Part shown: positions 1 through 64,000 of the stretch, piece by piece
Position numbering within the stretch: the first letter of the stretch is position 1
Layout: each line of letters starts with the position of its first letter
DNA from: Treponema sp.
GTDB taxonomy: Bacteria > Spirochaetota > Spirochaetia > Treponematales > Treponemataceae
Direction: 5' to 3'
DNA length: 64,000 nucleotides
Assembly: GCA_024695475.1 (NCBI GenBank)
Contig: JAILIC010000002.1
Coordinates: 1 to 64,000, forward strand
Program-made: the position numbers and the translations under genes
Notes under the pieces: model-generated
Told to the model about the DNA's origin: nothing
Databases searched by the model: none
What the model saw: only the letters and a program-made list of their open reading frames with translations

Positions 1-1
1 A

Positions 2-223
2 GATATAAATAAAACAGAATTTGAAATTATTCAAGATATTATTGTTGGTGTTAAAAGACCTGTATTTCTAAATCAAAAATATCCATCTATATTTCAAATT
101 AAATTATCCACAGGTTTTGTAATACGAGATTATTATGTAACAGATGAATTTAAGAAATTTGTTATTGACAATAACATAAAAGGTTTTCTATTCAAAGAAG
201 TCTGGGACAGCGAAAAGGACTAA
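2..223 (+). CDS. Imm11-like immunity protein, C-terminal part only
   Basis: This is an open frame entering from the left edge and ending at TAA; about 73 residues are visible. The end of the protein reads GFLFKEVWDSEKD, which resembles the conserved tail of Imm11/DUF1629 immunity proteins, where a Phe/Leu-rich strand leads into a VWDSE motif. Proteins of this family neutralise cognate toxins of polymorphic toxin systems in the cytoplasm. The preceding stretch alternates hydrophobic and charged residues as in a compact alpha/beta fold. No toxin gene is visible, since the upstream part lies outside the window. The family call rests on a short tail motif and is therefore moderate. Confidence 0.45.
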   Translation, partial: DINKTEFEIIQDIIVGVKRPVFLNQKYPSIFQIKLSTGFVIRDYYVTDEFKKFVIDNNIKGFLFKEVWDSEKD

Positions 224-226
224 TAT

Positions 227-433
227 ATGAAAATCACCGGAACCAACACATACATAGACGTAGAAATCGACGGCAGAACAGTACGAATCGCAGGAATGCA
301 GCGCCAGCGAAACTGCGGAAAGCCCGGTTTTTTGCGTAGCAAAAACTGCGCCAAAAATATGATTCCTAATGAGGCTTATCTTAAACCTTTAATGCAATAC
401 GAAAAGTGGGATGAGAGGGAAAGTAGAAAATAG
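227..433 (+). CDS. Small Imm74-like ORF, probably disrupted
   Basis: This 68-residue frame starts 3 nt after the upstream stop. Its first 25 residues (MKITGTNTYIDVEIDGRTVR and on) resemble the start of Imm74-type immunity proteins, which open with a TxSYIxxxIDG strand pair. The match then stops. The following stretch is rich in Arg, Asn and Cys and coincides with a small palindrome in the DNA, and the expected remaining residues of an Imm74 protein are not seen in this frame. I read it as an immunity gene whose 3' part was replaced or shifted, perhaps by a repeat insertion. It may also be a non-functional frame. The start choice is the only ATG that gives the family-like opening. Confidence 0.35.
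   Translation: MKITGTNTYIDVEIDGRTVRIAGMQRQRNCGKPGFLRSKNCAKNMIPNEAYLKPLMQYEKWDERESRK
329..345. repeat. Short perfect hairpin inside the small ORF
   Basis: TTTTTGC and GCAAAAA flank a GTA loop, and GC-rich sequence containing gcgccagcg and actgcgcc lies around it. The palindrome sits exactly where the Imm74-like similarity of the surrounding frame ends, so it may be a mobile intergenic repeat that interrupted the gene. Confidence 0.35.
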
Positions 434-518
434 CACAGCTAGTCAGTCGCAAAACAGCAAATGAGAATATAAATTTTATTTTTGACAGATTCATAATAGG
501 GTAAATGTACAGCTCTAA

Positions 519-665
519 TCATTCTGACCGACGTAGAGAATCATTCTGACCGACGTAGGAAATCATTCTGACCGACGTAGGAAATCATTCTGATCGACGT
601 AGACAATCATTCTGATCGACGTAGACAATCATTTTGACTGTCGTAAAACGTTATTCTGACTTTCA
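519..665. repeat. 22-bp direct tandem repeat, seven units
   Basis: The unit TCATTCTGACCGACGTAGRM recurs at 519, 541, 563, 585, 607, 629 and 651, a strict 22-bp period. The first five copies are nearly identical; copy six reads TTTTGACTGTCG and copy seven keeps only the ATTCTGAC core. There is no spacer between units, and 22 is not a multiple of three, so this is neither a CRISPR array nor a coding repeat. The rest of the gap up to about 795 shows nothing I can name. Confidence 0.9.
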
Positions 666-794
666 AAAAAATACGTTTTTGCACATGACAATCGCAATGA
701 AACAAGCAGTTTTATGTAATGTCGCGGTCTGATTTATGTAGTAAAAATCAAAAGTAGTAACGTATAACTTCGATTTCTTTCTGATTGCCAGTTC

Positions 795-893
795 CTAGTT
801 TATCAAAACCCAGTGTCCGCCATTTTTAGCTCCAACATGTGCTATTTTACCTTCACGACATCTCGTTAACCATTTTGATATGGGACCATTGTT
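795..893 (-). pseudogene. Helix-turn-helix domain relic
   Basis: On the minus strand an open frame between two stops translates to a peptide containing ISKWLTRCREGKIAHVG and then GGHWVLIN. This pattern, with ISKW, then CREGKI, then a Gly-rich turn and HWVLI, resembles the small MerR/excisionase-type DNA-binding domains in which a recognition helix is followed by a short beta wing ending in W-x-I-P. There is no start codon, a TAG precedes the conserved part, and the flanks are closed in all frames. It is therefore a decayed fragment, consistent with the worn accessory DNA around it. The rest of this roughly 700-base gap holds the tandem repeat and the enolase promoter. Confidence 0.35.
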
Positions 894-994
894 CTACGTA
901 TTTTTATATGATCAGGCAATCCAGTTAAATGTAATCAGAGACGCCATTATGAGCGAGTAACACGAAGATTTTTGTTTAACACTATCGTTAGCTA

Positions 995-1023
995 TTGTTA
1001 ACTCAAACAGAATCTGATATAGT
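995..1023 (+). promoter_or_regulatory. Predicted sigma-70 promoter of eno
   Basis: TTGTTA and TATAGT are separated by exactly 17 bp. Transcription would start near 1030 and give a leader of about 120 nt that carries the inverted repeat described next. Nothing else upstream of the enolase start has a comparable pair of boxes. Confidence 0.6.
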
Positions 1024-1044
1024 ATTGATGTTAGCACTTACTAA

Positions 1045-2469
<1,425 letters not shown>

Positions 2470-2484
2470 AGAAAAATAAATGGA

Positions 2485-2540
2485 TGCCCAAGAAGTGTAT
2501 TGCATACGATTTTCAGACTTTTTGGGCACCCTTCTTTTCT
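2485..2540 (+). terminator. Rho-independent terminator after eno
   Basis: TGCCCAAGAAGT (2485-2496) pairs with ACTTTTTGGGCA (2517-2528) with one G-U pair, followed on the plus strand by a pyrimidine run rich in T. It overlaps the last codons of the convergent LysR gene. Confidence 0.7.
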
Positions 2541-3376
2541 TTTATTTTTCGCATTACCTTTGAAAATTGCTCTTTGTTGGATTTTAGAATTGCAAAATGG
2601 TAAGTAATTTGCGCCTCAGGGTCTAAAATCGGAATCCGAACATGATTTGCAATATCAATTGTAAGAAGATCAGACTCAAAACTTATCAAATTCGAGGCAT
2701 GAACAACTTTATCAAAAGATTCAACGTTTGACTGATACAAAAGCTGTGAGTCGGGAAGCTTTTGCGCAAGCAGGTCGTTCCAATGTCCCTTTAACGGAAA
2801 GGGGATAACCGCCTCCCCGTTTATGTCACTAAAAAAAAGCCCATTTTTTTTTGACGCCAAAAAATGTTTTTCAGGAATCATAGCGAGCAATTTTTCGCTC
2901 ATTACAGGAATCTGGATGATATCCTTGTTTTTTTTTGATTCTGAAAAAAGCGCCATGTGATAAATTCCTTGCGAAAGTTTTGTCAAAATTTCATTTTCAT
3001 CATCAACAATTGTTTCACATTCAATACCTGAAAAACATTCACAAACCAAATCGCGCAGCTGAAAAAGGATGTCACAAGGTGCACAAGAAGCAATAATCAT
3101 TTTTGTGTGAATTTTATAAAACTGCTGGATTTTTTCTAGCATAAGTTCAGCTTGGCTCAGAAGCTCTTTTGACAATTCGACAGCATGGATTCCAGTTTCG
3201 GTAAGGGAAACTTTATTTTTTGATCGGGCAAAAAGCGGAGTGTTAAGTTCATACTCAAGATTTTGCAAAGAACGGCTCAAAGCGGGCTGCGTTATATTAA
3301 GTTTTTCAGCGGCTTTTGAAATCGTTCCACACTCAGCAACGGTAATAAGTTGTTTTATCTGGTGTAATTCAAACAT
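2513..3376 (-). CDS. LysR-family transcriptional regulator
   Basis: The N-terminal winged helix-turn-helix is typical of LysR proteins: FELHQIKQLITVAECGTISK, then AAEKLNITQPALSRSLQNLE and LFxRSKNKVSLTETG within the first 65 residues. A substrate-binding domain of about 200 residues follows, giving 287 residues in all, normal for the family. I chose the ATG preceded by GGAAAG; a TTG six codons further upstream is also open. The gene is divergent from the tannase-like lipoprotein gene, with about 155 bp between them, the usual layout for a LysR protein and its target. The ligand is unknown; an aromatic ester or acid released by the neighbour is a reasonable guess. Confidence 0.88.
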   Translation of the reverse strand: MFELHQIKQLITVAECGTISKAAEKLNITQPALSRSLQNLEYELNTPLFARSKNKVSLTETGIHAVELSKELLSQAELMLEKIQQFYKIHTKMIIASCAPCDILFQLRDLVCECFSGIECETIVDDENEILTKLSQGIYHMALFSESKKNKDIIQIPVMSEKLLAMIPEKHFLASKKNGLFFSDINGEAVIPFPLKGHWNDLLAQKLPDSQLLYQSNVESFDKVVHASNLISFESDLLTIDIANHVRIPILDPEAQITYHFAILKSNKEQFSKVMRKIKEKKGAQKV

Positions 3377-3454
3377 AAACTTTCCATTGAACAATCATGT
3401 ATTTCTATTATAGCACAGTATGCAAAAAAGTTATACTCCGGTTAAAAATTTGCA

Positions 3455-3484
3455 TTGTACTTATTTTTTTCAGCTGAATATACT
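3455..3484 (+). promoter_or_regulatory. Predicted promoter of the tannase-like gene
   Basis: TTGTAC and TATACT are 18 bp apart in the divergent gap between the LysR gene and the hydrolase. The palindrome CATTGCAATG lies just downstream, and TTGCATTGTAC covers the -35 region, so the LysR protein could bind here. Confidence 0.5.
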
Positions 3485-3531
3485 CTCATTATGAACATTG
3501 CAATGAAAATCATTTTTAGCGAGGTAACAAT

Positions 3532-5292
3532 ATGAACTTACATTCTTTTATCAAAAAAACAAGTTCGGCTGTGGCACTTGCACTTTCGTTTGGCATTGTG
3601 TCAACTTTTACAAGCTGTGCTTCTTCTCAAAAAAACACAAATTCTGAAAACACGCTTCCAAAAATCAATATGTCAAAATGGCTCTACAATGCCGATGACA
3701 ATGTTTATTATCAGCTGGGACTTGCATATGCAGCAAATCCTGCTGACACGAAATATGAAACCCTCGGGTTGTTTGTGCCAGGCGCATATTTTGACGGAAT
3801 CGATAACGGTGACGGAACTTTTACTGTAAAAATCAATAGTAAAAATACCGTACAGGGCTTTTCTTCCAAGAATGCACCTTTTGTAATGCCGATTCAGACT
3901 CCCGGTTATGCCGCTCTTGAAGCTCCAGTAAGCTACACTCACGATGTAAAGCAATACACTGATGAAGGTTTTATATTCGTTTACGCAGGTGCAAGAGGCC
4001 GTGATTCCGGCCTTCCTGCCGGGGTAACGGATTTTAAGGCCGCAATCCGATATGTCCGCTACAACAAAGAAAATCTTCCTGGAAACACACAAAATTACTT
4101 TACTTATGGAATGTCAGGTGGCGGAGCTCAGAGTGCGCTCATGGGTGCAACAGGAGACGCTCCTGAATACGAGCCTTATTTGCAGGAAATCGGGGCTGTA
4201 ATGACCGAAAGCGACGCAATTCTCGGCAGCATGGATTGGTGTCCGATTACAAACCTGAACGTGGCAGATGCCGCATACGAATGGGAACTGGGTCTTGCCC
4301 GCACAAATCTCAGCAAAGAAAACAAGACGATTTCTGAAGGGCTTTCAAAAGAATTTGCACTTTACATAAATTCACTCGGCCTAAAAGATGAAAACGGAAA
4401 CCTTCTTACTTTGGAGCAATCAGAAGACGGTCTTTACTATGCAGGAAGTTATTACAACTATCTAAAGAGTGTAATCGAAACTTCTCTCAACAACTTTCTT
4501 TCTGATACAAAGTTTCCATACAATGCAAGCAAACAGAAGGAAGCTCTTGGCCAAAATATGATGCTTCCGCCAGACTGGAAACCGAGAGGACCTGCCGGAA
4601 TGGCAAGACCACAGGTTTCTGCAGAAGATTTGGACGGAGTGAGCAGAAATTCAGCACCAAAGAGCGGCAACGTGGATTTGAGCAAAACTTACAATTCTGC
4701 AAAGGAATATATCAGCGCATTAAATGCAAATGAAGAATGGGTTTTGTATGATGAAAAATCTCATACAGCAAAAATCACAAGCGTAGAAGCGTTCATGCGT
4801 AATGTGAAGCAGCTTCAAAAAAATGTTGGAGCTTTTGATGATATGAGCAGAAGCCAGCCAGAAAACACTCTCTTTGGTTTTGGAGACGGAAATGGCGCAC
4901 ATTTTGATTCAATTATGGCAAACGTTCTTGAAACGATAAATCCATCGATTGCAACAGACTACAAAGAAGATCTTGCAAAAAAAGATTCACTGGGAACTTC
5001 TATGGAAGCACGAAGCAATATGTACAACCCAATGTACTATCTAAGTCCAGCTTATTCAGGCTACAAGACTGCAAAAGTCGCACAATTCTGGAGAATCCAT
5101 GCGGGAATCTTCCAGGGGGATACAGCCATAAGCACGGAACTAGATTATGCACTTGCACTCCAAAACTATGGAAGCGAAGTTAAATCAGTTGATTTTACAG
5201 AAGTCTGGGGACTGTATCACACCGAAGCAGAACGGTCTGGAACATCCACTGAAAATGTAATCAAATGGATAAAAGACTGCCTTAAAGCGTGA
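3532..5292 (+). CDS. Tannase-like alpha/beta hydrolase, lipoprotein
   Basis: The 586-residue protein starts with a basic N-terminus, a hydrophobic segment and a lipobox-like STFTSC, so it is probably lipidated and outside the cytoplasm. The nucleophile elbow is GMSGGG with Ser near residue 195. The C-terminal part has WRIHAGIFQGDTAISTE with Asp near 530 and VWGLYHTEAERSG with His near 563, the order and surroundings seen in bacterial tannases and related feruloyl-type esterases. Such enzymes hydrolyse galloyl or other aromatic esters. The start has AGGT upstream. The divergent LysR gene suggests induction by a substrate or product. The exact ester is inferred only from family resemblance. Confidence 0.72.
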   Translation: MNLHSFIKKTSSAVALALSFGIVSTFTSCASSQKNTNSENTLPKINMSKWLYNADDNVYYQLGLAYAANPADTKYETLGLFVPGAYFDGIDNGDGTFTVKINSKNTVQGFSSKNAPFVMPIQTPGYAALEAPVSYTHDVKQYTDEGFIFVYAGARGRDSGLPAGVTDFKAAIRYVRYNKENLPGNTQNYFTYGMSGGGAQSALMGATGDAPEYEPYLQEIGAVMTESDAILGSMDWCPITNLNVADAAYEWELGLARTNLSKENKTISEGLSKEFALYINSLGLKDENGNLLTLEQSEDGLYYAGSYYNYLKSVIETSLNNFLSDTKFPYNASKQKEALGQNMMLPPDWKPRGPAGMARPQVSAEDLDGVSRNSAPKSGNVDLSKTYNSAKEYISALNANEEWVLYDEKSHTAKITSVEAFMRNVKQLQKNVGAFDDMSRSQPENTLFGFGDGNGAHFDSIMANVLETINPSIATDYKEDLAKKDSLGTSMEARSNMYNPMYYLSPAYSGYKTAKVAQFWRIHAGIFQGDTAISTELDYALALQNYGSEVKSVDFTEVWGLYHTEAERSGTSTENVIKWIKDCLKA

Positions 5293-5405
5293 TTCTGAAT
5301 CATCCTCCAAAAAACAGAGAGCACAGTCAACTCGTGGGTGGCTACCTTTTTGTAACGCACAACTCCGCATACTGGGTTACAGAAATTCAAGCCCCCACCA
5401 GCCCT

Positions 5406-5867
5406 CTATTTCTTAAAAATCAATCCAAAAACAGCACGTACAAGAGGTCCTGCAATCAATAGCTGCCAAAATGTAGCCATCGGATAATTAAAAGCAGTAG
5501 TCTGCAACCAGATAGAAATCATTTCCTTCTGCAAGCCACCCTTAAACAGAATGGTAGCGACAAAACTCATAAGCGGACACATTAGCCATACAGAACAAAT
5601 TGAAATCGAAAGAATAACAAACACAGGATTTGTTGCTTTTACATCAAAGTTGGAAAAAGTAATTTTTTTGGCAATCGGACCAACAATAAAAAAATCAAGA
5701 ACAAAAGCTACAGGAGCCATAATAGGCAGTTCATGAAAAGCCATAAGAAAAACCATATTAGAAAGTCCACCTGTAGCAAGAGCAATGTTGTAACAAATCA
5801 TTGCATAAACCATCACAAATACCATCAAAAAAGTAAAAAGAATTTCCTGTCCAAAAGATTTTGGCAT
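5406..5867 (-). CDS. DUF2798 family membrane protein
   Basis: This 153-residue protein has four hydrophobic segments and the repeated layout seen in DUF2798 proteins: MVFVMVYAMICYN, then a loop ending in FHELPIMAPVAFVLDFF with IVGPIAKK, and a second half with the parallel pattern LLIAGPLVRAVFGLIF. It would sit in the cytoplasmic membrane. The function of the family is not established. A GGAG motif precedes the ATG. It is transcribed away from the enzyme I remnant and shows no operon partner, so it may be a recent neighbour that arrived when the PTS genes were lost. Confidence 0.7.
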   Translation of the reverse strand: MPKSFGQEILFTFLMVFVMVYAMICYNIALATGGLSNMVFLMAFHELPIMAPVAFVLDFFIVGPIAKKITFSNFDVKATNPVFVILSISICSVWLMCPLMSFVATILFKGGLQKEMISIWLQTTAFNYPMATFWQLLIAGPLVRAVFGLIFKK

Positions 5868-5904
5868 ACGAAACTCCAGAATGTAAAAATGATTGCATTA
5901 AAAC

Positions 5905-5923
5905 TGTGCAAAGACCTTGCACA
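5905..5923. promoter_or_regulatory. Inverted repeat upstream of the ptsI remnant
   Basis: TGTGCAA and TTGCACA flank AGACC, an operator-sized perfect inverted repeat. It lies between the DUF2798 start and the enzyme I remnant. It may be an old control site of the lost operon or a control site of the DUF2798 gene. Confidence 0.3.
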
Positions 5924-6021
5924 TGAGCATAGAAAGGTACGGATATCCGCTCTTAATAAGATTAGGCAATCTAGAGAAAAGTGCGCTTATAATATCAGAA
6001 AATGATACTTTGTGTAAATAG

Positions 6022-6990
6022 TCTCTAAACATTTCTGCTGAAAAAATAGAAGAATATACAAATAAACTTGAAAAAGCAAAAAGAGAGAGAGAAGCAGAAC
6101 GCGCATATTTAAACAAAAAAGCGCTTACAAAAGATGGCATAGAAATAAAGCTGTATGCAAATATTGGAAGCCCAGATGATATGCCCGCTGTTCTTGAAAA
6201 TAATGCCGACGGAATCGGCTTGTTTAGAACAGAGTTTCTTTTTATGCAAAACGGTGGACTAGTTTTACCTTCAGAAGAAGATCAATTTACTGCTTTCAAA
6301 ACTGTTTTAGAGCAAATGGATAAAAAGCCTGTCATATTTAGGACTTTGGATGCTGGTGGTGACAAAAATATTTCTGCGCTAAACATTCCAAAAGAAGAAA
6401 ACCCATTTTTAGGTTTACGTGCTATTCGTTACTGTTTACGCAATCCTGAAATATTTAAAATGCATCTGAGGGCTTTGCTACGAGCAGCGGTTTATGGTAA
6501 CGCAAAAATTATGTTACCAATGATAATTTCAGCACAGGAAATTCAAGAAACAAAGAAGCTGATTGCACAAATAATTGCTGAGTGCAAGGAAAAAAATATT
6601 CCTGTTGCCGAAAATATTCCTGTTGGAATTATGATAGAGACACCAGCTGCCGCTGTCATGGCTAAAGAACTTTCTAAGGAAGCAGCATTTTTCAGTATCG
6701 GGACAAACGACCTAACACAGTACACTTTAGCAGTTGACCGAGGAAACGAAACTGTTTCTGAATTATACAATGAAGCCCACCCAGCAGTTTTACATTTAAT
6801 TTCTTATGTAATTACGTGTGCAAACGAAGCGGGGATAAGTGTTGATGTTTGTGGCGAAATGGCAGGAAATACCGACTTTACACAACAATTGCTTGCATGC
6901 GGATTAAGGGAATTCAGCATGAGCAGTGTAAATATTTTACGGATAAAGAAAAAAATTGCTGAATTACATACAGGTGATGCAAATGAGTAA
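6022..6990 (+). pseudogene. PTS enzyme I (ptsI) remnant, 5' truncated
   Basis: Intact enzyme I passes phosphate from PEP to HPr. Here only the linker and the PEP-binding barrel remain: NISAEKIEEY, GIEIKLYANIGSP, GIGLFRTEFLFM, RTLDAGGDK, EENPFLGLRAIR, IETPAAAVMA, SIGTNDLTQYTLAVDRGN and VDVCGEMAGN with the catalytic Cys. The N-terminal HPr-binding domain and the phosphohistidine domain with its GGxTSH motif are absent. An in-frame TAG sits just before NISAEK, and the bases before it match the missing linker only through a frameshift. A shorter product from the ATG at 6181 (269 residues) could be made, but it could not perform the full reaction. Its stop overlaps the next start, so it still forms an operon with ulaE. 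Confidence 0.8.
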
Positions 6991-7819
6991 ATACGTTTTG
7001 GGCATGTATGAAAAAGCCGTTCCTTCAAGTCTTAGTTGGACAGATAAACTCTTAACAGCTAAAAAATTCGGTTATGACTTTGTAGAAATAAGCATAGACG
7101 AAACTGAAGAAAAACTTTCTCGGCTTGATATGTCACAGGCTGAGCGAATGAAACTTGTAAACACAATGATTGTTACAGGAGTCCCTATTCGTTCGATGTG
7201 CTTGAGCGGACACAGAAAATTTCCATTAGGTTCAGCTTTGCCAGAAGTAGAAAAGCGAAGCCTGGAAATTATGGAAAAAGCGATTGAGCTGGCAAATGAT
7301 TTAGGGATTCGCATTATCATGCTTGCAGGGTACGATGTGTATTACGAAGAGTCAAACACAGCAACTAAAGAGCGTTTTTTGCTAAACCTAAAAAAATGTG
7401 TTGAAATGGCAAGCAAATACGGCATTTTACTTGCATTTGAAACTATGGAAACTCCTTTTATGGATACGGTTGCAAAAGCTAAAAAATATGTTGATTTAGT
7501 TAATTCTCCGTATCTAAAAATTTATCCTGATTTAGGAAATATAACAAACTCATCTCTTATTTATAAAAAACAAGTAATAGATGATTTAGAGACAGGACGT
7601 TCCGATTTGGTCGGAATTCATATTAAAGAAACTGCACCAGGAAAATATCGCGAAATTCCTTTTGGCACTGGTCATGTTAAATTTAAGGAGGACTTAAAAA
7701 AGGCCTGGGATATTGGCGTCAGACGTTTTGTTACAGAGCTGTGGTGTACAGATAAAAAATGGGAAGTTGAATTACAAACTGCAGTGACCCTCGCCCGTAA
7801 CATCTTAAATAGTTTTTAG
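6983..7819 (+). CDS. ulaE: L-ribulose-5-phosphate 3-epimerase (UlaE type)
   Basis: The enzyme converts L-xylulose/L-ribulose-5-phosphate in ascorbate and pentose breakdown; it is a cytoplasmic TIM-barrel isomerase. Recognisable blocks are LGMYEKAVPSSLSW, FGYDFVEISIDETEEKLSRL, MCLSGHRKFPLGS, LAGYDVYYEE, IYPDLGN, HIKETAPGKYREIPFGTGHV and ELW, all close to the UlaE/SgbU family, including the metal-ligand Glu, Asp, His and Glu positions. The 278-residue length is normal. I start at the ATG overlapping the enzyme I stop (ATGAGTAA), which has AGGTGA six bases upstream; two earlier ATGs lack a site. The coupling to a PTS gene and the following 4-epimerase fit an ascorbate-type PTS operon. Confidence 0.9.
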   Translation: MSKYVLGMYEKAVPSSLSWTDKLLTAKKFGYDFVEISIDETEEKLSRLDMSQAERMKLVNTMIVTGVPIRSMCLSGHRKFPLGSALPEVEKRSLEIMEKAIELANDLGIRIIMLAGYDVYYEESNTATKERFLLNLKKCVEMASKYGILLAFETMETPFMDTVAKAKKYVDLVNSPYLKIYPDLGNITNSSLIYKKQVIDDLETGRSDLVGIHIKETAPGKYREIPFGTGHVKFKEDLKKAWDIGVRRFVTELWCTDKKWEVELQTAVTLARNILNSF

Positions 7820-7906
7820 ATAAAGTGTACAGTAGTATTACCTACCCTTTAGATAAAAGAATGTAAAACGATATTTTGAAAAATGTATAAGTAAATTGGA
7901 GTACCT

Positions 7907-8653
7907 ATGAAATCAGTTTATCAAGAAATAAAAGAACAGGCATTTTTAGCAAATATGGAAATTCCAAAGCAGAACCTTGCGATTTATACTTGGGGCAATG
8001 TTTCTGCAGTGGACAGAAGCCGAGGAGTTTTTGCAATAAAACCTTCAGGGGTTCCTTATGATGAATTAAAAATTGACGATATGGTAATTGTTGATTTTGA
8101 AGGAAAAAAAGTAGAAGGAACAATGAATCCTTCCTCAGACACTCCTACCCACGTTGAGCTTTACAATAGATTTGATGATATTGGCGGAATCACACACACT
8201 CATTCCCCTTGTGCGGTTGCATGGGCACAGGCTGGAAAATGTATTCCGATTCTGGGAACTACCCACGCTGATTATTCGGCACATGCAATTCCCTGTACGC
8301 CAGTACTTTCTGAACAGGCCGTAAAAACTGCTTACGAAAGAGAAACAGGTGTCATTATTGCGGAAACATTTCTTAATCCTCAAAACGTTGGTGCAATTGA
8401 TGTTGATGGAAAGCCCGCAAAACCACTTGTTCCACATGAAAATCCTATGTGCCTGGTTGCCGGTCATGGACCTTTTGCCTGGGGTAAAGATGCAATGGAT
8501 TCCGTTTATCATGCACGAATCCTTGAAGAAATTGCAAAAATGGCGTTTATGACGGTGCTTATAAATCCTAACTATGAATATCTGACTGATTATGTAATAG
8601 ACAAGCATTACCAACGTAAGCATGGAAAAGATGCTTATTACGGACAAAGATAA
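7907..8653 (+). CDS. L-ribulose-5-phosphate 4-epimerase (AraD/UlaF type)
   Basis: The enzyme turns L-ribulose-5-phosphate into D-xylulose-5-phosphate, the entry to the pentose phosphate pathway. The class II aldolase-like fold is evident from TWGNVSAVDR, IKPSGVPYDEL, SSDTPTH, the metal-binding HTHS, GTTHADY and GHGPFAWGKDA, ending in KHYQRKHGKDAYYGQ as in AraD, SgbE and UlaF. The 248 residues exceed the 228-231 of the enterobacterial enzymes mainly through an insertion around LNPQNVGAIDVDGKPAKPL. GGAG precedes the start. It follows ulaE by 87 bp in the same direction and probably shares its transcript. UlaF is favoured by context, but sequence alone does not separate it from AraD. Confidence 0.92.
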   Translation: MKSVYQEIKEQAFLANMEIPKQNLAIYTWGNVSAVDRSRGVFAIKPSGVPYDELKIDDMVIVDFEGKKVEGTMNPSSDTPTHVELYNRFDDIGGITHTHSPCAVAWAQAGKCIPILGTTHADYSAHAIPCTPVLSEQAVKTAYERETGVIIAETFLNPQNVGAIDVDGKPAKPLVPHENPMCLVAGHGPFAWGKDAMDSVYHARILEEIAKMAFMTVLINPNYEYLTDYVIDKHYQRKHGKDAYYGQR

Positions 8654-8680
8654 TCTGCCAGACAAATGTGATTTTATCAC

Positions 8681-8708
8681 TTGCAAAAATGATAGCTCCT
8701 GTTATACT
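8681..8708 (+). promoter_or_regulatory. Predicted promoter of the tlpA operon
   Basis: TTGCAA and TATACT are 16 bp apart, about 40 bp before the TlpA start. A small hairpin (GTGAT-TTT-ATCAC) lies just upstream and may weakly separate this unit from the epimerase gene. Confidence 0.6.
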
Positions 8709-8748
8709 TCCAGTAAACAAAATCTATTTACTCAGTAAGGAGCCTATC

Positions 8749-9264
8749 ATGAGACATCATATACTAAAACATATACTGCTTTCTGTATTATGCATCACCG
8801 TATGTACAGCAACACTTTCAGCACAAAAAGCACTACCAAAAGTAGGAGATGCCGCTCCTACTTTTACCATAAAACTTGACTCTGGCAAAACGGTAACACT
8901 TGCTGATTATAAAGGCAAAGCTGTACTACTCCATTTTTGGGCGACATGGTGTCCGCCTTGCAGAGTAGAGCTTCCACATATGGATAAACTGGCAAAACGC
9001 CTTACTGAAAATAATAACAGCAAGCTTGCCTTTGTTGCCGTCTGTGTTTCCGACTCCGAAAAAAATCGCACAACATTCATGAAGAAAAATGGATACAGCT
9101 TTGATGGAGGTCTCGATACTCTTGATACCATCGGTCTCAATTACGGCATCACCGGTATACCAACCTCAGTGTTAATTTCTCCAGATGGTAAAATCGAAGC
9201 CATACAGGTCGGTGCAATGTCAGAAGGTAAGCTTACCCAGTTTATCAGTGCCTATGACAATTAA
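8749..9264 (+). CDS. TlpA-family thiol:disulfide oxidoreductase, exported
   Basis: The 171-residue protein has an N-terminal export signal (HILLSVLCITVCTATLSAQ) and one thioredoxin-fold domain. The active site is FWATWCPPCRVE, and the cis-Pro loop is GITGIPTS, so it should act on thiols outside the cytoplasmic membrane, probably as a reductant as ResA/TlpA proteins do. The start was set at the ATG with AAGGAG upstream; a longer frame of 27 codons upstream spans the promoter. Its stop overlaps the small CD1871A-type gene, and a NapH-like ferredoxin follows, so electrons may reach it through that membrane protein. Confidence 0.9.
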   Translation: MRHHILKHILLSVLCITVCTATLSAQKALPKVGDAAPTFTIKLDSGKTVTLADYKGKAVLLHFWATWCPPCRVELPHMDKLAKRLTENNNSKLAFVAVCVSDSEKNRTTFMKKNGYSFDGGLDTLDTIGLNYGITGIPTSVLISPDGKIEAIQVGAMSEGKLTQFISAYDN

Positions 9265-9385
9265 ACGCAGCATCTTTTTAGTAGCCGCTATCATACTGCT
9301 CGTCATCGGTATTGCCAGCGGAGATACCATGTTGCTTTTTCAAAAGGCAGTATTTGTCTGCATGGAGTGCATCGGCCTTGGATAA
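9254..9385 (+). CDS. CD1871A-type small CXXC membrane protein
   Basis: This 43-residue frame starts inside the end of the TlpA gene (11-bp overlap) and encodes one membrane helix (IFLVAAIILLVIGIASG) followed by a short tail ending in VCMECIGLG. The single helix, the conserved GD/GE turn, the LQKA-like FQKAVFVC and the terminal CxECIGxG match the small CD1871A family of CXXC proteins found beside NapH-like ferredoxins. Its role is not established; the C-terminal CxxC could relay electrons or bind metal between the ferredoxin and TlpA. Genes this short are easily missed, but the sequence, overlap and neighbours make it convincing. Confidence 0.75.
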   Translation: MTIKRSIFLVAAIILLVIGIASGDTMLLFQKAVFVCMECIGLG

Positions 9386-10217
9386 AATAAAAACGCAAAC
9401 ACTACGCAGAAAATGTATCCAATTTTTAGCAATGCTCATCTACAATGCAGATATCAAACGATGGGGTATAGGCACAATCTCACGATCTCAACTTAAGCAA
9501 GTCTGCGTACCAGGATTAAACTGTTATTCCTGTCCAGGAGCAATTGCATCCTGCCCGCTTGGAGCATTACAAAATACGATAGCAAATGGCCGTTTTCCTT
9601 TTTTTGTTACAGGCTTTTTACTTCTTACAGGTACCTTATTGGGACGTATGGTCTGTGCTTTTCTCTGTCCAGTGGGATTAGTACAGGAGTTGCTCCATTA
9701 TATCCCCTCCCCTAAACTCAAAAAAACAAAGAAAACCTTTGCTATTACCCGTCCGCTCACTTATATCAAATATGTACTCCTCGTGGTCTTTTGCATTACA
9801 CTCCCCCTACTCCTGTTTTTTAAAGATGGTATCGGCAGTCCCTTGTTTTGCTCACTCTTTTGCCCCGCAGGTACCTTAGAAGCAGGCGTGCCTCTCCTAC
9901 TCAGCAACGAAACACTCCGCTCTGCCGCAGGATTTTTATTTAAATGGAAGCTTGGCATCGCGTTACTACTCGTACTAGCTTCGATAGGTATATATAGACC
10001 TTTTTGTAGATTTTTTTGTCCGCTCGGAGCAATCTACTCCTTTTTTAATAAGACTGCCTTATTCGGCATCAAACTAGATGAAAAAAAATGCACCCACTGC
10101 AATAGCTGTGTACAGCACTGCAAGATGGATACGTTACACGTAAATGACCATGAGTGTATCCGTTGCGGTGAGTGTATTAAGCACTGTCATGTGGGAGCAC
10201 TCAACCAGTACCTATGA
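9378..10217 (+). CDS. NapH-like membrane 4Fe-4S protein
   Basis: The protein has four to five membrane segments and several Cys clusters. An early QVCVPGLNCYSCPGAIASCP block and two CxxxCP motifs at membrane borders (FLCPVG, FFCPLG) with a third SLFCPAG precede two C-terminal ferredoxin motifs, CTHCNSCVQHC and CIRCGECIKHC. This is the layout of the NapH/MauN/CcoG-like group, which moves electrons across the membrane. A TTG start overlapping the small gene's stop (TTGGATAA), with GGAG upstream, gives a 279-residue protein; an ATG 66 nt earlier is possible but lies within the preceding gene. The final codons overlap the MATE gene by 4 bp. Confidence 0.78.
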   Translation: MDKIKTQTLRRKCIQFLAMLIYNADIKRWGIGTISRSQLKQVCVPGLNCYSCPGAIASCPLGALQNTIANGRFPFFVTGFLLLTGTLLGRMVCAFLCPVGLVQELLHYIPSPKLKKTKKTFAITRPLTYIKYVLLVVFCITLPLLLFFKDGIGSPLFCSLFCPAGTLEAGVPLLLSNETLRSAAGFLFKWKLGIALLLVLASIGIYRPFCRFFCPLGAIYSFFNKTALFGIKLDEKKCTHCNSCVQHCKMDTLHVNDHECIRCGECIKHCHVGALNQYL

Positions 10218-11578
10218 ATTTTAAACGCTTTATCGATCCCGATCTATTGAACGGGTGCATTGTTAAATCAATTTTATTTTTCATGATTCCGATTGTTACA
10301 TCACAACTCTTTCAGCAGTTGTATAACACTACAGACACAATCATTGTCGGATATTTTTTACATGAAAACTCTCTTGCAGCCATTGGTGCATGTACCGCAA
10401 TTTTTGAACTTATCATGAATCTCGGCAACGGATTTGGCACAGGTTGCAGCATAGTCATAGCCCGTATATTCGGTTCTAATGACAGGGAGTATTTAAAACG
10501 TGCAGTTGCAGCTGCTATTTTACTCGTTACCACAGTGTCGCTTTTGCTCACCCTTTCTTGCAGCCTTTTTTTACGTCCCCTTTTAGTGGCATTAAAAACT
10601 CCAGCCCCTATTTTACAAGAATCATTGTCGTACATTTCGATAATCAGCATTTTTTGTGGCGTATTATTTGCATATAATCTGTGTGCCGGTATGCTCCGTG
10701 CTGTTGGTAATTCTTTTATGCCGCTTATCTTCCTGATACTTTCATCTCTATTAAACGTAGCGCTGGATATTGTCCTTATCACACGATGTCATATGGGAGT
10801 TGCAGGAACCGCTGTAGCCACCGTGATTGCACAAGGTATATCAGTAGCTTTATGTGTGCTCTATATTATAAAAGGAGTAAAAATCCTTATTCCGTCTGCT
10901 ACAAGTTTTCGTCTGCGAGGTTCAGGCAAACTGTACAAAGACCTTATAGGCCAGGGGCTTTCAATGGCACTGATGCTTTCGATTGTAGGTTCCGGTACAT
11001 TGATTCTGCAGTCAGCCATCAATTCCTTTGGCACCTATATTATCGCCGGTCACATCGCCGCTCGAAAGATTTTTTCACTTACTACTGTTGTACTTTCCAG
11101 TATGGGAATGACTATTGCTACTTTTGTTTCTCAAAACTATGGAGCAAAAAATATTGCCCGTATTAAAAAAGGCGTCACTATTGCAGCTGTGATGACAGTC
11201 TGCTACGGTATTATCCTTACACTGCTCTCACCATTTTTTATCCGGTACGTTTTTGAATTTGTCTCAGGTTCTAAAAACCCACAGGTGTTAGACTATGGCA
11301 CCAGATACGTACAGTTTGCTTTTCCTTTTTATCTTGCTTTGGGGCCACTGCTTGTATGGAGAAACGCATTGCAGGGACTCGGTGCTAAAATTTTACCTTT
11401 GCTTTCTAGCATTCTCGAGCTTTCTGGTAAAATAGTGTTTACTGTACTTTTAATTCCGCATCTCGGGGTTTTTGGTATAATACTGTGTGAGCCATTGATT
11501 TGGTGCACTATGGCTATCCAGCTTGTCTGGGTATACGCCTCACGGATAAAGAAGCTGTCTTTTTCAGCTGAAAAATGA
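10214..11578 (+). CDS. MATE-family efflux transporter
   Basis: The 454-residue membrane protein shows the MATE pattern: an opening IPIVTSQLFQQLYNTTDTIIVGYFL, GFGTGCSIVIARIFG in the first half, and the parallel MGMTIATFVSQNYGAKN in the second half, with about twelve hydrophobic segments. Such proteins export drugs or metabolites using a Na+ or H+ gradient. The start overlaps the preceding stop by 4 bp (ATGA), so it is translationally coupled to the ferredoxin gene. What links an exporter to the thiol/electron genes is not clear; it may export a product of that pathway. The substrate cannot be read from the sequence. Confidence 0.88.
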   Translation: MNFKRFIDPDLLNGCIVKSILFFMIPIVTSQLFQQLYNTTDTIIVGYFLHENSLAAIGACTAIFELIMNLGNGFGTGCSIVIARIFGSNDREYLKRAVAAAILLVTTVSLLLTLSCSLFLRPLLVALKTPAPILQESLSYISIISIFCGVLFAYNLCAGMLRAVGNSFMPLIFLILSSLLNVALDIVLITRCHMGVAGTAVATVIAQGISVALCVLYIIKGVKILIPSATSFRLRGSGKLYKDLIGQGLSMALMLSIVGSGTLILQSAINSFGTYIIAGHIAARKIFSLTTVVLSSMGMTIATFVSQNYGAKNIARIKKGVTIAAVMTVCYGIILTLLSPFFIRYVFEFVSGSKNPQVLDYGTRYVQFAFPFYLALGPLLVWRNALQGLGAKILPLLSSILELSGKIVFTVLLIPHLGVFGIILCEPLIWCTMAIQLVWVYASRIKKLSFSAEK

Positions 11579-11671
11579 GCTCACGTGCTGCCTATCTGTC
11601 CAAAAACTAAAGAAAAAGCGTCATACAATGCGGAATAGTGATTTTGTTGTCTGATACTTTTGACTAAGCCT

Positions 11672-11782
11672 TTAGCGGAAGATATGGTTCAAATTGCTCG
11701 GGTATAAAGAAATATTGACCTCTCCATGAGCCGTCTGATACGCATTAATCTGTGCATTGTTTGGGGTATTGTCTTTGTCCAT
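11672..11782 (-). pseudogene. Possible RhuM-like N-terminal relic
   Basis: A 36-codon minus-strand frame has AAGGAA upstream of its ATG and encodes NAQINAYQTAHGEVNISLY near its start. The IxxYQTxxGExxIxL pattern is that of RhuM/virulence-type proteins, which continue for some 300 residues; here the frame closes at once, and another frame stays open for only about 17 more codons. I read it as a decayed gene start. Outside this relic and the palindromes described next, the 430-base gap between the MATE and tctC genes shows no gene. Confidence 0.25.
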
Positions 11783-11819
11783 CTATATAGTATTCCTTGT
11801 ATTTTCTATTAGATAAAAA

Positions 11820-11854
11820 TGTACTAAAGTACAAACTTCATTCTAACTAGAATG
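11820..11854. promoter_or_regulatory. Two operator-like palindromes upstream of tctC
   Basis: TGTAC-TAAA-GTACA (11820-11833) is followed by CATTCTA-AC-TAGAATG (11839-11854); both are perfect inverted repeats. A further TTGTACTAAAAA occurs about 50 bp downstream. They lie 160-190 bp before the binding-protein start and could be control sites for the tct operon. No two-component or LysR regulator lies beside them. Confidence 0.4.
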
Positions 11855-12013
11855 AACACACAGGATGAGTTAATACGGCACTCTTGTACTAAAAAGGTTA
11901 TTGCATTGAGGCAACGCATATACAGTAACCTATTTTTTTAACTTTCAAAAGCTAGACTCTTGCATATTTTAGCTTTACAATCAAACCTAAATTATTAAAT
12001 GTCGGAGGACTTT

Positions 12014-12994
12014 ATGAAAAAAGTTATTGTAGCTATTCTAGCTTCATTATCATTGTGTGCCTTTGCTAATGGTGTAAAGGATAATACCTCTGCAGCAAAT
12101 ACTGCTTCAGGTGAATGGAAACCATCTGGAACCGTAACTATGATTGTTGCTTACAAAGCTGGTTCTGGTACTGACAATACAGCACGTGTTCTTACAACAT
12201 ATGCAGAAAAGAAAATGGGCCAGACCATCGTTATTGAAAACAAGGAAGGTGGTTCAGGTTCTATCGGTTGGACAGCTCTCTCAAAGGCAAAGCCTGACGG
12301 ACTTACTTTGGGCTTTATTAACCTGCCAACATTCTGCTCAAACATTATCGACCACTTAGGTTCTTATAAAGTTGAGTCAATTGTACCAATTTCTAACCAC
12401 GTAGTAGAAACTTCTGTTGTATTGGTTTCTGCAAAAAGTCAGTTCAAAACACTTAAAGAACTTGTAGACTATGCAAAAGCCAACCCTAAAAAGCTTAAGG
12501 CTTCTACAAACGGAAATAAAGCTTCTAACCACATTGGTGCTCAGCTTCTTGCTACATCTGCTGGTTTTGAATACTCACCAATTCCTTTTGGTGGTACAGC
12601 TGACCAGCTGCTTTCTCTTCGTCAGGGCGAAGTTGACTTCTCTGTTGCAAAAGTAGCAGACTTTACTTCTTTTGCTTCTGAATTAAGAGTTCTTGGTACT
12701 TTTGATAAAGAAAGAATTCCTGAATATCCAGATGTTCCAACTCTTGGCGAGCTTGGATACTATCCAGAATGGTACGGTTCTGCTCGTTGTATCGTAGCTC
12801 CTGCTGGCACTCCAAAAGAAGCAATCGAATACTATGCAAAAGTATTTAAAGAAACAATGGAAGATTCTGAATACATCGCAGCTGCAGAAAAAGCTCACAT
12901 GACAACAAACTACCGCGATCCAGAAGAAACTGGAAAGCTTATCAACCAACAGTATGATTTCTGTAAGAATACTCTTCCAGAAATTTTTAAATAA
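12014..12994 (+). CDS. tctC: TctC/Bug-type tricarboxylate-binding protein
   Basis: The 326-residue product has a signal peptide ending CAFANG, the style seen in Treponema binding proteins, then a Bug-family body: VTMIVAYKAGSGTDNTARVL, GQTIVIENKEGGSGSIGW, KAKPDGLTLG, FGGTADQLLSLRQGEVDF and YPDVPTLGELGY. It captures a di- or tricarboxylate outside the membrane for the TctAB permease. The start has a strong GGAGG site six bases upstream; an ATG five codons earlier overlaps that site and is rejected. It heads a tctC-tctB-tctA operon, with three hairpins after it that could leave a stable monocistronic tctC message. Confidence 0.9.
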   Translation: MKKVIVAILASLSLCAFANGVKDNTSAANTASGEWKPSGTVTMIVAYKAGSGTDNTARVLTTYAEKKMGQTIVIENKEGGSGSIGWTALSKAKPDGLTLGFINLPTFCSNIIDHLGSYKVESIVPISNHVVETSVVLVSAKSQFKTLKELVDYAKANPKKLKASTNGNKASNHIGAQLLATSAGFEYSPIPFGGTADQLLSLRQGEVDFSVAKVADFTSFASELRVLGTFDKERIPEYPDVPTLGELGYYPEWYGSARCIVAPAGTPKEAIEYYAKVFKETMEDSEYIAAAEKAHMTTNYRDPEETGKLINQQYDFCKNTLPEIFK

Positions 12995-13012
12995 TCTCAG
13001 TTAATTGTCACA

Positions 13013-13112
13013 GACCCGGTATCATCGCCGGGTCTTTAACATTTCAGGTTGATAATTGTTATCAACCTGAAAAACGGAGATGTCAAGGCTTTAAGCGCTA
13101 GCGTGCCTTGAC
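13013..13112 (+). promoter_or_regulatory. Three consecutive hairpins between tctC and tctB
   Basis: First, GACCCGG (13013-13019) pairs with CCGGGTC (13028-13034) and is followed by TTT. Second, TTTCAGGTTGATAA (13042-13055) pairs perfectly with TTATCAACCTGAAA (13059-13072) around a 3-nt loop. Third, GTCAAGGC (13082-13089) pairs with GCCTTGAC (13105-13112). They fill nearly the whole gap. The likely role is partial termination plus 3'-end protection, giving more binding protein than permease. Confidence 0.75.
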
Positions 13113-13140
13113 TCGACGTATTTAATGGCTTGGAGTAAAT

Positions 13141-13596
13141 ATGAAAAAAACTGATGTTGGGGTAGTTGCATTCATGTATGCAATCTGCATCTGGTTTGCA
13201 CTGATGAATCAGAATCTTCCCGAGGATGCACAGATTTATCCTAAATTTATGATTATTATTCTTGCATGCCTTTCAACTTTATATCTCATAAAAATTTTGC
13301 TGGCAGCAAAAAAGGAAGGCATTACAAATGGTTTTACAGAATTATTTAAAGGCTTCCTTCCAAAACAGTTTTTTCCTGCATTGGGAATGACTTTTGGTTA
13401 TCTTGTTCTTCTTTTCTTAATTGGATTTTATCCAGCAACCGCAATTTTCATGGTAGCCGTACTTGCATTCCTGAAAATTAAACCTGTTACCATTGCCATC
13501 ACGACAGCTGCCATATTACTTTTAGTTTTCGTTACATTCAACGTGGTTTTGAGAGTAACACTTATTTCTGGTTTAATTCCAGATCTTTTGTTTTAG
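13141..13596 (+). CDS. tctB: TctB-family small permease subunit
   Basis: This 151-residue membrane protein has four hydrophobic segments and the DUF1468/TctB features: a first helix followed by the acidic DAQIYPKFMI turn, a central cytoplasmic loop, and a paired C-terminal helix region. It forms the tripartite tricarboxylate transporter with the large TctA subunit encoded 12 bp downstream. GGAG precedes the start. Small TctB subunits are poorly conserved, so the call rests largely on size, topology and position between tctC and tctA. Confidence 0.85.
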   Translation: MKKTDVGVVAFMYAICIWFALMNQNLPEDAQIYPKFMIIILACLSTLYLIKILLAAKKEGITNGFTELFKGFLPKQFFPALGMTFGYLVLLFLIGFYPATAIFMVAVLAFLKIKPVTIAITTAAILLLVFVTFNVVLRVTLISGLIPDLLF

Positions 13597-13608
13597 GAGG
13601 ATAGATAC

Positions 13609-15129
13609 ATGTTGCAGACTCTTAGTTTAATGGGAGCAGGCTTTGTAAATGCTTTATCTCCTATAAATCTTCTGGCAATGATATTAAGTACCGCTTTAGG
13701 TATTGTAATTGGCTGTCTGCCAGGTCTTTCGGCTGCGATGGGCGTTGCCTTGCTTTTGCCGATGACCTTTTCTATGGATGCATCAACAGGCCTTATTGTA
13801 TTAGGCGGTATTTACTGCGGTGCAATTTTTGGAGGTTCAATTTCCGCTATTCTTATCCATACGCCAGGAACTCCAGCATCGGCAGCAACTGCAATTGACG
13901 GCTATGAGCTTACAAAACAAGGAAAACCAGGTAAGGCGTTAGCAACTTCATGTTTTGCATCTTTCTGCGGTGGTCTATTAAGTTGTATTTCTCTTTACTT
14001 TTTTGCTCCGATTTTGGCTCAACTTGCAATGCAGTTCAAACAGCCTGAATATTTCTGGCTTTCAATTTTTGGTCTTACCATCATTGCAGGCGTTTCAACA
14101 AAGAGTATGTTGAAAGGTCTTATGTCTGGTGCACTTGGTCTTTTAATTTCTACAATCGGTATGGATCCAATGAACGGTGTTCCACGATTTATGTTCGGTC
14201 AGGATTCCCTTTACGAAGGAATTAACGTTACCTGTGCACTGATTGGACTTTTCTCCATGTCTCAGGCTTTTATCCTTGCAGAAAAGGCAATTGTAAAACG
14301 TCAGGAAGCTGCAAAAGTAAAAGATAAGATGGTTCTTACCGGAAAAGAGGTTAAACGTATCATGCCGACAATTTTCCGTGGTTGGATTATCGGAAACATC
14401 ATCGGTATCCTACCAGGAGCCGGAGCTTCAATTGCCTGTTTTATGAGCTACAATACAAACAAACAGCTTTCAAAACATCCTGAAGAATTTGGTAACGGTT
14501 CAATTGAAGGTATTGCCGCTTCTGAAGCTGCAAACAATGCCGTAACAGGCGGTTCCCTTATTCCAATGCTTACGCTTGGTATCCCAGGTGAATCTGTAAC
14601 CGCAATTCTTATGGGTGGTCTTATCATTCAGGGACTTCAGCCAGGAGCTGACTTGTTTACAAAATATGCACCAATGACATACACATTCTTTGCTGGTTTT
14701 GTATTTGTTCAGTTCTTTATGCTTATAATTGGTCTTTTGGGCTGTAAAGGATTTGCAAGAATTGCAAAACTTTCTGATGCCATTTTAATTCCTTGTATCA
14801 TCGTTTTGTGTATCGTAGGTTCATTTGCAATCCGCAAGATTTTTGCCGATGTTGTCATAATGATGATTTTTGGTGTTCTTGGATACCTTGTAAGAAAGTT
14901 TGAGCTTAACAATGCCGCAATCGTTCTTGCATTGATTCTTGGACCATTGGGCGAAAAAGGTCTTCGCCGTTCATTGTTGCTTTCTAATGGCAATCCTGCA
15001 ATTTTCTTCTCTTCTCCAGTTTGTTGGATTTTGATTGCTCTTTGTATCTTCGGAATTTTAAGTCCGCTCTTGATGAACAGTCTTGAAAAAAAGATGTCTG
15101 GCGGAACCGTTGCCGAAGTAGCCGATTAA
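13609..15129 (+). CDS. tctA: TctA-family large permease subunit
   Basis: The 506-residue integral membrane protein is the substrate-translocating part of the tripartite tricarboxylate transporter. Typical blocks are [47 protein letters not shown] with the following DGYEL, and in the second half [49 protein letters not shown], where the two TPG/IPG loops are the repeated signature. AGGAGG precedes the start. The unit ends at a strong hairpin. The substrate (citrate or another carboxylate) is not readable from the sequence. Confidence 0.95.
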
Positions 15130-15143
15130 AAAGTGTAAAAACA

Positions 15144-15175
15144 AGAAACGTTGGGGCTTTTACCCCAACGTTTCT
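15144..15175 (+). terminator. Hairpin ending the tct operon
   Basis: AGAAACGTTGGGG pairs perfectly with CCCCAACGTTTCT around a 6-nt loop, 15 bp after the tctA stop. There is no U tract after it, so termination may be assisted or the stem may mainly protect the 3' end. Confidence 0.65.
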
Positions 15176-15235
15176 AACGCTAATCACCAATCATATTAGG
15201 GCATCAAAAAATCTATTATACCCTTATTATTTTTA

Positions 15236-15264
15236 TTACATATATCTAACTTTTTATCTATACT
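15236..15264 (+). promoter_or_regulatory. Predicted promoter of the metal-ATPase cassette
   Basis: TTACAT and TATACT are 17 bp apart, about 50 bp before the DUF6110-like start, in a very AT-rich stretch. Confidence 0.45.
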
Positions 15265-15314
15265 TTTTTTCTCCAATACGATATTATTTAGTCAGTAAGA
15301 TTTGGAGGTATTTC

Positions 15315-15548
15315 ATGACAATTAACAAATGGTGTGCTTTTGGTCTTGGTGTTGTAGCAGGTGCAGCTGTAGTAGCAGTAGTCCGTACTCCTGCTTTCCG
15401 CAAAGCTTGCGCAGCTGTAGTTGGTAAAGGTATGCAGCTTAAAAATGATGCAGCAGCATTTGCAGAATCCGTAAAAGAAGATGCAGAAGATGTCATTGCT
15501 GAAGCAAAGTACAACCAGGCAAAAGTTGCAAAAGCACAAAAGAAATAA
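15315..15548 (+). CDS. DUF6110-like small membrane-anchored protein
   Basis: The 77-residue product has one N-terminal membrane helix with small residues (FGLGVVAGAAVVAVV), then a charged amphipathic helix ending KVAKAQKK. A single helix followed by the pattern FRKACAAVVGKGMQLKNDAAAF and an ED-rich VKEDAEDVIAEAK resembles DUF6110, a small family found beside P-type metal ATPases. TGGAGG precedes the start. The next genes are exactly such an ATPase and its HMA-like partner. A role as an accessory subunit or metal-transfer factor is an inference from that neighbourhood. Confidence 0.6.
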   Translation: MTINKWCAFGLGVVAGAAVVAVVRTPAFRKACAAVVGKGMQLKNDAAAFAESVKEDAEDVIAEAKYNQAKVAKAQKK

Positions 15549-15585
15549 AGAACATCTCTGATTACGTCTTGTTTATATATGGCAG

Positions 15586-15620
15586 CCACCTTGTCTCAGT
15601 ATAGTACAAGGTGGGTTTTC
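15586..15620 (+). terminator. Attenuator-like hairpin before the P-type ATPase
   Basis: CCACCTTGT (15586-15594) pairs with ACAAGGTGG (15606-15614) and is followed by GTTTTCC. It would reduce read-through from the small gene to the ATPase. Confidence 0.6.
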
Positions 15621-15662
15621 CATATTTCCTACCTTTAATAATTTTACTTACAGGTAACTCCT

Positions 15663-17777
15663 TTGAAAGTTTTTATCAAGCACTCATTACCAGGTCGACT
15701 TAGACTGGGATATAATAGTAATGTATTATCTTCACGACAGGCAATTCTTGCCCAAAGTCTTATTGCTGTCCAAGAAGGCATCAATGATATCCAAGTAAAT
15801 CCGCTCGTCGGATCTTTTTTAGTATATTATGATAGCAGTATAATCTCCGAAAAAGAGATTCTCAATTTATTTGCTGCCTTAACAGATAAGTATCTTAACG
15901 ACCAAAATCTTCTTGATGCAGTTGCCATCGTTCCTGAAACAGACAGTACATTTGGCATTCTATTTGAGACAGCCTTTAATGTGTTATTACGACGATTGCT
16001 TCCCTTACCCATACGTAATATTATTTTATATTCGCATATTATACCGCGTGTCGGACGAGCTTTATTAGCGCTCATGAAAGGAACCATCTTTAGCACCGAT
16101 TTGCTCGATGCAACAGCCCTAAGCGTTGCGGTGTTATCAGGTAACACGGCAACGGCAAGTTCTGTATCGCTGCTTCTTGAGATGGGAGAACAAATCGAAG
16201 GTATCACTCGCAAGCGTTCCTACAATAATCTTGCCCAAACACTGCTCATTTCAAATGAAAGTGTCCATATCCTCGTTAATGACGAAGAAAAAACAGTTCC
16301 AGCCTCTACTTTGAAAAAGGGAGATACCGTTATCGTACGTGCAGGCAGCCAAATCCCTGCTGATGGAACGGTTATCAGAGGTACTGGTATGGCAAATCAG
16401 GCCAGCATTACAGGAGAATCGTTACCAGTTGAAAAATCAGAAGGCAGTACCGTCTTTGCAGGTACCATATTAGAAGAAGGCGAAATTGTTCTCACTGTCA
16501 TTTCTACTGGAAAAGATACAAAGGTACACAATATCATATCTCTCATTGATCAGTCACAGAGCCTCAAAGCAACAGTACAAAGGCGCTCAGAAAAACTAGC
16601 AGAGCAAATTGTGCCGTTTAACTTTTTGTTGACACTCATCACTTGGCTTATAACCCGCAATGTAACCAAAACTATATCAACACTTATGGTTGATTATTCT
16701 TGTGCCATGAAATTAGCAGCTCCAATTGCAGTTCTTTCGGCCATGAAAGAAGCTGCAACATGGGGCATCTCTGTCAAAGGCGGTAAATATCTTGAAGAGG
16801 CAGCTCAAGCACAAACCATCATTTTTGATAAAACAGGTACCCTTACCTATGCTACTCCAACCTTAACTGATATCTATCCTATGAAAGGGTATACAAAAGA
16901 AGATATACTCATCATGGCAGCATGTCTGGAAGAACACTTTCCCCACCCGCTTGGACGCGCTGTTGTACAAGCAGCAGAGGAACAGCATCTCAGACACCCC
17001 GAAAACCATGCAAAAGTTGAATATATAGTTGCACATGGTATCGCATCAACATTAGATGGCAAAAAATTACGTATAGGTAGCAAACATTTTATCTTCGAGG
17101 ATGAAGGAATTCCATTTACAAACGAAATTGAAAACATTCACTCATCTTTACAAGACTCTGGCAGTTCTCTATTATACCTAGCAATAGATGGTAAGCTTGC
17201 TGGTATTCTTGCCATAGGTGATCCCGTCAGAAAAGATGCAAAAGAAGCAATTGCTACATTAAAGCGGCTTGGTATCAAAAAATGTATGATGATTACTGGT
17301 GATACCGAGGGAGCTGCAAAAAAGATAGCTACTGAAACAGGAGTTGATGCATGGCATGCACAGGCTTTACCAGAAGATAAAGTCTCGTTTGTTGAAGCAG
17401 AGCGCAAAGCCGGTAACAAAGTCATCATGATCGGAGATGGTATCAATGATGCACCTGCTCTTTCCGCAGCAACACTGGGTATTGCAATCGACGGGTGTTC
17501 TTCAATTGCTGGTGATACAGCTGATATTGTTTTATCAAAAGATGGACTTGCAGGTATAGTTGCTATCCGTCAACTAGGTATGGGATTACTTGACCGCATT
17601 AACAGAAACAATGCATTGATTATTGGAGCAAATTCAGCATTGCTGGCAGGTGGTATATTCGGTTTTATTTCGCCATCACTTGCCGCTTTACTCCATAACT
17701 CACTCACCATCGGTATCAGCCTCAGCGCCATGCAACCGGTATTACCAGAGTTTGTTACTGAAATAGAGGATCAATAA
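15663..17777 (+). CDS. P1B-type metal-transporting ATPase, atypical membrane motif
   Basis: The 704-residue pump uses ATP to move a metal ion across the cytoplasmic membrane. It has the actuator TGESLPVEK, phosphorylation DKTGTLT with Asp near 389, the P1B-specific His-Pro in HFPHPLGRAV, and GDGINDAPALSAA near 591. The membrane motif that is usually CPC, SPC or CPx reads YSCAMKLAAP with Cys near 347, so the ion-binding site differs from Cu and Zn pumps. The N-terminus (HSLPGRLRLGY) looks like an HMA fold without a CxxC. Translation starts at TTG, with CAGGT upstream. An attenuator hairpin precedes it, and the HMA-like gene follows with a 1-bp overlap. The metal is not known; Mn or Fe is possible. 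Confidence 0.9.
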   Translation: MKVFIKHSLPGRLRLGYNSNVLSSRQAILAQSLIAVQEGINDIQVNPLVGSFLVYYDSSIISEKEILNLFAALTDKYLNDQNLLDAVAIVPETDSTFGILFETAFNVLLRRLLPLPIRNIILYSHIIPRVGRALLALMKGTIFSTDLLDATALSVAVLSGNTATASSVSLLLEMGEQIEGITRKRSYNNLAQTLLISNESVHILVNDEEKTVPASTLKKGDTVIVRAGSQIPADGTVIRGTGMANQASITGESLPVEKSEGSTVFAGTILEEGEIVLTVISTGKDTKVHNIISLIDQSQSLKATVQRRSEKLAEQIVPFNFLLTLITWLITRNVTKTISTLMVDYSCAMKLAAPIAVLSAMKEAATWGISVKGGKYLEEAAQAQTIIFDKTGTLTYATPTLTDIYPMKGYTKEDILIMAACLEEHFPHPLGRAVVQAAEEQHLRHPENHAKVEYIVAHGIASTLDGKKLRIGSKHFIFEDEGIPFTNEIENIHSSLQDSGSSLLYLAIDGKLAGILAIGDPVRKDAKEAIATLKRLGIKKCMMITGDTEGAAKKIATETGVDAWHAQALPEDKVSFVEAERKAGNKVIMIGDGINDAPALSAATLGIAIDGCSSIAGDTADIVLSKDGLAGIVAIRQLGMGLLDRINRNNALIIGANSALLAGGIFGFISPSLAALLHNSLTIGISLSAMQPVLPEFVTEIEDQ

Positions 17778-18085
17778 TGATTACAAGTTTTTTTCCAGGA
17801 CGTATACGATTACGAGCTCCTATTTTTAAAGATATAGAGATAACAAATGCAGCACGGGAGATTTTAGAAACATCGCCTGCAATAACAAACGTACAACACA
17901 ATCCGACTACCGGTAGTGTACTTCTAGAATACGAAGAAGATAAGATTCCTTTTGAAAAACTGACTCCTCTCGTACCATTTCTTGAAAAACTTCGTACTAA
18001 AGCGATGTTTTATAATGAAAAAAAACGTCCAGAAATACTTACTATGTTAGATGAACTTCGCAGCATAGTACAAACCTGGAATTAA
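17777..18085 (+). CDS. HMA-like metal-associated domain protein without CxxC
   Basis: This 102-residue protein repeats the motif found at the start of the ATPase: FFPGRIRLRAPIF, then a predicted beta strand, VQHNPTTGSVLLEYEED. The ferredoxin-like HMA fold is suggested by the strand-helix-strand pattern, but the metal-binding CxxC is absent. The ATG shares its A with the ATPase stop (TAATG), so the two are translated in a coupled way and should be made in similar amounts. A separate copy of the domain, fused in one protein and free in the next, suggests a regulatory or chaperone role for the pump. Metal binding by the remaining residues is uncertain. Confidence 0.7.
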   Translation: MITSFFPGRIRLRAPIFKDIEITNAAREILETSPAITNVQHNPTTGSVLLEYEEDKIPFEKLTPLVPFLEKLRTKAMFYNEKKRPEILTMLDELRSIVQTWN

Positions 18086-18159
18086 TTAGTTACTGTTAAA
18101 CAATTGTAAAAAATAGCCATTCATAGTACAGTACTACTAATAATAAAGAGGTACGTACT

Positions 18160-19254
18160 ATGAAGCATGCATTTGAAATCGGACAGCAAATAGAAGCTGC
18201 CATCGTAGCCATTTCTGGCGATACAATATTCCTAAATCTTAATCTTAAAAGCGAAGGTGTCCTTGACGCCACAGAATTAAAAAAAGAAGATGGTACCCTT
18301 TCTGTAAAAGAAGGTGATGTAATCAAGGCTTTTTTTGTCGGTGAAATCGATGGTGAAATGCGTTTTACGACAAAAATTGCTGGAGAAAAAGCAGACAAAT
18401 CAATGCTTGAAAATGCATGGAAAAATGCTATTCCAGTTGAAGGTCATGTAGAAAAAGAAATAAAAGGCGGTTTTGAAGTAAAAATCGGCAGTAGCAGAGC
18501 ATTTTGCCCCTATTCACAGATGGGAGGACGTAATAAAGGCGAGCCTTCTGAATTTGTTGGCAAGCATCTTACATTCCTTATTCAAGAGTACAAAGAAGAT
18601 GGTAAAAATCTCCTCGTTTCAAACAGAGCAATACTCGAGATTGAACATAAAAAGGAAGTTGGTAAACTCGAAAATTCACTCAAAGTCGGAATGACTGTAA
18701 AGGCTACAGTAATTTCACTCCAAACTTTTGGTGCATTTGTATCTATTCAAGGTTTTCAGGCATTGCTCCCTATATCAGAAATTTCACGTACTCGTGTTAC
18801 CGACATTGAAAAAGAACTGTCTGTCGGTCAGGAACTAACTGTTAAGATTATTAATGCTGACTGGGCTCATGAGCGGGTATCGGTCAGTCTCAAAGCACTG
18901 ATTGCAGATCCATGGGATACCGTACAGGAAAAATATATCGTAGGCAAAAAATACGAAGGTACTATTATTCGTATTGCACAATTCGGTTTATTTGTGCAGC
19001 TTGAGCCAGGCCTAGACGGATTGGTACACATATCTGAAATGACAGATATTGATCGTAATACTAATTTGGCAAAATTGTTCAAGACAGGAACAAAAATGTC
19101 AGTTATTATAAAAGAGGTAAATCGTTCCGAAAAACGTATTGCTCTTACTCCTACTTCATCTCAGGAACAAGACTTGTCTGCAGCAAAGTATATGGCTGAT
19201 CATAATGACGATGATGACGGTTATAATCCATTTGCTGCTCTATTAAAAAGATAG
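18160..19254 (+). CDS. Four-domain S1 RNA-binding protein
   Basis: The 364 residues make four S1-type OB folds: 1-70, 85-160, 170-250 and 255-335. The last two are the clearest (GMTVKATVISLQTFGAFVSI, GFQALLPISEIS; KYEGTIIRIAQFGLFVQL, GLDGLVHISEM). It resembles ribosomal protein S1 and its short homologues, which bind single-stranded mRNA and help translation or mRNA turnover. The tail is acidic (HNDDDDG). It is shorter than the six-domain S1 of Proteobacteria, so it may be an S1 paralogue rather than RpsA itself. AGAGG precedes the start. It shares direction with pyruvate kinase 22 bp downstream and may be co-transcribed. Confidence 0.88.
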   Translation: MKHAFEIGQQIEAAIVAISGDTIFLNLNLKSEGVLDATELKKEDGTLSVKEGDVIKAFFVGEIDGEMRFTTKIAGEKADKSMLENAWKNAIPVEGHVEKEIKGGFEVKIGSSRAFCPYSQMGGRNKGEPSEFVGKHLTFLIQEYKEDGKNLLVSNRAILEIEHKKEVGKLENSLKVGMTVKATVISLQTFGAFVSIQGFQALLPISEISRTRVTDIEKELSVGQELTVKIINADWAHERVSVSLKALIADPWDTVQEKYIVGKKYEGTIIRIAQFGLFVQLEPGLDGLVHISEMTDIDRNTNLAKLFKTGTKMSVIIKEVNRSEKRIALTPTSSQEQDLSAAKYMADHNDDDDGYNPFAALLKR

Positions 19255-19276
19255 TGATACATTAGGAGTTTACAGA

Positions 19277-21094
19277 ATGATACCACTAAAAACCAAAATA
19301 GTCTGTTCAATGGGACCGACTACGGAGAATGAAGAAACTTTAGCTGCAATTATTCGTAATGGTATGAATATTGCCCGGTTTAACTTTTCACACGGTACAC
19401 ACGATTATCATAAAAGCCAGATGAATCGTGTACGCAAACTCTCTAAAGAGATGAAAATTCCTGTTGCCCTCATGATGGATACAAAAGGTCCAGAAATAAG
19501 AACAGGCGATACAGCTGACGGCAAAACAGTTGCAATAAAAAAGGGCGATACCGTAATCCTTAAGACAGACGGATCATATACTACCCCACCTACAGAAAAT
19601 TCACCAGCTGTCATTTCGTTAAACTGGAAAAACTTTATAACACGTACGACAGAAACACTGTCTGAGACACCTGACAAAAAACTGAAAGTCCTTATTGCAG
19701 ACGGACTTTTAGAGCTTGATATCCAAAAGGTTGAAGCTGATTCCGTAACTGCTATCGCCGCCAATGCCGCAAGCATCGGAAGCAAAAAAAATGTAAACCT
19801 CATTGGTATGCATGCAAAACTTCCTATTATGAGTGAGCAAGATAAATCTGACATTGCTTTTGCTGCAGAAATGGGCTGTGATTTTGTAGCCGCCAGTTTT
19901 GTCAGTTTTGCTTCTGAAGTTCATGAAATAAAACGATATCTGGCAAGTCTTAATTCTGACATGAAGGTTATTGCCAAGATTGAAAATGAAGAAGGCTTAA
20001 ACAATATCCAAGAGATTGCAGATGCGGCTGACGGAATTATGGTTGCCCGTGGTGATCTTGGCGTACAGCTTGATACAGAGCGTATTCCTCTTGCACAAAA
20101 ACACATCATCAGTGTTTGTCGAAAAATGGGCAAGCCTGTCATCACTGCAACACAAATGCTCGACTCCATGATTGTAAACCCTCGTCCGACTCGTGCCGAG
20201 CTTACCGACGTTGCTAATGCTATCTTTGATGGTACCGATGCTGTCATGCTTTCTGGTGAAACTGCAAATGGAAGCTATCCAGCTGAAGCTGTAGAAACAA
20301 TGGCTCGTATAGCCCGTACTGTAGAAGAAAGCGAAGAGTACCAGACAAAAATGCAGCTGGATGTTCCTAAAAATGAGACTCCAACAGTTGGTCAGACAAT
20401 GGCAGAAATGACATACATGACTGCCAAAAGCATAAAAGCAAGTGCAATTCTCGTACCAACCCTGAGCGGACATACAGCAGCAATGATCAGTACATTCCGT
20501 CCGACTCAGTCAATCATTGCAGTAACACCTAAAGAAGACATGCAGAGAAAACTTCTCTTAAACTGGGGCATCATTCCATTATGCATGACAACAACTGCAG
20601 ATGACAGTGAAGACATGATACAGAATGCGGTAAAAACAATGATGGACGCAGGTCTTGGCAGTTTTGGAGATAAAGTCATTTTGTGTGCAGGTATTCCTCT
20701 GCACAGTCCAATTCCAGTTAATACTATCCGTGTCCTTATTATGGGTAATATTCTCGCCCGTGGGCGAAGTAGCGGACATCCAGAAGATATAACCAAAAAA
20801 ACAGGGCGCATTGTCAAAGCAAATAGTCCGGAAGATTTTATTTCATCGATTCGTAACAAAAAAGGTGAAATTCTTTTATGTCCATATGTTGATGAAAGCT
20901 GGATTCCAATTCTTAGAGTCGTTGATGGTGTTATTATTACTGGAAAGAATGAAATTCCAGCTGATTTGATAACACTCGCCAATCCTAATCTTGTATGGAT
21001 TTCAGAAATTGGCAACGCAGAAAAGGCTCTTGAAGCAGGACGCATTGTCACTATAGACAGTAAAGATCTTCTGGTTTACGAGGGTATTTTGTAA
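19277..21094 (+). CDS. pyk: Pyruvate kinase with extra C-terminal domain
   Basis: Pyruvate kinase makes pyruvate and ATP from PEP and ADP. The body has KTKIVCSMGP, ARFNFSHG, MMDTKGPEIRT, the Mg/substrate signature VIAKIENEEG, MVARGDLGVQ and TRAELTDVANAIFDGTDAVMLSGETANG. At 605 residues it is about 120 longer than the E. coli enzymes. The extra part (about 490-605) resembles the PEP-utiliser-like domain on Bacillus-type enzymes (GEILLCPYVDESWIPIL, VVDGVIITGKNEI). The TSHA motif with the His found in functional domains of that type is replaced by NEIPADL, so it is unlikely to carry phosphate. AGGAG precedes the start. The gene lies after the S1-like gene, possibly in the same transcript. Confidence 0.96.
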   Translation: MIPLKTKIVCSMGPTTENEETLAAIIRNGMNIARFNFSHGTHDYHKSQMNRVRKLSKEMKIPVALMMDTKGPEIRTGDTADGKTVAIKKGDTVILKTDGSYTTPPTENSPAVISLNWKNFITRTTETLSETPDKKLKVLIADGLLELDIQKVEADSVTAIAANAASIGSKKNVNLIGMHAKLPIMSEQDKSDIAFAAEMGCDFVAASFVSFASEVHEIKRYLASLNSDMKVIAKIENEEGLNNIQEIADAADGIMVARGDLGVQLDTERIPLAQKHIISVCRKMGKPVITATQMLDSMIVNPRPTRAELTDVANAIFDGTDAVMLSGETANGSYPAEAVETMARIARTVEESEEYQTKMQLDVPKNETPTVGQTMAEMTYMTAKSIKASAILVPTLSGHTAAMISTFRPTQSIIAVTPKEDMQRKLLLNWGIIPLCMTTTADDSEDMIQNAVKTMMDAGLGSFGDKVILCAGIPLHSPIPVNTIRVLIMGNILARGRSSGHPEDITKKTGRIVKANSPEDFISSIRNKKGEILLCPYVDESWIPILRVVDGVIITGKNEIPADLITLANPNLVWISEIGNAEKALEAGRIVTIDSKDLLVYEGIL

Positions 21095-21100
21095 GTAGCA

Positions 21101-21139
21101 AAAGTCAAGATTGACTTTGTCAAATTCTCATCGTACTAT
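21101..21139 (+). promoter_or_regulatory. Promoter with overlapping inverted repeat, sugar-transport operon
   Basis: TTGACT (21111-21116) and TACTAT (21134-21139) are 17 bp apart. The -35 box is the right arm of a perfect repeat, AAAGTCAA-GA-TTGACTTT (21101-21118). This looks like a strong promoter controlled by a protein binding over the -35 region, perhaps the response regulator encoded next, or an 8-bp stem ending the pyk transcript. Confidence 0.6.
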
Positions 21140-21193
21140 TATTTAGGGATAAACATCGATTATACAGTTTTAACTAAATAATAAGCTAAAAAG

Positions 21194-22738
21194 ATGAGTA
21201 ATAATAAAATGACACTAGCCATTCTTGACGATGAAATACATATCGTAAAACTTCTAGAAGCATTAATTCCTTGGGAAGAACTAGACTTTGAATATGTCGG
21301 CAATGCACAAAACGGCATTGCCGGCCTTGATCTTATCACGCAGAAAAAGCCAGACATTGTTATAACGGATATAAAAATGCCAGGAATTGACGGGCTGTCA
21401 CTTATAGCAAAAGTCTATGAGACATTACCAAATACTGAATTCATCATTTTAAGTGGATTTAGTCAGTTTGATTATGCAAAAAAAGCAATTGCCTATAATG
21501 TAAAAAACTACCTTCTAAAACCCGTAAATAAAGCAGAACTCTGTAATGCATTAGAAAAACTAAGTAAACAAAAGAAAAATCGTGCAGAAGAGATGCAAAT
21601 TATTCAAGAAAGTGAAGAGCAAAAGAAAAATACATTGTTTGCTAATCTCTTACTTGGCAACGAAACTAATCAAACTCTTGTATCTTCACCGTATACCCTC
21701 TGTCTCGTAAAAATCGATTCAACAGAAAACAGCCTTTCAAATGAGCTCTACAAACTTATACATGAAAAGATTATGCATATCCTAAAACGGCATCATCTTC
21801 ACTTTTTTGTATATCTAAAAGAAGATATTGTCATTTTTTTACTGTTACAAAACGAGTCTTCATCAGATAGTACCGAAGCACTAAAAAATCAACTTAATCA
21901 AATCTATTTTGATTTTACTCAAATTAATTCGCTGTTTCCCCAATTGATTTTTACGTTTATTGAAAGCGAGTATACCGATGAAAAGCTTTCAGTCCTATAC
22001 AAAAAATTACTGTATACCCTTCCCTATAGACGTATACATACCACAAGCCGTCTTCTAAAGATAGAGAGTAATGCGGAATTAATAACACCTCCAGAAGAAA
22101 ACTTTGAAAAATGGTCAAAACATTGTCAGAAAATTCTAGATAGTATGGATATAGGCATTGCCGAAAAAGCAATCGACAGTTTTCTTAAAAGATATAACAA
22201 GGTTCCTGCTGAACAAAAAGAGGCTTTATTTATTCAGGCAGCAAAAATTATTTCACTCCAGATAGAAACCAGGGGGCAAAAAGGACTCGAATGGTTTAAT
22301 ACAAAATTAGTAACAGCATTACGTTTGGCATATTCATCCGAAGAGCTTGAAAGTCGTTTTAAGCAGCTTCTGAGAGAACTCTTTGAATCATTCTTTGATG
22401 CAATAAAAAAAGATACCGTACGTCCTGTACGTATTGCAGATTCCTATATGCATGAGCATTACAGTGACTACGATATTTCACTAGAAAAAGTTGCAGAAAT
22501 CGTCGGTCTCACACCAACATATTTTTCAACCTTGTATAAAAAAGAAACAAATGTTGGTTTTTTAGAAGCACTTACCGAAGTAAGAATAAAACAGGCAAAA
22601 GATCTTTTACAAAACTCCAATGAAACAATTGCAAAAATAGCTTCTTCCGTAGGATATTCAGACATAAAATATTTTGGAAAAATATTTAAGAAGGTTACAG
22701 GAATAACACCAAATGAATTCAGACAATTCTACAGTTAA
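21194..22738 (+). CDS. YesN-type response regulator with AraC DNA-binding domain
   Basis: The N-terminal receiver has the acidic pair LDDE, the phosphoryl-acceptor Asp in DIVITDIKMPGIDG, and the conserved Lys in NYLLKPV. A long middle region of about 250 residues follows. The C-terminal AraC-type double helix-turn-helix (about 415-514) includes SDYDISLEKVAEIVGLTPTYFSTLYKKETNVGF, in which L-x(2)-VA and FSxLYKKE are typical, and IAKIASSVGYSDIKYFGKIFKKVTGITPNEFR. It should activate the sugar ABC operon in response to its kinase, encoded immediately downstream with a 26-bp overlap. Its own promoter has an inverted repeat over the -35 box and may be a self-control site. Confidence 0.93.
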   Translation: MSNNKMTLAILDDEIHIVKLLEALIPWEELDFEYVGNAQNGIAGLDLITQKKPDIVITDIKMPGIDGLSLIAKVYETLPNTEFIILSGFSQFDYAKKAIAYNVKNYLLKPVNKAELCNALEKLSKQKKNRAEEMQIIQESEEQKKNTLFANLLLGNETNQTLVSSPYTLCLVKIDSTENSLSNELYKLIHEKIMHILKRHHLHFFVYLKEDIVIFLLLQNESSSDSTEALKNQLNQIYFDFTQINSLFPQLIFTFIESEYTDEKLSVLYKKLLYTLPYRRIHTTSRLLKIESNAELITPPEENFEKWSKHCQKILDSMDIGIAEKAIDSFLKRYNKVPAEQKEALFIQAAKIISLQIETRGQKGLEWFNTKLVTALRLAYSSEELESRFKQLLRELFESFFDAIKKDTVRPVRIADSYMHEHYSDYDISLEKVAEIVGLTPTYFSTLYKKETNVGFLEALTEVRIKQAKDLLQNSNETIAKIASSVGYSDIKYFGKIFKKVTGITPNEFRQFYS

Positions 22739-23753
22739 ACATCATATATTGGGAGATCTTATTCCTCTTTTATTTGTCATAGTTTCACTTTCCCTACTCG
22801 TACACTGTCTCAGCTATAGTTTTGTTCTTTGTACAAGAAATATAACACTATCCATTTTTCATCATGTCCTATTTGGTGTTTTTTTCATCATCCAGATTTG
22901 CCTGATCGCAGTACTAGTGGCATTGCTTTATACATATCACAAAACAGAACAACTGATACGATTTTATCTAAATGGTAATGATGAGGAAATATTAAACAGA
23001 ATACACATGCCATATTCAAAAGGATTTTATCGGCTCCTGACACTACAGAAAAAAAAGAGTGAGCAGATTCTATTTGAAGAGAACAGACGACAGTCACAGT
23101 ATCTTGCACTACAAAATCAAATTAATCCTCATTTTTTGTACAATACACTAGAAGCAATTCGTTCTGAAGCCTTAATTGGAGGTTTACATGGCGTTGCTGA
23201 TATGTGTGAAACATTGGCTAATTACTTTAGATATACCATCAGCAAAACATCCTCACTGGTAACACTAGCAGACGAGATACATAACGTTCAGGATTATTTT
23301 AAAATCCAGCAGTTTCGTTTTGGTGGTCGAATAAAATTAGAAATAACAGTACCACTCGATGGAGAGTTACGTTTTTATCGTATGCCAAAGCTTATTTTAC
23401 AACCTATAGTGGAAAATGCAGTTATTCATGGATTGGAAAGTAAGTTGCAGGGTGGAAGAATTAAAATAGATGCCACCATCTCAGAAGATAATTTCTACAT
23501 TAAGATTGAAGATGACGGACAAGGAATGTCAGAATCAACCCTTTTAGAAATCAACCGTAATCTGGGAAATCCAGCAACAGTAAAAAAAGAAAAAAAATAT
23601 GGGGGAATTGCCATAATAAATGTAAATGAGCGTCTGCAACTGCTGTATGGTGCTAAATATGGATTGACCTATTACAGTTTACCACAAATCGGTACAACCG
23701 TTGAAATATGTCTTCCACGGTTTCCTAATGCAAATTTATTAGATAACGGATAG
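22713..23753 (+). CDS. YesM/LytS-type histidine kinase with minimal sensor
   Basis: Two membrane helices (about 14-36 and 46-70) are joined by only about ten outside residues, so there is almost no extracellular sensor domain. The cytoplasmic part has the His-kinase motif LQNQINPHFLYNTLEAIR with the phosphorylated His, the IQQFRFGGRIKLEI connector, ATP-binding LILQPIVENAVIHGLE, DDGQGM and GGIAIINVNERL. It phosphorylates the YesN-type regulator encoded upstream. Because the kinase cannot itself bind a large ligand outside the cell, it likely reads a partner, such as the periplasmic binding protein, the transporter or the degenerate ABC protein of the same operon. AGGAA lies about 10 bases before the ATG. 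Confidence 0.92.
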   Translation: MNSDNSTVKHHILGDLIPLLFVIVSLSLLVHCLSYSFVLCTRNITLSIFHHVLFGVFFIIQICLIAVLVALLYTYHKTEQLIRFYLNGNDEEILNRIHMPYSKGFYRLLTLQKKKSEQILFEENRRQSQYLALQNQINPHFLYNTLEAIRSEALIGGLHGVADMCETLANYFRYTISKTSSLVTLADEIHNVQDYFKIQQFRFGGRIKLEITVPLDGELRFYRMPKLILQPIVENAVIHGLESKLQGGRIKIDATISEDNFYIKIEDDGQGMSESTLLEINRNLGNPATVKKEKKYGGIAIINVNERLQLLYGAKYGLTYYSLPQIGTTVEICLPRFPNANLLDNG

Positions 23754-23761
23754 TAAAGAGT

Positions 23762-25204
23762 ATGCGTGTTGAAAACTTAGTTTTACGTCATGTATGCTTT
23801 ACTGGTAATGGTAATTCGCCATTACAGGAACTCAATCTCTCTATTTTCTCTGGTGATATTCTCGGTCTTATAACCTTAGATAATCAGGGGCTTGAGACAC
23901 TTATATCTCTCATCATGAAGAACCATATTCTTGATCGTGGTAGTATTTACTATCGTGGAAAAGAAGTATCTAATTCCATCTTTTGTAATCATGAACCTAA
24001 TAAAATAGTACTTGTTGATTCCTCAAGCAAACTGATACCTGCCCTCAATATTTCTGATAATTTCTTTTTTATAAAGAGTCATTGCCCATTATTTGTAAAA
24101 CGATTAAAGCAAAAAACACAGATACAACATATTTTTTCCCAATATGGTCTTGTTTTTAATGGAAATGAATATCCCTCTACCCTATCAAAACTTGAACGGT
24201 GTGAAGTTGAAATCATAAAAGCAGTAACACTCGGGGTAAAAGTTATTATCTTACGAGATCCATCTTCATTTTTGGCACCTAAAGAAGTCGCACAATTACA
24301 CGTACTTATAAAAAAAATTGCCAAAGAAAGTTCAGTATCATTTTTATATCTTTGTAACCATCATCAAGAAATACTATTATACTGTACCCGACTTGCCATC
24401 ATGTCATATGGTACTATCGTCCTAGAAAAAAACTGTACTGATGTTACCGAGGAAATGATGTCTATTGTCTGTCAAGATGCAATAAAATCGATGATTGGTC
24501 TACCAAAAATGCGTTTGTTCCGGACACCAGAAACTGTCGTAAAAATAAACAATACGTATGGTACAACCATAGATGTCAATAAAGGTGAATGTGTTGTAGT
24601 ATTAGACTTAGATAATAAAGTCATTCCTGTTATAAAGTCTACACTTTTTTCTTCAGAAAACACTGAGTATTCTATAAAAATATATGGTGAAGATGCATAT
24701 AAAAATCGTTCATCATGGTCTTTTTTACCTCTAAATGCATCTGTTACCTCATTGTGTTATAGTATGAGTTATGTCGATAATCTACTTCTAAAAAAATGGA
24801 ATTCATCCTATTCCAATTTTTGGCGTAAAAAAAAGTACCGAAAAGCCATTGCAACTGAATATCGACATATCTGCGGAGAGGTTATCGATGCTCCAGACCT
24901 ATATCGGCTTACCGCCGATGAACTGATTCAATTACTCTACCAGAGAATATTATTAGAAAAACCAAAAGCTGTTTTTTTAGTACAACCATTTTATCGGATG
25001 GATATGTATCAGCGAGTTAAGATTCTTGAATATATTTCCCTACTCCAAAAGCAAGGGATTGCTGTAGTAATACTTGCTATCTCACTTTCTGATTCGTTAC
25101 AGGTAGCATCTCGTCTTGTCATCATGCAAAACCATAGTATTTTAGATGTATTCAATGGTGATGAATTTGAAAAAGCAAGTAAATACGGCCTTGTATTAAA
25201 GTAA
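23762..25204 (+). CDS. Two-domain ABC ATPase-like protein with both ATP sites lost
   Basis: The 480-residue protein is laid out like RbsA/MglA, with two consecutive nucleotide-binding-domain folds, but the catalytic residues are gone in both. In the first, Walker A is TLDNQGLETL (Lys to Leu, Ser to Glu), the signature is LSKLE, Walker B is IILRDPSS, and the switch loop is LCNHHQEI. In the second, GIAGLMGAG becomes VVLDLDNKV, and DEPTRGID becomes VQPFYRMD in a sentence otherwise matching its intact neighbour RbsA (KILEYISLLQKQGIAVVILAIS). The frame is intact and of full length, so it is a preserved pseudo-enzyme, not a decaying gene. It lies between the histidine kinase and the active transporter, suggesting a regulatory link between transport and signalling. 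Confidence 0.8.
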   Translation: MRVENLVLRHVCFTGNGNSPLQELNLSIFSGDILGLITLDNQGLETLISLIMKNHILDRGSIYYRGKEVSNSIFCNHEPNKIVLVDSSSKLIPALNISDNFFFIKSHCPLFVKRLKQKTQIQHIFSQYGLVFNGNEYPSTLSKLERCEVEIIKAVTLGVKVIILRDPSSFLAPKEVAQLHVLIKKIAKESSVSFLYLCNHHQEILLYCTRLAIMSYGTIVLEKNCTDVTEEMMSIVCQDAIKSMIGLPKMRLFRTPETVVKINNTYGTTIDVNKGECVVVLDLDNKVIPVIKSTLFSSENTEYSIKIYGEDAYKNRSSWSFLPLNASVTSLCYSMSYVDNLLLKKWNSSYSNFWRKKKYRKAIATEYRHICGEVIDAPDLYRLTADELIQLLYQRILLEKPKAVFLVQPFYRMDMYQRVKILEYISLLQKQGIAVVILAISLSDSLQVASRLVIMQNHSILDVFNGDEFEKASKYGLVLK

Positions 25205-25346
25205 AATCGTAAAACTTTCCCCTAAAATCAAAAAAACTTCTCACTTTGCAGAATGGAATTTCGGCCTTAGACTTTTATTATCTAGAAAAAAAGTTCAGCT
25301 TATCAAAACAAGCGGGATAATAAAAAGGGGGAGCATAAAAAGTACC

Positions 25347-26852
25347 ATGGCAGACACCATCGTAAAAATGGAACATATTTCAAAAACATTTCCTGGCGTA
25401 AAAGCTTTAGACAATGTACGTTTTGAACTGCAATCTGGTGAAGTTATGGCTCTGTTGGGTGAAAACGGTGCTGGAAAATCAACACTTGTTAAAATACTTT
25501 CAGGAGTATATCAGCGCGATTCGGGTTCGATAACTATTTTTGGTGACGAACTGGAGACGGTAACTCCTACCGTTGCCCGTCAGTATGGTGTAGCAATAAT
25601 TCATCAAGAGTTAAATATGTGCCAACATTTAACAGTTGCCGAAAATATTTTTCTTGGCAGAGAAATAATAAACCGCAGAGGTGTGTTGGATAATCGCTTG
25701 ATGAATGAACAAGCAAAAAAAGTACTTGAATCTTTGAGTATTGAGCTTGATCCAGAAACACTGGTCGGAGATTTGGCAGTTTCAAAACAACAAATGGTAG
25801 AAATTGCAAAAGCCCTTTCTATAGATGCAAAAATCCTTATCATGGATGAACCAACGAGTGCCCTTACAGAAAAGGAAATTGAAGAACTATTTAGAATTAT
25901 CAAGAGTCTCAAACAAAAAGGTGTTGGCATCGTATATATTTCACATCGCCTTGAGGAATTAAAACATATTGTTGATCGAGTAACAATCATGCGCGATGGT
26001 CAGTTTATAACAAGTGGTCACTTTAGTGATTTTACCATGGATCAAATTATTGCCCATATGGTTGGTCGAGAAATTCAGGAAAAGTTTCCTCACATACCAG
26101 CACAACCAACAGATGTTATTATGGAAGTACGAAATCTCTGTGCTGGCAATCAGGTAAAGAATGTTTCGTTTACTGTACGTAAAGGAGAAATTTTAGGCAT
26201 TGCAGGTCTTATGGGAGCCGGGCGTACAGAAACAACGCGCGCGATTTTTGGAGTTGATAAAAAGGAGTGCGGACAGATTTATTTAAACGGCAAAGAAGTA
26301 CAAATCAATTGTCCTAGCGATGCAATTAAATGTGGTATCGTCCTTGCACCAGAAGATCGCAGAAAAGATGGATTATGTACAAAACTACCCGTCAGAGAGA
26401 ATATTGCATTACCTAATCTAGACTTTTTAGCAGACAAGTTTGGTATCGTAAATACAAAAGCAGAAAAAAAACTAGTACAACAGGCAGTTGATAACTTCAG
26501 TATAAAGCTTCCAAACGCAGAAGTTAATGCGGCATCGCTTTCTGGAGGTAATCAGCAAAAAGTTGTTGTAGCAAAATGGCTTTCACGAAAAAGTAATGTT
26601 GTTATTTTTGATGAGCCAACTCGAGGTATTGATGTTGGTGCAAAAGTCGAAATCTACCAACTGATGAACCAATTAAAAGAAAAAGGTATAGGTGTTGTAT
26701 ATGTTTCTTCTGAATTACCTGAGATTTTAGGAATGTCAGACAGAATTCTGGTAATGTGCGATGGCCATATTACTGGTGAATTAAAACGTGAAGAAGCAAG
26801 CCAAGAAGCAATTCTTAAACTAGCTACAAGATTTGAAAAAAAGGTAGGATGA
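25347..26852 (+). CDS. Sugar ABC transporter ATPase (RbsA/MglA type)
   Basis: This 501-residue protein powers import of a monosaccharide. The first half is fully active in appearance: Walker A GENGAGKST, signature LAVSKQQMVEIAKAL, Walker B LIMDEPTSAL and switch His in YISHRL. The second half has GLMGAGRTE, LSGGNQQK, FDEPTRGID and YVSSELPE, with the usual departure from consensus in its Walker A. It is the counterpart of the degenerate protein encoded just upstream. The start lies after GGGGGAG at slightly long spacing. RbsC overlaps by 4 bp. Ribose, galactose or xylose class is not separable by sequence alone. Confidence 0.95.
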   Translation: MADTIVKMEHISKTFPGVKALDNVRFELQSGEVMALLGENGAGKSTLVKILSGVYQRDSGSITIFGDELETVTPTVARQYGVAIIHQELNMCQHLTVAENIFLGREIINRRGVLDNRLMNEQAKKVLESLSIELDPETLVGDLAVSKQQMVEIAKALSIDAKILIMDEPTSALTEKEIEELFRIIKSLKQKGVGIVYISHRLEELKHIVDRVTIMRDGQFITSGHFSDFTMDQIIAHMVGREIQEKFPHIPAQPTDVIMEVRNLCAGNQVKNVSFTVRKGEILGIAGLMGAGRTETTRAIFGVDKKECGQIYLNGKEVQINCPSDAIKCGIVLAPEDRRKDGLCTKLPVRENIALPNLDFLADKFGIVNTKAEKKLVQQAVDNFSIKLPNAEVNAASLSGGNQQKVVVAKWLSRKSNVVIFDEPTRGIDVGAKVEIYQLMNQLKEKGIGVVYVSSELPEILGMSDRILVMCDGHITGELKREEASQEAILKLATRFEKKVG

Positions 26853-27859
26853 AAATGAAAACGAAATTACAATCATCAATTAAAAAGGCTCTTGCTGTAC
26901 GAGGTATGGGGCAGGTACTTACCGTAACCGTTGGATTAATTGTACTTTGCGTTGTTTTTGGTATATTAAATCCAACATTCTTTTCTGGTCGTAATATGAA
27001 CAATCTATTGCGGCAAATTGCCCCAATATTGCTCATTGGTATTGGTCAAAGTTATGTATTGATCACCGGTAATATTGATCTTTCCATCGGTTCTGTAGTT
27101 GGTATGTCAACTATGATCAGCGCTACATTAATGACAAAAGGTATGAATTCTTGGCTTGCAGTTTTTATTACACTTGTTTGCTGCCTTTTAGTGGGACTTA
27201 TCAATGGACTTCTTGTTGCAGGTTGTAAACTACCACCTTTTATCGGTACCCTAGGAACCATGACCATTGCACGAGGTATCGCTCAAATTGCGAACGGAAA
27301 TTACAACACAGATAGCATTGGAAAAGCTGCAGAAGGTTTTAGGAACTTCTTTTACTATGACAAGTTGTTAGGTCTGTATTCAACAGTTTGGATGGCAATC
27401 ATTTTGTGGGTCTTTTTTAACTTTATTCTTTCACGAACCCGTTCTGGTCGTCATATTTATGCAATTGGTTCAAATGCCGAGGCTGCAAAGTTGTCTGGTG
27501 TAAATATCTTAAAAACAACTATCAAAGCTTACATTGTTGCTTCATTCTGCTCTTGTGTTGTAGGTCTTATTCAATGTGCTTCTGCAGGAATGGGGGCCAT
27601 GGATGCTGGAAATGGCTATGAATTATATGCCGTTGCAGCATCTGTTATTGGTGGTGTTTCAACACTTGGCGGTCAAGGTATTTTATTAGGTACGGTTATC
27701 GGTGCTGCAATATGGGGTGTTTTGCAAAATGGCTTACAGTTTGCAGGAGCTCCAGTTGCCATAAGAAACATTGTTATCGGTATCATCGTTGTTGTATCAG
27801 TATTGCTTGACGTTGTTGTGCGAAGCGGCAAGAAAATTAAGTTAAGTAAAAAAAGCTGA
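26849..27859 (+). CDS. Sugar ABC transporter permease (RbsC type)
   Basis: The 336-residue membrane protein has eight to ten hydrophobic segments and the branched-chain/ribose permease signatures: LLIGIGQSYVLITGNIDLSIGSVVGMS, GLINGLLVAGCKLPPFIGTLGTM, SRTRSGRHIYAIGSNAEAAKLSGVN and VIGGVSTLGGQGILLGTVIGA. It forms the membrane channel for the RbsA-like ATPase. The first ATG overlaps the RbsA stop, and a second ATG two codons on has a better placed AGGATG; either is possible. The binding protein follows after 53 bp with its own good ribosome site. Confidence 0.94.
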   Translation: MKMKTKLQSSIKKALAVRGMGQVLTVTVGLIVLCVVFGILNPTFFSGRNMNNLLRQIAPILLIGIGQSYVLITGNIDLSIGSVVGMSTMISATLMTKGMNSWLAVFITLVCCLLVGLINGLLVAGCKLPPFIGTLGTMTIARGIAQIANGNYNTDSIGKAAEGFRNFFYYDKLLGLYSTVWMAIILWVFFNFILSRTRSGRHIYAIGSNAEAAKLSGVNILKTTIKAYIVASFCSCVVGLIQCASAGMGAMDAGNGYELYAVAASVIGGVSTLGGQGILLGTVIGAAIWGVLQNGLQFAGAPVAIRNIVIGIIVVVSVLLDVVVRSGKKIKLSKKS

Positions 27860-27912
27860 AATAAAACTCAGCTGAAAATAGTAAAAACATATCATAGAAA
27901 GGAGGATTATCT

Positions 27913-28827
27913 ATGAAAAAGGTATTTATGGCTGTAGCTGCTGCAGCTCTTGTTGGAACTGTTGCGTTTGCTGGTGGTTCAAAAGAAAAAGACGGAAAAT
28001 TAAAGATTCAATTGATCACAATGGATCAAATGGATCAGCATTGGGCAAATGTTGACAAAGGTGCAAAAAAAGCTGTCGCTGAAATCGGAAATATTGAATA
28101 CAAATGGAACGCACCATCTGCAAAAGATGATGCACAGCAGATTGAATGTATTAACAATGCTGTGGCACAAGGGGCAGATGCAATTCTTCTTGCTGCAAAC
28201 GGACCAGATGCCGTTACCGCAGCATTAAAAGAAGCAACCGCTGCAGGTGTTAAGATTATCTATGTTGACTCTGCAGCAAACTATCCTGGCGAAGCTACTC
28301 TTGCAACTGATAACAAGGCAGCCGGAAAGACAGCAGGACAGGCCATGCTCAACAAATTCAAGGAACAGGGCATTACCAGTGGATCAATTGGAGTAATCAG
28401 TGTTAACGCAGCAACAGCTTCTACTGTTGCTCGTGAAAACGGATTCAAGAGCGCTTTTGAAGGAACAGCTTTCACAATCTTAGAAACACAGTACTGCGAT
28501 GGAGATGCATCACGTTCAAAAGATGCTGCTGCAAACTTCATCACTCAGGGTGTTGTAGGCTTGTTTGGGGCAAATGAAGGATCAACTGTAGGTGTGGGTA
28601 ATGCAATCCATGAAAGTGCTTCTTCTGTAGTTGGTGTTGGTTTTGATAAATCTGATATGATTCAGCAGCTTATTAAAGACGGATACCTGCTCTGCACTAT
28701 GGCACAAAATCCTGATGTTATGGGATATGAGGGAATCAAAGCAGCTGTTACTGTTCTTAAGGGACAGACTATTGTTAACAAAAATGTTGATACTGGAGTT
28801 TCAGTTTTAACAAAGTCCAACTTTTAA
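27913..28827 (+). CDS. Periplasmic sugar-binding protein (RbsB type)
   Basis: The 304-residue protein has a signal peptide ending VAFAGG, followed by SKEKDGKLKIQLITMDQMDQHWANVDKG, a type I periplasmic-binding fold. Sugar-binding protein hallmarks are the D-Q-x-H-W start, the DDAQQIECINNAVAQGADAILL helix, AAGVKIIYVDS, ATDNKAAGKTAGQAM and GLFGANEGSTVGVGNAI. It delivers substrate to the RbsAC permease, and because the linked kinase lacks a sensor domain it may also be the signalling receptor. AGGAGG lies 7 bases before the start. The gene is last in the operon, before a strong terminator. Confidence 0.93.
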   Translation: MKKVFMAVAAAALVGTVAFAGGSKEKDGKLKIQLITMDQMDQHWANVDKGAKKAVAEIGNIEYKWNAPSAKDDAQQIECINNAVAQGADAILLAANGPDAVTAALKEATAAGVKIIYVDSAANYPGEATLATDNKAAGKTAGQAMLNKFKEQGITSGSIGVISVNAATASTVARENGFKSAFEGTAFTILETQYCDGDASRSKDAAANFITQGVVGLFGANEGSTVGVGNAIHESASSVVGVGFDKSDMIQQLIKDGYLLCTMAQNPDVMGYEGIKAAVTVLKGQTIVNKNVDTGVSVLTKSNF

Positions 28828-28849
28828 TATACTAAACTAAGTTACTAAG

Positions 28850-28889
28850 ACTGGTCAGGTACGTTTTACAGTACCTGGCCAGTTTTTTT
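28850..28889 (+). terminator. Rho-independent terminator after the sugar operon
   Basis: ACTGGTCAGGTAC pairs with GTACCTGGCCAGT (one wobble pair) around an 8-nt loop, followed by seven T. It also separates the operon from the convergent aspA. Confidence 0.92.
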
Positions 28890-28899
28890 AAAAGATATT

Positions 28900-30288
28900 T
28901 TAGTTAGTAATTCCTGGGTGAGTCATCTGCGCAGGCGACATAATGTGCTCCAACTGTTCTTTGGAAAGAATTCCCTTCTCTAAAATAATATCACGGATAG
29001 GACGACCTGTGTTATACGCTTCTTTTGCCAACATGGCAGACTGTTCATAACCAATATGAGGTAGCAATGCTGTTACCACACCTACACTGTTGTCAACCCA
29101 TTTCTGACACTGCTCGCGATTGGCTTCCATACCATCAAGCAACTTATCTACAAAGGTTCGGGTGCCTGCTGCAATATAGTTCATGGAACTAAAAAGATTA
29201 TATGCCATGATTGGTTCCATGACGTTAAGCTCCAGCTGACCATTTTCTACGCCTAATGTAACGGCCAGATCATTACCAATAACTTGATAACAAGCCTGAT
29301 CCAATACTTCTGCAATGACAGGATTTACTTTTCCCGGCATAATTGAAGAACCAGGCTGACGTTTTGGTAAATTGATTTCGCCCAAACCACAACGAGGACC
29401 AGAAGCCATAAGACGAAAATCATTAGCCATCTTAATGAGTACCAGTGCAGTATTTTTTAATGCAGAAGATACATCTACAAAACCATCTGTATTATTAGTA
29501 GCATCAATGATGTTGGTCGAAGTCTCAAAATTTTCACCAGTGATTTCACGCAGTTTTCGAGCAACAGCCTTGATATAAGCAGGCTCTGCATTAAGTCCTG
29601 TTCCAACAGCAGTACCTCCCATATTAATAAGACGGATACTGTCGATGGCCCACTCTACACGTTTTATGCTACGTCTAATTGCAGAAGCATAAGATCCCAT
29701 TTCCTGGCCAAGGGTAATAGGTACCGCATCCTGAAGATGGGTACGTCCCATTTTTAAAACATCCTTGTATTCCTCAGCTTTTTTTTCGAGAGCTGTTGCT
29801 AAATAATCCAGCGATTTGGTAACTTTGTGGCTCTTATGGGTAAGACAAACTTTTATGGCAGTTGGGAGAGCATCATTGGTAGATTGTGCCATATTGGCAT
29901 GATTATTTGGGGAAATAATATCGTAACGCCCTTTATCCTCTCCCAATATTTCAAGAGCACGATTGCTCAGAACCTCATTCATATTCATATTGATAGAAGT
30001 CCCAGCACCTCCCTGAATAGGATCAACTGGGAATTGATCAATGTGCTCACCGTCTATAATCTCTTCTGCAGCCTGGACAAGTGCATTACCAATTTTCTTA
30101 TCCAATCGTCCCGTTTCCATATTTGCCTGGGCTGCAGCCTTTTTTACCATTGCTAACGCCTTGATAAAATCTTCATCAAGTTTTCTGCCTGTAATACTAA
30201 AATTTTCAATAGCGCGCATAGTCTGTACGCCATAATAGACGTTATCTGGTACCTCAAGCTCCCCAAGAAAATCATGTTCCTTTCTCAT
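28900..30288 (-). CDS. aspA: Aspartate ammonia-lyase
   Basis: Aspartase converts L-aspartate to fumarate and ammonia, cytoplasmic and often anaerobic. The 462-residue product has the start RKEHDFLGELEVPDNVYYGVQT, the SPNNHANMAQSTNDALPTA motif, the catalytic loop GSSIMPGKVNPVIAEVLDQ (signature of the fumarase/aspartase superfamily) and the AspA-like GGAGTSINMNMNEVLSNRA. FumC-type fumarase is the alternative, but the N-terminus and this block favour aspartase. The start with AGGAGG 9 bases upstream was chosen over a frame extending 41 codons further. A predicted promoter lies in the divergent gap. Confidence 0.93.
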   Translation of the reverse strand: MRKEHDFLGELEVPDNVYYGVQTMRAIENFSITGRKLDEDFIKALAMVKKAAAQANMETGRLDKKIGNALVQAAEEIIDGEHIDQFPVDPIQGGAGTSINMNMNEVLSNRALEILGEDKGRYDIISPNNHANMAQSTNDALPTAIKVCLTHKSHKVTKSLDYLATALEKKAEEYKDVLKMGRTHLQDAVPITLGQEMGSYASAIRRSIKRVEWAIDSIRLINMGGTAVGTGLNAEPAYIKAVARKLREITGENFETSTNIIDATNNTDGFVDVSSALKNTALVLIKMANDFRLMASGPRCGLGEINLPKRQPGSSIMPGKVNPVIAEVLDQACYQVIGNDLAVTLGVENGQLELNVMEPIMAYNLFSSMNYIAAGTRTFVDKLLDGMEANREQCQKWVDNSVGVVTALLPHIGYEQSAMLAKEAYNTGRPIRDIILEKGILSKEQLEHIMSPAQMTHPGITN

Positions 30289-30363
30289 TCCAGTTACCTC
30301 CTGACTCCAAATATCATTGTTGCATGTAACTGACTGATAGCTCTCTTTGATTAGAACCCTTAT

Positions 30364-30392
30364 ATTATAAAACAACTCAACTGACCTGTCAT
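30364..30392 (-). promoter_or_regulatory. Predicted promoter of aspA
   Basis: Read on the minus strand, ATGACA and TATAAT are 17 bp apart, about 75 bp before the aspA start. Both boxes are close to consensus. Confidence 0.6.
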
Positions 30393-30449
30393 CTAGAAAA
30401 TGAGGAATCATATGTCCTGTGTACCAAGCAAGATACTATAAGTAAAACA

Positions 30450-30478
30450 TTGTGAAAGTACTACACCGATGATATACT
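30450..30478 (+). promoter_or_regulatory. Predicted promoter of the Sel1-repeat gene
   Basis: TTGTGA and TATACT are 17 bp apart, about 20 bp before the ATG at 30499. The short leader keeps an AGAGG ribosome site. Confidence 0.6.
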
Positions 30479-30498
30479 TTTTTATAGAGGTCCGGAAA

Positions 30499-31350
30499 AT
30501 GTTAAGAAAAAGTATATGTAGTGTTGTATGCGTATTATTACCAATCACTTTGATTTCTGCCATTGATTTTAATTTTAGATGGGATCAGGAAGTAACAGAC
30601 CCTGAAAATGGCAAAACTCATTTTGAAATAACATCTCAGGATTTAAAGAAAGCATACGAAGACGCAGATAAAAAAGATACGCTGCCAATTAAAAATAAGA
30701 TGCCAGAATCTTCTGTCACTTCACATGATAATGAAACTGACATTACATCTATTCGCCAATTAGCAGAAAAAGGAAATCCTAATTTTCAATATTCGCTTGG
30801 ACGTTGCTATGCCAATGGAAAAGGGATAGAACAAGATTATGTAGAAGCTGCAAAATGGTATCAACTTGCCGCCGACCAGGGGCTGACAAAAGCATTGAAT
30901 AATCTTGGCTGTCTGTATCTCGACGGAAGGGGCGTTGAGCAAGATTATTCTAAAGCATTGCAGTTATTTGAAAAAGCAGTAAAACAGGGCGATTGTTATG
31001 CCATGCTGAATATTGGCGTATTATATGAAAACGGACTGTCTGTAAGACAGGATTATAAAGAGGCATTGAACTATTACAAACAATCAGAAAAAGCTGGGGG
31101 TGTACCTGCTTATTATTGTATCGCTCATCTCCATGAGGAAGGTCTCGGTGTAAAAAAAAGCGATAAGAATGCTTTTTCTTATTATCAAAAAGGTGCAGAA
31201 AAAGGATATGTTCCCTGCCAATTAAAACTAGGACAGTTATATCGCGATGGCAAAGGAGTAAAAAAGAACCTCGAAGAAGCAAAAAAATGGTTGTCATTAG
31301 CAGCTGCAAAAGGAGATAAAACCGCGCAAGAAGAACTTACCGCACTATAA
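30499..31350 (+). CDS. Exported Sel1-repeat protein
   Basis: A signal sequence (ICSVVCVLLPITLISAI) leads a protein of 283 residues that contains at least five Sel1-like repeats of about 36 residues: each has an A-x-x-x-LG-x-x-Y-x-x-G-x-G-V-x-x-D-Y-x-x-A core, for example YSLGRCYANGKGIEQDYVEA and LGCLYLDGRGVEQDYSKA. Such alpha-solenoids mediate protein contacts outside the cytoplasm. The start with AGAGG upstream was preferred to one ten codons earlier. Function is unknown; the fructosamine-kinase-like gene downstream has its own promoter. Confidence 0.85.
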   Translation: MLRKSICSVVCVLLPITLISAIDFNFRWDQEVTDPENGKTHFEITSQDLKKAYEDADKKDTLPIKNKMPESSVTSHDNETDITSIRQLAEKGNPNFQYSLGRCYANGKGIEQDYVEAAKWYQLAADQGLTKALNNLGCLYLDGRGVEQDYSKALQLFEKAVKQGDCYAMLNIGVLYENGLSVRQDYKEALNYYKQSEKAGGVPAYYCIAHLHEEGLGVKKSDKNAFSYYQKGAEKGYVPCQLKLGQLYRDGKGVKKNLEEAKKWLSLAAAKGDKTAQEELTAL

Positions 31351-31356
31351 TGAGAA

Positions 31357-31386
31357 TTGCAATGAATCATACCCGCATGGTATACT
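31357..31386 (+). promoter_or_regulatory. Predicted leaderless promoter of the fructosamine-kinase-like gene
   Basis: TTGCAA and TATACT are 18 bp apart with an extended TGG before the -10 box. The -10 ends 6 bases before the ATG, and no ribosome site precedes it, so transcription should begin at or near the start codon. Confidence 0.6.
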
Positions 31387-31392
31387 CTTGGC

Positions 31393-32310
31393 ATGCCAGA
31401 TATACAATTTAAAGAGTATGATTCACTTGCAAAAGCTTTTGTTGGTGTTTTTGGAAAAAATATTTCGATTTTAACGACTAATAGAGTTACTGGTGGGGAT
31501 ATCAATAAAGCCTACCAGCTCATTTTAAATAATGGAAAAACAGCTTTTATGAAGGCAAATGCTTTTGAAAATAAAGCATTTTTTGTTGCAGAGTCTTCAG
31601 CGCTGACCGCATTAAAACAAACTAATACCATCGGTATTCCTGAGGTATTCTGTTATGGTAGTGATAAAGGTGAAGAAGTCGGGTATTCTTTTTTATTAGA
31701 AGAGTTTATTTCATCTGCAAAACAGGCAAAAGACTATTGGACAACCTTTGGTCATGAGTTAGCAGAACTCCATAAAGCTGATACAAAACACTTGGTACCT
31801 GATGGACAGTTTGGATTTGATGCTGCAAATTTTATAGGCGCCACCCCTCAGGATAATACACCTCATGCTACTTGGATTAACTTTTTTAGAGACTGTAGAT
31901 TGCTTCCGCAGATAAAAAAAGCCGACCATTATTTTGACGACGCTTTACGTGCAAAGTTCCAAAAACTATTGGACAATCTTGATCATTTTCTTGTAGAACC
32001 AGATTTTCCATCCCTTCTGCATGGTGATCTCTGGTCAGGTAATGTCGTTACCGGTCCTGATGGTCACGCATGGCTTGTCGATCCAGCCAGTTACTGTGGT
32101 TTTTTTGAAATAGATTTAGCTATGACAGAACTCTTTGGTCGCTTTCCAGACGAGTTTTACCAAGCATATGCAGAGATTAACCCAATTTCTGCAGAGTATC
32201 ATGAACGAAAAGATTTATATAATCTCTATCAAATACTCAACCACTTAAACTTATTTGGACCAACATATCTCCAACCAACTAGTGATATCATTTCGGAGTA
32301 CATCAATTAA
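31393..32310 (+). CDS. Fructosamine/ketosamine-3-kinase family protein
   Basis: This 305-residue protein has the aminoglycoside-phosphotransferase-like kinase fold of the FN3K/YniA family: the GGDINKAYQL nucleotide loop, TAFMKAN with the Lys, FLLEEF hinge, LAELHK, catalytic LLHGDLWSGNVV and metal-binding WLVDPASYCG. The human and bacterial relatives phosphorylate sugar-amine adducts so they fall off damaged proteins or free amino acids. It lacks a Shine-Dalgarno site and sits right behind a -10 box, indicating a leaderless message. The downstream hydrolase begins at its stop codon and is probably co-transcribed. Confidence 0.9.
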   Translation: MPDIQFKEYDSLAKAFVGVFGKNISILTTNRVTGGDINKAYQLILNNGKTAFMKANAFENKAFFVAESSALTALKQTNTIGIPEVFCYGSDKGEEVGYSFLLEEFISSAKQAKDYWTTFGHELAELHKADTKHLVPDGQFGFDAANFIGATPQDNTPHATWINFFRDCRLLPQIKKADHYFDDALRAKFQKLLDNLDHFLVEPDFPSLLHGDLWSGNVVTGPDGHAWLVDPASYCGFFEIDLAMTELFGRFPDEFYQAYAEINPISAEYHERKDLYNLYQILNHLNLFGPTYLQPTSDIISEYIN

Positions 32311-33213
32311 ATGATTTTTTTTGCTACCACTCACCGTCCTCGTTTTTATATACTCTGTATTTGTATCTGTATCTTTGTGTCGCAGATACTTTTTGCCCAT
32401 GGCAAATCAGATGTGCAGAAAATTGCTTTATGGAAGGGTGTTACTGGTATGAAGTATCAAAATACACAGTTGCATCTGTATATTCCTGAGGAATCCATCA
32501 AAACTGATACCGCTGTTATCATTTGTCCAGGTGGCAGCTACCATCATTTGGATATGAAAGGCGAAGGTGTAACAACTGCTCGTTGGTTTCAATCAATAGG
32601 AGTAACTGCCTGTATTTTGAAATATCGCGTCAGTAGAGAAGGATATCATTATCCAGCCATGTTACAGGATTTTCAACGTGCCATACAGTTTGTACGGGAA
32701 CATGCTACCGACTATCATATCAACCCAAACAAAGTGGGGGCTATCGGCTACTCTGCAGGTGGTCATATGGTACTTATGGGAGCTGTTTACGGGAATAGAG
32801 ACAATGAACTGGAGGTGCTTGGCATTACAACAAACGTCAGTCTAAAACCTGACTTTATCATGCCAATTTATCCAGTCGTATCAATGGATGATGAAATTGC
32901 ACATTCCTGGTCACGATGGAGTCTTCTTGGTTACAATCAGTCTGTCAAATTGAAAAGCAAGCTTTCAATGGAAAAGCATATTACCTCAGATATCTGTCCT
33001 GTTTTTAATATCGTTGCTAAAGATGATCAAACTGTTGATTACCGAAATAGCCTTGTATTACAAGATGCTCTTGAAAAAGCAGGAGTAGAACATTACTTTA
33101 AGCTCTACGATGTTGGCGGTCATGGTTTTGGTATGAAAGATAATGAGTTTATGCGTTGCAACCATTGGAATCAAGATTTGCTGCAATGGCTGCAACACAT
33201 TAAAATGCTTTAG
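32311..33213 (+). CDS. Exported alpha/beta hydrolase (BD-FAE-like)
   Basis: The 300-residue protein begins with a signal/anchor (FYILCICICIFVSQILFAHG) and has an esterase fold: oxyanion CPGGSYHHL, the nucleophile GYSAGGHMVLMG, Asp in AKDDQTVDYRNS and His in VGGHGFGMKD. This is the arrangement of carbohydrate acetyl/feruloyl esterases and related hydrolases with a CPGGxY motif. It starts directly after the kinase stop, with GGAG a little far upstream. It ends by overlapping the convergent lon gene by 4 bp. The substrate may be an acylated sugar; evidence for this is only family resemblance. Confidence 0.82.
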   Translation: MIFFATTHRPRFYILCICICIFVSQILFAHGKSDVQKIALWKGVTGMKYQNTQLHLYIPEESIKTDTAVIICPGGSYHHLDMKGEGVTTARWFQSIGVTACILKYRVSREGYHYPAMLQDFQRAIQFVREHATDYHINPNKVGAIGYSAGGHMVLMGAVYGNRDNELEVLGITTNVSLKPDFIMPIYPVVSMDDEIAHSWSRWSLLGYNQSVKLKSKLSMEKHITSDICPVFNIVAKDDQTVDYRNSLVLQDALEKAGVEHYFKLYDVGGHGFGMKDNEFMRCNHWNQDLLQWLQHIKML

Positions 33214-35870
33214 CGCTTTTTCGTTTTAGGAAATACAAGTTCCATAACTTCTTCCACATGGCTGACAGGTATAAACTTTATTCCCGACTTTACGTGCGAA
33301 GGAATTTCATCCAAATCTCTCACATTGCCTTTAGGAATCAATATCGTTTTTATTCCATTACGACGAGCAGCAACTGTTTTTTCGCGTAAACCACCAATCG
33401 GCAGTACTTGACCTGTCAAAGACAACTCACCCGTCATTGCAAGATTTGGTTTTATTACCTGTCCTGTAAACAAAGACATAAACGTTGTTGCCATTGTTAT
33501 ACCTGCTGATGGACCGTCTTTTGGAGTGGCACCTTCTGGAATATGCAGGTGAATGGTATTACGCTCAAACCATTCTGGTGTTTTAATACCTTTTTCAATT
33601 ACTTTTGAACGAACCCAGTTCATTGCAATCTCTGCAGATTCCTTCATAACATCACCCATTTGACCAGTAAGCTCCAGCTCGCCTTTTCCTGGGAACGTAA
33701 TACTTTCGATGAGCAATGTATCACCACCCATACTGGTCCAAGCAAGACCTATGGCAGTACCCGGTACAGATGCTTTTTTTATCTCACTTTCGTCAAAGAC
33801 TGGTTTACCTAAATAAGTATGCAAGTCTTTAGCATCAATCGTAAACTGGATATTCTCTGGAATAAATGCAAGAGGATCACTTGGTTTTGCTTTTTTATCT
33901 TTTGCTCGGGCTTCTTTATCAGCAAGCTTAGCTTTTTCACCCGCCTCTGCAAGCATATTTGTAACCAGCTTTCGATGAATTTTATCCAAGCATTTTTCAT
34001 AATTACGCACACCAGCTTCACGAGCATATTCTTCAGCAATCATGGACAATGCTTCTTTGGTATATTTTACCTGATTCTTAGCAAGACCATTCTTTTCCAG
34101 ATTTTTTGGAATAAGATACTTCTTTGCTATTTCCAGTTTTTCCTGATCGATATAACCTGACAACTGAATAATCTCAGCACGGTCAAGTAATGGTTCTGGA
34201 ACAGAGTCTAGGGTATTTGCCGTTAAGATAAAGAACACATTTGAAATATCAAATGGCAAATCCAAGTAATTGTCGCGGAATGTAACATTCTGTTCCGGAT
34301 CAAGCACTTCCAACAAAGCACTGGCAGGATCCCCCTGATAGCTCGACCCCATCTTATCAATTTCATCAATCATGAATACAGGACTCTTTGTCTTTGTAAT
34401 CTTGATACCTTGAATGATTTTACCAGGCATTGCTCCAATGTAAGTCCGTCTATGTCCTTTTATCTCGGCTTCATCACGCATACCGCCAACAGAAAAACGA
34501 TAGAACGGTTTGTTCATTGCACGTGCAATAGAATGACCTACACTAGTCTTACCAACTCCTGGCGGTCCAACCAAAAGCAAAATAGATCCTTTGTTATCTT
34601 TTTTTAGCTTACGGACTGACAGATACTCCATGATGCGTTTTTTAACATCATCCAGACCGTAATGATCTTTTTCAAGAACTTTTTTTGCCTCATCAAGATT
34701 ATATGACTCAAAGGTTTCTTCATTCCATGGAAGAACGGTAACCAACTCCAGGAAGTTACGTGAGCCAATATATTCTGGAGAATTAGGATCCATAATATGG
34801 AATTTTTCAAGCTCGTCTTCGACGGCTTCTTTTACCTCACCTTCAAAGTGAAGTTTTTCAATTTTATCCTTAAACTTCTGATAATCAGTACCATTGCCCT
34901 CGGCATCACTACCAAGTTCTTCCTGTATTGATTTTAACTCTTCCCGTAAGAAATATTCTCGTTGGTTCTTTTCAACACGTTCATTAAGTTCATTTTGTAT
35001 CTTTTTTTGTACACGTAAGAGCTCCTGCTCTTTTTTGATGTAGACAAGAACTTGCTCCATACGTTGACGTACATTCAATATTTCAAGAACTTTTTGTTGT
35101 TCATCTTTATCGATGTTAAGTATCGAAGCAATAAAATCGGCAATTTTTCCTGGATGGTCAATATTGACCATATTAAGGCGCATCTCTTCAGAAAAAAGTG
35201 GATTATTCTCTGAGACTTCTTTCATCTCACTAATGAGTGCACGTGTCAGAGCTTTTACCTCGAAGGTATTGTCTTCCTGATCATCAAGATACTCAACTGC
35301 CGTAATCATCGGAGAAGTTGGTTTTATAGCTTTGATAATACGGAATCTCTTTATTGTAGAAATAAAGACATTTACACCACCATCAGGCAAATTAATTTTT
35401 TTAATAATTCGGGCAACAGTACCTACTTCATGTAAATCCGTTATATTAGGATTGTCGCTTTCATTTTTCAACATTACGATACCGATAAAACCATCATTAG
35501 CGTATGCTTTTTCGATAACCGCAGTATCTTCCTGAGAATTAATCATCAGGGGTGTAAAAATTCCCGGAAAAATAGGTCTTCCTTGTAAAGGAATAACAAA
35601 TAATTTATTAGGCAGCGTCTGTTCAACTGTTAAAATTGAGTGTTCTTCAGCTGCAGTATCATGAATAGTTTTTGTTGGTATTGTAGAGTCTTCAACAGGA
35701 GCAGCATCTGTTACAACAGTCTCAGCTTCTACTGATACCTTTGCCTCAGATGTGTCAACAGCTTTTTCTAAACCATCGGCTGAGTTTTCAGCTCCATCTA
35801 ATTGAGCTAATTCATCAAGAGATTCATCTAAATCTGTACTTGAGTTGTCATCATCAATCTGTGTATTCAT
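33210..35870 (-). CDS. lon: ATP-dependent protease Lon with acidic N-terminal extension
   Basis: Lon degrades damaged and regulatory proteins in the cytoplasm. The order is: an acidic extension of about 80 residues rich in Asp, Ser, Ala and Glu; LON domain (VIPLQGRPIFPGIFTPLMI); coiled coil; AAA module with GPPGVGKTSVG, FMIDEIDKMG and sensor motifs; and protease domain with Ser near 788 in PKDGPSAG and Lys near 831 in GGLREK. At 886 residues it is about 100 longer than E. coli Lon, the difference being mainly the extension and a Lys-rich insertion before the protease domain. The ATG used here sits 7 bases behind a TATATT box with no ribosome site, so the message seems leaderless. Confidence 0.97.
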   Translation of the reverse strand: MNTQIDDDNSSTDLDESLDELAQLDGAENSADGLEKAVDTSEAKVSVEAETVVTDAAPVEDSTIPTKTIHDTAAEEHSILTVEQTLPNKLFVIPLQGRPIFPGIFTPLMINSQEDTAVIEKAYANDGFIGIVMLKNESDNPNITDLHEVGTVARIIKKINLPDGGVNVFISTIKRFRIIKAIKPTSPMITAVEYLDDQEDNTFEVKALTRALISEMKEVSENNPLFSEEMRLNMVNIDHPGKIADFIASILNIDKDEQQKVLEILNVRQRMEQVLVYIKKEQELLRVQKKIQNELNERVEKNQREYFLREELKSIQEELGSDAEGNGTDYQKFKDKIEKLHFEGEVKEAVEDELEKFHIMDPNSPEYIGSRNFLELVTVLPWNEETFESYNLDEAKKVLEKDHYGLDDVKKRIMEYLSVRKLKKDNKGSILLLVGPPGVGKTSVGHSIARAMNKPFYRFSVGGMRDEAEIKGHRRTYIGAMPGKIIQGIKITKTKSPVFMIDEIDKMGSSYQGDPASALLEVLDPEQNVTFRDNYLDLPFDISNVFFILTANTLDSVPEPLLDRAEIIQLSGYIDQEKLEIAKKYLIPKNLEKNGLAKNQVKYTKEALSMIAEEYAREAGVRNYEKCLDKIHRKLVTNMLAEAGEKAKLADKEARAKDKKAKPSDPLAFIPENIQFTIDAKDLHTYLGKPVFDESEIKKASVPGTAIGLAWTSMGGDTLLIESITFPGKGELELTGQMGDVMKESAEIAMNWVRSKVIEKGIKTPEWFERNTIHLHIPEGATPKDGPSAGITMATTFMSLFTGQVIKPNLAMTGELSLTGQVLPIGGLREKTVAARRNGIKTILIPKGNVRDLDEIPSHVKSGIKFIPVSHVEEVMELVFPKTKKR

Positions 35871-35877
35871 AGTATTA

Positions 35878-35906
35878 AATATACTCACAGAAAGGTCATA
35901 AGGCAA
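35878..35906 (-). promoter_or_regulatory. Predicted leaderless promoter of lon
   Basis: On the minus strand TTGCCT and TATATT are 17 bp apart, and TATATT ends 7 bases before the ATG. No sigma-32-like or HrcA-type element is visible next to it. Confidence 0.6.
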
Positions 35907-35973
35907 CTTTTTTATTCATGTATACTCTTTTATTCCCCTGCAAATGGATTCTGTGCCCCATGCAAAAGAGCGA

Positions 35974-37539
35974 TTAATTTGATGGTATTAAATCTGCTGT
36001 TATATATACTTGATCCTGGTACCACTCAATATACAGAGAAAACACTTCAATTTCATAACCGGCACACGATGCTTGGATTTTCCAAATACTTCCCGATGTA
36101 AAAATGGAAGGATCAACTTTATCCAACAAAATCCAACGATTATTTACATAGACCGTAAATACAGTTTGTTCTGTAATGTCTCGTTTGGTATGAGCATCAT
36201 ATGTACGGATATGAAGTGTTGCACTACGAATCGTAGATTCGACATTCTGTTCCATTGACACTGGTTCATTGCCTACATCAAGGGTATGCCACAGTACTAA
36301 AGATCCAATAACTGTTTTTATTCGATATCGTCCAGGACGTAAATACACTGTTTTTATAGCAAATTCATCGTTTTGAGGAATAAAAAAACGACGAGAATGT
36401 TTTACCTCAGGGTACATATTTCTATCATCATAAAAAAAATAGATTTGAGCTATATCACCTAAAACATGAGCCTCTGGCATTTGTAATGAAATATCCACTG
36501 GTGTAAACCATTTTTTTAATAGCGTTTTCTGTAATACGCCCCTATGCCAAGAAACAAAAACTCCTATACCTATAATCCAAAGAACTGCAGCAAGCTTTAA
36601 CAAACGTTCAATCAAAATCTTATGTGTTGGCTGAATCTTTTTTACTTTGATTGCTTTTGGTGCAATCACCATTTTTGCAAGTTCCACACGCAGTGCGTGA
36701 GTATCATATGATCGAAAATATTTTTTTATTATCTTGATAATAGGATCTACTGTTTGAAAGCGCTTTGAAGGTTTTGCATGCATCATCCGCTTTATTAAGA
36801 TATCAACAATATGAGGAAGGCTTTTATCAAACTTTGATGGTAATACATAATCCCCTTTTTGAATCGCTGTTAATGTTTTAGGTGAAAAAGTTGAAGGAAA
36901 TGGTTTTATACCTGTTATCATCTCATACAAAGTAACACCTAATGCATAAATATCAGCACGTTGATCAACTTTCCTACTATCTTCAAACTGTTCTGGAGGC
37001 ATGTAGGCAGGGGTACCCAACATTGTGCCAGTCTGAGTAACATTTTTATAGGCGGCTTCAGAGTCTTCACTTATGGCTATTCCAAAATCAGTTAACTTTA
37101 CTTCAGCCCGTCTTGAAACAAGAATATTTGCAGGCTTTATATCACGATGTACGATATTTTTAGAATGAGCATATTTTAATGCATAACAAGCATCAAGCAG
37201 AACAAGCAATGCTACTTGAGGTCCTAAACCTTTTTGCTTATGTACAACGGTATCAAGTGCGGCACCATCAACAAATTCTTCAACAATATAACGATATGAG
37301 CCTTCGGTAAAATAATCAAATAGACGTACTATATAAGGGCTCTGCATATCCATTAAAAGTTGAGCTTCACGCTTAAAGCGTTCTCTATTTTCAGCCGAAC
37401 CTTTATTAGTCAGTTTTTTTATAACAACAGTTCGTTTTAGAGATGGGTGTACGGCCTTAAATACGGTACCCATACCACCTTCAGCAACAGTTTCAACAAC
37501 TCGATAGTTGCCAATCATCTCAGCCTTTTTATCAGCCAT
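35974..37539 (-). CDS. Membrane Ser/Thr protein kinase (Hanks type)
   Basis: The kinase domain (about 11-275) is complete: GGMGTVFKA loop, VVIKKL with the ATP Lys, catalytic HRDIKPANIL, DFGIAI, and activation segment with GTPAYMPPEQ and DIYALGVTLYEMITG. A membrane helix near 315-335 separates it from an outside or C-terminal region of about 180 residues of beta-rich character, with no PASTA motif that I can see. GGAG precedes the start. The phosphatase gene lies 3 bp upstream on the same strand, so the two are one transcript. Substrates are unknown. Confidence 0.92.
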   Translation of the reverse strand: MADKKAEMIGNYRVVETVAEGGMGTVFKAVHPSLKRTVVIKKLTNKGSAENRERFKREAQLLMDMQSPYIVRLFDYFTEGSYRYIVEEFVDGAALDTVVHKQKGLGPQVALLVLLDACYALKYAHSKNIVHRDIKPANILVSRRAEVKLTDFGIAISEDSEAAYKNVTQTGTMLGTPAYMPPEQFEDSRKVDQRADIYALGVTLYEMITGIKPFPSTFSPKTLTAIQKGDYVLPSKFDKSLPHIVDILIKRMMHAKPSKRFQTVDPIIKIIKKYFRSYDTHALRVELAKMVIAPKAIKVKKIQPTHKILIERLLKLAAVLWIIGIGVFVSWHRGVLQKTLLKKWFTPVDISLQMPEAHVLGDIAQIYFFYDDRNMYPEVKHSRRFFIPQNDEFAIKTVYLRPGRYRIKTVIGSLVLWHTLDVGNEPVSMEQNVESTIRSATLHIRTYDAHTKRDITEQTVFTVYVNNRWILLDKVDPSIFTSGSIWKIQASCAGYEIEVFSLYIEWYQDQVYITADLIPSN

Positions 37540-37542
37540 GTA

Positions 37543-38529
37543 TTAATTCTCCACTGAAAGAATATCTGTATTAGGATTAAACACACGATTCGGATATACA
37601 AGTGCAATATTCTGTTTTGAAGGATTATGAATCTGTATGAACAATCCGTCTTGTCGTAAGGAATATGTTCCACTAACAGGACGATGCCCCGCAAAATAGC
37701 AAGGCTGATGATTACAAACTACATCTGGTATAAATGAAGAAAGCATTGAAGCAACAGTACCATCCTGTGCATCATCATTAGCAGTCCAAGTAAGTCCATA
37801 GACTACATCAGGATTATGGTGATAGTCAATAATTTGTTGTGCTGAAAACACAGTTACAGGTTCTGCATGACTAATTAGACAGGAAGCATATGCCATAAAA
37901 AGTGGTAGTTTATGTTCAAATGCTGCATATTGTAAAAGAACATCATTGCCATAATAGGAATCTATAAATTGTGTTGTCATTTCACCTTCATATGCATATT
38001 TGAAAAAACTAAAATCGCCTCCAGTATCCTTATTTGTAATATTTTCATGATTACCTTTAAGAAAATGAAAAAGACGAGGCCATTGTGTTTTAACATGCAT
38101 GACAGAAAGCATGAGAGCCAAGCCTTCTGTCATTTCTTCCTGCATAGCAGCTCCGCAGAAGTCTTTAGCAAGATAATTATCAAAAGCTTTTCTCCACCGA
38201 TCTTTTGCCCGCCCTTCTGAATGTAACCCATCTCCGACACAAACCACACACACTTTTTCCTGTTCCAAAGCTTGTCTTATTGAAAGCCCTGACAAAAAAT
38301 CAACAGGAGGAATAAAGTCTAATATCCGGGTAAAAAAATCGCAACGGGCGTGTAAATCAGGCACAACCACCAGTGGTAATTGGCATGTACGAAAATCAAG
38401 CAAGCCTCCAGGATTACCATCACAATCTCGCGGTCGATATATGCAGCTTTCAGACTGTAATACGGAGCAAACTAATTCCAAGGACTGCAGCAGCTCCTGA
38501 CGAGAAGGAAGAACACCAACCTGATTCAT
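37543..38529 (-). CDS. PPP-like metallophosphatase paired with the kinase
   Basis: The protein (328 residues from this start) has the calcineurin-like metal-site motifs in order: VPDLHARCDFF (D-x-H), GDGLHSEGRA (GD), FLKGNHEN (GNHE), SHAEP and AGHRPV (His ligands). The spacing and the GDxxD-like GDG-LH are nearest to PPP/bacterial serine-threonine phosphatases. It probably removes phosphate from targets of the kinase translated 3 bp downstream. I prefer the internal ATG because a TATACT box ends exactly 7 bases before it; an ATG ten codons earlier has no clear ribosome site. Confidence 0.8.
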   Translation of the reverse strand: MNQVGVLPSRQELLQSLELVCSVLQSESCIYRPRDCDGNPGGLLDFRTCQLPLVVVPDLHARCDFFTRILDFIPPVDFLSGLSIRQALEQEKVCVVCVGDGLHSEGRAKDRWRKAFDNYLAKDFCGAAMQEEMTEGLALMLSVMHVKTQWPRLFHFLKGNHENITNKDTGGDFSFFKYAYEGEMTTQFIDSYYGNDVLLQYAAFEHKLPLFMAYASCLISHAEPVTVFSAQQIIDYHHNPDVVYGLTWTANDDAQDGTVASMLSSFIPDVVCNHQPCYFAGHRPVSGTYSLRQDGLFIQIHNPSKQNIALVYPNRVFNPNTDILSVEN

Positions 38530-38536
38530 AGTAAAT

Positions 38537-38542
38537 AGTATA
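38537..38542 (-). promoter_or_regulatory. -10 box of the phosphatase-kinase operon
   Basis: TATACT on the minus strand ends 7 bases before the chosen start. No good -35 box lies at the right distance, so this is tentative. Confidence 0.35.
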
Positions 38543-38587
38543 TACTGAATACTTTTCATAATCCAGTATCTTTTTATATTGTTACTA

Positions 38588-38647
38588 TTGACAGATACTC
38601 ACTACAATCGTTATACTGTATACAGTAACGTTACTTTTTGCAGTAAC
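38588..38647 (+). promoter_or_regulatory. trp promoter with overlapping palindromes
   Basis: TTGACA (38588-38593) and TATACT (38612-38617) are 18 bp apart, essentially consensus. ACTGTATACAGT (38615-38626) and AGTAACGTTACT (38624-38635) are perfect palindromes covering the end of the -10 box and the start point, and AGTAAC/GTTACT half sites recur at 38581 and 38642. This is a convincing repressor site. It does not resemble the enterobacterial TrpR operator with its CTAG centre, and there is no Trp-rich leader peptide with attenuator stems. Confidence 0.7.
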
Positions 38648-38688
38648 ACTATGATTACTACGCCATTACAAAACGGAGAGGTTAAAAA

Positions 38689-40173
38689 ATGGATGCTCGC
38701 AACGATTCATTATATTTTACAGCACCTTGTGATAGATATACCCCCTTTTCTCTAGCACGTAAGTTAGGGGCAAAAGTAATTTTGGAAAGTGCCAGTTTTG
38801 CACAGGGAAAGCAACGGTATTCCATCTTGATGGCTGAAGAAGCCTTTCATACAGTACAAGATGAAGACGGCATTGCCTTTATAATAGATGGAAGACGAGT
38901 TCCATTTGAACAAAGATCATTCCCTGAAGAAAAAGTTTCACGAGGCAGCAGCAAAGCACATCAAACAGATATTCTAGATGCGTTACTATATGTTGCTCAA
39001 CAAAACAACATGGACTACATAACAACAGAATCAGGAGATAAAATAATAAATTCAATTCCTGTTCCTGCCAGTGGTATTGGTTATCTGAGTTACGAGTTCT
39101 GTGCTCGCTGTGATACCATCTTACTTGCACCACAGACTGATGAACTGCGTATTCCTGAAAGTGAGTTTATTACAGGTCATCTTTATATCATATTTGATCA
39201 CTTTACCGAAAAACTACATATTTTTGCACTGAACTATAATGAACATCAAATTGACTTACGGCAAGCTATCGATAAACTCAAACGCCGTCTCAATGATATG
39301 GATTTTACGTACCTTGAACCACCAGAACCAGAGCAACCTGTACGTACATTAACAGATTTAGCACAAAGTGAACATGAATATAAAGAAAAAGTACAAGCGC
39401 TCAAAAAAGAAATAATTGCGGGTAATATTTTTCAGGCAGTCCCATCTCGTCGGTTACAACTAGAATGCAACAGCAGTGCATTAGAGATTTATCGTCGTTT
39501 ACGCTCTGTAAATCCATCACCATATCTCGTCTATATAGACTTTGGAAACAAACAGCTTATCGGTTCATCTCCAGAAAGTTTAGTTCGTGTTCGTGACGGA
39601 GTTGCCTCAATCAGACCAATAGCAGGTACCCGACGCAGAGGTAAAAACAGTGCAGAAGACGAAACTCTAAAAGCGGAACTGTTAGCAAATGAAAAAGAAA
39701 AAGCAGAACATCTTATGCTTGTTGATCTTGCACGTAATGACTTAGGACGAGTTTGTGAAAGTGGTTCTGTTGAAGTAAGTCGTTTTATGGACATAGAGAT
39801 GTTCAGCCATGTCATGCATATTGTCAGTGACGTACAGGGAAAAGTAAAAAAAGAAATGAAACAAATACAAGTATTGCGCTCAGCTTTTCCTGCAGGTACT
39901 GTCAGTGGTTCACCCAAAATCAGCGCCATTCAAATCCTGTCTCACCTAGAAAAGAATATGCGACGTTTTTATGCTGGAGCCGTAGGCTATATCCAAAGCA
40001 ATGGAGATTTAGACTTTTGTATTGCAATCCGCTGTGCTTTAAAGCAAGGCTCAACATGGACATTACAATCAGGAGGAGGCATAGTCTATGACTCCGATCC
40101 AGACAGAGAATGGGAAGAAACAAATGAAAAATTAGGAGCATTACGTTCTGTACTAGAAAAACAAACTAAGTAA
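38689..40173 (+). CDS. trpE: Anthranilate synthase component I
   Basis: TrpE joins chorismate with ammonia from the TrpG partner to make anthranilate, the first step of tryptophan synthesis. The 494 residues end in the chorismate-binding fold: NIFQAVPSRRLQ, GSSPESLVRV, RPIAGTRRRG, EHLMLVDLARNDLGRV, FPAGTVSGSPKISAIQIL, YAGAVGYIQSNGDLDFCIAIR and QSGGGIVYDSDP. The N-terminal part has the ILESA motif resembling the LLES element for Trp feedback. GGAGAGG precedes the start. It is first in a trpE-trpGD-trpCF operon driven by the palindrome-bearing promoter. An aminodeoxychorismate synthase is excluded by the neighbours. Confidence 0.95.
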   Translation: MDARNDSLYFTAPCDRYTPFSLARKLGAKVILESASFAQGKQRYSILMAEEAFHTVQDEDGIAFIIDGRRVPFEQRSFPEEKVSRGSSKAHQTDILDALLYVAQQNNMDYITTESGDKIINSIPVPASGIGYLSYEFCARCDTILLAPQTDELRIPESEFITGHLYIIFDHFTEKLHIFALNYNEHQIDLRQAIDKLKRRLNDMDFTYLEPPEPEQPVRTLTDLAQSEHEYKEKVQALKKEIIAGNIFQAVPSRRLQLECNSSALEIYRRLRSVNPSPYLVYIDFGNKQLIGSSPESLVRVRDGVASIRPIAGTRRRGKNSAEDETLKAELLANEKEKAEHLMLVDLARNDLGRVCESGSVEVSRFMDIEMFSHVMHIVSDVQGKVKKEMKQIQVLRSAFPAGTVSGSPKISAIQILSHLEKNMRRFYAGAVGYIQSNGDLDFCIAIRCALKQGSTWTLQSGGGIVYDSDPDREWEETNEKLGALRSVLEKQTK

Positions 40174-40195
40174 GACAAAATAAAAGGAGAGAAGT

Positions 40196-41794
40196 ATGAT
40201 AGTTGTTATTGATAATTACGATTCGTTTACATTTAATGTTGTCCAGGCTTTAGAACGGCTATCTAAAGACAAGGTAGAAGTATTACGCTCAAAAGAATGT
40301 TCTATTACAGACATCAAAGCACTTAATCCTGATTATCTGGTTATCAGTCCAGGACCTGGGACTCCAACAGATGCCGGCATTTCTATAGAAGCCATAAAAA
40401 CGTTTGCTGGCAAAATCCCTATTCTAGGAATCTGCTTAGGACATCAGGCAATTGGACAAGCATTTGGAGCTTCTATCGTACAAGCTAAATTCATCCGTCA
40501 TGGTATCGTAGAAGAAATGAATCTTGATGGTCGGGGCTTGTTCAGAATCATAGGTAAGACAGGTTCTTTTACACGATATCATTCGCTCGTTATCGATGAA
40601 TCAACATTGTCATCAGACTTTGAAATAACAGCACGGGCAAAAGATGGCGACATCATGGGCATCAGACATAAAAGCCTGCCTATCGAAGGTATACAATTTC
40701 ACCCAGAGTCTATTGCCAGTCAACAAGGAGATGACATCTTTAGAGCTTTTCTCAACTATCGAAGAGAAAACCTCCCCGTAGCTTCGTATCTTAATCAGCT
40801 CATGACAAAAAAAAGTTTAACAGAAGATCAAGCAGCACTCTTTATGGAAAATCTTACAGATGGAACACTTGATGAGCGAGTTACTGCAGCTATTCTTACT
40901 GCAATGGCAGCAAAAGGTCCTGCCACAAGTGAGATGATTGGATGTGCTAAAGTTTTACTCAAGAAAAAAGCAAAATTACCTCTTGCATCAAAAGGTTTAG
41001 CAGAAATTGTCGGTACTGGTGGAGATTGCAAAGGAAGCTTTAACATCTCGTCACTCTCAGCAATTGTAGCAGCAAGTTGCGGACAACCTATAGCAAAACA
41101 TGGTAACAGAGCGGTCTCATCAAAATCAGGAGCTGCAGACTTCTTTGAATCCCTGGGTATCAATATCAATGCTGAACCAGGAAAAACAGCCCAACTCGTA
41201 AAGCAAACAGGTTTTGGTTTTCTTATGGCTCCCATCTATCACTCTGCAATGCGCTTTGCAGCTCCAATACGAAAGGCTCTAGGTATCAAAACAATTTTTA
41301 ACATTCTCGGACCATTACTCAACCCTGCTAATGCAGAATATGAGGTACTCGGAGTATACTCTGCAGATTTACTTGAAGACTATGCACGAGCAGCAAAATC
41401 ACTCGGTGCAAAACGTGTTATGGTAATTGCCAGCAGAGATGGATTTGATGAAATATCTCCTTGTGCACCTACAGATGTATTTCAAATTACAGAAGATAAT
41501 AAAGAATATCGGTATGTCATAGATCCTGCAAAATATGGCATATCAGATGCCGATGAAGAAGAACTTGCTGGTGGAAGTGGTAAAGATAACGCAGCACTTG
41601 CCATGGAAGTACTCAATGGAAAAGGTCGTCATACAATACGCTATGCAGTAGGTCTTAATGCAGGAGCCGTACTTTACATTTCTGGTAAAGCACGGACTCT
41701 AAAAGAGGGATACGAGATGGCATTACAGGCAATCGATTCTGGTAAGTCATTAGCAAAATTACAAGAAGTTCAAAAGGTATCAAATGAGTGCTAA
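40196..41794 (+). CDS. trpGD: Fused anthranilate synthase glutaminase and phosphoribosyltransferase
   Basis: Residues 1 to about 190 are a glutamine amidotransferase: DNYDSFTFN, ISPGPGTP, the catalytic Cys in ILGICLGHQAIGQAFG and His-Glu in IQFHPESI. Residues about 200-532 are anthranilate phosphoribosyltransferase: LTDGTLDERVTAAILTAMAAKG, IVGTGGDCKGSFNISS, KHGNRAVSSKSGAADFFESLG and GFGFLMAPIYHSAM. The fused form is known from E. coli and some other bacteria; many other bacteria keep them separate. AGGAGAG precedes the start. The next gene overlaps by 11 bp, so translation is coupled. Confidence 0.95.
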   Translation: MIVVIDNYDSFTFNVVQALERLSKDKVEVLRSKECSITDIKALNPDYLVISPGPGTPTDAGISIEAIKTFAGKIPILGICLGHQAIGQAFGASIVQAKFIRHGIVEEMNLDGRGLFRIIGKTGSFTRYHSLVIDESTLSSDFEITARAKDGDIMGIRHKSLPIEGIQFHPESIASQQGDDIFRAFLNYRRENLPVASYLNQLMTKKSLTEDQAALFMENLTDGTLDERVTAAILTAMAAKGPATSEMIGCAKVLLKKKAKLPLASKGLAEIVGTGGDCKGSFNISSLSAIVAASCGQPIAKHGNRAVSSKSGAADFFESLGININAEPGKTAQLVKQTGFGFLMAPIYHSAMRFAAPIRKALGIKTIFNILGPLLNPANAEYEVLGVYSADLLEDYARAAKSLGAKRVMVIASRDGFDEISPCAPTDVFQITEDNKEYRYVIDPAKYGISDADEEELAGGSGKDNAALAMEVLNGKGRHTIRYAVGLNAGAVLYISGKARTLKEGYEMALQAIDSGKSLAKLQEVQKVSNEC

Positions 41795-43361
41795 CATACT
41801 TAATGAAATTGTCTCTGAACGAAAAAAACGGATAGCACAATTCGGATACGGATTGGGATACACAATTCCTGAAAAACGAACGAGACCTATTGTACCATTC
41901 ATGGTACAAAAAGGAGCTATTCTCGAAATTAAGCGGGCGTCACCAAGTAAAGGAGATATTGCACCATTACTCGATGCACGCAAGACTGCTCAGGTATATG
42001 CAGAGTCAGGAGCGGCAGCTATTTCAGTCTTAACAGAAGAAGCGTATTTTAAAGGCAATCTCGATGATTTGACCGCAGTATGTTCAGCAGTCGATACCTA
42101 TACTACAAGTCATAAAACAAAACCTGTTGCTGTACTCCGAAAAGATTTCTTAATTGCTCCAGAAGAAGTCTCTATAGCCTATGCTTGTGGAGCTGATGCC
42201 GTACTACTCATCGCACGTATTCTTGATACAGAGACTTTAATCGCCATGGCAAAAGAATGTCAAAAGCTAGGTATTACTGCACTTATAGAATTACGTTTAT
42301 CTGATGATTTACAAAAATTACAGGCTGTTATAAAACAGGTTCAATCTACATACATAGTCTGCGGTGTAAATGCCCGTGACCTAAAAGATTTTTCCATTGA
42401 TCTATTAACACCTGTTGGTCTTTTAAAAGAAATAAAAAAAATCATAGGAAGTGATGCAAGAGTCATTTTTGAAAGTGGAATCCGAACTCCTCTCGCTGCA
42501 GAGTTTGCTGGCAGTCTCGGATTTACTGGGATGTTACTTGGAGAAGCTGCAGCACGCCATCCAGAAAATGCACAATTATTGGTTCATGAATTTATACATT
42601 CACGGACTACTGCAACTAGCCAATTTTGGATCGACTATGCACAAAAATTACGAATAAAACAAAAAAAACAAGATATGACACCATTCATGAAAATCTGTGG
42701 TATTACAAATGTTGATGATGCCGTAACAGCAGCAATGGCAGGTGCAGAATTTATCGGATGTATTTTCTGCAAAAAAAGTCCCCGTAATATTGCAATTACC
42801 ATAGTTCCTAAAATATGGAAAGCCCTTAAAGCATTTGCCGAGCCTCCAAAATTGATAGGCGTCATTACCGATATCGATTCACCAGAATCAAAGGCAGCAA
42901 TCGAATTACAACATAATGGAATTCTTGATTGCATTCAATTACATGGAAAAAAGGCATATCAACAATTTTTTGCCACAGACCTCTACAAAACTATAGCGCA
43001 CTATCCTGTCGTTTCTATTACCAAAGAAGAAGACTTAGAAGAGATTCATGCATTACGATTACGAGGAGAACCCCGTATTCTTGTCGATGCAAAAGTAGGA
43101 GAATCCTTAGGAGGAACTGGAACACAAATAGAACAAAAACTAGTTGATGCGATACGACTAAAAACAAAACTATGGCTTGCCGGCGGAATGACACCTGACA
43201 ACATTGTCACGACCATTCAAAAGTGGCAACCTGAACTGATTGACACTGCAAGTGGTGTTGAAAGTACTCCTGGAAAAAAAGATGAAGACAAAGTAAAAAA
43301 AATATGCCTTCTACGGACACAAAGTCTGGCAAAGTCACTATCACCAACAAATGCATTATGA
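41784..43361 (+). CDS. trpCF: Fused indole-3-glycerol-phosphate synthase and phosphoribosylanthranilate isomerase
   Basis: The first half (to about 260) is TrpC: ILEIKRASPSKGDI, SVLTEEAYFKG, VLRKDFLI, GVNARDLKDF, ESGI and LLGEAAAR. The second half (from about 295) is TrpF: FMKICGITNVDDAVTAAMAGA with the catalytic Cys, CKKSPRNI, IQLHG, the Asp in ILVDAKVGESLGGTG, and LAGGMTPDNI. Together they turn PRA into indole-3-glycerol phosphate. The combined 525-residue form is as in E. coli. It ends the trp genes in this window: no trpB or trpA follows. The start overlaps the trpGD end, with AAGG upstream. Confidence 0.95.
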   Translation: MSANILNEIVSERKKRIAQFGYGLGYTIPEKRTRPIVPFMVQKGAILEIKRASPSKGDIAPLLDARKTAQVYAESGAAAISVLTEEAYFKGNLDDLTAVCSAVDTYTTSHKTKPVAVLRKDFLIAPEEVSIAYACGADAVLLIARILDTETLIAMAKECQKLGITALIELRLSDDLQKLQAVIKQVQSTYIVCGVNARDLKDFSIDLLTPVGLLKEIKKIIGSDARVIFESGIRTPLAAEFAGSLGFTGMLLGEAAARHPENAQLLVHEFIHSRTTATSQFWIDYAQKLRIKQKKQDMTPFMKICGITNVDDAVTAAMAGAEFIGCIFCKKSPRNIAITIVPKIWKALKAFAEPPKLIGVITDIDSPESKAAIELQHNGILDCIQLHGKKAYQQFFATDLYKTIAHYPVVSITKEEDLEEIHALRLRGEPRILVDAKVGESLGGTGTQIEQKLVDAIRLKTKLWLAGGMTPDNIVTTIQKWQPELIDTASGVESTPGKKDEDKVKKICLLRTQSLAKSLSPTNAL

Positions 43362-43367
43362 TATACT
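43359..43367 (+). promoter_or_regulatory. Extended -10 box of the pfkB-type gene
   Basis: TGA-TATACT ends 6 bases before the ATG. A good -35 box is missing, but the extended TG-N-10 form can do without it. The TGA of the extended element is also the trpCF stop codon. Confidence 0.4.
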
Positions 43368-43373
43368 TCTCCT

Positions 43374-44297
43374 ATGAAGAAAACTCTTATCATCGGTTCT
43401 ACGTGTCTTGACGTGACCGTAAGCCTACCACATTTTCCTTCCATAGGAGAAGACGCACATATATCAAGCATTCGTCAGGCCTTAGGTGGCTGTGCATATA
43501 ATGTCTCAGATATTATACATAAATTCAACCTGCCATATATTTTAGGCTCCCCGGTAGGAACCGGATTATATGGACAAACTGTAGAAACAAAAATGAAAGA
43601 GGCAGGCATACGCCCCTTTGTGCATATTACCAATATAGAAAATGGTTGTTGCTTTTGCGTTGTGGATAATGATGGCAACCAAACATTTTTGTCTAAGCAC
43701 GGTGCCGAGTATCGCTTTAGAAGCAGTTGGTTTAAAAATATCGATTGGGATGATATCGACAGCATATATTTTTGTGGTCTCGAAATCGAAGATGTCGACG
43801 GAAATGAGATAATCGATTTTTTGGAAGAACGACGTGAGTATTTTGATCAAAAAAATCAAGAGGTAACCTATTATTTTGCGCCAGGACCACGTATAGAGCA
43901 TATCACTCATAACAAGTTGCAACGTATCATGCAATTGCATCCTGTCATTCATTTGAATGATAGAGAGGCACGCCTCTACTCACAAACACAATCAATTGAA
44001 GAAGCCGCTAAAATTATCCATGCAACTTCCTGTAACTCTGTCATCATAACCATGGGTGATCGAGGGGCATATTGCTTTGACCATGAAAACCACAAGGGAT
44101 ATCCAGTACCTAGTGTCAAAACAAAAGCTGTCGACAGTACAGGAGCAGGAGATTCACACTGTGGTACCATTATTGCCTGCAGAAAACTGGGCAAAACCCT
44201 TATTGAATCAATTATGCAAGCAAATAAAGTATCTGCTGCAGTAGTCAAAGTATCTGGAGCCTCTTTACCACAAGAAGTTTTTAATTCATTATTTTAG
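43374..44297 (+). CDS. PfkB-family carbohydrate kinase
   Basis: The 307-residue protein is a ribokinase-fold sugar or nucleoside kinase. It has the N-terminal TCLDVTV, GGCAYNVSD (sugar and Asn binding), GxxxxG glycines in VGTGLYG, LNDREARL, IITMGDRGAYCF and the catalytic VDSTGAGDSHCGT. The substrate is not certain: ribose, fructose-phosphate, adenosine and 2-keto-3-deoxygluconate kinases share these motifs. It follows the trp genes by 12 bp but has its own extended -10 box close to the start and no ribosome site, so it may be made from a leaderless message. modB follows after 13 bp. Confidence 0.88.
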   Translation: MKKTLIIGSTCLDVTVSLPHFPSIGEDAHISSIRQALGGCAYNVSDIIHKFNLPYILGSPVGTGLYGQTVETKMKEAGIRPFVHITNIENGCCFCVVDNDGNQTFLSKHGAEYRFRSSWFKNIDWDDIDSIYFCGLEIEDVDGNEIIDFLEERREYFDQKNQEVTYYFAPGPRIEHITHNKLQRIMQLHPVIHLNDREARLYSQTQSIEEAAKIIHATSCNSVIITMGDRGAYCFDHENHKGYPVPSVKTKAVDSTGAGDSHCGTIIACRKLGKTLIESIMQANKVSAAVVKVSGASLPQEVFNSLF

Positions 44298-44310
44298 ACA
44301 TGTACATCAT

Positions 44311-44973
44311 ATGGATTGGTCGCCACTATACATATCATTTACAGCTGCATTTTATGCAACACTATTTTCATTACTAGCCGGTACATTTTGTGCATGGGGT
44401 GTTACCAATCTAAAAGGGCAATTAAAAGCTTTTTGTGACTGTCTTTGTACATTACCACTTGTTCTTCCCCCGACTGTCTTAGGATTTTTTCTTCTTGTCA
44501 TTTTTGGCAATAAACATTTTTTAGGAAAGTTTTTGACACATGTCGGGATGGCTGTTGTATTTAATCAACGAGCAACTATCGTAGCAGCAACAGTCGTAGC
44601 ATTTCCTCTCGTATACAGAACGGTACGTGCATCTTTTGAACAAATAAATACATCGATAATCTATGCAGCAAAAACATTAGGATTATCAGAGTGGAAAATC
44701 TTTTATAGACTCATGGTTCCCCTTTCCCTCCCGGGAATAACAGCAGGGGCCGTTCTGGCTTTTACCAGAGCATTAGGTGAATTTGGAGCGACAATGATGC
44801 TTGCCGGTGATATTCCCGGCAAAACAGAAACAATCCCCGTTGCAATATGGGCAGCAACAGAAAGTGGTCATATGGAACGAGCATACCTCTGGGTACTTAT
44901 TATTCTGACAATCTCTTTTACGACTATTATGATACTAAACTTGCTTACTACAAGGTCTACTCATGAGTCTTGA
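44311..44973 (+). CDS. modB: Molybdate-type ABC transporter permease
   Basis: The 220-residue membrane protein has five hydrophobic segments and the ModB/CysTW permease signature: LPLVLPPTVLGFFLLVIFG, then AAKTLGLSEWKIFYRLMVPLSLPGITAGAVLAFTRALGEFGATMMLAGDIPG, where EFGATMMLAG is the contact loop for the ATPase. It forms the channel for a tetrahedral oxyanion, most likely molybdate or tungstate. The ATPase gene overlaps by 11 bp. The binding protein (modA) is absent from both sides, so it must be elsewhere or lost. There is no clear ribosome site. Confidence 0.88.
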   Translation: MDWSPLYISFTAAFYATLFSLLAGTFCAWGVTNLKGQLKAFCDCLCTLPLVLPPTVLGFFLLVIFGNKHFLGKFLTHVGMAVVFNQRATIVAATVVAFPLVYRTVRASFEQINTSIIYAAKTLGLSEWKIFYRLMVPLSLPGITAGAVLAFTRALGEFGATMMLAGDIPGKTETIPVAIWAATESGHMERAYLWVLIILTISFTTIMILNLLTTRSTHES

Positions 44974-46045
44974 AATCGCCATACAAAAACAGTTTAAAAA
45001 CTTTACTCTTGATATACAATTTACTGCGGGAGATACATTCGTCGGATTACTTGGAGCAAGCGGCAGTGGCAAAAGTATGACACTTAAGTGTATTGCAGGT
45101 ATAGAAAAACCAGACAGTGGCTATATTCGCATAAATGGAAAAACTGTCTTTGATTCCGCAAACCATATCAATATACCACCACAACAACGCCATTGCGGTT
45201 TTTTATTTCAAAACTATGCACTGTTTCCTAATATGACAGTTAAGCAAAATATAGCAATAGTATTGTCACAATCTCAAAAAGCTAATCGAGATAGTACCAT
45301 TGCAGATCTACTCACCCGCTTTGATCTACAAAATCTTGCAAATCACTATCCACGACAATTATCAGGAGGACAACAGCAACGTGTAGCACTAGCTCGCATG
45401 ATAGCTACACAACCTGAAATCATGCTGTTTGACGAACCTTTTTCTGCATTAGATAGTTTCTTAAAAGTCCACGTAGAAGAACAAGTTCAAACACTGTTAG
45501 CCGACTACCACAAAACAGCCTTGTTTGTATCCCATAACCGTGACGAGGTTTTTACCTTTTGTCCTTCCGTTTGTATCATACATAAAGGACAGGTACATCG
45601 AATCGGTACCTGCAATGATATTTTTATCAATCCTCAGACAGTCATTGCTGCACAACTGACAGGGTGCAAAAATATTACCCCTTGCAAAGTTATTGGAACT
45701 ACAGAAGTATTTCTTCCAGAATGGAATATCACATTGCATACATTGCAACCAGTTCCATCACATACAACACATATTGGTATCAGAGCCCATTATATAAAAA
45801 AAGCTACGGGTGATGAAAAAATTAACCTATATGATTGTTATATACAAAAAACAACGGTTACCCCATTCAGTGTTTCTCATACACTAATGGTTCCAGAAGC
45901 AAAAAAATCTTTTATATGGGAATACTCGGTTGATACAGGAACAGCAAATGGAGTACCTTCGTACACAACGGCAAAGAAACCTGCGCAGATAAAAGTCTGT
46001 ATTCCCCCTCATGCCATTTTGTTTTTACAAAATACTATGTTTTAA
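44963..46045 (+). CDS. modC: Molybdate-type ABC transporter ATPase
   Basis: The 360-residue protein has Walker A LLGASGSGKSMT, Q-loop LFQNYALFPNM, signature LSGGQQQRVALARM, Walker B IMLFDEPFSALD and switch His in FVSHNRDE. It has the short linker and a C-terminal region of about 120 residues with weak TOBE-like features, as in ModC. It supplies ATP energy to the permease encoded just upstream. The end overlaps the convergent diguanylate cyclase gene by 21 bp. AAGG precedes the start. Confidence 0.86.
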   Translation: MSLEIAIQKQFKNFTLDIQFTAGDTFVGLLGASGSGKSMTLKCIAGIEKPDSGYIRINGKTVFDSANHINIPPQQRHCGFLFQNYALFPNMTVKQNIAIVLSQSQKANRDSTIADLLTRFDLQNLANHYPRQLSGGQQQRVALARMIATQPEIMLFDEPFSALDSFLKVHVEEQVQTLLADYHKTALFVSHNRDEVFTFCPSVCIIHKGQVHRIGTCNDIFINPQTVIAAQLTGCKNITPCKVIGTTEVFLPEWNITLHTLQPVPSHTTHIGIRAHYIKKATGDEKINLYDCYIQKTTVTPFSVSHTLMVPEAKKSFIWEYSVDTGTANGVPSYTTAKKPAQIKVCIPPHAILFLQNTMF

Positions 46046-47722
46046 GAAACGTTTGTTTTCATACATATTTTTATCAGCCTGTTGATATGCAGTCTGAATA
46101 GGAACAGGATGCTCAGTATTACTCAATACATAACCACAAGCAACAGATATATGTCTCGGAATCACTTTTGAATCATTAATTGCTTGTATCTGCTGCTGAA
46201 AGTCATGAATATACATCAAAACCTTTTTATACATATCTTTACCCAAAACAACAAGGAATTCATCTCCACCCATACGCCCACAAACTAATGCATTACCAAA
46301 AACTTTATACAAGGCATTAGCTACAGAACAGAGATATATGTCTCCCATTTCATGACCATATGTATCATTAAGCACTTTCAAGTCATTAAGATCAAAAAAG
46401 ATAATTGCATATGTTTCCAAGTGTTCATTCTCAATAGACTGCATAATTTCTTCACACTTAGTACGATTCATCAATCGAGTTAATGAATCCGTATACGCAA
46501 GATGTTCAAGTTGTTTTTTTGTCCGTCCATCTTTTATTGCCTGTGACACCTGTGCAAAAGAAGTAATAAACAACGAAACAATATAGTACAGTATACCAAG
46601 CGACAGAATATACATTTTAGTATAACCAGAACCCTGAAAAAACAATTTGTGAATATCAAAATTAATAATTTCCAAAGGAACTGAAGCAAGCAGTATTATT
46701 AATCCAGATTGTAAATTCCATAACGAATTATTTACCCTATTTTTTGAGTCATCATATAAAATAAAAACAGTACAAACTAATGTCACCATCATACAAACAT
46801 GAGAAGGAAACAAAAAGTAATAGTAATACTGAATACCAGTATAATGACAAATCGTTGTCCCAATAAAGAACGTAATATAATAAACAATAAGAAAATCAAT
46901 AATTATTTGATTACGTCGTTTTGAAATAATCTGACGATAATAAGTACAAAAAACTAACGGAAGAAGATATAAAGTAGTATACTCAAGAGTCTCATTAATA
47001 CGCGGGCGTAAAGTAAAAATATTAAACAAGCCATAATAGCTCAAAATGTATGTCGAAAAGACAATGCTAAAAATCGTAAAAAAGAGAGGTTGTGTGAGCA
47101 TCTTCTTTTCATAAAAAAAATAAAAAATGAGACATACAAAAGCAATAGAAGAGACAAACAAGATTGAAACAAAAAATAAAAACTCTGGTAAACATCGGAG
47201 CAACAATCCCCTCAATCCCAAATGAGCTGGTTGTAATACAACTCCAGTAAGACGGTAAAAAGCCTTATCCTTATAAGCACGACAAACCAACCTTAGTTCG
47301 TGTCCAGAGACTTCTTGCGGAAGTACAACTTCATGATAGGTACCACTCAAAAGCTTTTCATATTCAGAAGCTGATTCAGTATATTCAAAAAGCAATTGAT
47401 CTTTATAAAACAAAGCAAAATAGGAATTAGGAACAAAAAAAGAAATACTCGGATATTTAATTCCTGAGTTTTCTGGAATCGGTATATAGGCTGTTACTGT
47501 ATCACCTGCATTTAATACAGGAAAATGAGCATACGCATAATGCTCAAGCATTCCATTTTTACGTTCTACGTTAACAGAAATAAATGAATCAAGATAAATT
47601 CGATTAAAACGACTCATTCCAGAAAAAAAATGAGTAAGTAATTGAGGAATCGCATACAGTATAGCAATAGCCATAAAAATAAGGACAGTCTTATTTTTAT
47701 ACCTATATTTATCTAACGCCAT
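46025..47722 (-). CDS. Membrane diguanylate cyclase with 7TMR-type sensor
   Basis: The 565-residue protein starts with a membrane helix, has an outside beta-rich domain (about 45-180), seven further hydrophobic segments (about 185-395) in the style of 7TMR-DISM sensors, and a C-terminal GGDEF domain (from about 405). The domain opens with LAYTDSLTRLMNR and has the intact GRMGGDEFLVVL, so it should make cyclic-di-GMP from GTP. The RxxD feedback site expected just before the active loop is absent. A TTGCCT/TACTAT promoter lies 9 bases before the ATG with no ribosome site, another leaderless candidate. The ligand is unknown. Confidence 0.9.
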   Translation of the reverse strand: MALDKYRYKNKTVLIFMAIAILYAIPQLLTHFFSGMSRFNRIYLDSFISVNVERKNGMLEHYAYAHFPVLNAGDTVTAYIPIPENSGIKYPSISFFVPNSYFALFYKDQLLFEYTESASEYEKLLSGTYHEVVLPQEVSGHELRLVCRAYKDKAFYRLTGVVLQPAHLGLRGLLLRCLPEFLFFVSILFVSSIAFVCLIFYFFYEKKMLTQPLFFTIFSIVFSTYILSYYGLFNIFTLRPRINETLEYTTLYLLPLVFCTYYRQIISKRRNQIIIDFLIVYYITFFIGTTICHYTGIQYYYYFLFPSHVCMMVTLVCTVFILYDDSKNRVNNSLWNLQSGLIILLASVPLEIINFDIHKLFFQGSGYTKMYILSLGILYYIVSLFITSFAQVSQAIKDGRTKKQLEHLAYTDSLTRLMNRTKCEEIMQSIENEHLETYAIIFFDLNDLKVLNDTYGHEMGDIYLCSVANALYKVFGNALVCGRMGGDEFLVVLGKDMYKKVLMYIHDFQQQIQAINDSKVIPRHISVACGYVLSNTEHPVPIQTAYQQADKNMYENKRFLKHSIL

Positions 47723-47731
47723 TAACTTAAT

Positions 47732-47760
47732 ATAGTATTATGATAACCTATTTAAGGCAA
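47732..47760 (-). promoter_or_regulatory. Predicted promoter of the diguanylate cyclase gene
   Basis: On the minus strand TTGCCT and TACTAT are 17 bp apart, and the -10 box ends 9 bases before the ATG. The same -35 variant is used by lon. Confidence 0.55.
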
Positions 47761-47771
47761 GCACCTATATA

Positions 47772-48893
47772 TTAGAAAAATGAAAGCAATTCTCCAATAC
47801 TATCAATGCCCTGTTTAAACAGTTCCTCCAATATCAGTTTTACTGCTTTACGAGCTTCCGACGGTAACTCTGAATATGCTTTAATAATAGTTCCTGAATT
47901 AGTAAGCCAATTTTTTGACAACTCACTACTTGTTTTTACCCCTGTTGCAGCTATTACAGAAAAAAGAACCGTCACAAACTGTTCTCTTTCTTCCTTAGAA
48001 ATCGTCATAAGCCATGTATTGATCGTTTTGTCTACAAATTTACTGGCACTCTCAAAATCCGAAACAGTAACAAAAGAACGGGGATCGATAAACCATGAAA
48101 AAGGATCATGTTGCATAACACCAAATTCAGAACTTTCTACGATATGATAGTGTACAGTACGTTCAAAAAGCATTCCTATCACCGAACATTTTGGGTATAA
48201 AGAATACATGATATCTGACATAGCTTTGTATCCTTCAAGCTTTGTCACATCTTCGACTAGACCAGGACCATCAAAATTATACACCTGCTTGATATGTTGC
48301 TGTACCGATTCTTCTGATAAGGCTGAAGAATACAAAGCAAGGTTACCACCTTTTGAATGCCCACCAATTACTAAAGCATTATGAGCAAAAGTATCACTAA
48401 CCTTTTTAACATACGACAATGCATCCCGTTGTGCAGGAACAGGCGTCATAAATGCCAAATTAAAATCTTCTTTCCACCCCACAACGGTATCATCTGTACC
48501 TCTAAACGCTACAAAAGTCATATCCTGATTATGTATATCTTTTATAATATATGTTATTGCCGCAAACTGTTCTTCAGTATCCTCATGTAACTCAGTCGTA
48601 AAACCACAGACACCTATTTCCCTAAAACGAAGCGATTTACTAGCGGCAACAAGAAGTTCTGGAGTTTTCTCATTGATAAGTAATCCCATATTTGCACGAG
48701 TAGCATAATCTTTGCTCGTAACAAAACGTTGTGATAATTCTTGCAGTGAGATATCAGTTTTAAAAGAGGCAATTTCCAGTCCTTTAAAATTAAGATAGGA
48801 AAGCTGACAAAGTATAAGAGCATCTATTTCATTAAGCGGAGATACTTCAAAAGGAATATCACCTCGCCAGTATATATAATCGAGAATATCCAT
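47772..48893 (-). CDS. DUF2974 (Mbeg1-like) alpha/beta hydrolase
   Basis: The 373-residue protein matches the DUF2974 family: an N-terminal MDILDYIYWRGDIPFEVSPLNEIDALILCQLSYL, a middle VAFRGTDDTVVGWKEDF and the nucleophile motif VIGGHSKGGNLALYSS, followed by VYNFDGPGLVED. The GHSKGG elbow and the FRGTDD motif resemble class-3 lipases. It probably hydrolyses a lipid or ester in the cytoplasm; no signal peptide is seen. It has a consensus -35 (TTGACA) and a -10-like TAACTA ending 7 bases before the ATG, with no Shine-Dalgarno, so the message may be leaderless. Confidence 0.85.
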   Translation of the reverse strand: MDILDYIYWRGDIPFEVSPLNEIDALILCQLSYLNFKGLEIASFKTDISLQELSQRFVTSKDYATRANMGLLINEKTPELLVAASKSLRFREIGVCGFTTELHEDTEEQFAAITYIIKDIHNQDMTFVAFRGTDDTVVGWKEDFNLAFMTPVPAQRDALSYVKKVSDTFAHNALVIGGHSKGGNLALYSSALSEESVQQHIKQVYNFDGPGLVEDVTKLEGYKAMSDIMYSLYPKCSVIGMLFERTVHYHIVESSEFGVMQHDPFSWFIDPRSFVTVSDFESASKFVDKTINTWLMTISKEEREQFVTVLFSVIAATGVKTSSELSKNWLTNSGTIIKAYSELPSEARKAVKLILEELFKQGIDSIGELLSFF

Positions 48894-48900
48894 TTGCTAA

Positions 48901-48928
48901 TAGTTATACGATTACAAAACTCTGTCAA
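48901..48928 (-). promoter_or_regulatory. Predicted leaderless promoter of the DUF2974 gene
   Basis: On the minus strand TTGACA and TAACTA are 16 bp apart; the -10 box ends 7 bases before the start codon. Confidence 0.5.
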
Positions 48929-48969
48929 GGTTTACTATAAAAGTGTTGCATAGTTAAAAAAAGTACATC

Positions 48970-49010
48970 AAAAAAACGGGATACAGTTTATTAGGCCCTA
49001 CTGTATCCCG
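48970..49010 (-). terminator. Terminator of the TAXI-TRAP catabolic operon
   Basis: CGGGATACAGT and ACTGTATCCCG (11 bp) surround a 12-nt loop, and on the minus strand TTTTTTT follows. It closes the operon that ends with the DapA-like gene. Confidence 0.92.
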
Positions 49011-49045
49011 CAAAGTCAAAAAAAAGGAGGATTTATTTATGACTA

Positions 49046-49939
49046 TTACCGCATATCAGATTTTTTATAATCTGCAATAACCTTCTTCAATGCTTCCATT
49101 CCCTCATCAGACAAATAATTGAATGGACTACGACACTCTCCAACATTATAACCAAGAAGCTTTGTAGCCTTTTTGACTATAGTGTTAGGATTGCCATACT
49201 TAAATACAGAGCGTAAAGCTCCAATTCGTTCCTGACACTTTTTAGCCTCGTCCATGTTACCTTTTATAAAGTTTTCATAGATGCCGACCATATTCTCAGG
49301 ATACACATTAGAACAACCAGCAATACCACCCTTTCCGCCAGCAAGCAAGCACCACAAAATTAAAGCATCATTACCGCTTAAGACGGAAAAATCTGGTCTC
49401 TTACGAGTCTGCTCAATATAACCAAGCATATTGGTAAAATTACCACTGGAATCTTTGGCACCAACAATATTATCCACTTCTGCAAGCTTTCCAATTGTTG
49501 CCGGAGCCATATTAACACCAGTACGAGCAGGAATATTGTATAAAACAATAGGAGTTTTTACAGCTTTTGCTACTGTAGTGTAATGTTCAATAAGTTCATT
49601 CTGACTAATTGCAGCAAAATAAGGACTAATTATCGAAAGAACATCCACACCGATTGATTCTGCCATTTTTGACATCTCAATAGTATCCTTCGTTCCTACG
49701 CATCCTGTACCAGCATATACAGGAACACGATGATTAACCGTTTCAACAGCAACTTCCAAAATCTTCTTTTTTTCTTCTGGATTCAAGATATAACATTCAC
49801 CATTTGTTCCATAAAAAAACAAACCATGTACGCCTGCTTTAATCAAACGATTAATTTGATTCTTCAACTCATCATAGTTTACACTTTCATCCTCATTCAT
49901 CGGGGTGAGGATTGGGGTGATAATACCTTTTAATTCCAT
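49046..49939 (-). CDS. DapA-family aldolase/dihydrodipicolinate-synthase-like
   Basis: The 297-residue TIM-barrel protein has the DHDPS family features: GTNGECYILNPEEK, PVYAGTG, LYNIPARTGVNM with the Tyr, and the Schiff-base Lys in IVGAKDSSGNF, followed by LSGNDALIL and AGGKGGIAG. Such proteins condense pyruvate with an aldehyde, or cleave keto acids. The setting, last gene of a sugar-acid operon, favours a retro-aldol step over lysine synthesis. The start was placed at the ATG with AAGGAGA upstream rather than ten codons earlier. The exact substrate is open. Confidence 0.85.
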   Translation of the reverse strand: MELKGIITPILTPMNEDESVNYDELKNQINRLIKAGVHGLFFYGTNGECYILNPEEKKKILEVAVETVNHRVPVYAGTGCVGTKDTIEMSKMAESIGVDVLSIISPYFAAISQNELIEHYTTVAKAVKTPIVLYNIPARTGVNMAPATIGKLAEVDNIVGAKDSSGNFTNMLGYIEQTRKRPDFSVLSGNDALILWCLLAGGKGGIAGCSNVYPENMVGIYENFIKGNMDEAKKCQERIGALRSVFKYGNPNTIVKKATKLLGYNVGECRSPFNYLSDEGMEALKKVIADYKKSDMR

Positions 49940-49953
49940 ACATCTATCTCCTT

Positions 49954-51480
49954 TTATGCATTTTTCCAAAATACAGTACTCTTCTTCTGTTTTTCATCAG
50001 ATTGAGGATAATCAGTACGATTTTGAGTACCACGACTCTCAGTACGAGCTAAGGCAGCCTGAGCCATAAGCCAGATTGCTATAGCACGTAACTTTGTATC
50101 AGTATCTTTTTCAATATCATTATCAGAAAGTATATCTACTAAAGAACATACTGCCTTTTGAAGATCATCTCCATTACGATATACTCCCAACGCTTTAGCA
50201 GCCTCATCAATTGCAGGAGTAAGTCGAGCAGCAACAGCTTCATCAACATTATATGAAGGCTGTTCACCAAAACAAGCATCAACACAGGGGATATCAGCAG
50301 AAGCTATAGCATCTGCAGCAATCAAACCACTGACTGCAGCCTGTGCAGCAGCATTTCCAGCCATACGACAAGCACCATGAAAACCTCCAGCTGCTTCTCC
50401 AACAGCATAGAGATTATCAAGATTAGATTTGCAGGAAATATCAACCATCACTCCACCAGAAAAACTGTGAGCCATCGGTCCAACTTCAACACGAGTAGTA
50501 TGAGGATCAACACCATTATCAATTAGACGATTATAGAACCAAGGATATAGTTTTAATGTTTCTACAGTAATCATGCGGAGATCTACATAACAACCACCAT
50601 GTTCTGACCCCTTGCCATCTTGAACCTGCTGCCAGATAGCTTTATTTATAAGAGTTTTGGGAGCACCAGCTTCGCCCTGAGGACGCACCTTAAGTAAAAA
50701 ACGCTCATCCTTTGTATTATACAGTTGAGCACCTTCCCCAAGCATTGCTGTCGGACAAGGCTCACCAACAGCCCCTTTTGGAGACATAACAACCATCGGC
50801 TCATACTCTAAAAACTCAAGATCAACCATTTTTATGCCAGCCTCATAGGCAATGGCAATAGTTCTACCATTTTCATCCTGAGGATAGGTTGAAGTGCCAA
50901 ACAAATTACCTACACCGCCCCAACCTGCTATAACAACATCTGCATCAACAGAGAAAGTTGTTCCATCTTGTGCTATAAAACTAACAGAGCGCACTTTGTT
51001 ATCAGCAACCGTAAGTGCATATGCTTTTGCGCCATTAACAATTTCAATACCGTTCTTTTTTAAATAGTCAGTTAAAACTTCCACCATATTTACACCGATC
51101 AGCCCTTTTGTAGAGCACAAAGAACGTGGCACAGTGGAACCACTTAGATGACGACGTCGTAACGAGCCATCATCTAAGCGGGAAAATTCAATACCAAGTG
51201 AATCAAGAAATTGATATGTTTCATAAGAATGACTGACCATAGCATGTACCAAAGCCTTATTATTCAGCTCATAGCCAGCTTTAATCATATCATCCTCATA
51301 TAACTGTTCAGAATCATGGTCGGGATTATGAGGGAGGACAAAATCAATAGCAGCAATAAACGGTGTTCCACCGAAAGCAGGAGCATATATTCCTATATCC
51401 TTTATTCCCTTACTAACCAAGCGACAAGCCGCCGTTAATGCCGCAAGTCCAGAACCTATAATCACAACCTGATGTTTCAT
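49954..51480 (-). CDS. FAD-dependent oxidoreductase, fumarate-reductase/aspartate-oxidase type
   Basis: The 508-residue protein has the N-terminal dinucleotide fold VIIGSGLAALTAACRL and an FAD_binding_2 layout: VVIAGWGGVGNLFG, EFLEYEP, SFSGGVMVD and YAVGEAAGGFHGACRMAGNAAAQAAVSG, where a flavin-stabilising GGxHG motif is visible. The C-terminal part has ALARTESRGTQNRTDYP, as in succinate dehydrogenase and L-aspartate oxidase flavoproteins. It probably oxidises or reduces a carboxylic acid. It has no iron-sulfur partner in the cluster. AAGGA precedes the start. The reaction it adds to the pathway is not resolved. Confidence 0.84.
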   Translation of the reverse strand: MKHQVVIIGSGLAALTAACRLVSKGIKDIGIYAPAFGGTPFIAAIDFVLPHNPDHDSEQLYEDDMIKAGYELNNKALVHAMVSHSYETYQFLDSLGIEFSRLDDGSLRRRHLSGSTVPRSLCSTKGLIGVNMVEVLTDYLKKNGIEIVNGAKAYALTVADNKVRSVSFIAQDGTTFSVDADVVIAGWGGVGNLFGTSTYPQDENGRTIAIAYEAGIKMVDLEFLEYEPMVVMSPKGAVGEPCPTAMLGEGAQLYNTKDERFLLKVRPQGEAGAPKTLINKAIWQQVQDGKGSEHGGCYVDLRMITVETLKLYPWFYNRLIDNGVDPHTTRVEVGPMAHSFSGGVMVDISCKSNLDNLYAVGEAAGGFHGACRMAGNAAAQAAVSGLIAADAIASADIPCVDACFGEQPSYNVDEAVAARLTPAIDEAAKALGVYRNGDDLQKAVCSLVDILSDNDIEKDTDTKLRAIAIWLMAQAALARTESRGTQNRTDYPQSDEKQKKSTVFWKNA

Positions 51481-51505
51481 GTTAATTCCTTATTCAATAA
51501 TTAAT

Positions 51506-53503
51506 TTATGCAGCTTGTACTGCTTTTTCTTTACGAGCAAGCATCAACTGCAATACCAAAATAACTCCACCTACACCATAACCGAGAATATCAGTTACTG
51601 TACCAGGCATAGCTACACAAACACCTGCGACAAAGAGAGCTGCTCTCAATACAGGACTCTTAATCGTTGCAAAGAAGTATCCTGAGACACCACCAGCAAG
51701 GAAGAATACGGCAATAAACAGCATGACACATGCGTATATAATTTCAACCACACTATTAGCCTGTAACAAAATTGCCGGCTGATAAATGAATGCATATGGA
51801 ACTATAAAAGCAACAATAGCAAAGAAGAATGCAGTCCAACCTGTCTTCCATGAAGAACCATTTGCTATACCCGCCGCAGTAAACGAGGCAACACAAACAG
51901 GCGGTGTAATCTGTGCAACAACACCAAAGTAGAAAATGAACATATTAACCATCAACAAAACGGTGCTGGAGCTCATATCTGGGTAGATACCACCAACAAG
52001 ATTTGTCAATGTTGTAGCAAACAAAATATTAGCTATCAAATATGCGGCAACTGTTGGCAGAGCCATACCAAGTATCAAACAACCAATCATAGTAATTACC
52101 AATGCAGGCAACAAATGACTGTTACCAACTTCATTGATAATAGTTGTCAACTTGTTTGCTGCACCAGAACGGACAACAATACCAATCATGACACCACAAG
52201 CAGCAGTCGGAATTGCTATGTTTGCAGCCTGTTTTACACCTGTTAAAATTGCTTGCAACAATTCTTTTGGTGCAAGACGAGTTTCCTTTGAAACATAACA
52301 AATAATAATAGCAAGAGCACTACCTACAAGTGCACTTGTTGGCAACGGCATACCAGCAAAAATCATGACTACCAGTACAATAACTGGAATTAATCGATAT
52401 AAACGTGGTACTACAGGTACAGAAGTATAATGAGTTTCACTACCCTTACCACCAAGATGGTTCTTTTTTGCAATATTGTGCACTAACAAGAATACAGCAA
52501 CATAATATCCTAATGCAGGTAACAAAGCATCAACTGCAATTTTAGCATAGCTGACACCGATCATTTCTGCCATGATAAATGCACCAACACCCATAATAGG
52601 AGGCATTATCTGACCACCAGTAGAAGCAACAGACTCAACAGCAGCAGCCTGTTCTGGGGTATACCCTGCTTTTTTCATAAGAGGAATAGTAAATACACCT
52701 GTTGTTGTTACATTAGCAACTGCACTACCACTTACCATACCCATAAGACCAGAAGATACTACAGAAGCCTTTGCAGGACCACCAGCAGTTTTATCAGACA
52801 ACTTCATACCGCAGTCAATAAGGACCTGACCACCACCACATTGAGAGAACAACGCTCCAAATACAAAGTAGTAGAAAATGGTAGTAACACAAGCAGCCAA
52901 TGGAGAGCCATAAATACCATCTGATGAAAGCGTAAGCATTTCAAAAAAGCGCTGCCACTTCATACCACTAAATCTAAATGGACAAGAAGCTGGTAAATAC
53001 TGACCAAAGAATGCGTAGGCAATAAAGAACAGTACAAAACCTGCCAATGCCATACCCATAGTACGCCAGACACACAAAACAAGAATAATCAAAAGACCAC
53101 AAGAAGCAAAAATATCAGATGGTCTCATTGGATCAACCATCATAACTCGCTGCTGGAAGAATGAGCAGTCTTTTATAAAATACAAAGCAACATAGATTGC
53201 TATTGCAATAGCAGCTATATCAAGAATCCACAACCATTTGTTCTTGAATTTCTCAGCAAATGGTTTATACAGATAAATAAGAATCAAACTTAAAGAAAGA
53301 TGAGAGGAATACGAGATATGCCAATCAAGCGGACGTACCATCGTATTATACAATTCCATACCGAGGAAAATTAATGAGAACACCACGATAGCAACAAAAC
53401 GGACTGTTCCCATCGCAACTTTCTTTTCTTCTTCTTCCTCTTTGGCTATTTCTTTTTCAGCATTACGCTGAAAAAAAGATTTTTTAACTTTAGTTTCGGC
53501 CAT
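51506..53503 (-). CDS. TRAP transporter fused 4TM/12TM permease (TAXI partner)
   Basis: The 665-residue protein is a fusion of the small and large membrane subunits of a TRAP transporter, as is common for TAXI systems. The N-terminal part (to about 170) has four helices; the large subunit has SSGLMGMVSGSAVANVTTTGVFTIPLMKKAGYTPEQAAAVESVASTGGQIMPPIMGVGAFIMAE and GMALPTVAAYLIANI, the substrate-channel signatures. It uses an ion gradient to import the acid captured by the TAXI protein. The first residues are Lys/Glu rich. Two hairpins separate it from the binding-protein gene. AAGGAA precedes the start. Confidence 0.92.
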   Translation of the reverse strand: MAETKVKKSFFQRNAEKEIAKEEEEEKKVAMGTVRFVAIVVFSLIFLGMELYNTMVRPLDWHISYSSHLSLSLILIYLYKPFAEKFKNKWLWILDIAAIAIAIYVALYFIKDCSFFQQRVMMVDPMRPSDIFASCGLLIILVLCVWRTMGMALAGFVLFFIAYAFFGQYLPASCPFRFSGMKWQRFFEMLTLSSDGIYGSPLAACVTTIFYYFVFGALFSQCGGGQVLIDCGMKLSDKTAGGPAKASVVSSGLMGMVSGSAVANVTTTGVFTIPLMKKAGYTPEQAAAVESVASTGGQIMPPIMGVGAFIMAEMIGVSYAKIAVDALLPALGYYVAVFLLVHNIAKKNHLGGKGSETHYTSVPVVPRLYRLIPVIVLVVMIFAGMPLPTSALVGSALAIIICYVSKETRLAPKELLQAILTGVKQAANIAIPTAACGVMIGIVVRSGAANKLTTIINEVGNSHLLPALVITMIGCLILGMALPTVAAYLIANILFATTLTNLVGGIYPDMSSSTVLLMVNMFIFYFGVVAQITPPVCVASFTAAGIANGSSWKTGWTAFFFAIVAFIVPYAFIYQPAILLQANSVVEIIYACVMLFIAVFFLAGGVSGYFFATIKSPVLRAALFVAGVCVAMPGTVTDILGYGVGGVILVLQLMLARKEKAVQAA

Positions 53504-53549
53504 ACAAATTCCTTACTATACACAGGTATTGAAATTACTTTGCTAAAAA

Positions 53550-53607
53550 ATCCTCCGCAGTCAATAACGCATTAACCACGGAGGATATATACAACCGTCA
53601 GACGGTT
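53550..53607 (-). promoter_or_regulatory. Two hairpins between the TAXI protein and permease genes
   Basis: AACCGTC-A-GACGGTT (53593-53607) lies just after the TAXI stop, and ATCCTCCG/CGGAGGAT (53550-53557 and 53579-53586) encloses a 21-nt loop after it. No U run follows. They likely allow partial termination or protect the upstream message, as between tctC and tctB. Confidence 0.65.
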
Positions 53608-53610
53608 ACA

Positions 53611-54648
53611 TTATTTCATATAACCAACTTCACGGAAGTATCTTTCAGCACCTGGATGAAGTGGAACACCACCAACTTTACCAGGCTGCCAGCAAGTTGC
53701 TGGATCAAATGGTTCCATAGATGGATAGTTCTTTACCAAGTATTCGCGGTTTTCACACATAGCCTTTGTCAAAGCATAAGCAACATCATCAGCCATATCA
53801 ACCTTTACGAATACACAGTCAGGAGTACCAGCATCAACAACATCATTTGGCTGTCCCTTGAATGAACCACCTGGGAGTGTTACACGTTCAAAACCTTCTG
53901 ATACGAAGTAGTCAAGAGTTGCATCTCTCCACTGTGTAAAGTGCAAGTCATTTGTCATTGCATTCTGAACCATACCAGATGATTCTGCAGATGTGTGGTC
54001 AAGAATCATATCAAGCTTACCATTCTTAAGCATATCACCAAGGTCAGAACCACCACCATTAACAACATCACCACCCCAGCTCTTGATATCTTCTGGAGTT
54101 ACTTTCAAATAAGAAAGAAGCAATTCTACACACTTGTAGTCCATAGAACCTTTTGGTGAACAACCGATGCGGATTGGAAGCTTGCGAGCAATAACTTCCT
54201 CAATTTCATCAGTACCATACTTCTTAATGAAAGAAGTAGTCATAAAGTTAACAGCAGAAATTGCACTCAAAGAACCTACCAAAGCACGGAAATCTTTTGT
54301 TGCAGGGCGACCAAGATTACCTTTTTCATAAGCCCATTTTGCAGGAGCACCATTAGCAAAAGCGATATCAGCAGCACCACTTGAGAACAAGTATGGAGCA
54401 GCCATACCACCTGGTGAAGTTGGCTGAACATCAATTGCAGAACCAGCTGGAAGAGCCTTCTGCCACAACTGTGCAAGACCAGCAGATTTTACGTATGTAG
54501 AAGAACCAACCTGATCTGTAGAGAATACCAAGTTTACAGGCTTTGAACTGCTACCCTTAGCAGCACTGCCAGTATCTTTTGAACCATTAGCAAAAAGCAT
54601 ACTTGCTCCAGCCAATACCATGCAGATTACACCAATCTGTTTTTTCAT
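53611..54648 (-). CDS. TAXI-family TRAP solute-binding protein
   Basis: The 345-residue protein has a signal peptide ending SMLFANG, then SKDTGSAAKG linker and a TAXI-type binding fold: NLVFSTDQVGSSTYVKSAGLAQLWQ, PTSPGGMAAPYLFSSGAADIAFANG, GCSPKGSMDYKCVELLL and MLKNGKLDMILDHT. TAXI proteins usually bind small carboxylates such as 2-oxoglutarate or glutamate. The cluster suggests a four-carbon sugar acid here. A strong AGGAGGA site precedes the start. It is followed by hairpins and the fused permease. Substrate specificity cannot be read directly. Confidence 0.88.
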   Translation of the reverse strand: MKKQIGVICMVLAGASMLFANGSKDTGSAAKGSSSKPVNLVFSTDQVGSSTYVKSAGLAQLWQKALPAGSAIDVQPTSPGGMAAPYLFSSGAADIAFANGAPAKWAYEKGNLGRPATKDFRALVGSLSAISAVNFMTTSFIKKYGTDEIEEVIARKLPIRIGCSPKGSMDYKCVELLLSYLKVTPEDIKSWGGDVVNGGGSDLGDMLKNGKLDMILDHTSAESSGMVQNAMTNDLHFTQWRDATLDYFVSEGFERVTLPGGSFKGQPNDVVDAGTPDCVFVKVDMADDVAYALTKAMCENREYLVKNYPSMEPFDPATCWQPGKVGGVPLHPGAERYFREVGYMK

Positions 54649-54682
54649 ATCTTCCTCCTATTTGGAATCCTTTTATTATTTT

Positions 54683-54707
54683 CTTTTTCCTACAAAGCAG
54701 GAAAAAG
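54683..54707 (-). promoter_or_regulatory. Hairpin between pdxA2 and the TAXI protein gene
   Basis: CTTTTTCCT and AGGAAAAAG (9 bp) flank a 7-nt loop. There is no T run on the minus strand, so it is probably an RNA-processing or stability element rather than a terminator. Confidence 0.5.
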
Positions 54708-54726
54708 CTAATACCAAACCTATTGT

Positions 54727-55770
54727 TTACTTACCGACATCCCGGTTCTTTGCAAACTTTGTTGCATAATCAATTGAGTTAAGCAAACTCAATTCGTTCT
54801 GGATACCCTGTCCTGCATGACCAAAAGCAGTACCATGATCTACAGATACTCGGATAATTGGCAAACCTAACGTAATGTTTACACCTTCAACAGCACCCCA
54901 CTTTTGAGCACCTTTATCGTAAACAAACCCCAAAACTTTTAGCGGAGTATGTCCCTGATCATGATATTGAACTACTAATGCATCATACCAACCACCGCGA
55001 GCTTTAGAGAAAGCAGTATCAGGTGGCAATGATCCGATAGCATTAATACCCTCAGCTTTAGCCTGCTCAATTGCAGGATTAATTTCATTGATTTCTTCAT
55101 CACCGAACAAACCGTTTTCTCCGGCATGAGGATTCAAACCACAAACACCGATTCTTGGGTTTTCAATTCCGAGTTGTTTACAAGCCATATTTGCAAGACG
55201 GATACACTCAAGTTCCCTTTCTTTTTTTGCACGCTCACAGGCTTCACGTAAAGAAACATGTGTTGAAACATGAACGACACGTAAATCACTACCAGCAAGC
55301 ATCATTGCATATTTCTTGGTATGAGTATAATCAGCATAAATTTCTGTATGGCCACTATAGTGATGACCAGCAAGATTAATTGCCTCTTTATTCAATGCAT
55401 TGGTAACAGTAGCATCGATTTCACCTTTCATGGCAAGATCAATAACTTTTACAACAGCCTGAAATGCTGCTTCTCCACACATCGCACTTACTTTACCATA
55501 TTCAAACTTTGACATATCAACTAAATCCATATGGTAAACATCAATAGTACCCAATTCAAACTTGGCATCTTTTACATTGGCAATTCTATTTATTTTGGTA
55601 GTTGTGTCCTTTAATATACGAAGAGAATCTTCGATTAGCTGAGCATCACCTACAACAAGTGGGCGACACATTTTGTATACATCAGGATTACGAAGTGCTT
55701 TTACTGAAAGCTCTGGACCACATCCAGCAGGGTCACCCATACTAATACCAATAATTGGTCTATCGTTCAT
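54727..55770 (-). CDS. pdxA2: PdxA2-type 4-phosphoerythronate/threonate dehydrogenase
   Basis: The 347-residue protein belongs to the PdxA family: MGDPAGCGPELSVKAL, GHYSGHTEIYADY with a metal His, GLNPHAGENGLFG, YHDQGHTPLK and DHGTAFGHAG with the other His ligands. Classic PdxA oxidises 4-phosphohydroxythreonine in vitamin B6 synthesis. PdxA2 proteins encoded beside a DUF1537 kinase instead oxidise 4-phospho-D-threonate or -erythronate to dihydroxyacetone phosphate and CO2. The neighbouring kinase gene points to PdxA2. The start with AAGGAG upstream was preferred to one 13 codons earlier. Confidence 0.88.
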   Translation of the reverse strand: MNDRPIIGISMGDPAGCGPELSVKALRNPDVYKMCRPLVVGDAQLIEDSLRILKDTTTKINRIANVKDAKFELGTIDVYHMDLVDMSKFEYGKVSAMCGEAAFQAVVKVIDLAMKGEIDATVTNALNKEAINLAGHHYSGHTEIYADYTHTKKYAMMLAGSDLRVVHVSTHVSLREACERAKKERELECIRLANMACKQLGIENPRIGVCGLNPHAGENGLFGDEEINEINPAIEQAKAEGINAIGSLPPDTAFSKARGGWYDALVVQYHDQGHTPLKVLGFVYDKGAQKWGAVEGVNITLGLPIIRVSVDHGTAFGHAGQGIQNELSLLNSIDYATKFAKNRDVGK

Positions 55771-55824
55771 TTTATTCTCCTTATAGTTGCCGTCATAACG
55801 GCATTGCACATCATGCGCCTTATA

Positions 55825-56979
55825 TCAGTCGATAACGCTCTTATATATCTTACGAATATCATCCAAAGACAATGTCTTTTTGTTATTAACCAACAATCGC
55901 TGTTGTTGAGAACCAGCAGTAACCAAGAAATCCAAATCACTCTGGCTAATACCAAATTTCTGCAGACTTACAGGAATCTCTGTATTTTTTACAATTTCAG
56001 CAATACGACGAACAATGTATTTACTCTTTTCTTCTGCAGTACTTTCTGTCATTGCAGGATTAACAGTGTCACACAATTCTGCCAATTCCTTGACACATGC
56101 ATCACGGTTAAATTCCATAACCTGTGCAAACAAAATAGCATTTGATACACCATGAGCAATGTGATACTTACCCCCAAGTGGATATGAAAGTGCATGAACA
56201 GCAGTTGTACCACTACCAGTAATAGCAATACCACCATAGAACGCACCAAGCATCATGTTCATTTTTGCTTCCATATCATCAGGATTGGTATAAGCTCTTT
56301 CAATTGAAGAGAAAATCAAACGAGCACCAGCACGAGCATATTCATTACTCAAGATGGTAGCCTTATTTGATGTATAGCACTCAACACAATGTGCCAAAGC
56401 ATCTACACCAGTAGCTGCCACAATACTCTTTGGTAACTTGGCAATCATATTAACGTCAAGAATTACTTCATCAGGAATAAGAGCCGGATTTACAATACCT
56501 TTTTTGCTGCTTTCTTCAGGAATAGCAACAATAGCATTCAAAGTTGCTTCGGAACCTGTACCACAAGTAGTAGGTATAAATACAGAACGCATTCTCTTAC
56601 GTGCCAAAGATGGATCATTAACCAAATCAAACACTGTATACGAAGCTCCGATTAAAACAGAAGCCAACTTAGCAGTATCCATAGTACTACCACCACCGAT
56701 AGCGACTATCAAATCACCCTGTGCATTTGCAGCTTCCTTAATAACTTTATCTACATCATATGTTGAAGGTTCTGGAACAACACCATCAAAAATCTGAACT
56801 TCAACATTGTTATTTTTCAGTACTTCAAGTGCACGATCACACAAACCTGCACCACGAATTCCCTTGTCCGTAAACAACAAAACACGTTTAACAGTATCTC
56901 TTTTTACAATATCACCAAGAAAATCTGTTGCTCCTGCACCAGCATGAACCGCAGAAGGAATCTGCAAGTTACTAATCAT
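55825..56979 (-). CDS. Iron-containing alcohol dehydrogenase family protein
   Basis: The 384-residue protein has an NAD-binding half with VLLFTDKGIRGAGL, IVAIGGGSTMDTAKL and FIPTTCGTGSEA, and a helical metal-binding half with TGVDALAHCVECYTS, YGGIAITGSG, HALSYPLGGKYHIAHGVSNAI containing the His ligands. It would oxidise an alcohol or reduce an aldehyde, for example a glycolaldehyde or lactaldehyde-like compound. It lies between the kinase and pdxA2 genes. Its substrate in this pathway is not known. GGAGG precedes the start. Confidence 0.9.
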   Translation of the reverse strand: MISNLQIPSAVHAGAGATDFLGDIVKRDTVKRVLLFTDKGIRGAGLCDRALEVLKNNNVEVQIFDGVVPEPSTYDVDKVIKEAANAQGDLIVAIGGGSTMDTAKLASVLIGASYTVFDLVNDPSLARKRMRSVFIPTTCGTGSEATLNAIVAIPEESSKKGIVNPALIPDEVILDVNMIAKLPKSIVAATGVDALAHCVECYTSNKATILSNEYARAGARLIFSSIERAYTNPDDMEAKMNMMLGAFYGGIAITGSGTTAVHALSYPLGGKYHIAHGVSNAILFAQVMEFNRDACVKELAELCDTVNPAMTESTAEEKSKYIVRRIAEIVKNTEIPVSLQKFGISQSDLDFLVTAGSQQQRLLVNNKKTLSLDDIRKIYKSVID

Positions 56980-56993
56980 TCTATACCTCCAAC

Positions 56994-58244
56994 CTATTTA
57001 GCATTTTTATAATTCTGCAAGAAATGAATTGCATCAGTTAACACAGAAGCCCCACCAAATCCACCGGACTTAGTAACTACAGGAAGGTGATCAAGTTTTC
57101 CACCGATACAAATACCCATAGGAGTTCCTGCAGCAATTTCTGTAACTGGTTCAATCCCAAATACGCCCATTTGCCGACACAACTGCATGGTTGTATCACC
57201 ACCAAAGCAAACTATGCCAGCAACTTCTATCGTATCAATCACTTCTTGTGCTATTTTACCTAAACTAACAGACAGTTCAAAAGCAATGTTATAATTTGTT
57301 TCACTATCTTTGAGAACCATGTGAAAATCCTCAAAAAGACTCGAAACTGCAACTATCAAAACCCTTGCACCTGCTCGGACCTGTTCTTGAGCCGCTGCAA
57401 CACATTGTGCCACCGCAACATCTGCGTTATGTGCAATAATGTGTTTTTTATCCATTACAATATAGGAAGTCGCAAAATCTTTTGCTGCCTGCTTTATTTG
57501 CTCTCGAGTCTCCACATTACGTGATGCCGTCAATGCAAAGATAACTCCCGGCTTGCTCGACACAGTACTTGCTATGGCCGGCTGCACCCGTTTTGCCACC
57601 GCTTTTGCATCATGCACTGCAAGCCCCGCAGAACCACACAACACATGGGGAGCATCAAAAGCAGAGACCGTTTCATAGATACATGCCAGATCATCATCAC
57701 AGAGAGTATCAAAAACAAATACTTGTACCCCCTTTTTGATGTTTTCCTGTATATATGTAAAAAGCACGTTTTTTCCGGCACGAATCGTATCCAGATATAC
57801 AGCAGCCACAGCCCGTTTCATATCAGCGGCAATAGTTTTTACCGCATCAATCTTGTTTGAAGCAGCAGTCAAAATTCCATTATGGACAACCCGTCCGTTT
57901 TCAGGATATGCAGGAGCAACAAATGCCAATGAACAATGCATAACATCCATTACCGCTTCTAATTCACTACCAGGATTGCCTCTCAAGACAGAATCTATTT
58001 TTTTATACACATGAACAGATGCATCAGCACAAAATGAAACACACGCATCATGTACAGCCTTATAAGCTTCTGCAGATGATAGAGCACGACTATCAGTATT
58101 TATTGAAACCAACTCATATCCTGAATATTGCTCAGGATTTTGCATACTTGATAATCCTACATTGACAATTGACGATACTCCATATTTTCGGTATTGCACT
58201 GCAGTATCATTGGCACCTGTCAAATCATCCGCTATAACAATCAT
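56994..58244 (-). CDS. Four-carbon acid sugar kinase (DUF1537/DtnK-OtnK type)
   Basis: The 416-residue protein is of the DUF1537 family that phosphorylates D-threonate, D-/L-erythronate or similar acids: IADDLTGANDTAVQYRKYG, KKIDSVLRGNPGSELEAV, APAYPENGRVVHNGIL, CGSAGLAV, CFGGDTTMQ and VTKSGGFG. Its product would feed pdxA2. I start at the second ATG, whose GGAG lies 7 bases upstream. This fits the sigma-54 promoter, whose predicted start point leaves a leader of only about 11 bases. The gene heads the main operon. Confidence 0.88.
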   Translation of the reverse strand: MIVIADDLTGANDTAVQYRKYGVSSIVNVGLSSMQNPEQYSGYELVSINTDSRALSSAEAYKAVHDACVSFCADASVHVYKKIDSVLRGNPGSELEAVMDVMHCSLAFVAPAYPENGRVVHNGILTAASNKIDAVKTIAADMKRAVAAVYLDTIRAGKNVLFTYIQENIKKGVQVFVFDTLCDDDLACIYETVSAFDAPHVLCGSAGLAVHDAKAVAKRVQPAIASTVSSKPGVIFALTASRNVETREQIKQAAKDFATSYIVMDKKHIIAHNADVAVAQCVAAAQEQVRAGARVLIVAVSSLFEDFHMVLKDSETNYNIAFELSVSLGKIAQEVIDTIEVAGIVCFGGDTTMQLCRQMGVFGIEPVTEIAAGTPMGICIGGKLDHLPVVTKSGGFGGASVLTDAIHFLQNYKNAK

Positions 58245-58265
58245 TATTAACTCCACAGTTGTAAT

Positions 58266-58282
58266 AGCAAGGAGCGTGCCAA
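58266..58282 (-). promoter_or_regulatory. Sigma-54 promoter of the sugar-acid operon
   Basis: On the minus strand TTGGCAC-N5-TTGCT, with the -24 GG and the -12 GC 10 bp apart as sigma-54 requires. Transcription would start near 58255, just ahead of the kinase ribosome site. No sigma-70 pair is seen nearby, and a sigma-54 activator gene lies upstream. Confidence 0.88.
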
Positions 58283-58446
58283 TTTTACGGAAAGCTATTC
58301 ATTATTTTTGAAGAACATATAAAAACAGAAAGACAGATAAAACGTATCTAAGAAAACTACTGCAAAAATATGCATATTGTACCAAACGTTACTGTTTATA
58401 TCAGCAAGAGTATTCGTACAAAAAAAAACTGCGACATTTCAAATAT

Positions 58447-58504
58447 ATGTTGCAGTAATGCAACATGTTGCAAAATAGTAACATAATGTTGCATTTTACA
58501 ACAT
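58447..58504 (-). promoter_or_regulatory. Three tandem upstream activator sites
   Basis: ATGTTGCA-GTAA-TGCAACAT (58447-58466), ATGTTG-N8-TAACAT (58465-58484) and ATGTTG-N7-CAACAT (58486-58504) are consecutive inverted repeats of one pattern. They lie about 200-240 bp upstream of the predicted start point and begin right after the activator's stop codon, the usual place for a sigma-54 enhancer. The remaining sequence down to the promoter is AT-rich and could be bent. Confidence 0.8.
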
Positions 58505-58506
58505 TG

Positions 58507-60423
58507 TTATTTCAGTTTACGCCAGAGTGTTGATCGATTAATTCCTAACACAGCACACGTCTTTGCCACCGATTTACCACTTTGCTCATACACCTGCTGT
58601 ATGTAGGCTTGTTCAGCATCTTTCAAAGACAAAAACGAGCTTCCGTGACTTTCCATTGATATAGAGTCACCAGATGATTTTGAAACATCATCTGTGTCAT
58701 CATCATACGAATCATAGGTCTCGGATAATCCAAGTGATAAATCACGCAAGGTAATCTGTGGATTATCACAGATGATAACCGCCCGCTCTATGAGGCTTTG
58801 TAACTCACGAACATTTCCTTCATATTTATGTTCTTGCAACCAGGTTATCGTTTCAGGAGTAAAGCCCTGAATATCTTTCGCATATTGACTACAATACCGC
58901 GCAAGAAAACGCTTTGATAACAGCTCTATGTCATCTGGACGTTCATTTAATGACGGAATATACAAACTTAACGTATTAATACGATACAACAAATCACGAC
59001 GAAATTTACCCTCTCGTACTAATCCATGCAAGTTACGGTTTGTAGCACAGATAAGTCGCACATCAAGAGGAATAATTGCATCTCCTCCAATACGCATCAC
59101 TTCATGCTCCTGTACAACACGCAGCAACCGCCCCTGCAGTTCAAGCGGAAGTTCTCCTATCTCATCTAAAAACAAGGTACCAGTATGAGCAAGTTCAAAC
59201 ATCCCCTCTTTACCGCCCTTGCTACTTCCTGTAAATGCACCTTCCGCATAACCAAATAACACGCTTTCTATCAATGCAGGAGGCAAAGCTGCACAGTTAA
59301 CCGCAACAAAAGGTGCATACCGCCGTTGACTTTCGTTATGAATACTCTGAGCAAACAACTCCTTACCAACACCACTTTGTCCTTCGATTAAAACTGCGGA
59401 GTTGTAATTACTTATTTTTTTTGCTATTGCAATACAATCTGCTATCTTTTTACTTTTGTAAACAATCGTATTAAAAGAATATTTTGCAACAAACCCCTTA
59501 TCGATCATTTTGAGGCGGATATTTTTTTCACGAGTCTGTACTTCGGTAACATCCTGAAAAACAGTTATAGACCCACGAAACGCTCCACTCTGAACAATTG
59601 GCGAATTACTGGCTACTATCTTGGTCACACCAATCTGCTTAATTTCATCAGAAAAAGCAATGCCTTTTTCAATTTGCTCAATAATTGCACCATACGTTCT
59701 GTATGCACTCAACGGCTTACCCAACATTTCCAGCTGCGAAAGCCCAAAAATACGACATGCAGGCCTATTAACGGCAACTATTATGTTATGCTCATCTGTG
59801 GCAAGCACACCGTCATGCACGCTATCAGTTAGAGTCCGATATTTATCTGCCAGCTCCTGCTCACGATTAACAGCAGCGAGCATACGTTGAGCCTCATTAA
59901 TGGCATTGAGCAGAGCCCTCTCACCACTTTCAAGCAAATAGCAGGTAAAGCCCAATTCTTGTCCAATACGGCAGGTAACCGCGTCTCCAACAATAACATG
60001 GGCTCCTTTTTGACCGCACTCTCTAATTTTCTTGGCTACATCGTCCTTGTCGCACAGTTCTGCCTTGATTATTTTTTTACCAAACTGACTCAGTAATTCA
60101 TAACCACTCATAATGTTTGCATATCCGACAACAGCGATCACATCAGAGACTGACTGTAATTCTTTTATCATGTCAGCCATATCTATTGCACTGATACGGA
60201 TTTCAACAACAGGCACCGGAGAAACATAATGTATCATAGAATACGTACCACCACGGCTAATAAGAACCTTTGCTCCATCATCAACCGCACGTGACGCTGC
60301 TATCAAGCCATCTGACAAATCACCGAGGACAGCACTGACATTTTTAAAGCCCATTTCTTCGATGATGCGGTTTGCATCCGCAAGCATCTTTTTATAGGGG
60401 GCAACAAGGACAATTTCACTCAT
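58507..60423 (-). CDS. PrpR-type sigma-54-dependent activator
   Basis: The 638-residue protein has a PrpR_N sensor domain (to about 180: VLVAPYKKMLADANRII, ISRGGTYSMI, RISAIDMADMI), a PAS domain (about 200-300), an AAA+ core with EGQSGVGKELFAQSIH, the sigma-54-contacting GAFTGS, LFLDEIGELP, NRNL and RDLLYRIN, and a C-terminal Fis-type helix-turn-helix (CAVLGINRSTLWRKL). PrpR_N proteins sense small acids or their CoA/aldol products. It should bind the inverted repeats just downstream of its gene and activate the kinase operon. The start overlaps the M24 peptidase stop by 4 bp. Confidence 0.93.
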   Translation of the reverse strand: MSEIVLVAPYKKMLADANRIIEEMGFKNVSAVLGDLSDGLIAASRAVDDGAKVLISRGGTYSMIHYVSPVPVVEIRISAIDMADMIKELQSVSDVIAVVGYANIMSGYELLSQFGKKIIKAELCDKDDVAKKIRECGQKGAHVIVGDAVTCRIGQELGFTCYLLESGERALLNAINEAQRMLAAVNREQELADKYRTLTDSVHDGVLATDEHNIIVAVNRPACRIFGLSQLEMLGKPLSAYRTYGAIIEQIEKGIAFSDEIKQIGVTKIVASNSPIVQSGAFRGSITVFQDVTEVQTREKNIRLKMIDKGFVAKYSFNTIVYKSKKIADCIAIAKKISNYNSAVLIEGQSGVGKELFAQSIHNESQRRYAPFVAVNCAALPPALIESVLFGYAEGAFTGSSKGGKEGMFELAHTGTLFLDEIGELPLELQGRLLRVVQEHEVMRIGGDAIIPLDVRLICATNRNLHGLVREGKFRRDLLYRINTLSLYIPSLNERPDDIELLSKRFLARYCSQYAKDIQGFTPETITWLQEHKYEGNVRELQSLIERAVIICDNPQITLRDLSLGLSETYDSYDDDTDDVSKSSGDSISMESHGSSFLSLKDAEQAYIQQVYEQSGKSVAKTCAVLGINRSTLWRKLK

Positions 60424-61508
60424 CCAATCACTTTCCAGTGCTTATCTACAGAGTTTAAGACTTCGCATCCGTCTTTTGTCACCAGTACAAGATCTTCGAC
60501 ACGGACACCAAATTTACCTTGCAGATATATACCCGGCTCTATAGAAAAAATCATGCCCTCTTTTGCAACATTTGTATTAGCGGAACTAACATCGCCCTGT
60601 TCATGATCACTCTGTCCAATAAAGTGTCCCAAGCGATGGTTAAACTGCTCGCCATATCCAGCCTGAGCAATAAGATCACGAGCAGCTGCATCTATATCGC
60701 AAAAGCGTACCCCCGGCTTGATAATGCTTTCAGCTTTTTCATTTGCCATGCGGACTAAATCATGAATCTTTGTATATTCCTCTGGAGCTTTTTTAAAGAA
60801 GAAAGTACGAGTCATATCTGAACAGTAGCGATTTTTTTGACACCCCATATCAATAAGTACACAATCACTTTCCTGTACAACAGTATCATCTGGCTCGTGA
60901 TGAGGATCAGCGGCATTCTTACCAAATGAAACAATAGTTGTAAACGAAGGCTTTTCAGCGCCCTCAGCTTTAAACTGTGCATCGATATACTCTGCAACCT
61001 GCTTTTCGGTCACACCAGGTTTTACAAATGCAGCACCACGCTGGATACAGACATCATTTACACGAGAGGCTTCTTTCATCAAACGCTGTTCTTCAGCATC
61101 TTTGCAAGCACGAGCATCATCTACACAAGAAGAACCCAGTACATAGGTAGCTTCTGGATTATGTTCCATAAGAGGAATTAAAAAACGTGCCGGCCACACC
61201 TTATCAATACCGATTCTACCCTTGCTAGCAACATTACGAGCCATAGTACCCATAATGTCATCAGTATCACTTGTCCAGACTTCAGTAAAACCAGAGTCAT
61301 GAATATTGTATAACTTATTAAGAAAAAAACGATGTTCCCCATCTTGTGATAAATACAAAGCAAACAAGCGCTCATACGGCTCGTTATATATACCTGTCAA
61401 ATACCAAATACTCTGTGGATCACTTACAACAAGACCATCGAGTTTAGCAACAGCCATAGCATCAAGAACACGTTTCATACGATCAGCATATAACGTTTTT
61501 TTATCCAT
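60420..61508 (-). CDS. M24-family (Xaa-Pro) peptidase-like protein
   Basis: The 362-residue protein has a creatinase-like N-terminal half and a pita-bread metallopeptidase half with the metal ligands Asp in LIDMGCQKNRYCSDMTRT (two), His in GHFIGQSDHE, Glu in IFSIEPGIY and Glu in VRVEDLV. The GHFIGQSDHE loop departs from the usual GHGIGLxxHE. It may cleave Xaa-Pro bonds or a small amide, or process a metabolite. It heads the transcript containing the activator gene. AAGGAGAG precedes the start. A link to the sugar-acid pathway is not obvious. Confidence 0.85.
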   Translation of the reverse strand: MDKKTLYADRMKRVLDAMAVAKLDGLVVSDPQSIWYLTGIYNEPYERLFALYLSQDGEHRFFLNKLYNIHDSGFTEVWTSDTDDIMGTMARNVASKGRIGIDKVWPARFLIPLMEHNPEATYVLGSSCVDDARACKDAEEQRLMKEASRVNDVCIQRGAAFVKPGVTEKQVAEYIDAQFKAEGAEKPSFTTIVSFGKNAADPHHEPDDTVVQESDCVLIDMGCQKNRYCSDMTRTFFFKKAPEEYTKIHDLVRMANEKAESIIKPGVRFCDIDAAARDLIAQAGYGEQFNHRLGHFIGQSDHEQGDVSSANTNVAKEGMIFSIEPGIYLQGKFGVRVEDLVLVTKDGCEVLNSVDKHWKVIG

Positions 61509-61671
61509 TTTTATTTCTCTCCTTTATGTAATTATAGTATATTAATAGTAGGCATATAACAGTATCTACCAATTGCAGTATATTCGAAAAGAGATTTAAC
61601 TGCTATAGTAGATATAGTTTATTGTTTTATACAAAATCTGCATATCAAAACCGAAAAGGAGGTTTGGAAAA

Positions 61672-62415
61672 ATGGATTCTTATAATTCCTACTCACTAGA
61701 GCACACATCAGCTCAAAATAAGTTTATCAGTGCTACCTACGGCTGGATGGCAATTGCCTTATTTATCAGCGCCATCTCATCTGTAGCCACTGCATCATTT
61801 TTGGGCTTGCAACTATCAAATGTCACCTCTCAGGGTGGTTACTATCATGTATTAAACAGTTTTCAAACCATGATGTTTGTATTCTGTATTGCAGAACTTG
61901 CTCTCGTATGGTGGCTTTCAGCCTCAATCAGAAAAATGAGCGTATCATCAGCAAGAATAGGATATGTCATTTATTCAATTCTTAGCGGTATCACGATGTC
62001 AAGCATCTTCTTTGTATATGATCTTGGATCAATCGGTACTATCTTCTTCTCAACTGCAATCATGTTTGGTATCATGGCATTCTACGGAGCCCGTACAAAA
62101 AGTGATCTTCGCAAAGCAGGTAAATACCTGATGATGGGACTTATCGGTATCATTGTTGCCTCAATGGTTAATATGGTTATCACCATGTTTACTCATACCG
62201 TAAGTCCACTTACTTGGCTCATTTCTATTGCAACTGTTGTTATCTTTGCAGGACTAACTGCATACGACACACAAAAGATTTTGGCAATTTCCCGTAACGC
62301 AACCAATGAAGATGCTTACAAAAAGATTGCCATCATTGGTGCATTAGAGTTATATCTGGACTTTATCAATATGTTCCTTGCACTACTCCGCCTGTTTGGC
62401 AAACGCAGACGCTAA
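61672..62415 (+). CDS. BI-1/YccA-family membrane protein
   Basis: This 247-residue protein has seven hydrophobic segments and the TMBIM motifs: KFISATYGWMAIALF at the start, a YGARTKSDLRKAGKYLMMGLIGII segment, GLTAYDTQKI near the end and LELYLDFINMFLALLRLFGKRR as the tail. E. coli YccA, of this family, binds and restrains the membrane protease FtsH; BI-1-like proteins also affect Ca2+ and pH. A strong AAGGAGG site precedes the start. The end overlaps by 4 bp the gene of an FtsH-like AAA protein coming from the other side, a suggestive pair. Confidence 0.92.
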   Translation: MDSYNSYSLEHTSAQNKFISATYGWMAIALFISAISSVATASFLGLQLSNVTSQGGYYHVLNSFQTMMFVFCIAELALVWWLSASIRKMSVSSARIGYVIYSILSGITMSSIFFVYDLGSIGTIFFSTAIMFGIMAFYGARTKSDLRKAGKYLMMGLIGIIVASMVNMVITMFTHTVSPLTWLISIATVVIFAGLTAYDTQKILAISRNATNEDAYKKIAIIGALELYLDFINMFLALLRLFGKRRR

Positions 62416-63572
62416 CATCTTTTTATGGCAGCCTGTACATCTGCAATCGTAAAACGATCGCGACCAACTTGAGCTGCCAATAACGAAGCAGTATTAATAG
62501 CAGATTCAATCTTTGCGCAGCTACTGCCTTCAAATAACTTTTGCAATGTTGCCGGAGTACACTCTTCGGCAGCATTTTTTTTCTGCATGTACATTTCAAG
62601 CAACTGAAGACGAGCATCCTTATCGGGATAAGGAACCGTAAACAAAGCGTCAAAGCGTCCAGGACGTATCAAAGCTTCATCAAGGGCATGCACGCTATTG
62701 GTAGCAGCAAGAACCAACACACCACTATTTTGTGTAAATCCATCCAGCTCATTAAGCAAAGCAGTAACAATACGAGTATTTTCTGTCTCAACAGCAGTAC
62801 CGTTGTACTTGCGTTTGGTACCAATACCATCAAACTCATCGATAAAAACAATACAAGGAGCCTTTCGACGTGCTTTTCTAAACAAGAATTTTACCTTTGC
62901 AGGACCAATAGCAATAAACATACTTTCAAAGTCTGTTGCCTTTGCAGGAATAAAGTTTACTTTAGCCTCTCCAGCCAACGCACGTGCAAATAGGGTTTTT
63001 CCATTGCCAGGAGCACCTTCCAATATGACACCTTTTGGCATACGGATTCCTTTTTTTGCATATTGGTCTGGGTGCAACATAATATCAGTTATCTGCAACA
63101 TACTCCTCTTAAGTGCATCCATACCAACGACATCCTTAAACGTCGCCCCAGTTTTATGTACCACATGAAACGTATTGGGGCTTATAAACTTTCTAAATAC
63201 CAATACAATGCTACCAAAGAATATTATATAGAAAAAAATATCAAGGATATTTGAAACAACATACCCAGCTTCCACTTCTTCCTTTACCTGTATACCCCGC
63301 AAAAGCAACCGTTCGCGTAATAAAGGCGATTGCGGATTATCAGTTACATACTGCTGTTTTTCATCGGCACCACATGTATAGGTAATGGTATCAGTACCAA
63401 ACGCTACCGATACAACAGTTCCCTGTTCTACTGCATCATTAAATGCTTTATACGTAGTATGTATTTTTTTTGACCCGAACAATCCTGCTTCGAATGCCAT
63501 ATAGGCACCATAAATAATAGCCATACACAGAGCCACAATAATAACTTTTTTTGTATGTTTTGCAACAACCAT
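62412..63572 (-). CDS. FtsH-like AAA protein without protease domain
   Basis: The 386-residue protein has the FtsH plan at its front: membrane helix near 8-28, an outside domain (YKAFNDAVEQGTVVSVAFGTDTI, as in FtsH_ext), a second helix near 105-125, then an AAA module with TFKDVVGMDALKRSM, Walker A EGAPGNGKTLFARALAG, pore aromatic Phe in DFESMFIAIG, Walker B CIVFIDEFDGIG, NELDGFTQ and DEALIRPGRFDALF with Arg fingers. It stops after the lid; the M41 zinc protease part (HExGH, about 250 residues) is absent, with no frameshift. It may unfold or extract membrane proteins, perhaps for another protease. GAGGAA precedes the start. Confidence 0.9.
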   Translation of the reverse strand: MVVAKHTKKVIIVALCMAIIYGAYMAFEAGLFGSKKIHTTYKAFNDAVEQGTVVSVAFGTDTITYTCGADEKQQYVTDNPQSPLLRERLLLRGIQVKEEVEAGYVVSNILDIFFYIIFFGSIVLVFRKFISPNTFHVVHKTGATFKDVVGMDALKRSMLQITDIMLHPDQYAKKGIRMPKGVILEGAPGNGKTLFARALAGEAKVNFIPAKATDFESMFIAIGPAKVKFLFRKARRKAPCIVFIDEFDGIGTKRKYNGTAVETENTRIVTALLNELDGFTQNSGVLVLAATNSVHALDEALIRPGRFDALFTVPYPDKDARLQLLEMYMQKKNAAEECTPATLQKLFEGSSCAKIESAINTASLLAAQVGRDRFTIADVQAAIKRC

Positions 63573-63644
63573 AATTCCTCTTTTTATCTATTCAAGTTTA
63601 CACTACCTAATAAAAAAAAATCAATGAATTATATTGAAACGCAT

Positions 63645-63673
63645 TTGTCAATTTAGTATTCTTGATTTATACT
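63645..63673 (+). promoter_or_regulatory. Predicted leaderless promoter of the right-edge gene
   Basis: TTGTCA and TATACT are 17 bp apart, and TATACT ends 7 bases before the ATG. Confidence 0.6.
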
Positions 63674-63680
63674 AAAAATT

Positions 63681-64000
63681 ATGAAGAAAGCTTCAAATAA
63701 ACTTCATTTTACAAGTCTGATTGTCCAACTGCCATTCTATATAGCACTTTTTGGCATTGCAATCAGTACGCTAAATCTAACTGTCGGCTATTTTGTTTTT
63801 AAGCGCTTATTTGAACAGCAATATCATGATTTAACCCAACAAATAGCTCACACAGCTCTTTCCTACATAAATACCGATACCATTGAAACTTACGGAAAGA
63901 CATCCCTTGCTGATGAAGAATGGGAGATGACAAACAAAAAGCTCGAAAGCCTTACCGATACCGCACGTCTTGCTTATATCTATGTTACCATTCCCAACCT
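63681..64000 (+). CDS. Membrane sensor protein, N-terminal part only
   Basis: The frame runs open to the right edge, about 106 residues. It has a basic start, one hydrophobic helix (about 17-38: PFYIALFGIAIS and so on, ending FVF), then an outside domain beginning RLFEQQYHDLTQQIAHTALSYINTDTIETYG. This is the look of a sensor for a histidine kinase, diguanylate cyclase or chemotaxis protein. The output domain lies beyond the window. There is no ribosome site, and the -10 box ends 7 bases before the ATG. Confidence 0.7.
   Translation, partial: MKKASNKLHFTSLIVQLPFYIALFGIAISTLNLTVGYFVFKRLFEQQYHDLTQQIAHTALSYINTDTIETYGKTSLADEEWEMTNKKLESLTDTARLAYIYVTIPN

Follow-up and report, generated by a model that had tools for sequence, protein, structure and literature searches.

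The three genes at positions 15315-18085 of the window, by which we mean the whole 64,000-nucleotide stretch of Treponema sp. DNA analysed here, probably form a fez (ferrosome) cluster that encodes a FezA-like protein, a P1B-6 ATPase of the FezB type and a short FezC-like protein, a reading to which we give a probability of roughly 0.73. The gene order is small membrane protein, P1B-6 ATPase and free HMA_2 protein (Table 1), and support for the cassette comes from homology, from gene order, from the way all three genes are conserved and from a palindrome that it shares in relatives with iron-transport genes. The original prediction had correctly recognised a cassette of a metal ATPase and its two accessory proteins; every part that it named is present in the sequence. 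It had left the ion and the accessory roles open; homology would now point to Fe(II), a platform protein of the FezA type and a FezC that consists of HMA_2 only.

Table 1. Features of the predicted fez cluster and of the palindrome pair found elsewhere in the window.
Feature	Position	Strand	Evidence
fezA-like gene, 77-aa protein	15315..15548	+	sub-threshold Pfam, pairwise matches, position
Hairpin CCACCTTGT/ACAAGGTGG, then GTTTTCC	15586..15614	+	folding compared with shuffles
fezB-like gene, P1B-6 ATPase, 704 aa, TTG start	15663..17777	+	profile matches, pairwise identity, tree
HMA_2 domain at the N-terminus of the pump (residues 5-67) with Arg-rich PGRLRL and without CxxC	15675..15863	+	PF19991 E = 1e-6, 29.2 bits (just under the 30-bit cut-off)
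TM4 motif D344-Y-S-C-A-M-K-L-A-A-P354, predicted ion site	16692..16724	+	conservation in 53 pumps
TM6 H678-N679 motif	17694..17699	+	invariant in 53 pumps
Short fezC-like gene, 102-aa HMA_2 protein (FFPGRIRLR)	17777..18085	+	HMA_2 41.4 bits, E = 1.8e-10
Two GTTAGYNNNNRCTAAC copies upstream of the enolase gene	987..1045	+	987-1002 with 1 mismatch, 1030-1045 exact

The pump and its predicted ion site

A profile search identifies the pump as a heavy-metal P1B ATPase (TIGR01525, E = 3.9e-148); it scores above the cut-offs of both TIGR01525 and TIGR01512, and its catalytic DKTGT, TGES and GDGIND motifs are intact. The HMA-like, CxxC-free N-terminus noted originally is an HMA_2 domain, which reaches 31.9 bits in a genome-wide scan. 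Having neither CPC in TM4 nor an HMA domain of the CxxC type, the pump lacks the marks of the Cu (P1B-1) and Zn/Cd (P1B-2) classes. The sequence YSCAMKLAAP is present within VDYSCAMKLAAP at residues 343-354, and in the predicted structure a helix break falls at 343-344, between helices 334-342 and 345-366. The motif had been called unusual; D-x-S-C in TM4 with HN in TM6 is, however, the normal signature of this pump family, found in 53 of 53 aligned pumps.

In that alignment, which covers bacteria and archaea of the fez clade, D344, S346, C347 and A348 as well as H678-N679 are invariant; it omits nine rows of the tree described below (Deinococcus, CtpC-type, Priestia, Fusobacterium, three from viral contigs and the two CPC pumps of the window's own genome). 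Two Deinococcus pumps read DISCV instead of D[YF]SCA, with V in place of A348, and keep D-x-S-C and HN. According to a passage of PMC9374683, HN in TM6 is characteristic of P1B6 pumps; since CtpC-type, Priestia and Fusobacterium pumps have HN too, it is not specific for P1B-6 by itself. D[YF]SCA in TM4 as a mark of P1B-6 pumps is an observation of the present analysis and not taken from the literature.

Placing the pump in a tree of P1B ATPases had been proposed as a check. The FezB candidates for this comparison come from locus L190, whose genome (G798) we take to be that of Desulfovibrio magneticus RS-1, and from Clostridioides, to which we assign six genomes that have the pump (67-94 CW_binding_2 repeats each). 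Among 62 pumps, the window pump falls into a 50-row clade (SH-aLRT 100) together with both FezB candidates, and within it into a subclade of 45 rows (support 85, not starred), which includes Clostridioides and excludes D. magneticus, so that the two candidates bracket it. Deinococcus pumps lie inside the fez clade on a long branch; the CtpC-type pump (L104) and the CPC pumps, among them L002 and L003 from the window's own genome, lie outside. The tree was built by a quick method, has several long branches and was computed after near-duplicates, short rows and many Treponema loci had been dropped. A scan of viral contigs gave six loci; three of them (L094-L096), with CPC (two pumps) or CPG (one pump) in TM4, were used as outgroups.

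The window pump shares 44% identity over 589 columns with the D. magneticus FezB candidate (pairwise E 4e-159) and 42% over 701 columns with that of Clostridioides, which carries DFSCALKLSIP. The original prediction had named a close match to a characterised Cu or Zn pump with the same motif as evidence against it; the FezB candidates come near to such a match, but their place is in iron-storage systems, and they are not Cu or Zn pumps. Judging from its homology, the window pump is likely to have Fe(II) as its substrate, although even FezB is called a putative ferrous iron transporter in part of PMC10979944.

The two accessory proteins

The small protein encoded upstream has one N-terminal hydrophobic helix (GLGVVAG) followed by a charged Ala/Glu stretch. 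It had been described as DUF6110-like; a small protein is indeed present there, but its Pfam matches to DUF1490 (E = 0.0038; 17.7 bits against a cut-off of 28.4) and DUF6110 (E = 0.019) both stay below the cut-off. Its C-terminus reads KVAKAQKK, without a C-terminal His/Asp metal-binding motif. Pairwise, it shares 34% identity over 70 columns with the D. magneticus FezA candidate (E 7e-10) and 26% over 54 aa with that of Clostridioides (E 1e-7). Its position and profiles built from relatives suggest a place in the DUF6110/DUF1490 (PacL) group. Similarity of the small protein is weak, and sub-threshold in Pfam. A scan of 100 family genomes with the Pfam model of DUF6110 found 18 proteins (nine above cut-off) and missed that of the window; this model is too narrow for the group, and profiles built from the loci were therefore used.

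The third gene was foreseen as a free copy of the HMA domain with a 1-bp overlap, and it encodes a protein above the HMA_2 cut-off whose ATG shares one base with the stop codon of the pump (TAATG). The protein resembles the D. magneticus FezC candidate over its first 55 aa (40%, pairwise E 5e-12) and lacks both a hydrophobic stretch and His beyond residue 60. Measured against FezC of the D. magneticus type, in which HMA_2 is joined to a cytochrome-like membrane part, the HMA_2 half is present and the hydrophobic, His-bearing half is absent; FezC is described as a cytochrome in part of PMC10979944. The structure model (pLDDT 91) has four strands and a helical tail. It gave no Foldseek match at E <= 0.001, MerP and CopZ appearing with high probability and weak E-values, and the top rows of a VIA-align search were RNA-polymerase subunits with Z under 6, next to ATP7B at 4.6 and CopZ at 4.4. 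As all of these structure matches lie within the commonly seen range, the HMA label of this protein derives from the Pfam match. A search of the genome for a DUF4405 protein found none (best E 0.31), with a model so weak that the D. magneticus FezC candidate itself reaches only E 0.2. The missing membrane half does not exclude a ferrosome, because no HMA_2 gene was found adjoining the Clostridioides pump.

The hairpin between the first two genes

An attenuator had been proposed between the small gene and the pump gene. The hairpin is real (region 15575-15630: z = -5.05, none of 200 shuffles as stable), but a terminator rule made no call on it, with only GTTTTCC following the stem. At most, one could guess at a leaky terminator that would yield more FezA-like than FezB-like protein. 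As a conserved element the hairpin had to be rejected: only 11 of 66 Treponemataceae loci have spacers of at least 60 nt, with differing hairpins, and 55 lie below 60 nt (some genomes being counted twice), so that it is not a feature of the family.

Distribution of the cluster

The pump occurs at 48% identity or more in 81 of 195 family genomes. A FezA-like ORF lies at most 700 bp upstream of it in 69 of 80 loci from named genomes, archaea included, and in at least six of the 11 remaining loci the pump is situated at or very near a contig end. With the profiles built from the loci, 79 of 85 loci have a FezA-like and 73 an HMA_2 protein, counts that include genomes fetched twice and short loci; short fragments around the small gene account for eight of the 12 loci without HMA_2. 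All three genes are found in each of T. putidum, T. vincentii and T. lecithinolyticum (L114, L139 and L152).

A palindrome shared with iron genes

An operator-like palindrome, GTTAGYNNNNRCTAAC, occurs with up to one mismatch upstream of the fezA-like gene in 19 of 63 Treponemataceae regions and is absent at this stringency from the other 44; shuffled controls of the 63 regions gave a mean of 0.12 and a maximum of 2, without correction for relatedness. Of 72 other loci, two have it exactly and eight with up to one mismatch, here without a shuffle control. A de novo count upstream of fezA returned TTAGT-N4-ACTAA and GTTAG-N6-CTAAC, each in 7 of 61 regions with 0.0 expected.

In the window's own genome, an exact copy (L232:204-219) precedes one of two feoB loci, and none was seen within the 4 kb read at the second (L231). 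In a relative (G106), two feoA genes have copies in front of them; one of these genes belongs to a feoAB operon next to a gene for a DtxR-type repressor. Copies also lie between fez and the gene for flavodoxin, an iron-sparing protein. Of 97 loci, 7 have FeoB-like ORFs (E <= 1e-100) in their flanks, with two more weaker matches and no control set. Fe(II) is the likely ion because the palindrome precedes feoAB and also lies in a part of the fez upstream regions, and its presence at fez, feoAB and flavodoxin in some relatives suggests that the cluster would be used under iron limitation and not under metal excess.

FezA and FezB are needed for the ferrosomes of C. difficile and are Fur-repressed, according to part of PMC12574912. 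The promoter of the window's fezA-like gene, where a metal-responsive site had been worth looking for, has none that is recognisable: the best copy of the palindrome has four mismatches and the best Fur box 10 of 14 positions, and among the matches listed there was no convincing Fur or PerR box, either at the window or shared upstream of fezA.

Proposed function and alternative readings

In the proposed mechanism, the FezB-like ATPase would be driven by ATP and carry a divalent metal, most probably Fe(II), from the cytoplasm into a membrane-bounded store, the ferrosome, with D344, S346 and C347 of TM4 and H678 and N679 of TM6 as predicted ligands. The FezA-like protein may use its small-residue helix to pack into the membrane and may cluster or stabilise the pump, as PacL1 does for CtpC, and the FezC-like protein could be a cytosolic partner that resembles the N-terminal domain of the pump.

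From our point of view, the strongest competitor, though an unlikely one, is an efflux platform of the PacL/CtpC kind, in which the pump would export toxic or excess Fe, Mn or Zn, the small protein would gather pumps in patches and no storage compartment would exist. Its topology would be identical to that of pumping into a vesicle, and the window promoter offers no recognisable iron-type operator. DUF6110 proteins have been treated as PacL-like, and membrane platforms for P1B6 pumps have been suggested (parts of PMC9374683 and PMC13043812); the best Pfam match of the small protein is to DUF1490, the PacL family, yet this match is sub-threshold and the metal-binding tail is missing. The pump, moreover, has YSC in TM4 where CtpC keeps CPC, the CtpC-type pump falls outside the FezB clade, and the palindrome that the cluster shares with feoAB and flavodoxin in some relatives would speak for iron limitation.

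The same regulatory setting could suit storage or export of manganese, or of Mn and Fe together, since a DtxR-type regulator near the clusters of some relatives, alongside Feo, could sense Mn; the DtxR family includes Mn sensors (part of PMC4805248), and the ligand set D/S/C/H/N is by itself not selective for Fe over Mn. We regard this as improbable, given that flavodoxin adjoins fez across shared palindromes in G106 and that fez systems are described as iron stores (in parts of PMC10979944, PMC12574912 and PMC12016538). An orphan Cu, Zn or Cd pump whose ion site has decayed and whose HMA domain has been duplicated would account for the TIGR01525 and TIGR01512 matches and for the two HMA_2 copies, but is very improbable, as the supposedly decayed residues are invariant in the 53 pumps of bacteria and archaea, the catalytic motifs are intact and the genome has separate CPC pumps.

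Returning to the ferrosome reading, we see an even chance that Treponema, including T. putidum, T. vincentii and T. lecithinolyticum, makes ferrosomes whose FezC is a simplified form, its heme-binding membrane half either lost or never acquired, and that one DtxR-type iron regulon in some relatives comprises the cluster, feoAB, flavodoxin and enolase. If this were true, spirochaetes would carry iron-storage organelles, and the redox step of FezC would be dispensable or supplied otherwise. An apparently odd pump leads to a concrete and testable prediction, namely that Treponema species store iron in ferrosomes; a FezC of HMA_2 only would be a natural variant for asking what the other half does, and GTTAGYNNNNRCTAAC would be a candidate iron operator for Treponema. 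The words 'ferrosome' and 'Treponema' occur together in none of the open-licence PMC full texts searched, a scope outside which the two primary ferrosome papers lie.

Comparison with known systems

PacL1-CtpC of Mycobacterium tuberculosis likewise combines a small transmembrane protein with an Ala/Glu-rich cytoplasmic part and a P1B pump bearing HN; unlike in the window, PacL1 has a metal-binding tail and CtpC has CPC in TM4 and serves zinc resistance, and the available part of the source mentions no free HMA_2 gene (PMC9374683). A six-gene fez operon is described for R. palustris (RPA2333-2338; part of PMC12016538). Look-alike operons of the six-gene type on Azospirillum, Arcobacter and Vibrio replicons share with the window a small YtxH/DUF6110-like protein encoded immediately before a DYSCALK/HN pump, as well as HMA_2 proteins, whereas they have extra small membrane proteins and HMA_2 genes upstream of the pump and form a sister clade in the tree.

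For Clostridioides difficile, fezAB corresponds to CD630_05910-05920 (part of PMC11651100). As in the window, a DUF6110-type protein is encoded ahead of the P1B-6 pump at the one candidate locus read throughout (L186, G572), where its DUF6110 match is clear; at its C-terminus this FezA candidate carries a long extension (131 aa), in contrast to the window protein, and 3' of the pump no HMA_2 gene was found.

The fezABC ferrosome cluster of D. magneticus RS-1 was reportedly described by Grant et al. in 2022. Locus L190 encodes an 86-aa DUF6110-like protein (sub-threshold E 0.049), a 743-aa P1B ATPase and a 146-aa HMA_2 protein. The C-terminal part of this FezC candidate is hydrophobic and contains four His beyond residue 60, whereas the window protein ends after HMA_2 and a helical tail, and the overlap of fezB and fezC amounts to 20 bases against one in the window. 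The FezB candidate, with DFSCAIKLSAP, HN and an Arg-rich N-terminus, is like the window pump, and the two clusters agree in their three genes and in the order of these, the third overlapping the second.

Organization of the cassette

The three-gene cassette of the window is predicted, from its gene content and relatives, to be a fez cluster in Treponema with one structural variation, namely a FezC-like protein that consists of the HMA_2 domain only (probability about 0.73). The three genes, the one-base overlap, the TM4 motif and the hairpin were each found at the coordinates claimed for them, and the N-terminus of the pump is indeed an HMA_2 domain without CxxC, with the Arg-rich PGRLRL present. 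Likewise, the free copy is a second HMA_2 domain by its Pfam match, and at E <= 0.01 these two are the only HMA_2 matches in the whole genome. The DUF6110-like label of the small upstream protein (77 aa) stood in part, as DUF1490 and DUF6110 both match it weakly. A search with the pump found two further P1B pumps in the same genome, both CPC pumps with 32-34% identity to it.

Features of the window discussed in the text
Feature	Position	Remark
fezA-like gene	15315-15548 (+)	small upstream protein
Intercistronic hairpin	15586-15614	between fezA-like and fezB-like genes
fezB-like P1B ATPase gene	15663-17777 (+)	intact P-type catalytic motifs; VDYSCAMKLAAP in TM4; HN in TM6
Short fezC-like gene	17777-18085 (+)	free HMA_2 protein
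Palindrome copies	987-1045	one exact, one with 1 mismatch; upstream of enolase
Enolase gene with its upstream palindromes	987-2469	span includes the palindromes

The hairpin folds stably, has no strong U-run and was not common to the Treponemataceae loci when their spacers were compared. As a guess, it could be a leaky terminator that yields more FezA-like than FezB-like protein.

Family and motif of the pump

The original prediction had considered the TM4 motif unusual, which was not borne out, as it is a hallmark of the pump family, with key residues fixed in 53 aligned pumps, a set that includes the proteobacterial and leaves out the Deinococcus pumps. Invariant across this alignment are D344, S346, C347, A348, N657, H678, N679 and T682 (numbering of the window pump); the Deinococcus pumps have DISCV in TM4, yet retain D, S, C and HN. 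In the predicted structure, a helix break would fall at 343-344. Excerpts of Boudehen et al. (2022; PMC9374683) name HN among the features of P1B6 pumps, for which DUF6110 proteins are described as typical gene partners. In the papers searched, 'DUF6110' occurs in two, both on PacL.

Placement in a quickly computed P1B tree of 62 rows, in which several branches are long, put the window pump within a group bounded by the FezBs of D. magneticus and Clostridioides, the identities of both organisms being presumed. The 50-row clade with the window pump and both FezBs has an SH-aLRT of 100, and the 45-row subgroup of the window pump and Clostridioides one of 85. The sister is the Azospirillum/Arcobacter/Vibrio type, in whose multi-gene operons the small protein 5' of the pump matches the FezA-like profile in Azospirillum (E 9.5e-6) and Vibrio (2.3e-8) and weakly in Arcobacter (0.0024). 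Outside the group lie the DUF1490/CtpC type, the Priestia and Fusobacterium HMA_2 pumps and the CPC pumps. The HMA_2-associated P1B pumps of Priestia plasmid pBM400 and Fusobacterium (L102 and L101; TM4 DFICGIKLSTA and DYSCGIRLSTA) have the same TM6 HN as the fez pumps and sit between CtpC and FezB.

Distribution and conservation

The pump occurs at 48-66% identity in 81 of 195 sampled Treponemataceae genomes (82 places); below these, among the matches listed, are other P1B pumps with up to 37% identity. Across 149 genomes from the phylum (E <= 1e-110), nothing matched beyond the family except a broken pump gene (46% identity). In an uncultured spirochaete (G327; L105/L088), the pump gene is apparently broken, its two halves lying in different frames, and the FezA-like gene is still open.

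A scan of named genomes used a pump segment as query, and the best 80 of 269 relatives were taken. Carriers among these are Treponema, many Clostridia, Veillonella, Peptoniphilus, Mucispirillum, Bacteroidales, Synergistota and Desulfovibrionaceae and, among archaea, Methanobrevibacter, Methanovirga and Methanocorpusculum. The Bacteroidales pumps (L138, L142, L151, L155, L157, L163, L165, L170) stem mostly from rumen or gut assemblies; since L138, the sole Bacteroidales row in the tree, groups within Treponema sequences, gene transfer is suggested.

The cassette is conserved across relatives. With profiles built from Treponema proteins, a FezA-like ORF was found <= 250 bp upstream of the pump in 79/85 Treponemataceae loci and an HMA_2 ORF <= 250 bp downstream in 73/85, some genomes being repeated and some short pieces included. 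Among the best 80 of 269, the counts were 69/80 (FezA-like, within 700 bp) and 19/80 (HMA_2, within 250 bp), the latter in Treponema and other spirochaete records, Mucispirillum, Synergistota and one Desulfovibrionaceae.

Ion and regulation

The transported ion is not fixed by sequence, and the strongest independent clue comes from how relatives regulate the cluster. The palindrome GTTAGYNNNNRCTAAC is enriched 5' of fezA-like genes, being present with up to 1 mismatch in 19 of 63 upstream regions (relatives counted uncorrected; shuffles: mean 0.12, max 2) and exactly in 6/63 (shuffle mean 0.0, max 0). A genome scan for a 15-base form, in six relatives picked for having such sites, exceeded the reversed control in five and was level in G101; among the sites listed, which leave out G132, many lie on the fez-carrying contig. 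In G106, the interval between the divergent fez genes and flavodoxin contains sites; further ones are found 5' of a feoA-feoB operon, behind which lies a DtxR-type repressor gene, as well as 5' of another feoA and of enolase. These palindrome-rich surroundings look like an iron-regulon island.

Many copies of GTTAGYNNNNRCTAA extend over tens of kilobases around fez on G106:C25 and G086:C12 (loci L233-L238), further sites being listed for G095:C12, G154:C49 and G154:C13. Neighbours in G106 that were checked with Pfam include feoAB and the genes for the DtxR-type repressor, flavodoxin, enolase, a phosphoglycerate mutase-like histidine-phosphatase, a regulator of the AraC type and a Trep_Strep membrane protein. 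FeoB-like ORFs (E <= 1e-100) flank 7 of 97 loci, four of them in Veillonella, with two weaker matches besides, a frequency taken without a control; the 97 loci comprise 80 from the named scan, 12 from Clostridioides/Desulfovibrionaceae and related and 5 from plasmids. Of the Treponemataceae loci, 11 have flavodoxin-like ORFs and 5 have FeoB-like ones.

In the window's own genome, an exact palindrome precedes two feoA-like ORFs (identified by eye) and feoB at one locus (L232); at the second feoB locus (L231), the 4 kb covered contain none. Within the window, four matches with up to 2 mismatches are not above chance (mean 7.2); an exact match would be expected rarely (about 0.02 by rough arithmetic). 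The palindrome at enolase, which G106 and G086 have as well, suggests that a glycolytic gene is under metal control. The window's fezA-like promoter, checked for metal-responsive sites, has no such palindrome (best: 4 mismatches), so that the evidence favours iron regulation in part of the family and leaves it unproven for the window copy.

Comparison with ferrosome systems

Work by Grant et al. from 2022 is said to have described FezB as a P1B-6 ATPase of ferrosomes, which are iron-storing organelles. A single locus of genome G798, which we take to be D. magneticus RS-1, encodes a DUF6110-like protein of 86 aa (sub-threshold), a pump of 743 aa in which DFSCAIKLSAP and HN occur, and an HMA_2 protein of 146 aa whose C-terminus is hydrophobic and bears His. 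The gene order equals that of the window, with pairwise E-values of 7e-10, 4e-159 and 5e-12 for FezA, FezB and FezC. Six genomes (G572, G573, G575-G578) were taken as Clostridioides because each has 67-94 CW_binding_2 repeats, and at the locus in G572 (L186) the DUF6110 protein is clear and the pump has 42% identity to that of the window.

According to excerpts of the respective papers, C. difficile ferrosomes need FezA and FezB, both Fur-repressed (PMC12574912) and encoded by CD630_05910-05920 (PMC11651100), six fez genes lead to ferrosomes in R. palustris CGA009 (PMC12016538), and ferrosomes accumulate in D. magneticus RS-1 (PMC12748827). An excerpt of PMC10979944 describes FezB as a putative ferrous iron transporter and FezC as a cytochrome, that of D. 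magneticus being related to DUF4405. Our literature search, which covered full texts of open-licence PMC papers, found none naming both 'ferrosome' and 'Treponema'; the two primary ferrosome papers, which lie outside that set, may already list Treponema among fez carriers.

A DUF4405 profile search of the genome gave nothing convincing (best E 0.31), which says little, as the model scores FezC itself at only E 0.2. This low power and the second feoB locus without palindrome slightly lower our confidence in a fez cluster. Where an HMA_2 gene follows the pump in the fez clade, the short form is the rule beyond Desulfovibrionaceae, and within that family the lengths of the downstream protein vary. 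FezC of the D. magneticus type and the third protein of the window share the HMA_2 half, whereas the hydrophobic half is missing in the latter, so that the redox step of FezC would be either unneeded or provided by another protein. Overall, known systems furnish most of the explanation, and the predicted cluster leads to a testable claim on iron storage in spirochaetes.

Follow-up and report, generated by a model that had tools for sequence, protein, structure and literature searches.

Activators of sigma-54 RNA polymerase bind upstream activating sequences (UAS) as dimers, assemble once they have bound a ligand, make the DNA loop and remodel the closed complex, an established biology that is set out in the main text of Nie et al. 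2019 (PMC6615313). The same main text describes a UAS class in the Clostridiales, TGT-N10-12-ACA, for PrdR, AdhR, BldR, MdeR and others, and states that 65% of the Clostridiales activators control one operon. The E. coli activator PrpR has the helix-turn-helix (HTH) sequence GISRTTFWRR, and TGTTTCA-like half-sites are present upstream of an exact -24/-12 element, TGGCACACCCCTTGCT.

The locus described here lies in a 64,000-nucleotide stretch of Treponema DNA, which is called the window. The gap between an activator gene and a kinase gene appears, from its sequence and that of its relatives, to be a complete sigma-54 control region in which a PrpR_N activator on three inverted repeats (dyads) drives the -24/-12 promoter of the kinase operon, and we put the probability of this reading at roughly nine in ten. 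Activator, promoter, target operon and DNA motif would then form one testable unit in Treponema.

Activator, kinase operon and promoter

On the minus strand, an M24 peptidase gene (61508-60420) is followed by the activator gene (60423-58507), a gap of 262 bp, the DUF1537 kinase gene (58244-56994) and four further genes, as follows.

58507-60423, minus strand: sigma-54 activator (bacterial enhancer-binding protein), 638 aa; Pfam domains PrpR_N, PAS, Sigma54_activat (AAA+) and HTH_8
58510-58626, minus strand: HTH_8 DNA-binding domain of the activator, residues 600-638; recognition helix GIN629-R630-STLWRKLK
56994-58244, minus strand: DUF1537 (four-carbon acid sugar) kinase, first gene of the operon; PF07005 and PF17042
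55825-56979, minus strand: iron-containing alcohol dehydrogenase (Fe-ADH); domain match
54727-55809, minus strand: PdxA-family dehydrogenase (PdxA2-like); domain and NCBIfam matches
53611-54648, minus strand: TAXI-type TRAP solute-binding protein; domain and NCBIfam matches
51506-53503, minus strand: TRAP fused permease; domain and NCBIfam matches

The activator has the AAA+ sigma-54 interaction domain, GAFTGS loop, Walker A motif and Fis-type HTH of a bacterial enhancer-binding protein, and both loop and Walker A are intact. The first-pass annotation had placed the gene for a PrpR-type activator with an intact GAFTGS loop directly before the repeats; the position is correct (the dyads begin 2 bp past the stop codon), and the type holds at the level of the PrpR_N domain but not for PrpR itself. 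At 329 bits, the score against the propionate regulator (TIGR02329) was below the curated equivalog cut-off (499 bits), and the function of the operon is not propionate catabolism. An assignment to PrdR (NF041552) was rejected as well (379 bits versus a curated cut-off of 795). The M24 peptidase gene (60420-61508) overlaps the start of the activator gene; it is kept beside the activator in genomes G122 and G154 and is replaced in G034.

The best NCBIfam match of the kinase is the D-threonate kinase DtnK (NF047819), at 214 bits against a cut-off of 450, and the PdxA-like protein resembles D-threonate-4-phosphate dehydrogenase with a score below the curated cut-off. Because both enzymes fall under the curated D-threonate cut-offs, only a class of likely substrate, the four-carbon acid sugars, can be proposed.

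Two elements lie directly upstream of the kinase gene.

58266-58282, minus strand: -24/-12 sigma-54 promoter, TTGGCACGCTCCTTGCT; exact match, conserved in orthologues
58251-58255, minus strand: predicted transcription start (~58255) and Shine-Dalgarno GGAG; from promoter geometry

The promoter had been called near-perfect at first pass, and is in fact an exact match to TTGGCAY-N5-TTGCW with the GG and GC ten bases apart. The sequence TGGCACNNNNNTTGCW has one exact match in the window (58266-58281, minus strand), and the full 17-mer, TTGGCACGNNNNTTGCT, likewise occurs there once. The earlier reading had been made to depend on an rpoN gene in the genome, and one is present (Sigma54_DBD at G000:C159, E = 1.8e-48). 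The kinase start is the ATG at 58244, supported by the motif M[IV][VI]IADDLTGAND that is conserved in relatives. A mechanically assigned GTG at 58256 coincides with the transcription start expected near 58255 and is therefore not the protein start. Only a short leader, with the GGAG, would separate the start of transcription from the ATG.

Three dyads and an overlapping hairpin

The remaining features of the gap lie nearer the activator gene. The dyad sequences are given on the plus strand.

58447-58466, no strand: predicted UAS dyad nearest the promoter, ATGTTGCAGTAATGCAACAT; perfect 8-4-8, overlapping the middle dyad by 2 bp
58465-58484, no strand: predicted UAS dyad, middle, ATGTTGCAAAATAGTAACAT; imperfect, 2 mismatches
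58486-58504, no strand: predicted UAS dyad furthest from the promoter, ATGTTGCATTTTACAACAT; 8-3-8, 1 mismatch
58420-58456, minus strand: possible intrinsic terminator of the activator gene, hairpin ACTGC.ACAT/ATGT.GCAGT followed by T9; RNA fold -8.1 kcal/mol, z -2.6

The array has the form TGTTGCA-N3/4-TGCAACA in copies about two helical turns apart, with dyad centres 189, 207 and 228 bp upstream of the -12 C. Three ATGTTG/CAACAT inverted repeats had been reported 200-240 bp upstream. All three dyads are present, at about -201 to -240 from the predicted start site, although the exact hexamer pair is found in only two of them. None of 2000 dinucleotide shuffles of the gap reached its observed score (p < 0.0005). 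As in the TGT-N10-12-ACA class, the inverted TGT/ACA repeats are multiple, lie 100-250 bp upstream and are conserved in orthologues.

The closeness of the repeats to the activator stop codon, and the overlap of the hairpin and T9 (58456-58420) with the nearest dyad, would also suit an RNA element, the repeats then being the transcription terminator of the activator gene. The hairpin covers half of that dyad and is not conserved, since it was found with its T9 in this genome only (one of six gaps); the dyads come without T-runs, and a simple scan detected no terminator. Hairpin and T9 may terminate the activator transcript, and terminator and UAS may well coexist in this genome.

The array in related genomes and in the host genome

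The motif (TGTTGCA, 3 or 4 bases, TGCAACA) was defined from the window only and then scored in the sequence preceding the -24 element at six orthologous operons, against 2000 dinucleotide-preserving shuffles. In five of the six regions no shuffle matched the summed score of the three best dyads; in the sixth p was 0.002. Conservation of the repeats in orthologous gaps had been named at first pass as a check on the reading, and each of the six Treponema-family genomes with the operon has the array, together with a -24/-12 element of the TTGGCACG type in the control region. Relative to the -12 C the dyads are about 140-230 bp upstream. Their spacing is close to two helical turns (~18-24 bp) where the case is clear and ~30 bp in G122, where they are weaker and are overlapped by a perfect hairpin whose sequence is different. 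In G045 one member of the best-scoring triplet is a chance register, and a MAFFT alignment placed the dyad arrays out of register.

G122, G154 and G034 share the gene order of the window, activator before kinase. The activator orthologue of G045 and G066 (64-65% identical) lies beside unrelated genes, and the kinase, Fe-ADH and PdxA genes are elsewhere on the chromosome; in G066 activator and operon are far apart (2.69 Mb versus 0.117 Mb). The array and the -24/-12 element are still found upstream of the kinase in both genomes, so the repeats go with the operon rather than with the 3' end of the activator gene, which argues against a terminator, autoregulation and leftover homology. With the array in these genomes not behind the activator gene, we consider the terminator reading of the repeats very improbable. 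The prediction that the dyads are the site of this activator gains support from the same two genomes, in which the enhancer would have been kept by the operon even after the activator gene moved away. No array was seen at their activator loci (L049:5941-10022, L050:5636-9781), where the activator gene is divergent from a DUF3737 gene and a MalY/PatB-like aminotransferase gene.

Six of 274 family genomes have an orthologue of the N-terminal part of the activator, and the same six have one of the kinase (E <= 1e-50 for both, with a contig-truncated kinase copy in G154 counted). Outside this family, G546 has an activator-kinase pair with two TGTTG dyads at the corresponding position (p 0.0005). 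In G572, where operon and promoter are conserved, TGTTGCA dyads are absent and two TGTTTA-type dyads are found instead, so not every member of the family has the motif.

Genome-wide checks of the host were made by pattern search. Exact TGGCACNNNNNTTGCW sites number 8, versus 5 for the reversed control. The studied gap had an array score of 39, and the regions upstream of the other scored candidates stayed at or below 29. A search for the repeat near other -24/-12 promoters, proposed at first pass, found the array at no other candidate site examined. Neither a -24/-12 element nor dyads are present upstream of the second DUF1537-PdxA operon of the genome (L092), and no related DNA was found in plasmids. 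The genome has dozens of single dyads with up to 2 mismatches, which leaves the array as the only specific feature; by eye, in the first 100 of 146 promoter places, none of these single dyads had a -24/-12 element at the right distance and strand. This abundance would suit chance palindromes in AT-rich DNA, yet the shuffle tests in six regions and the conservation in unlinked positions contradict such an origin of the array, which we regard as extremely unlikely. Among the candidate promoters examined, the check gives a predicted regulon of one operon, which is usual for such activators (65% of those in the Clostridiales; PMC6615313).

Two other exact -24/-12 elements were seen in the host genome. 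One, TTGGCACATGTCTTGCT, at L097:1501-1517 (G000:C143:38733-38749), is ~58 bp before the gene for a sigma-70 family factor that has regions 1.2, 2, 3 and 4 and is RpoD/RpoS-like, an arrangement reminiscent of the Borrelia RpoN-RpoS cascade. The other, TTGGCACACAACTTGCT, at L094:1501-1517 (G000:C9:14841-14857), is ~51 bp before a 303-aa ORF whose first 250 residues gave no Pfam family match.

Recognition helix, mechanism and known systems

Asn629 and Arg630 of the activator align with Asn84 and Arg85 of Fis. In the Fis-DNA structure, Arg85 contacts G(+/-7) and Asn84 contacts +/-4 (PMC4784862), and the 17-bp dyad has an invariant G at -7 and a varying base at -4, as that structure would require. 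It is an evenly poised question whether, in PrpR_N activators, the fifth base of TGTTxCA, at dyad position -4, is set by the residue with which the recognition helix starts, Asn629 in this case; under the proposed rule Asn, Asp or His would read TGTTGCA and Ser or Gly would read TGTTTCA. Among PrpR_N activators of the phylum at loci with a callable dyad (at least 12 of 14), Asn, Asp or His was paired with TGTTG at 8 loci and Ser or Gly with TGTTT at 6 (Fisher p 0.0003; when the Treponema clade is taken as a single count, 0.002). At L051 of G034 the base is A by the single best dyad and G by the three-dyad sum; counted as an exception, it gives p 0.0014. Since the threshold and the residue grouping were picked after part of the data had been seen, and related loci are not independent, these values make the rule a hypothesis rather than proof. 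G122 is ambiguous between G and T at the half-site base, and many S- and D-type loci have no callable dyad. In G572, grouped with G034 in the tree at 89/87 support, the residue is Ser and the dyads are of the TGTTTA type. The covariation of HTH residue and half-site base suggests a rule in line with the solved Fis-DNA contacts and, if that rule is true, the UAS of many uncharacterised activators could be predicted from protein sequence alone. At L205 and L211, in other Spirochaete families, perfect TGTTGCA-N4-TGCAACA dyads lie just after the stop codon of an activator that ends GMDRTTLYR and are followed by a -24/-12 element.

The dyads might instead be the operator of another regulator, such as a GntR- or LacI-like repressor, with the activator binding elsewhere or acting without an enhancer. 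Borrelia offers a spirochaete precedent in BosR, which was reportedly added to RpoN control. A Xanthomonas citri protein called PrpR binds GTTGCAA-N2-TTGCAAC, in which these half-sites stand 4 bp apart, and works as a repressor (PMC12153269). A location ~190-230 bp upstream of the -24/-12 element, as tandem dimer sites two turns apart, speaks against this reading and for the activator; so do the co-occurrence of array and activator and the covariation of the motif with the activator HTH in other lineages. We therefore consider a different regulator improbable.

If the PrpR_N activator does act through the dyads, sigma-54 RNA polymerase would wait at the -24/-12 element (58282-58266) while activator dimers bind the three TGTTGCA-N3/4-TGCAACA dyads, which at 18-21 bp spacing would lie on one face of the helix. 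An intracellular ligand, sensed via the PrpR_N/PAS part, would trigger the bound dimers to assemble into an AAA+ ring; the DNA would loop and the GAFTGS loop would remodel the closed complex. A single operon (DUF1537 kinase, Fe-ADH, PdxA2-like enzyme and TAXI-TRAP importer) would thereby be switched on, for the uptake and breakdown of a four-carbon acid sugar, e.g. a threonate.

The open-licence literature searched gave no UAS for a Treponema sigma-54 activator, and the motif or the rule may be reported elsewhere. Like the present locus, the E. coli PrpR-prpBCDE system has a PrpR_N-type sigma-54 activator with a Fis-type HTH, and its catabolic operon is preceded by an exact -24/-12 element (TGGCACACCCCTTGCT) that has an array of short, inverted half-sites on its upstream side. 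It differs in its half-sites (TGTTTCA-like rather than TGTTGCA), its divergent activator gene, its propionate (2-methylcitrate) substrate and the HTH Ser where the Treponema activator has Asn. The Clostridiales UAS, as given in the main text of PMC6615313, also have TGT and ACA 11-12 bp apart, several sites 100-250 bp upstream of the promoter and an activator gene that usually adjoins its one target operon, whereas the present case concerns Spirochaetes, a PrpR_N activator and a DUF1537/PdxA2 operon, a target that this main text does not name. D-threonate/DUF1537 operons (DtnK, PdxA2; NF047819, NF002891) share the pair of kinase and PdxA-type dehydrogenase; here an Fe-ADH and a TAXI-TRAP importer are added, both enzymes score below the cut-offs and control would be by sigma-54. 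The parts are of a familiar kind, and the DNA motif is newly defined here.
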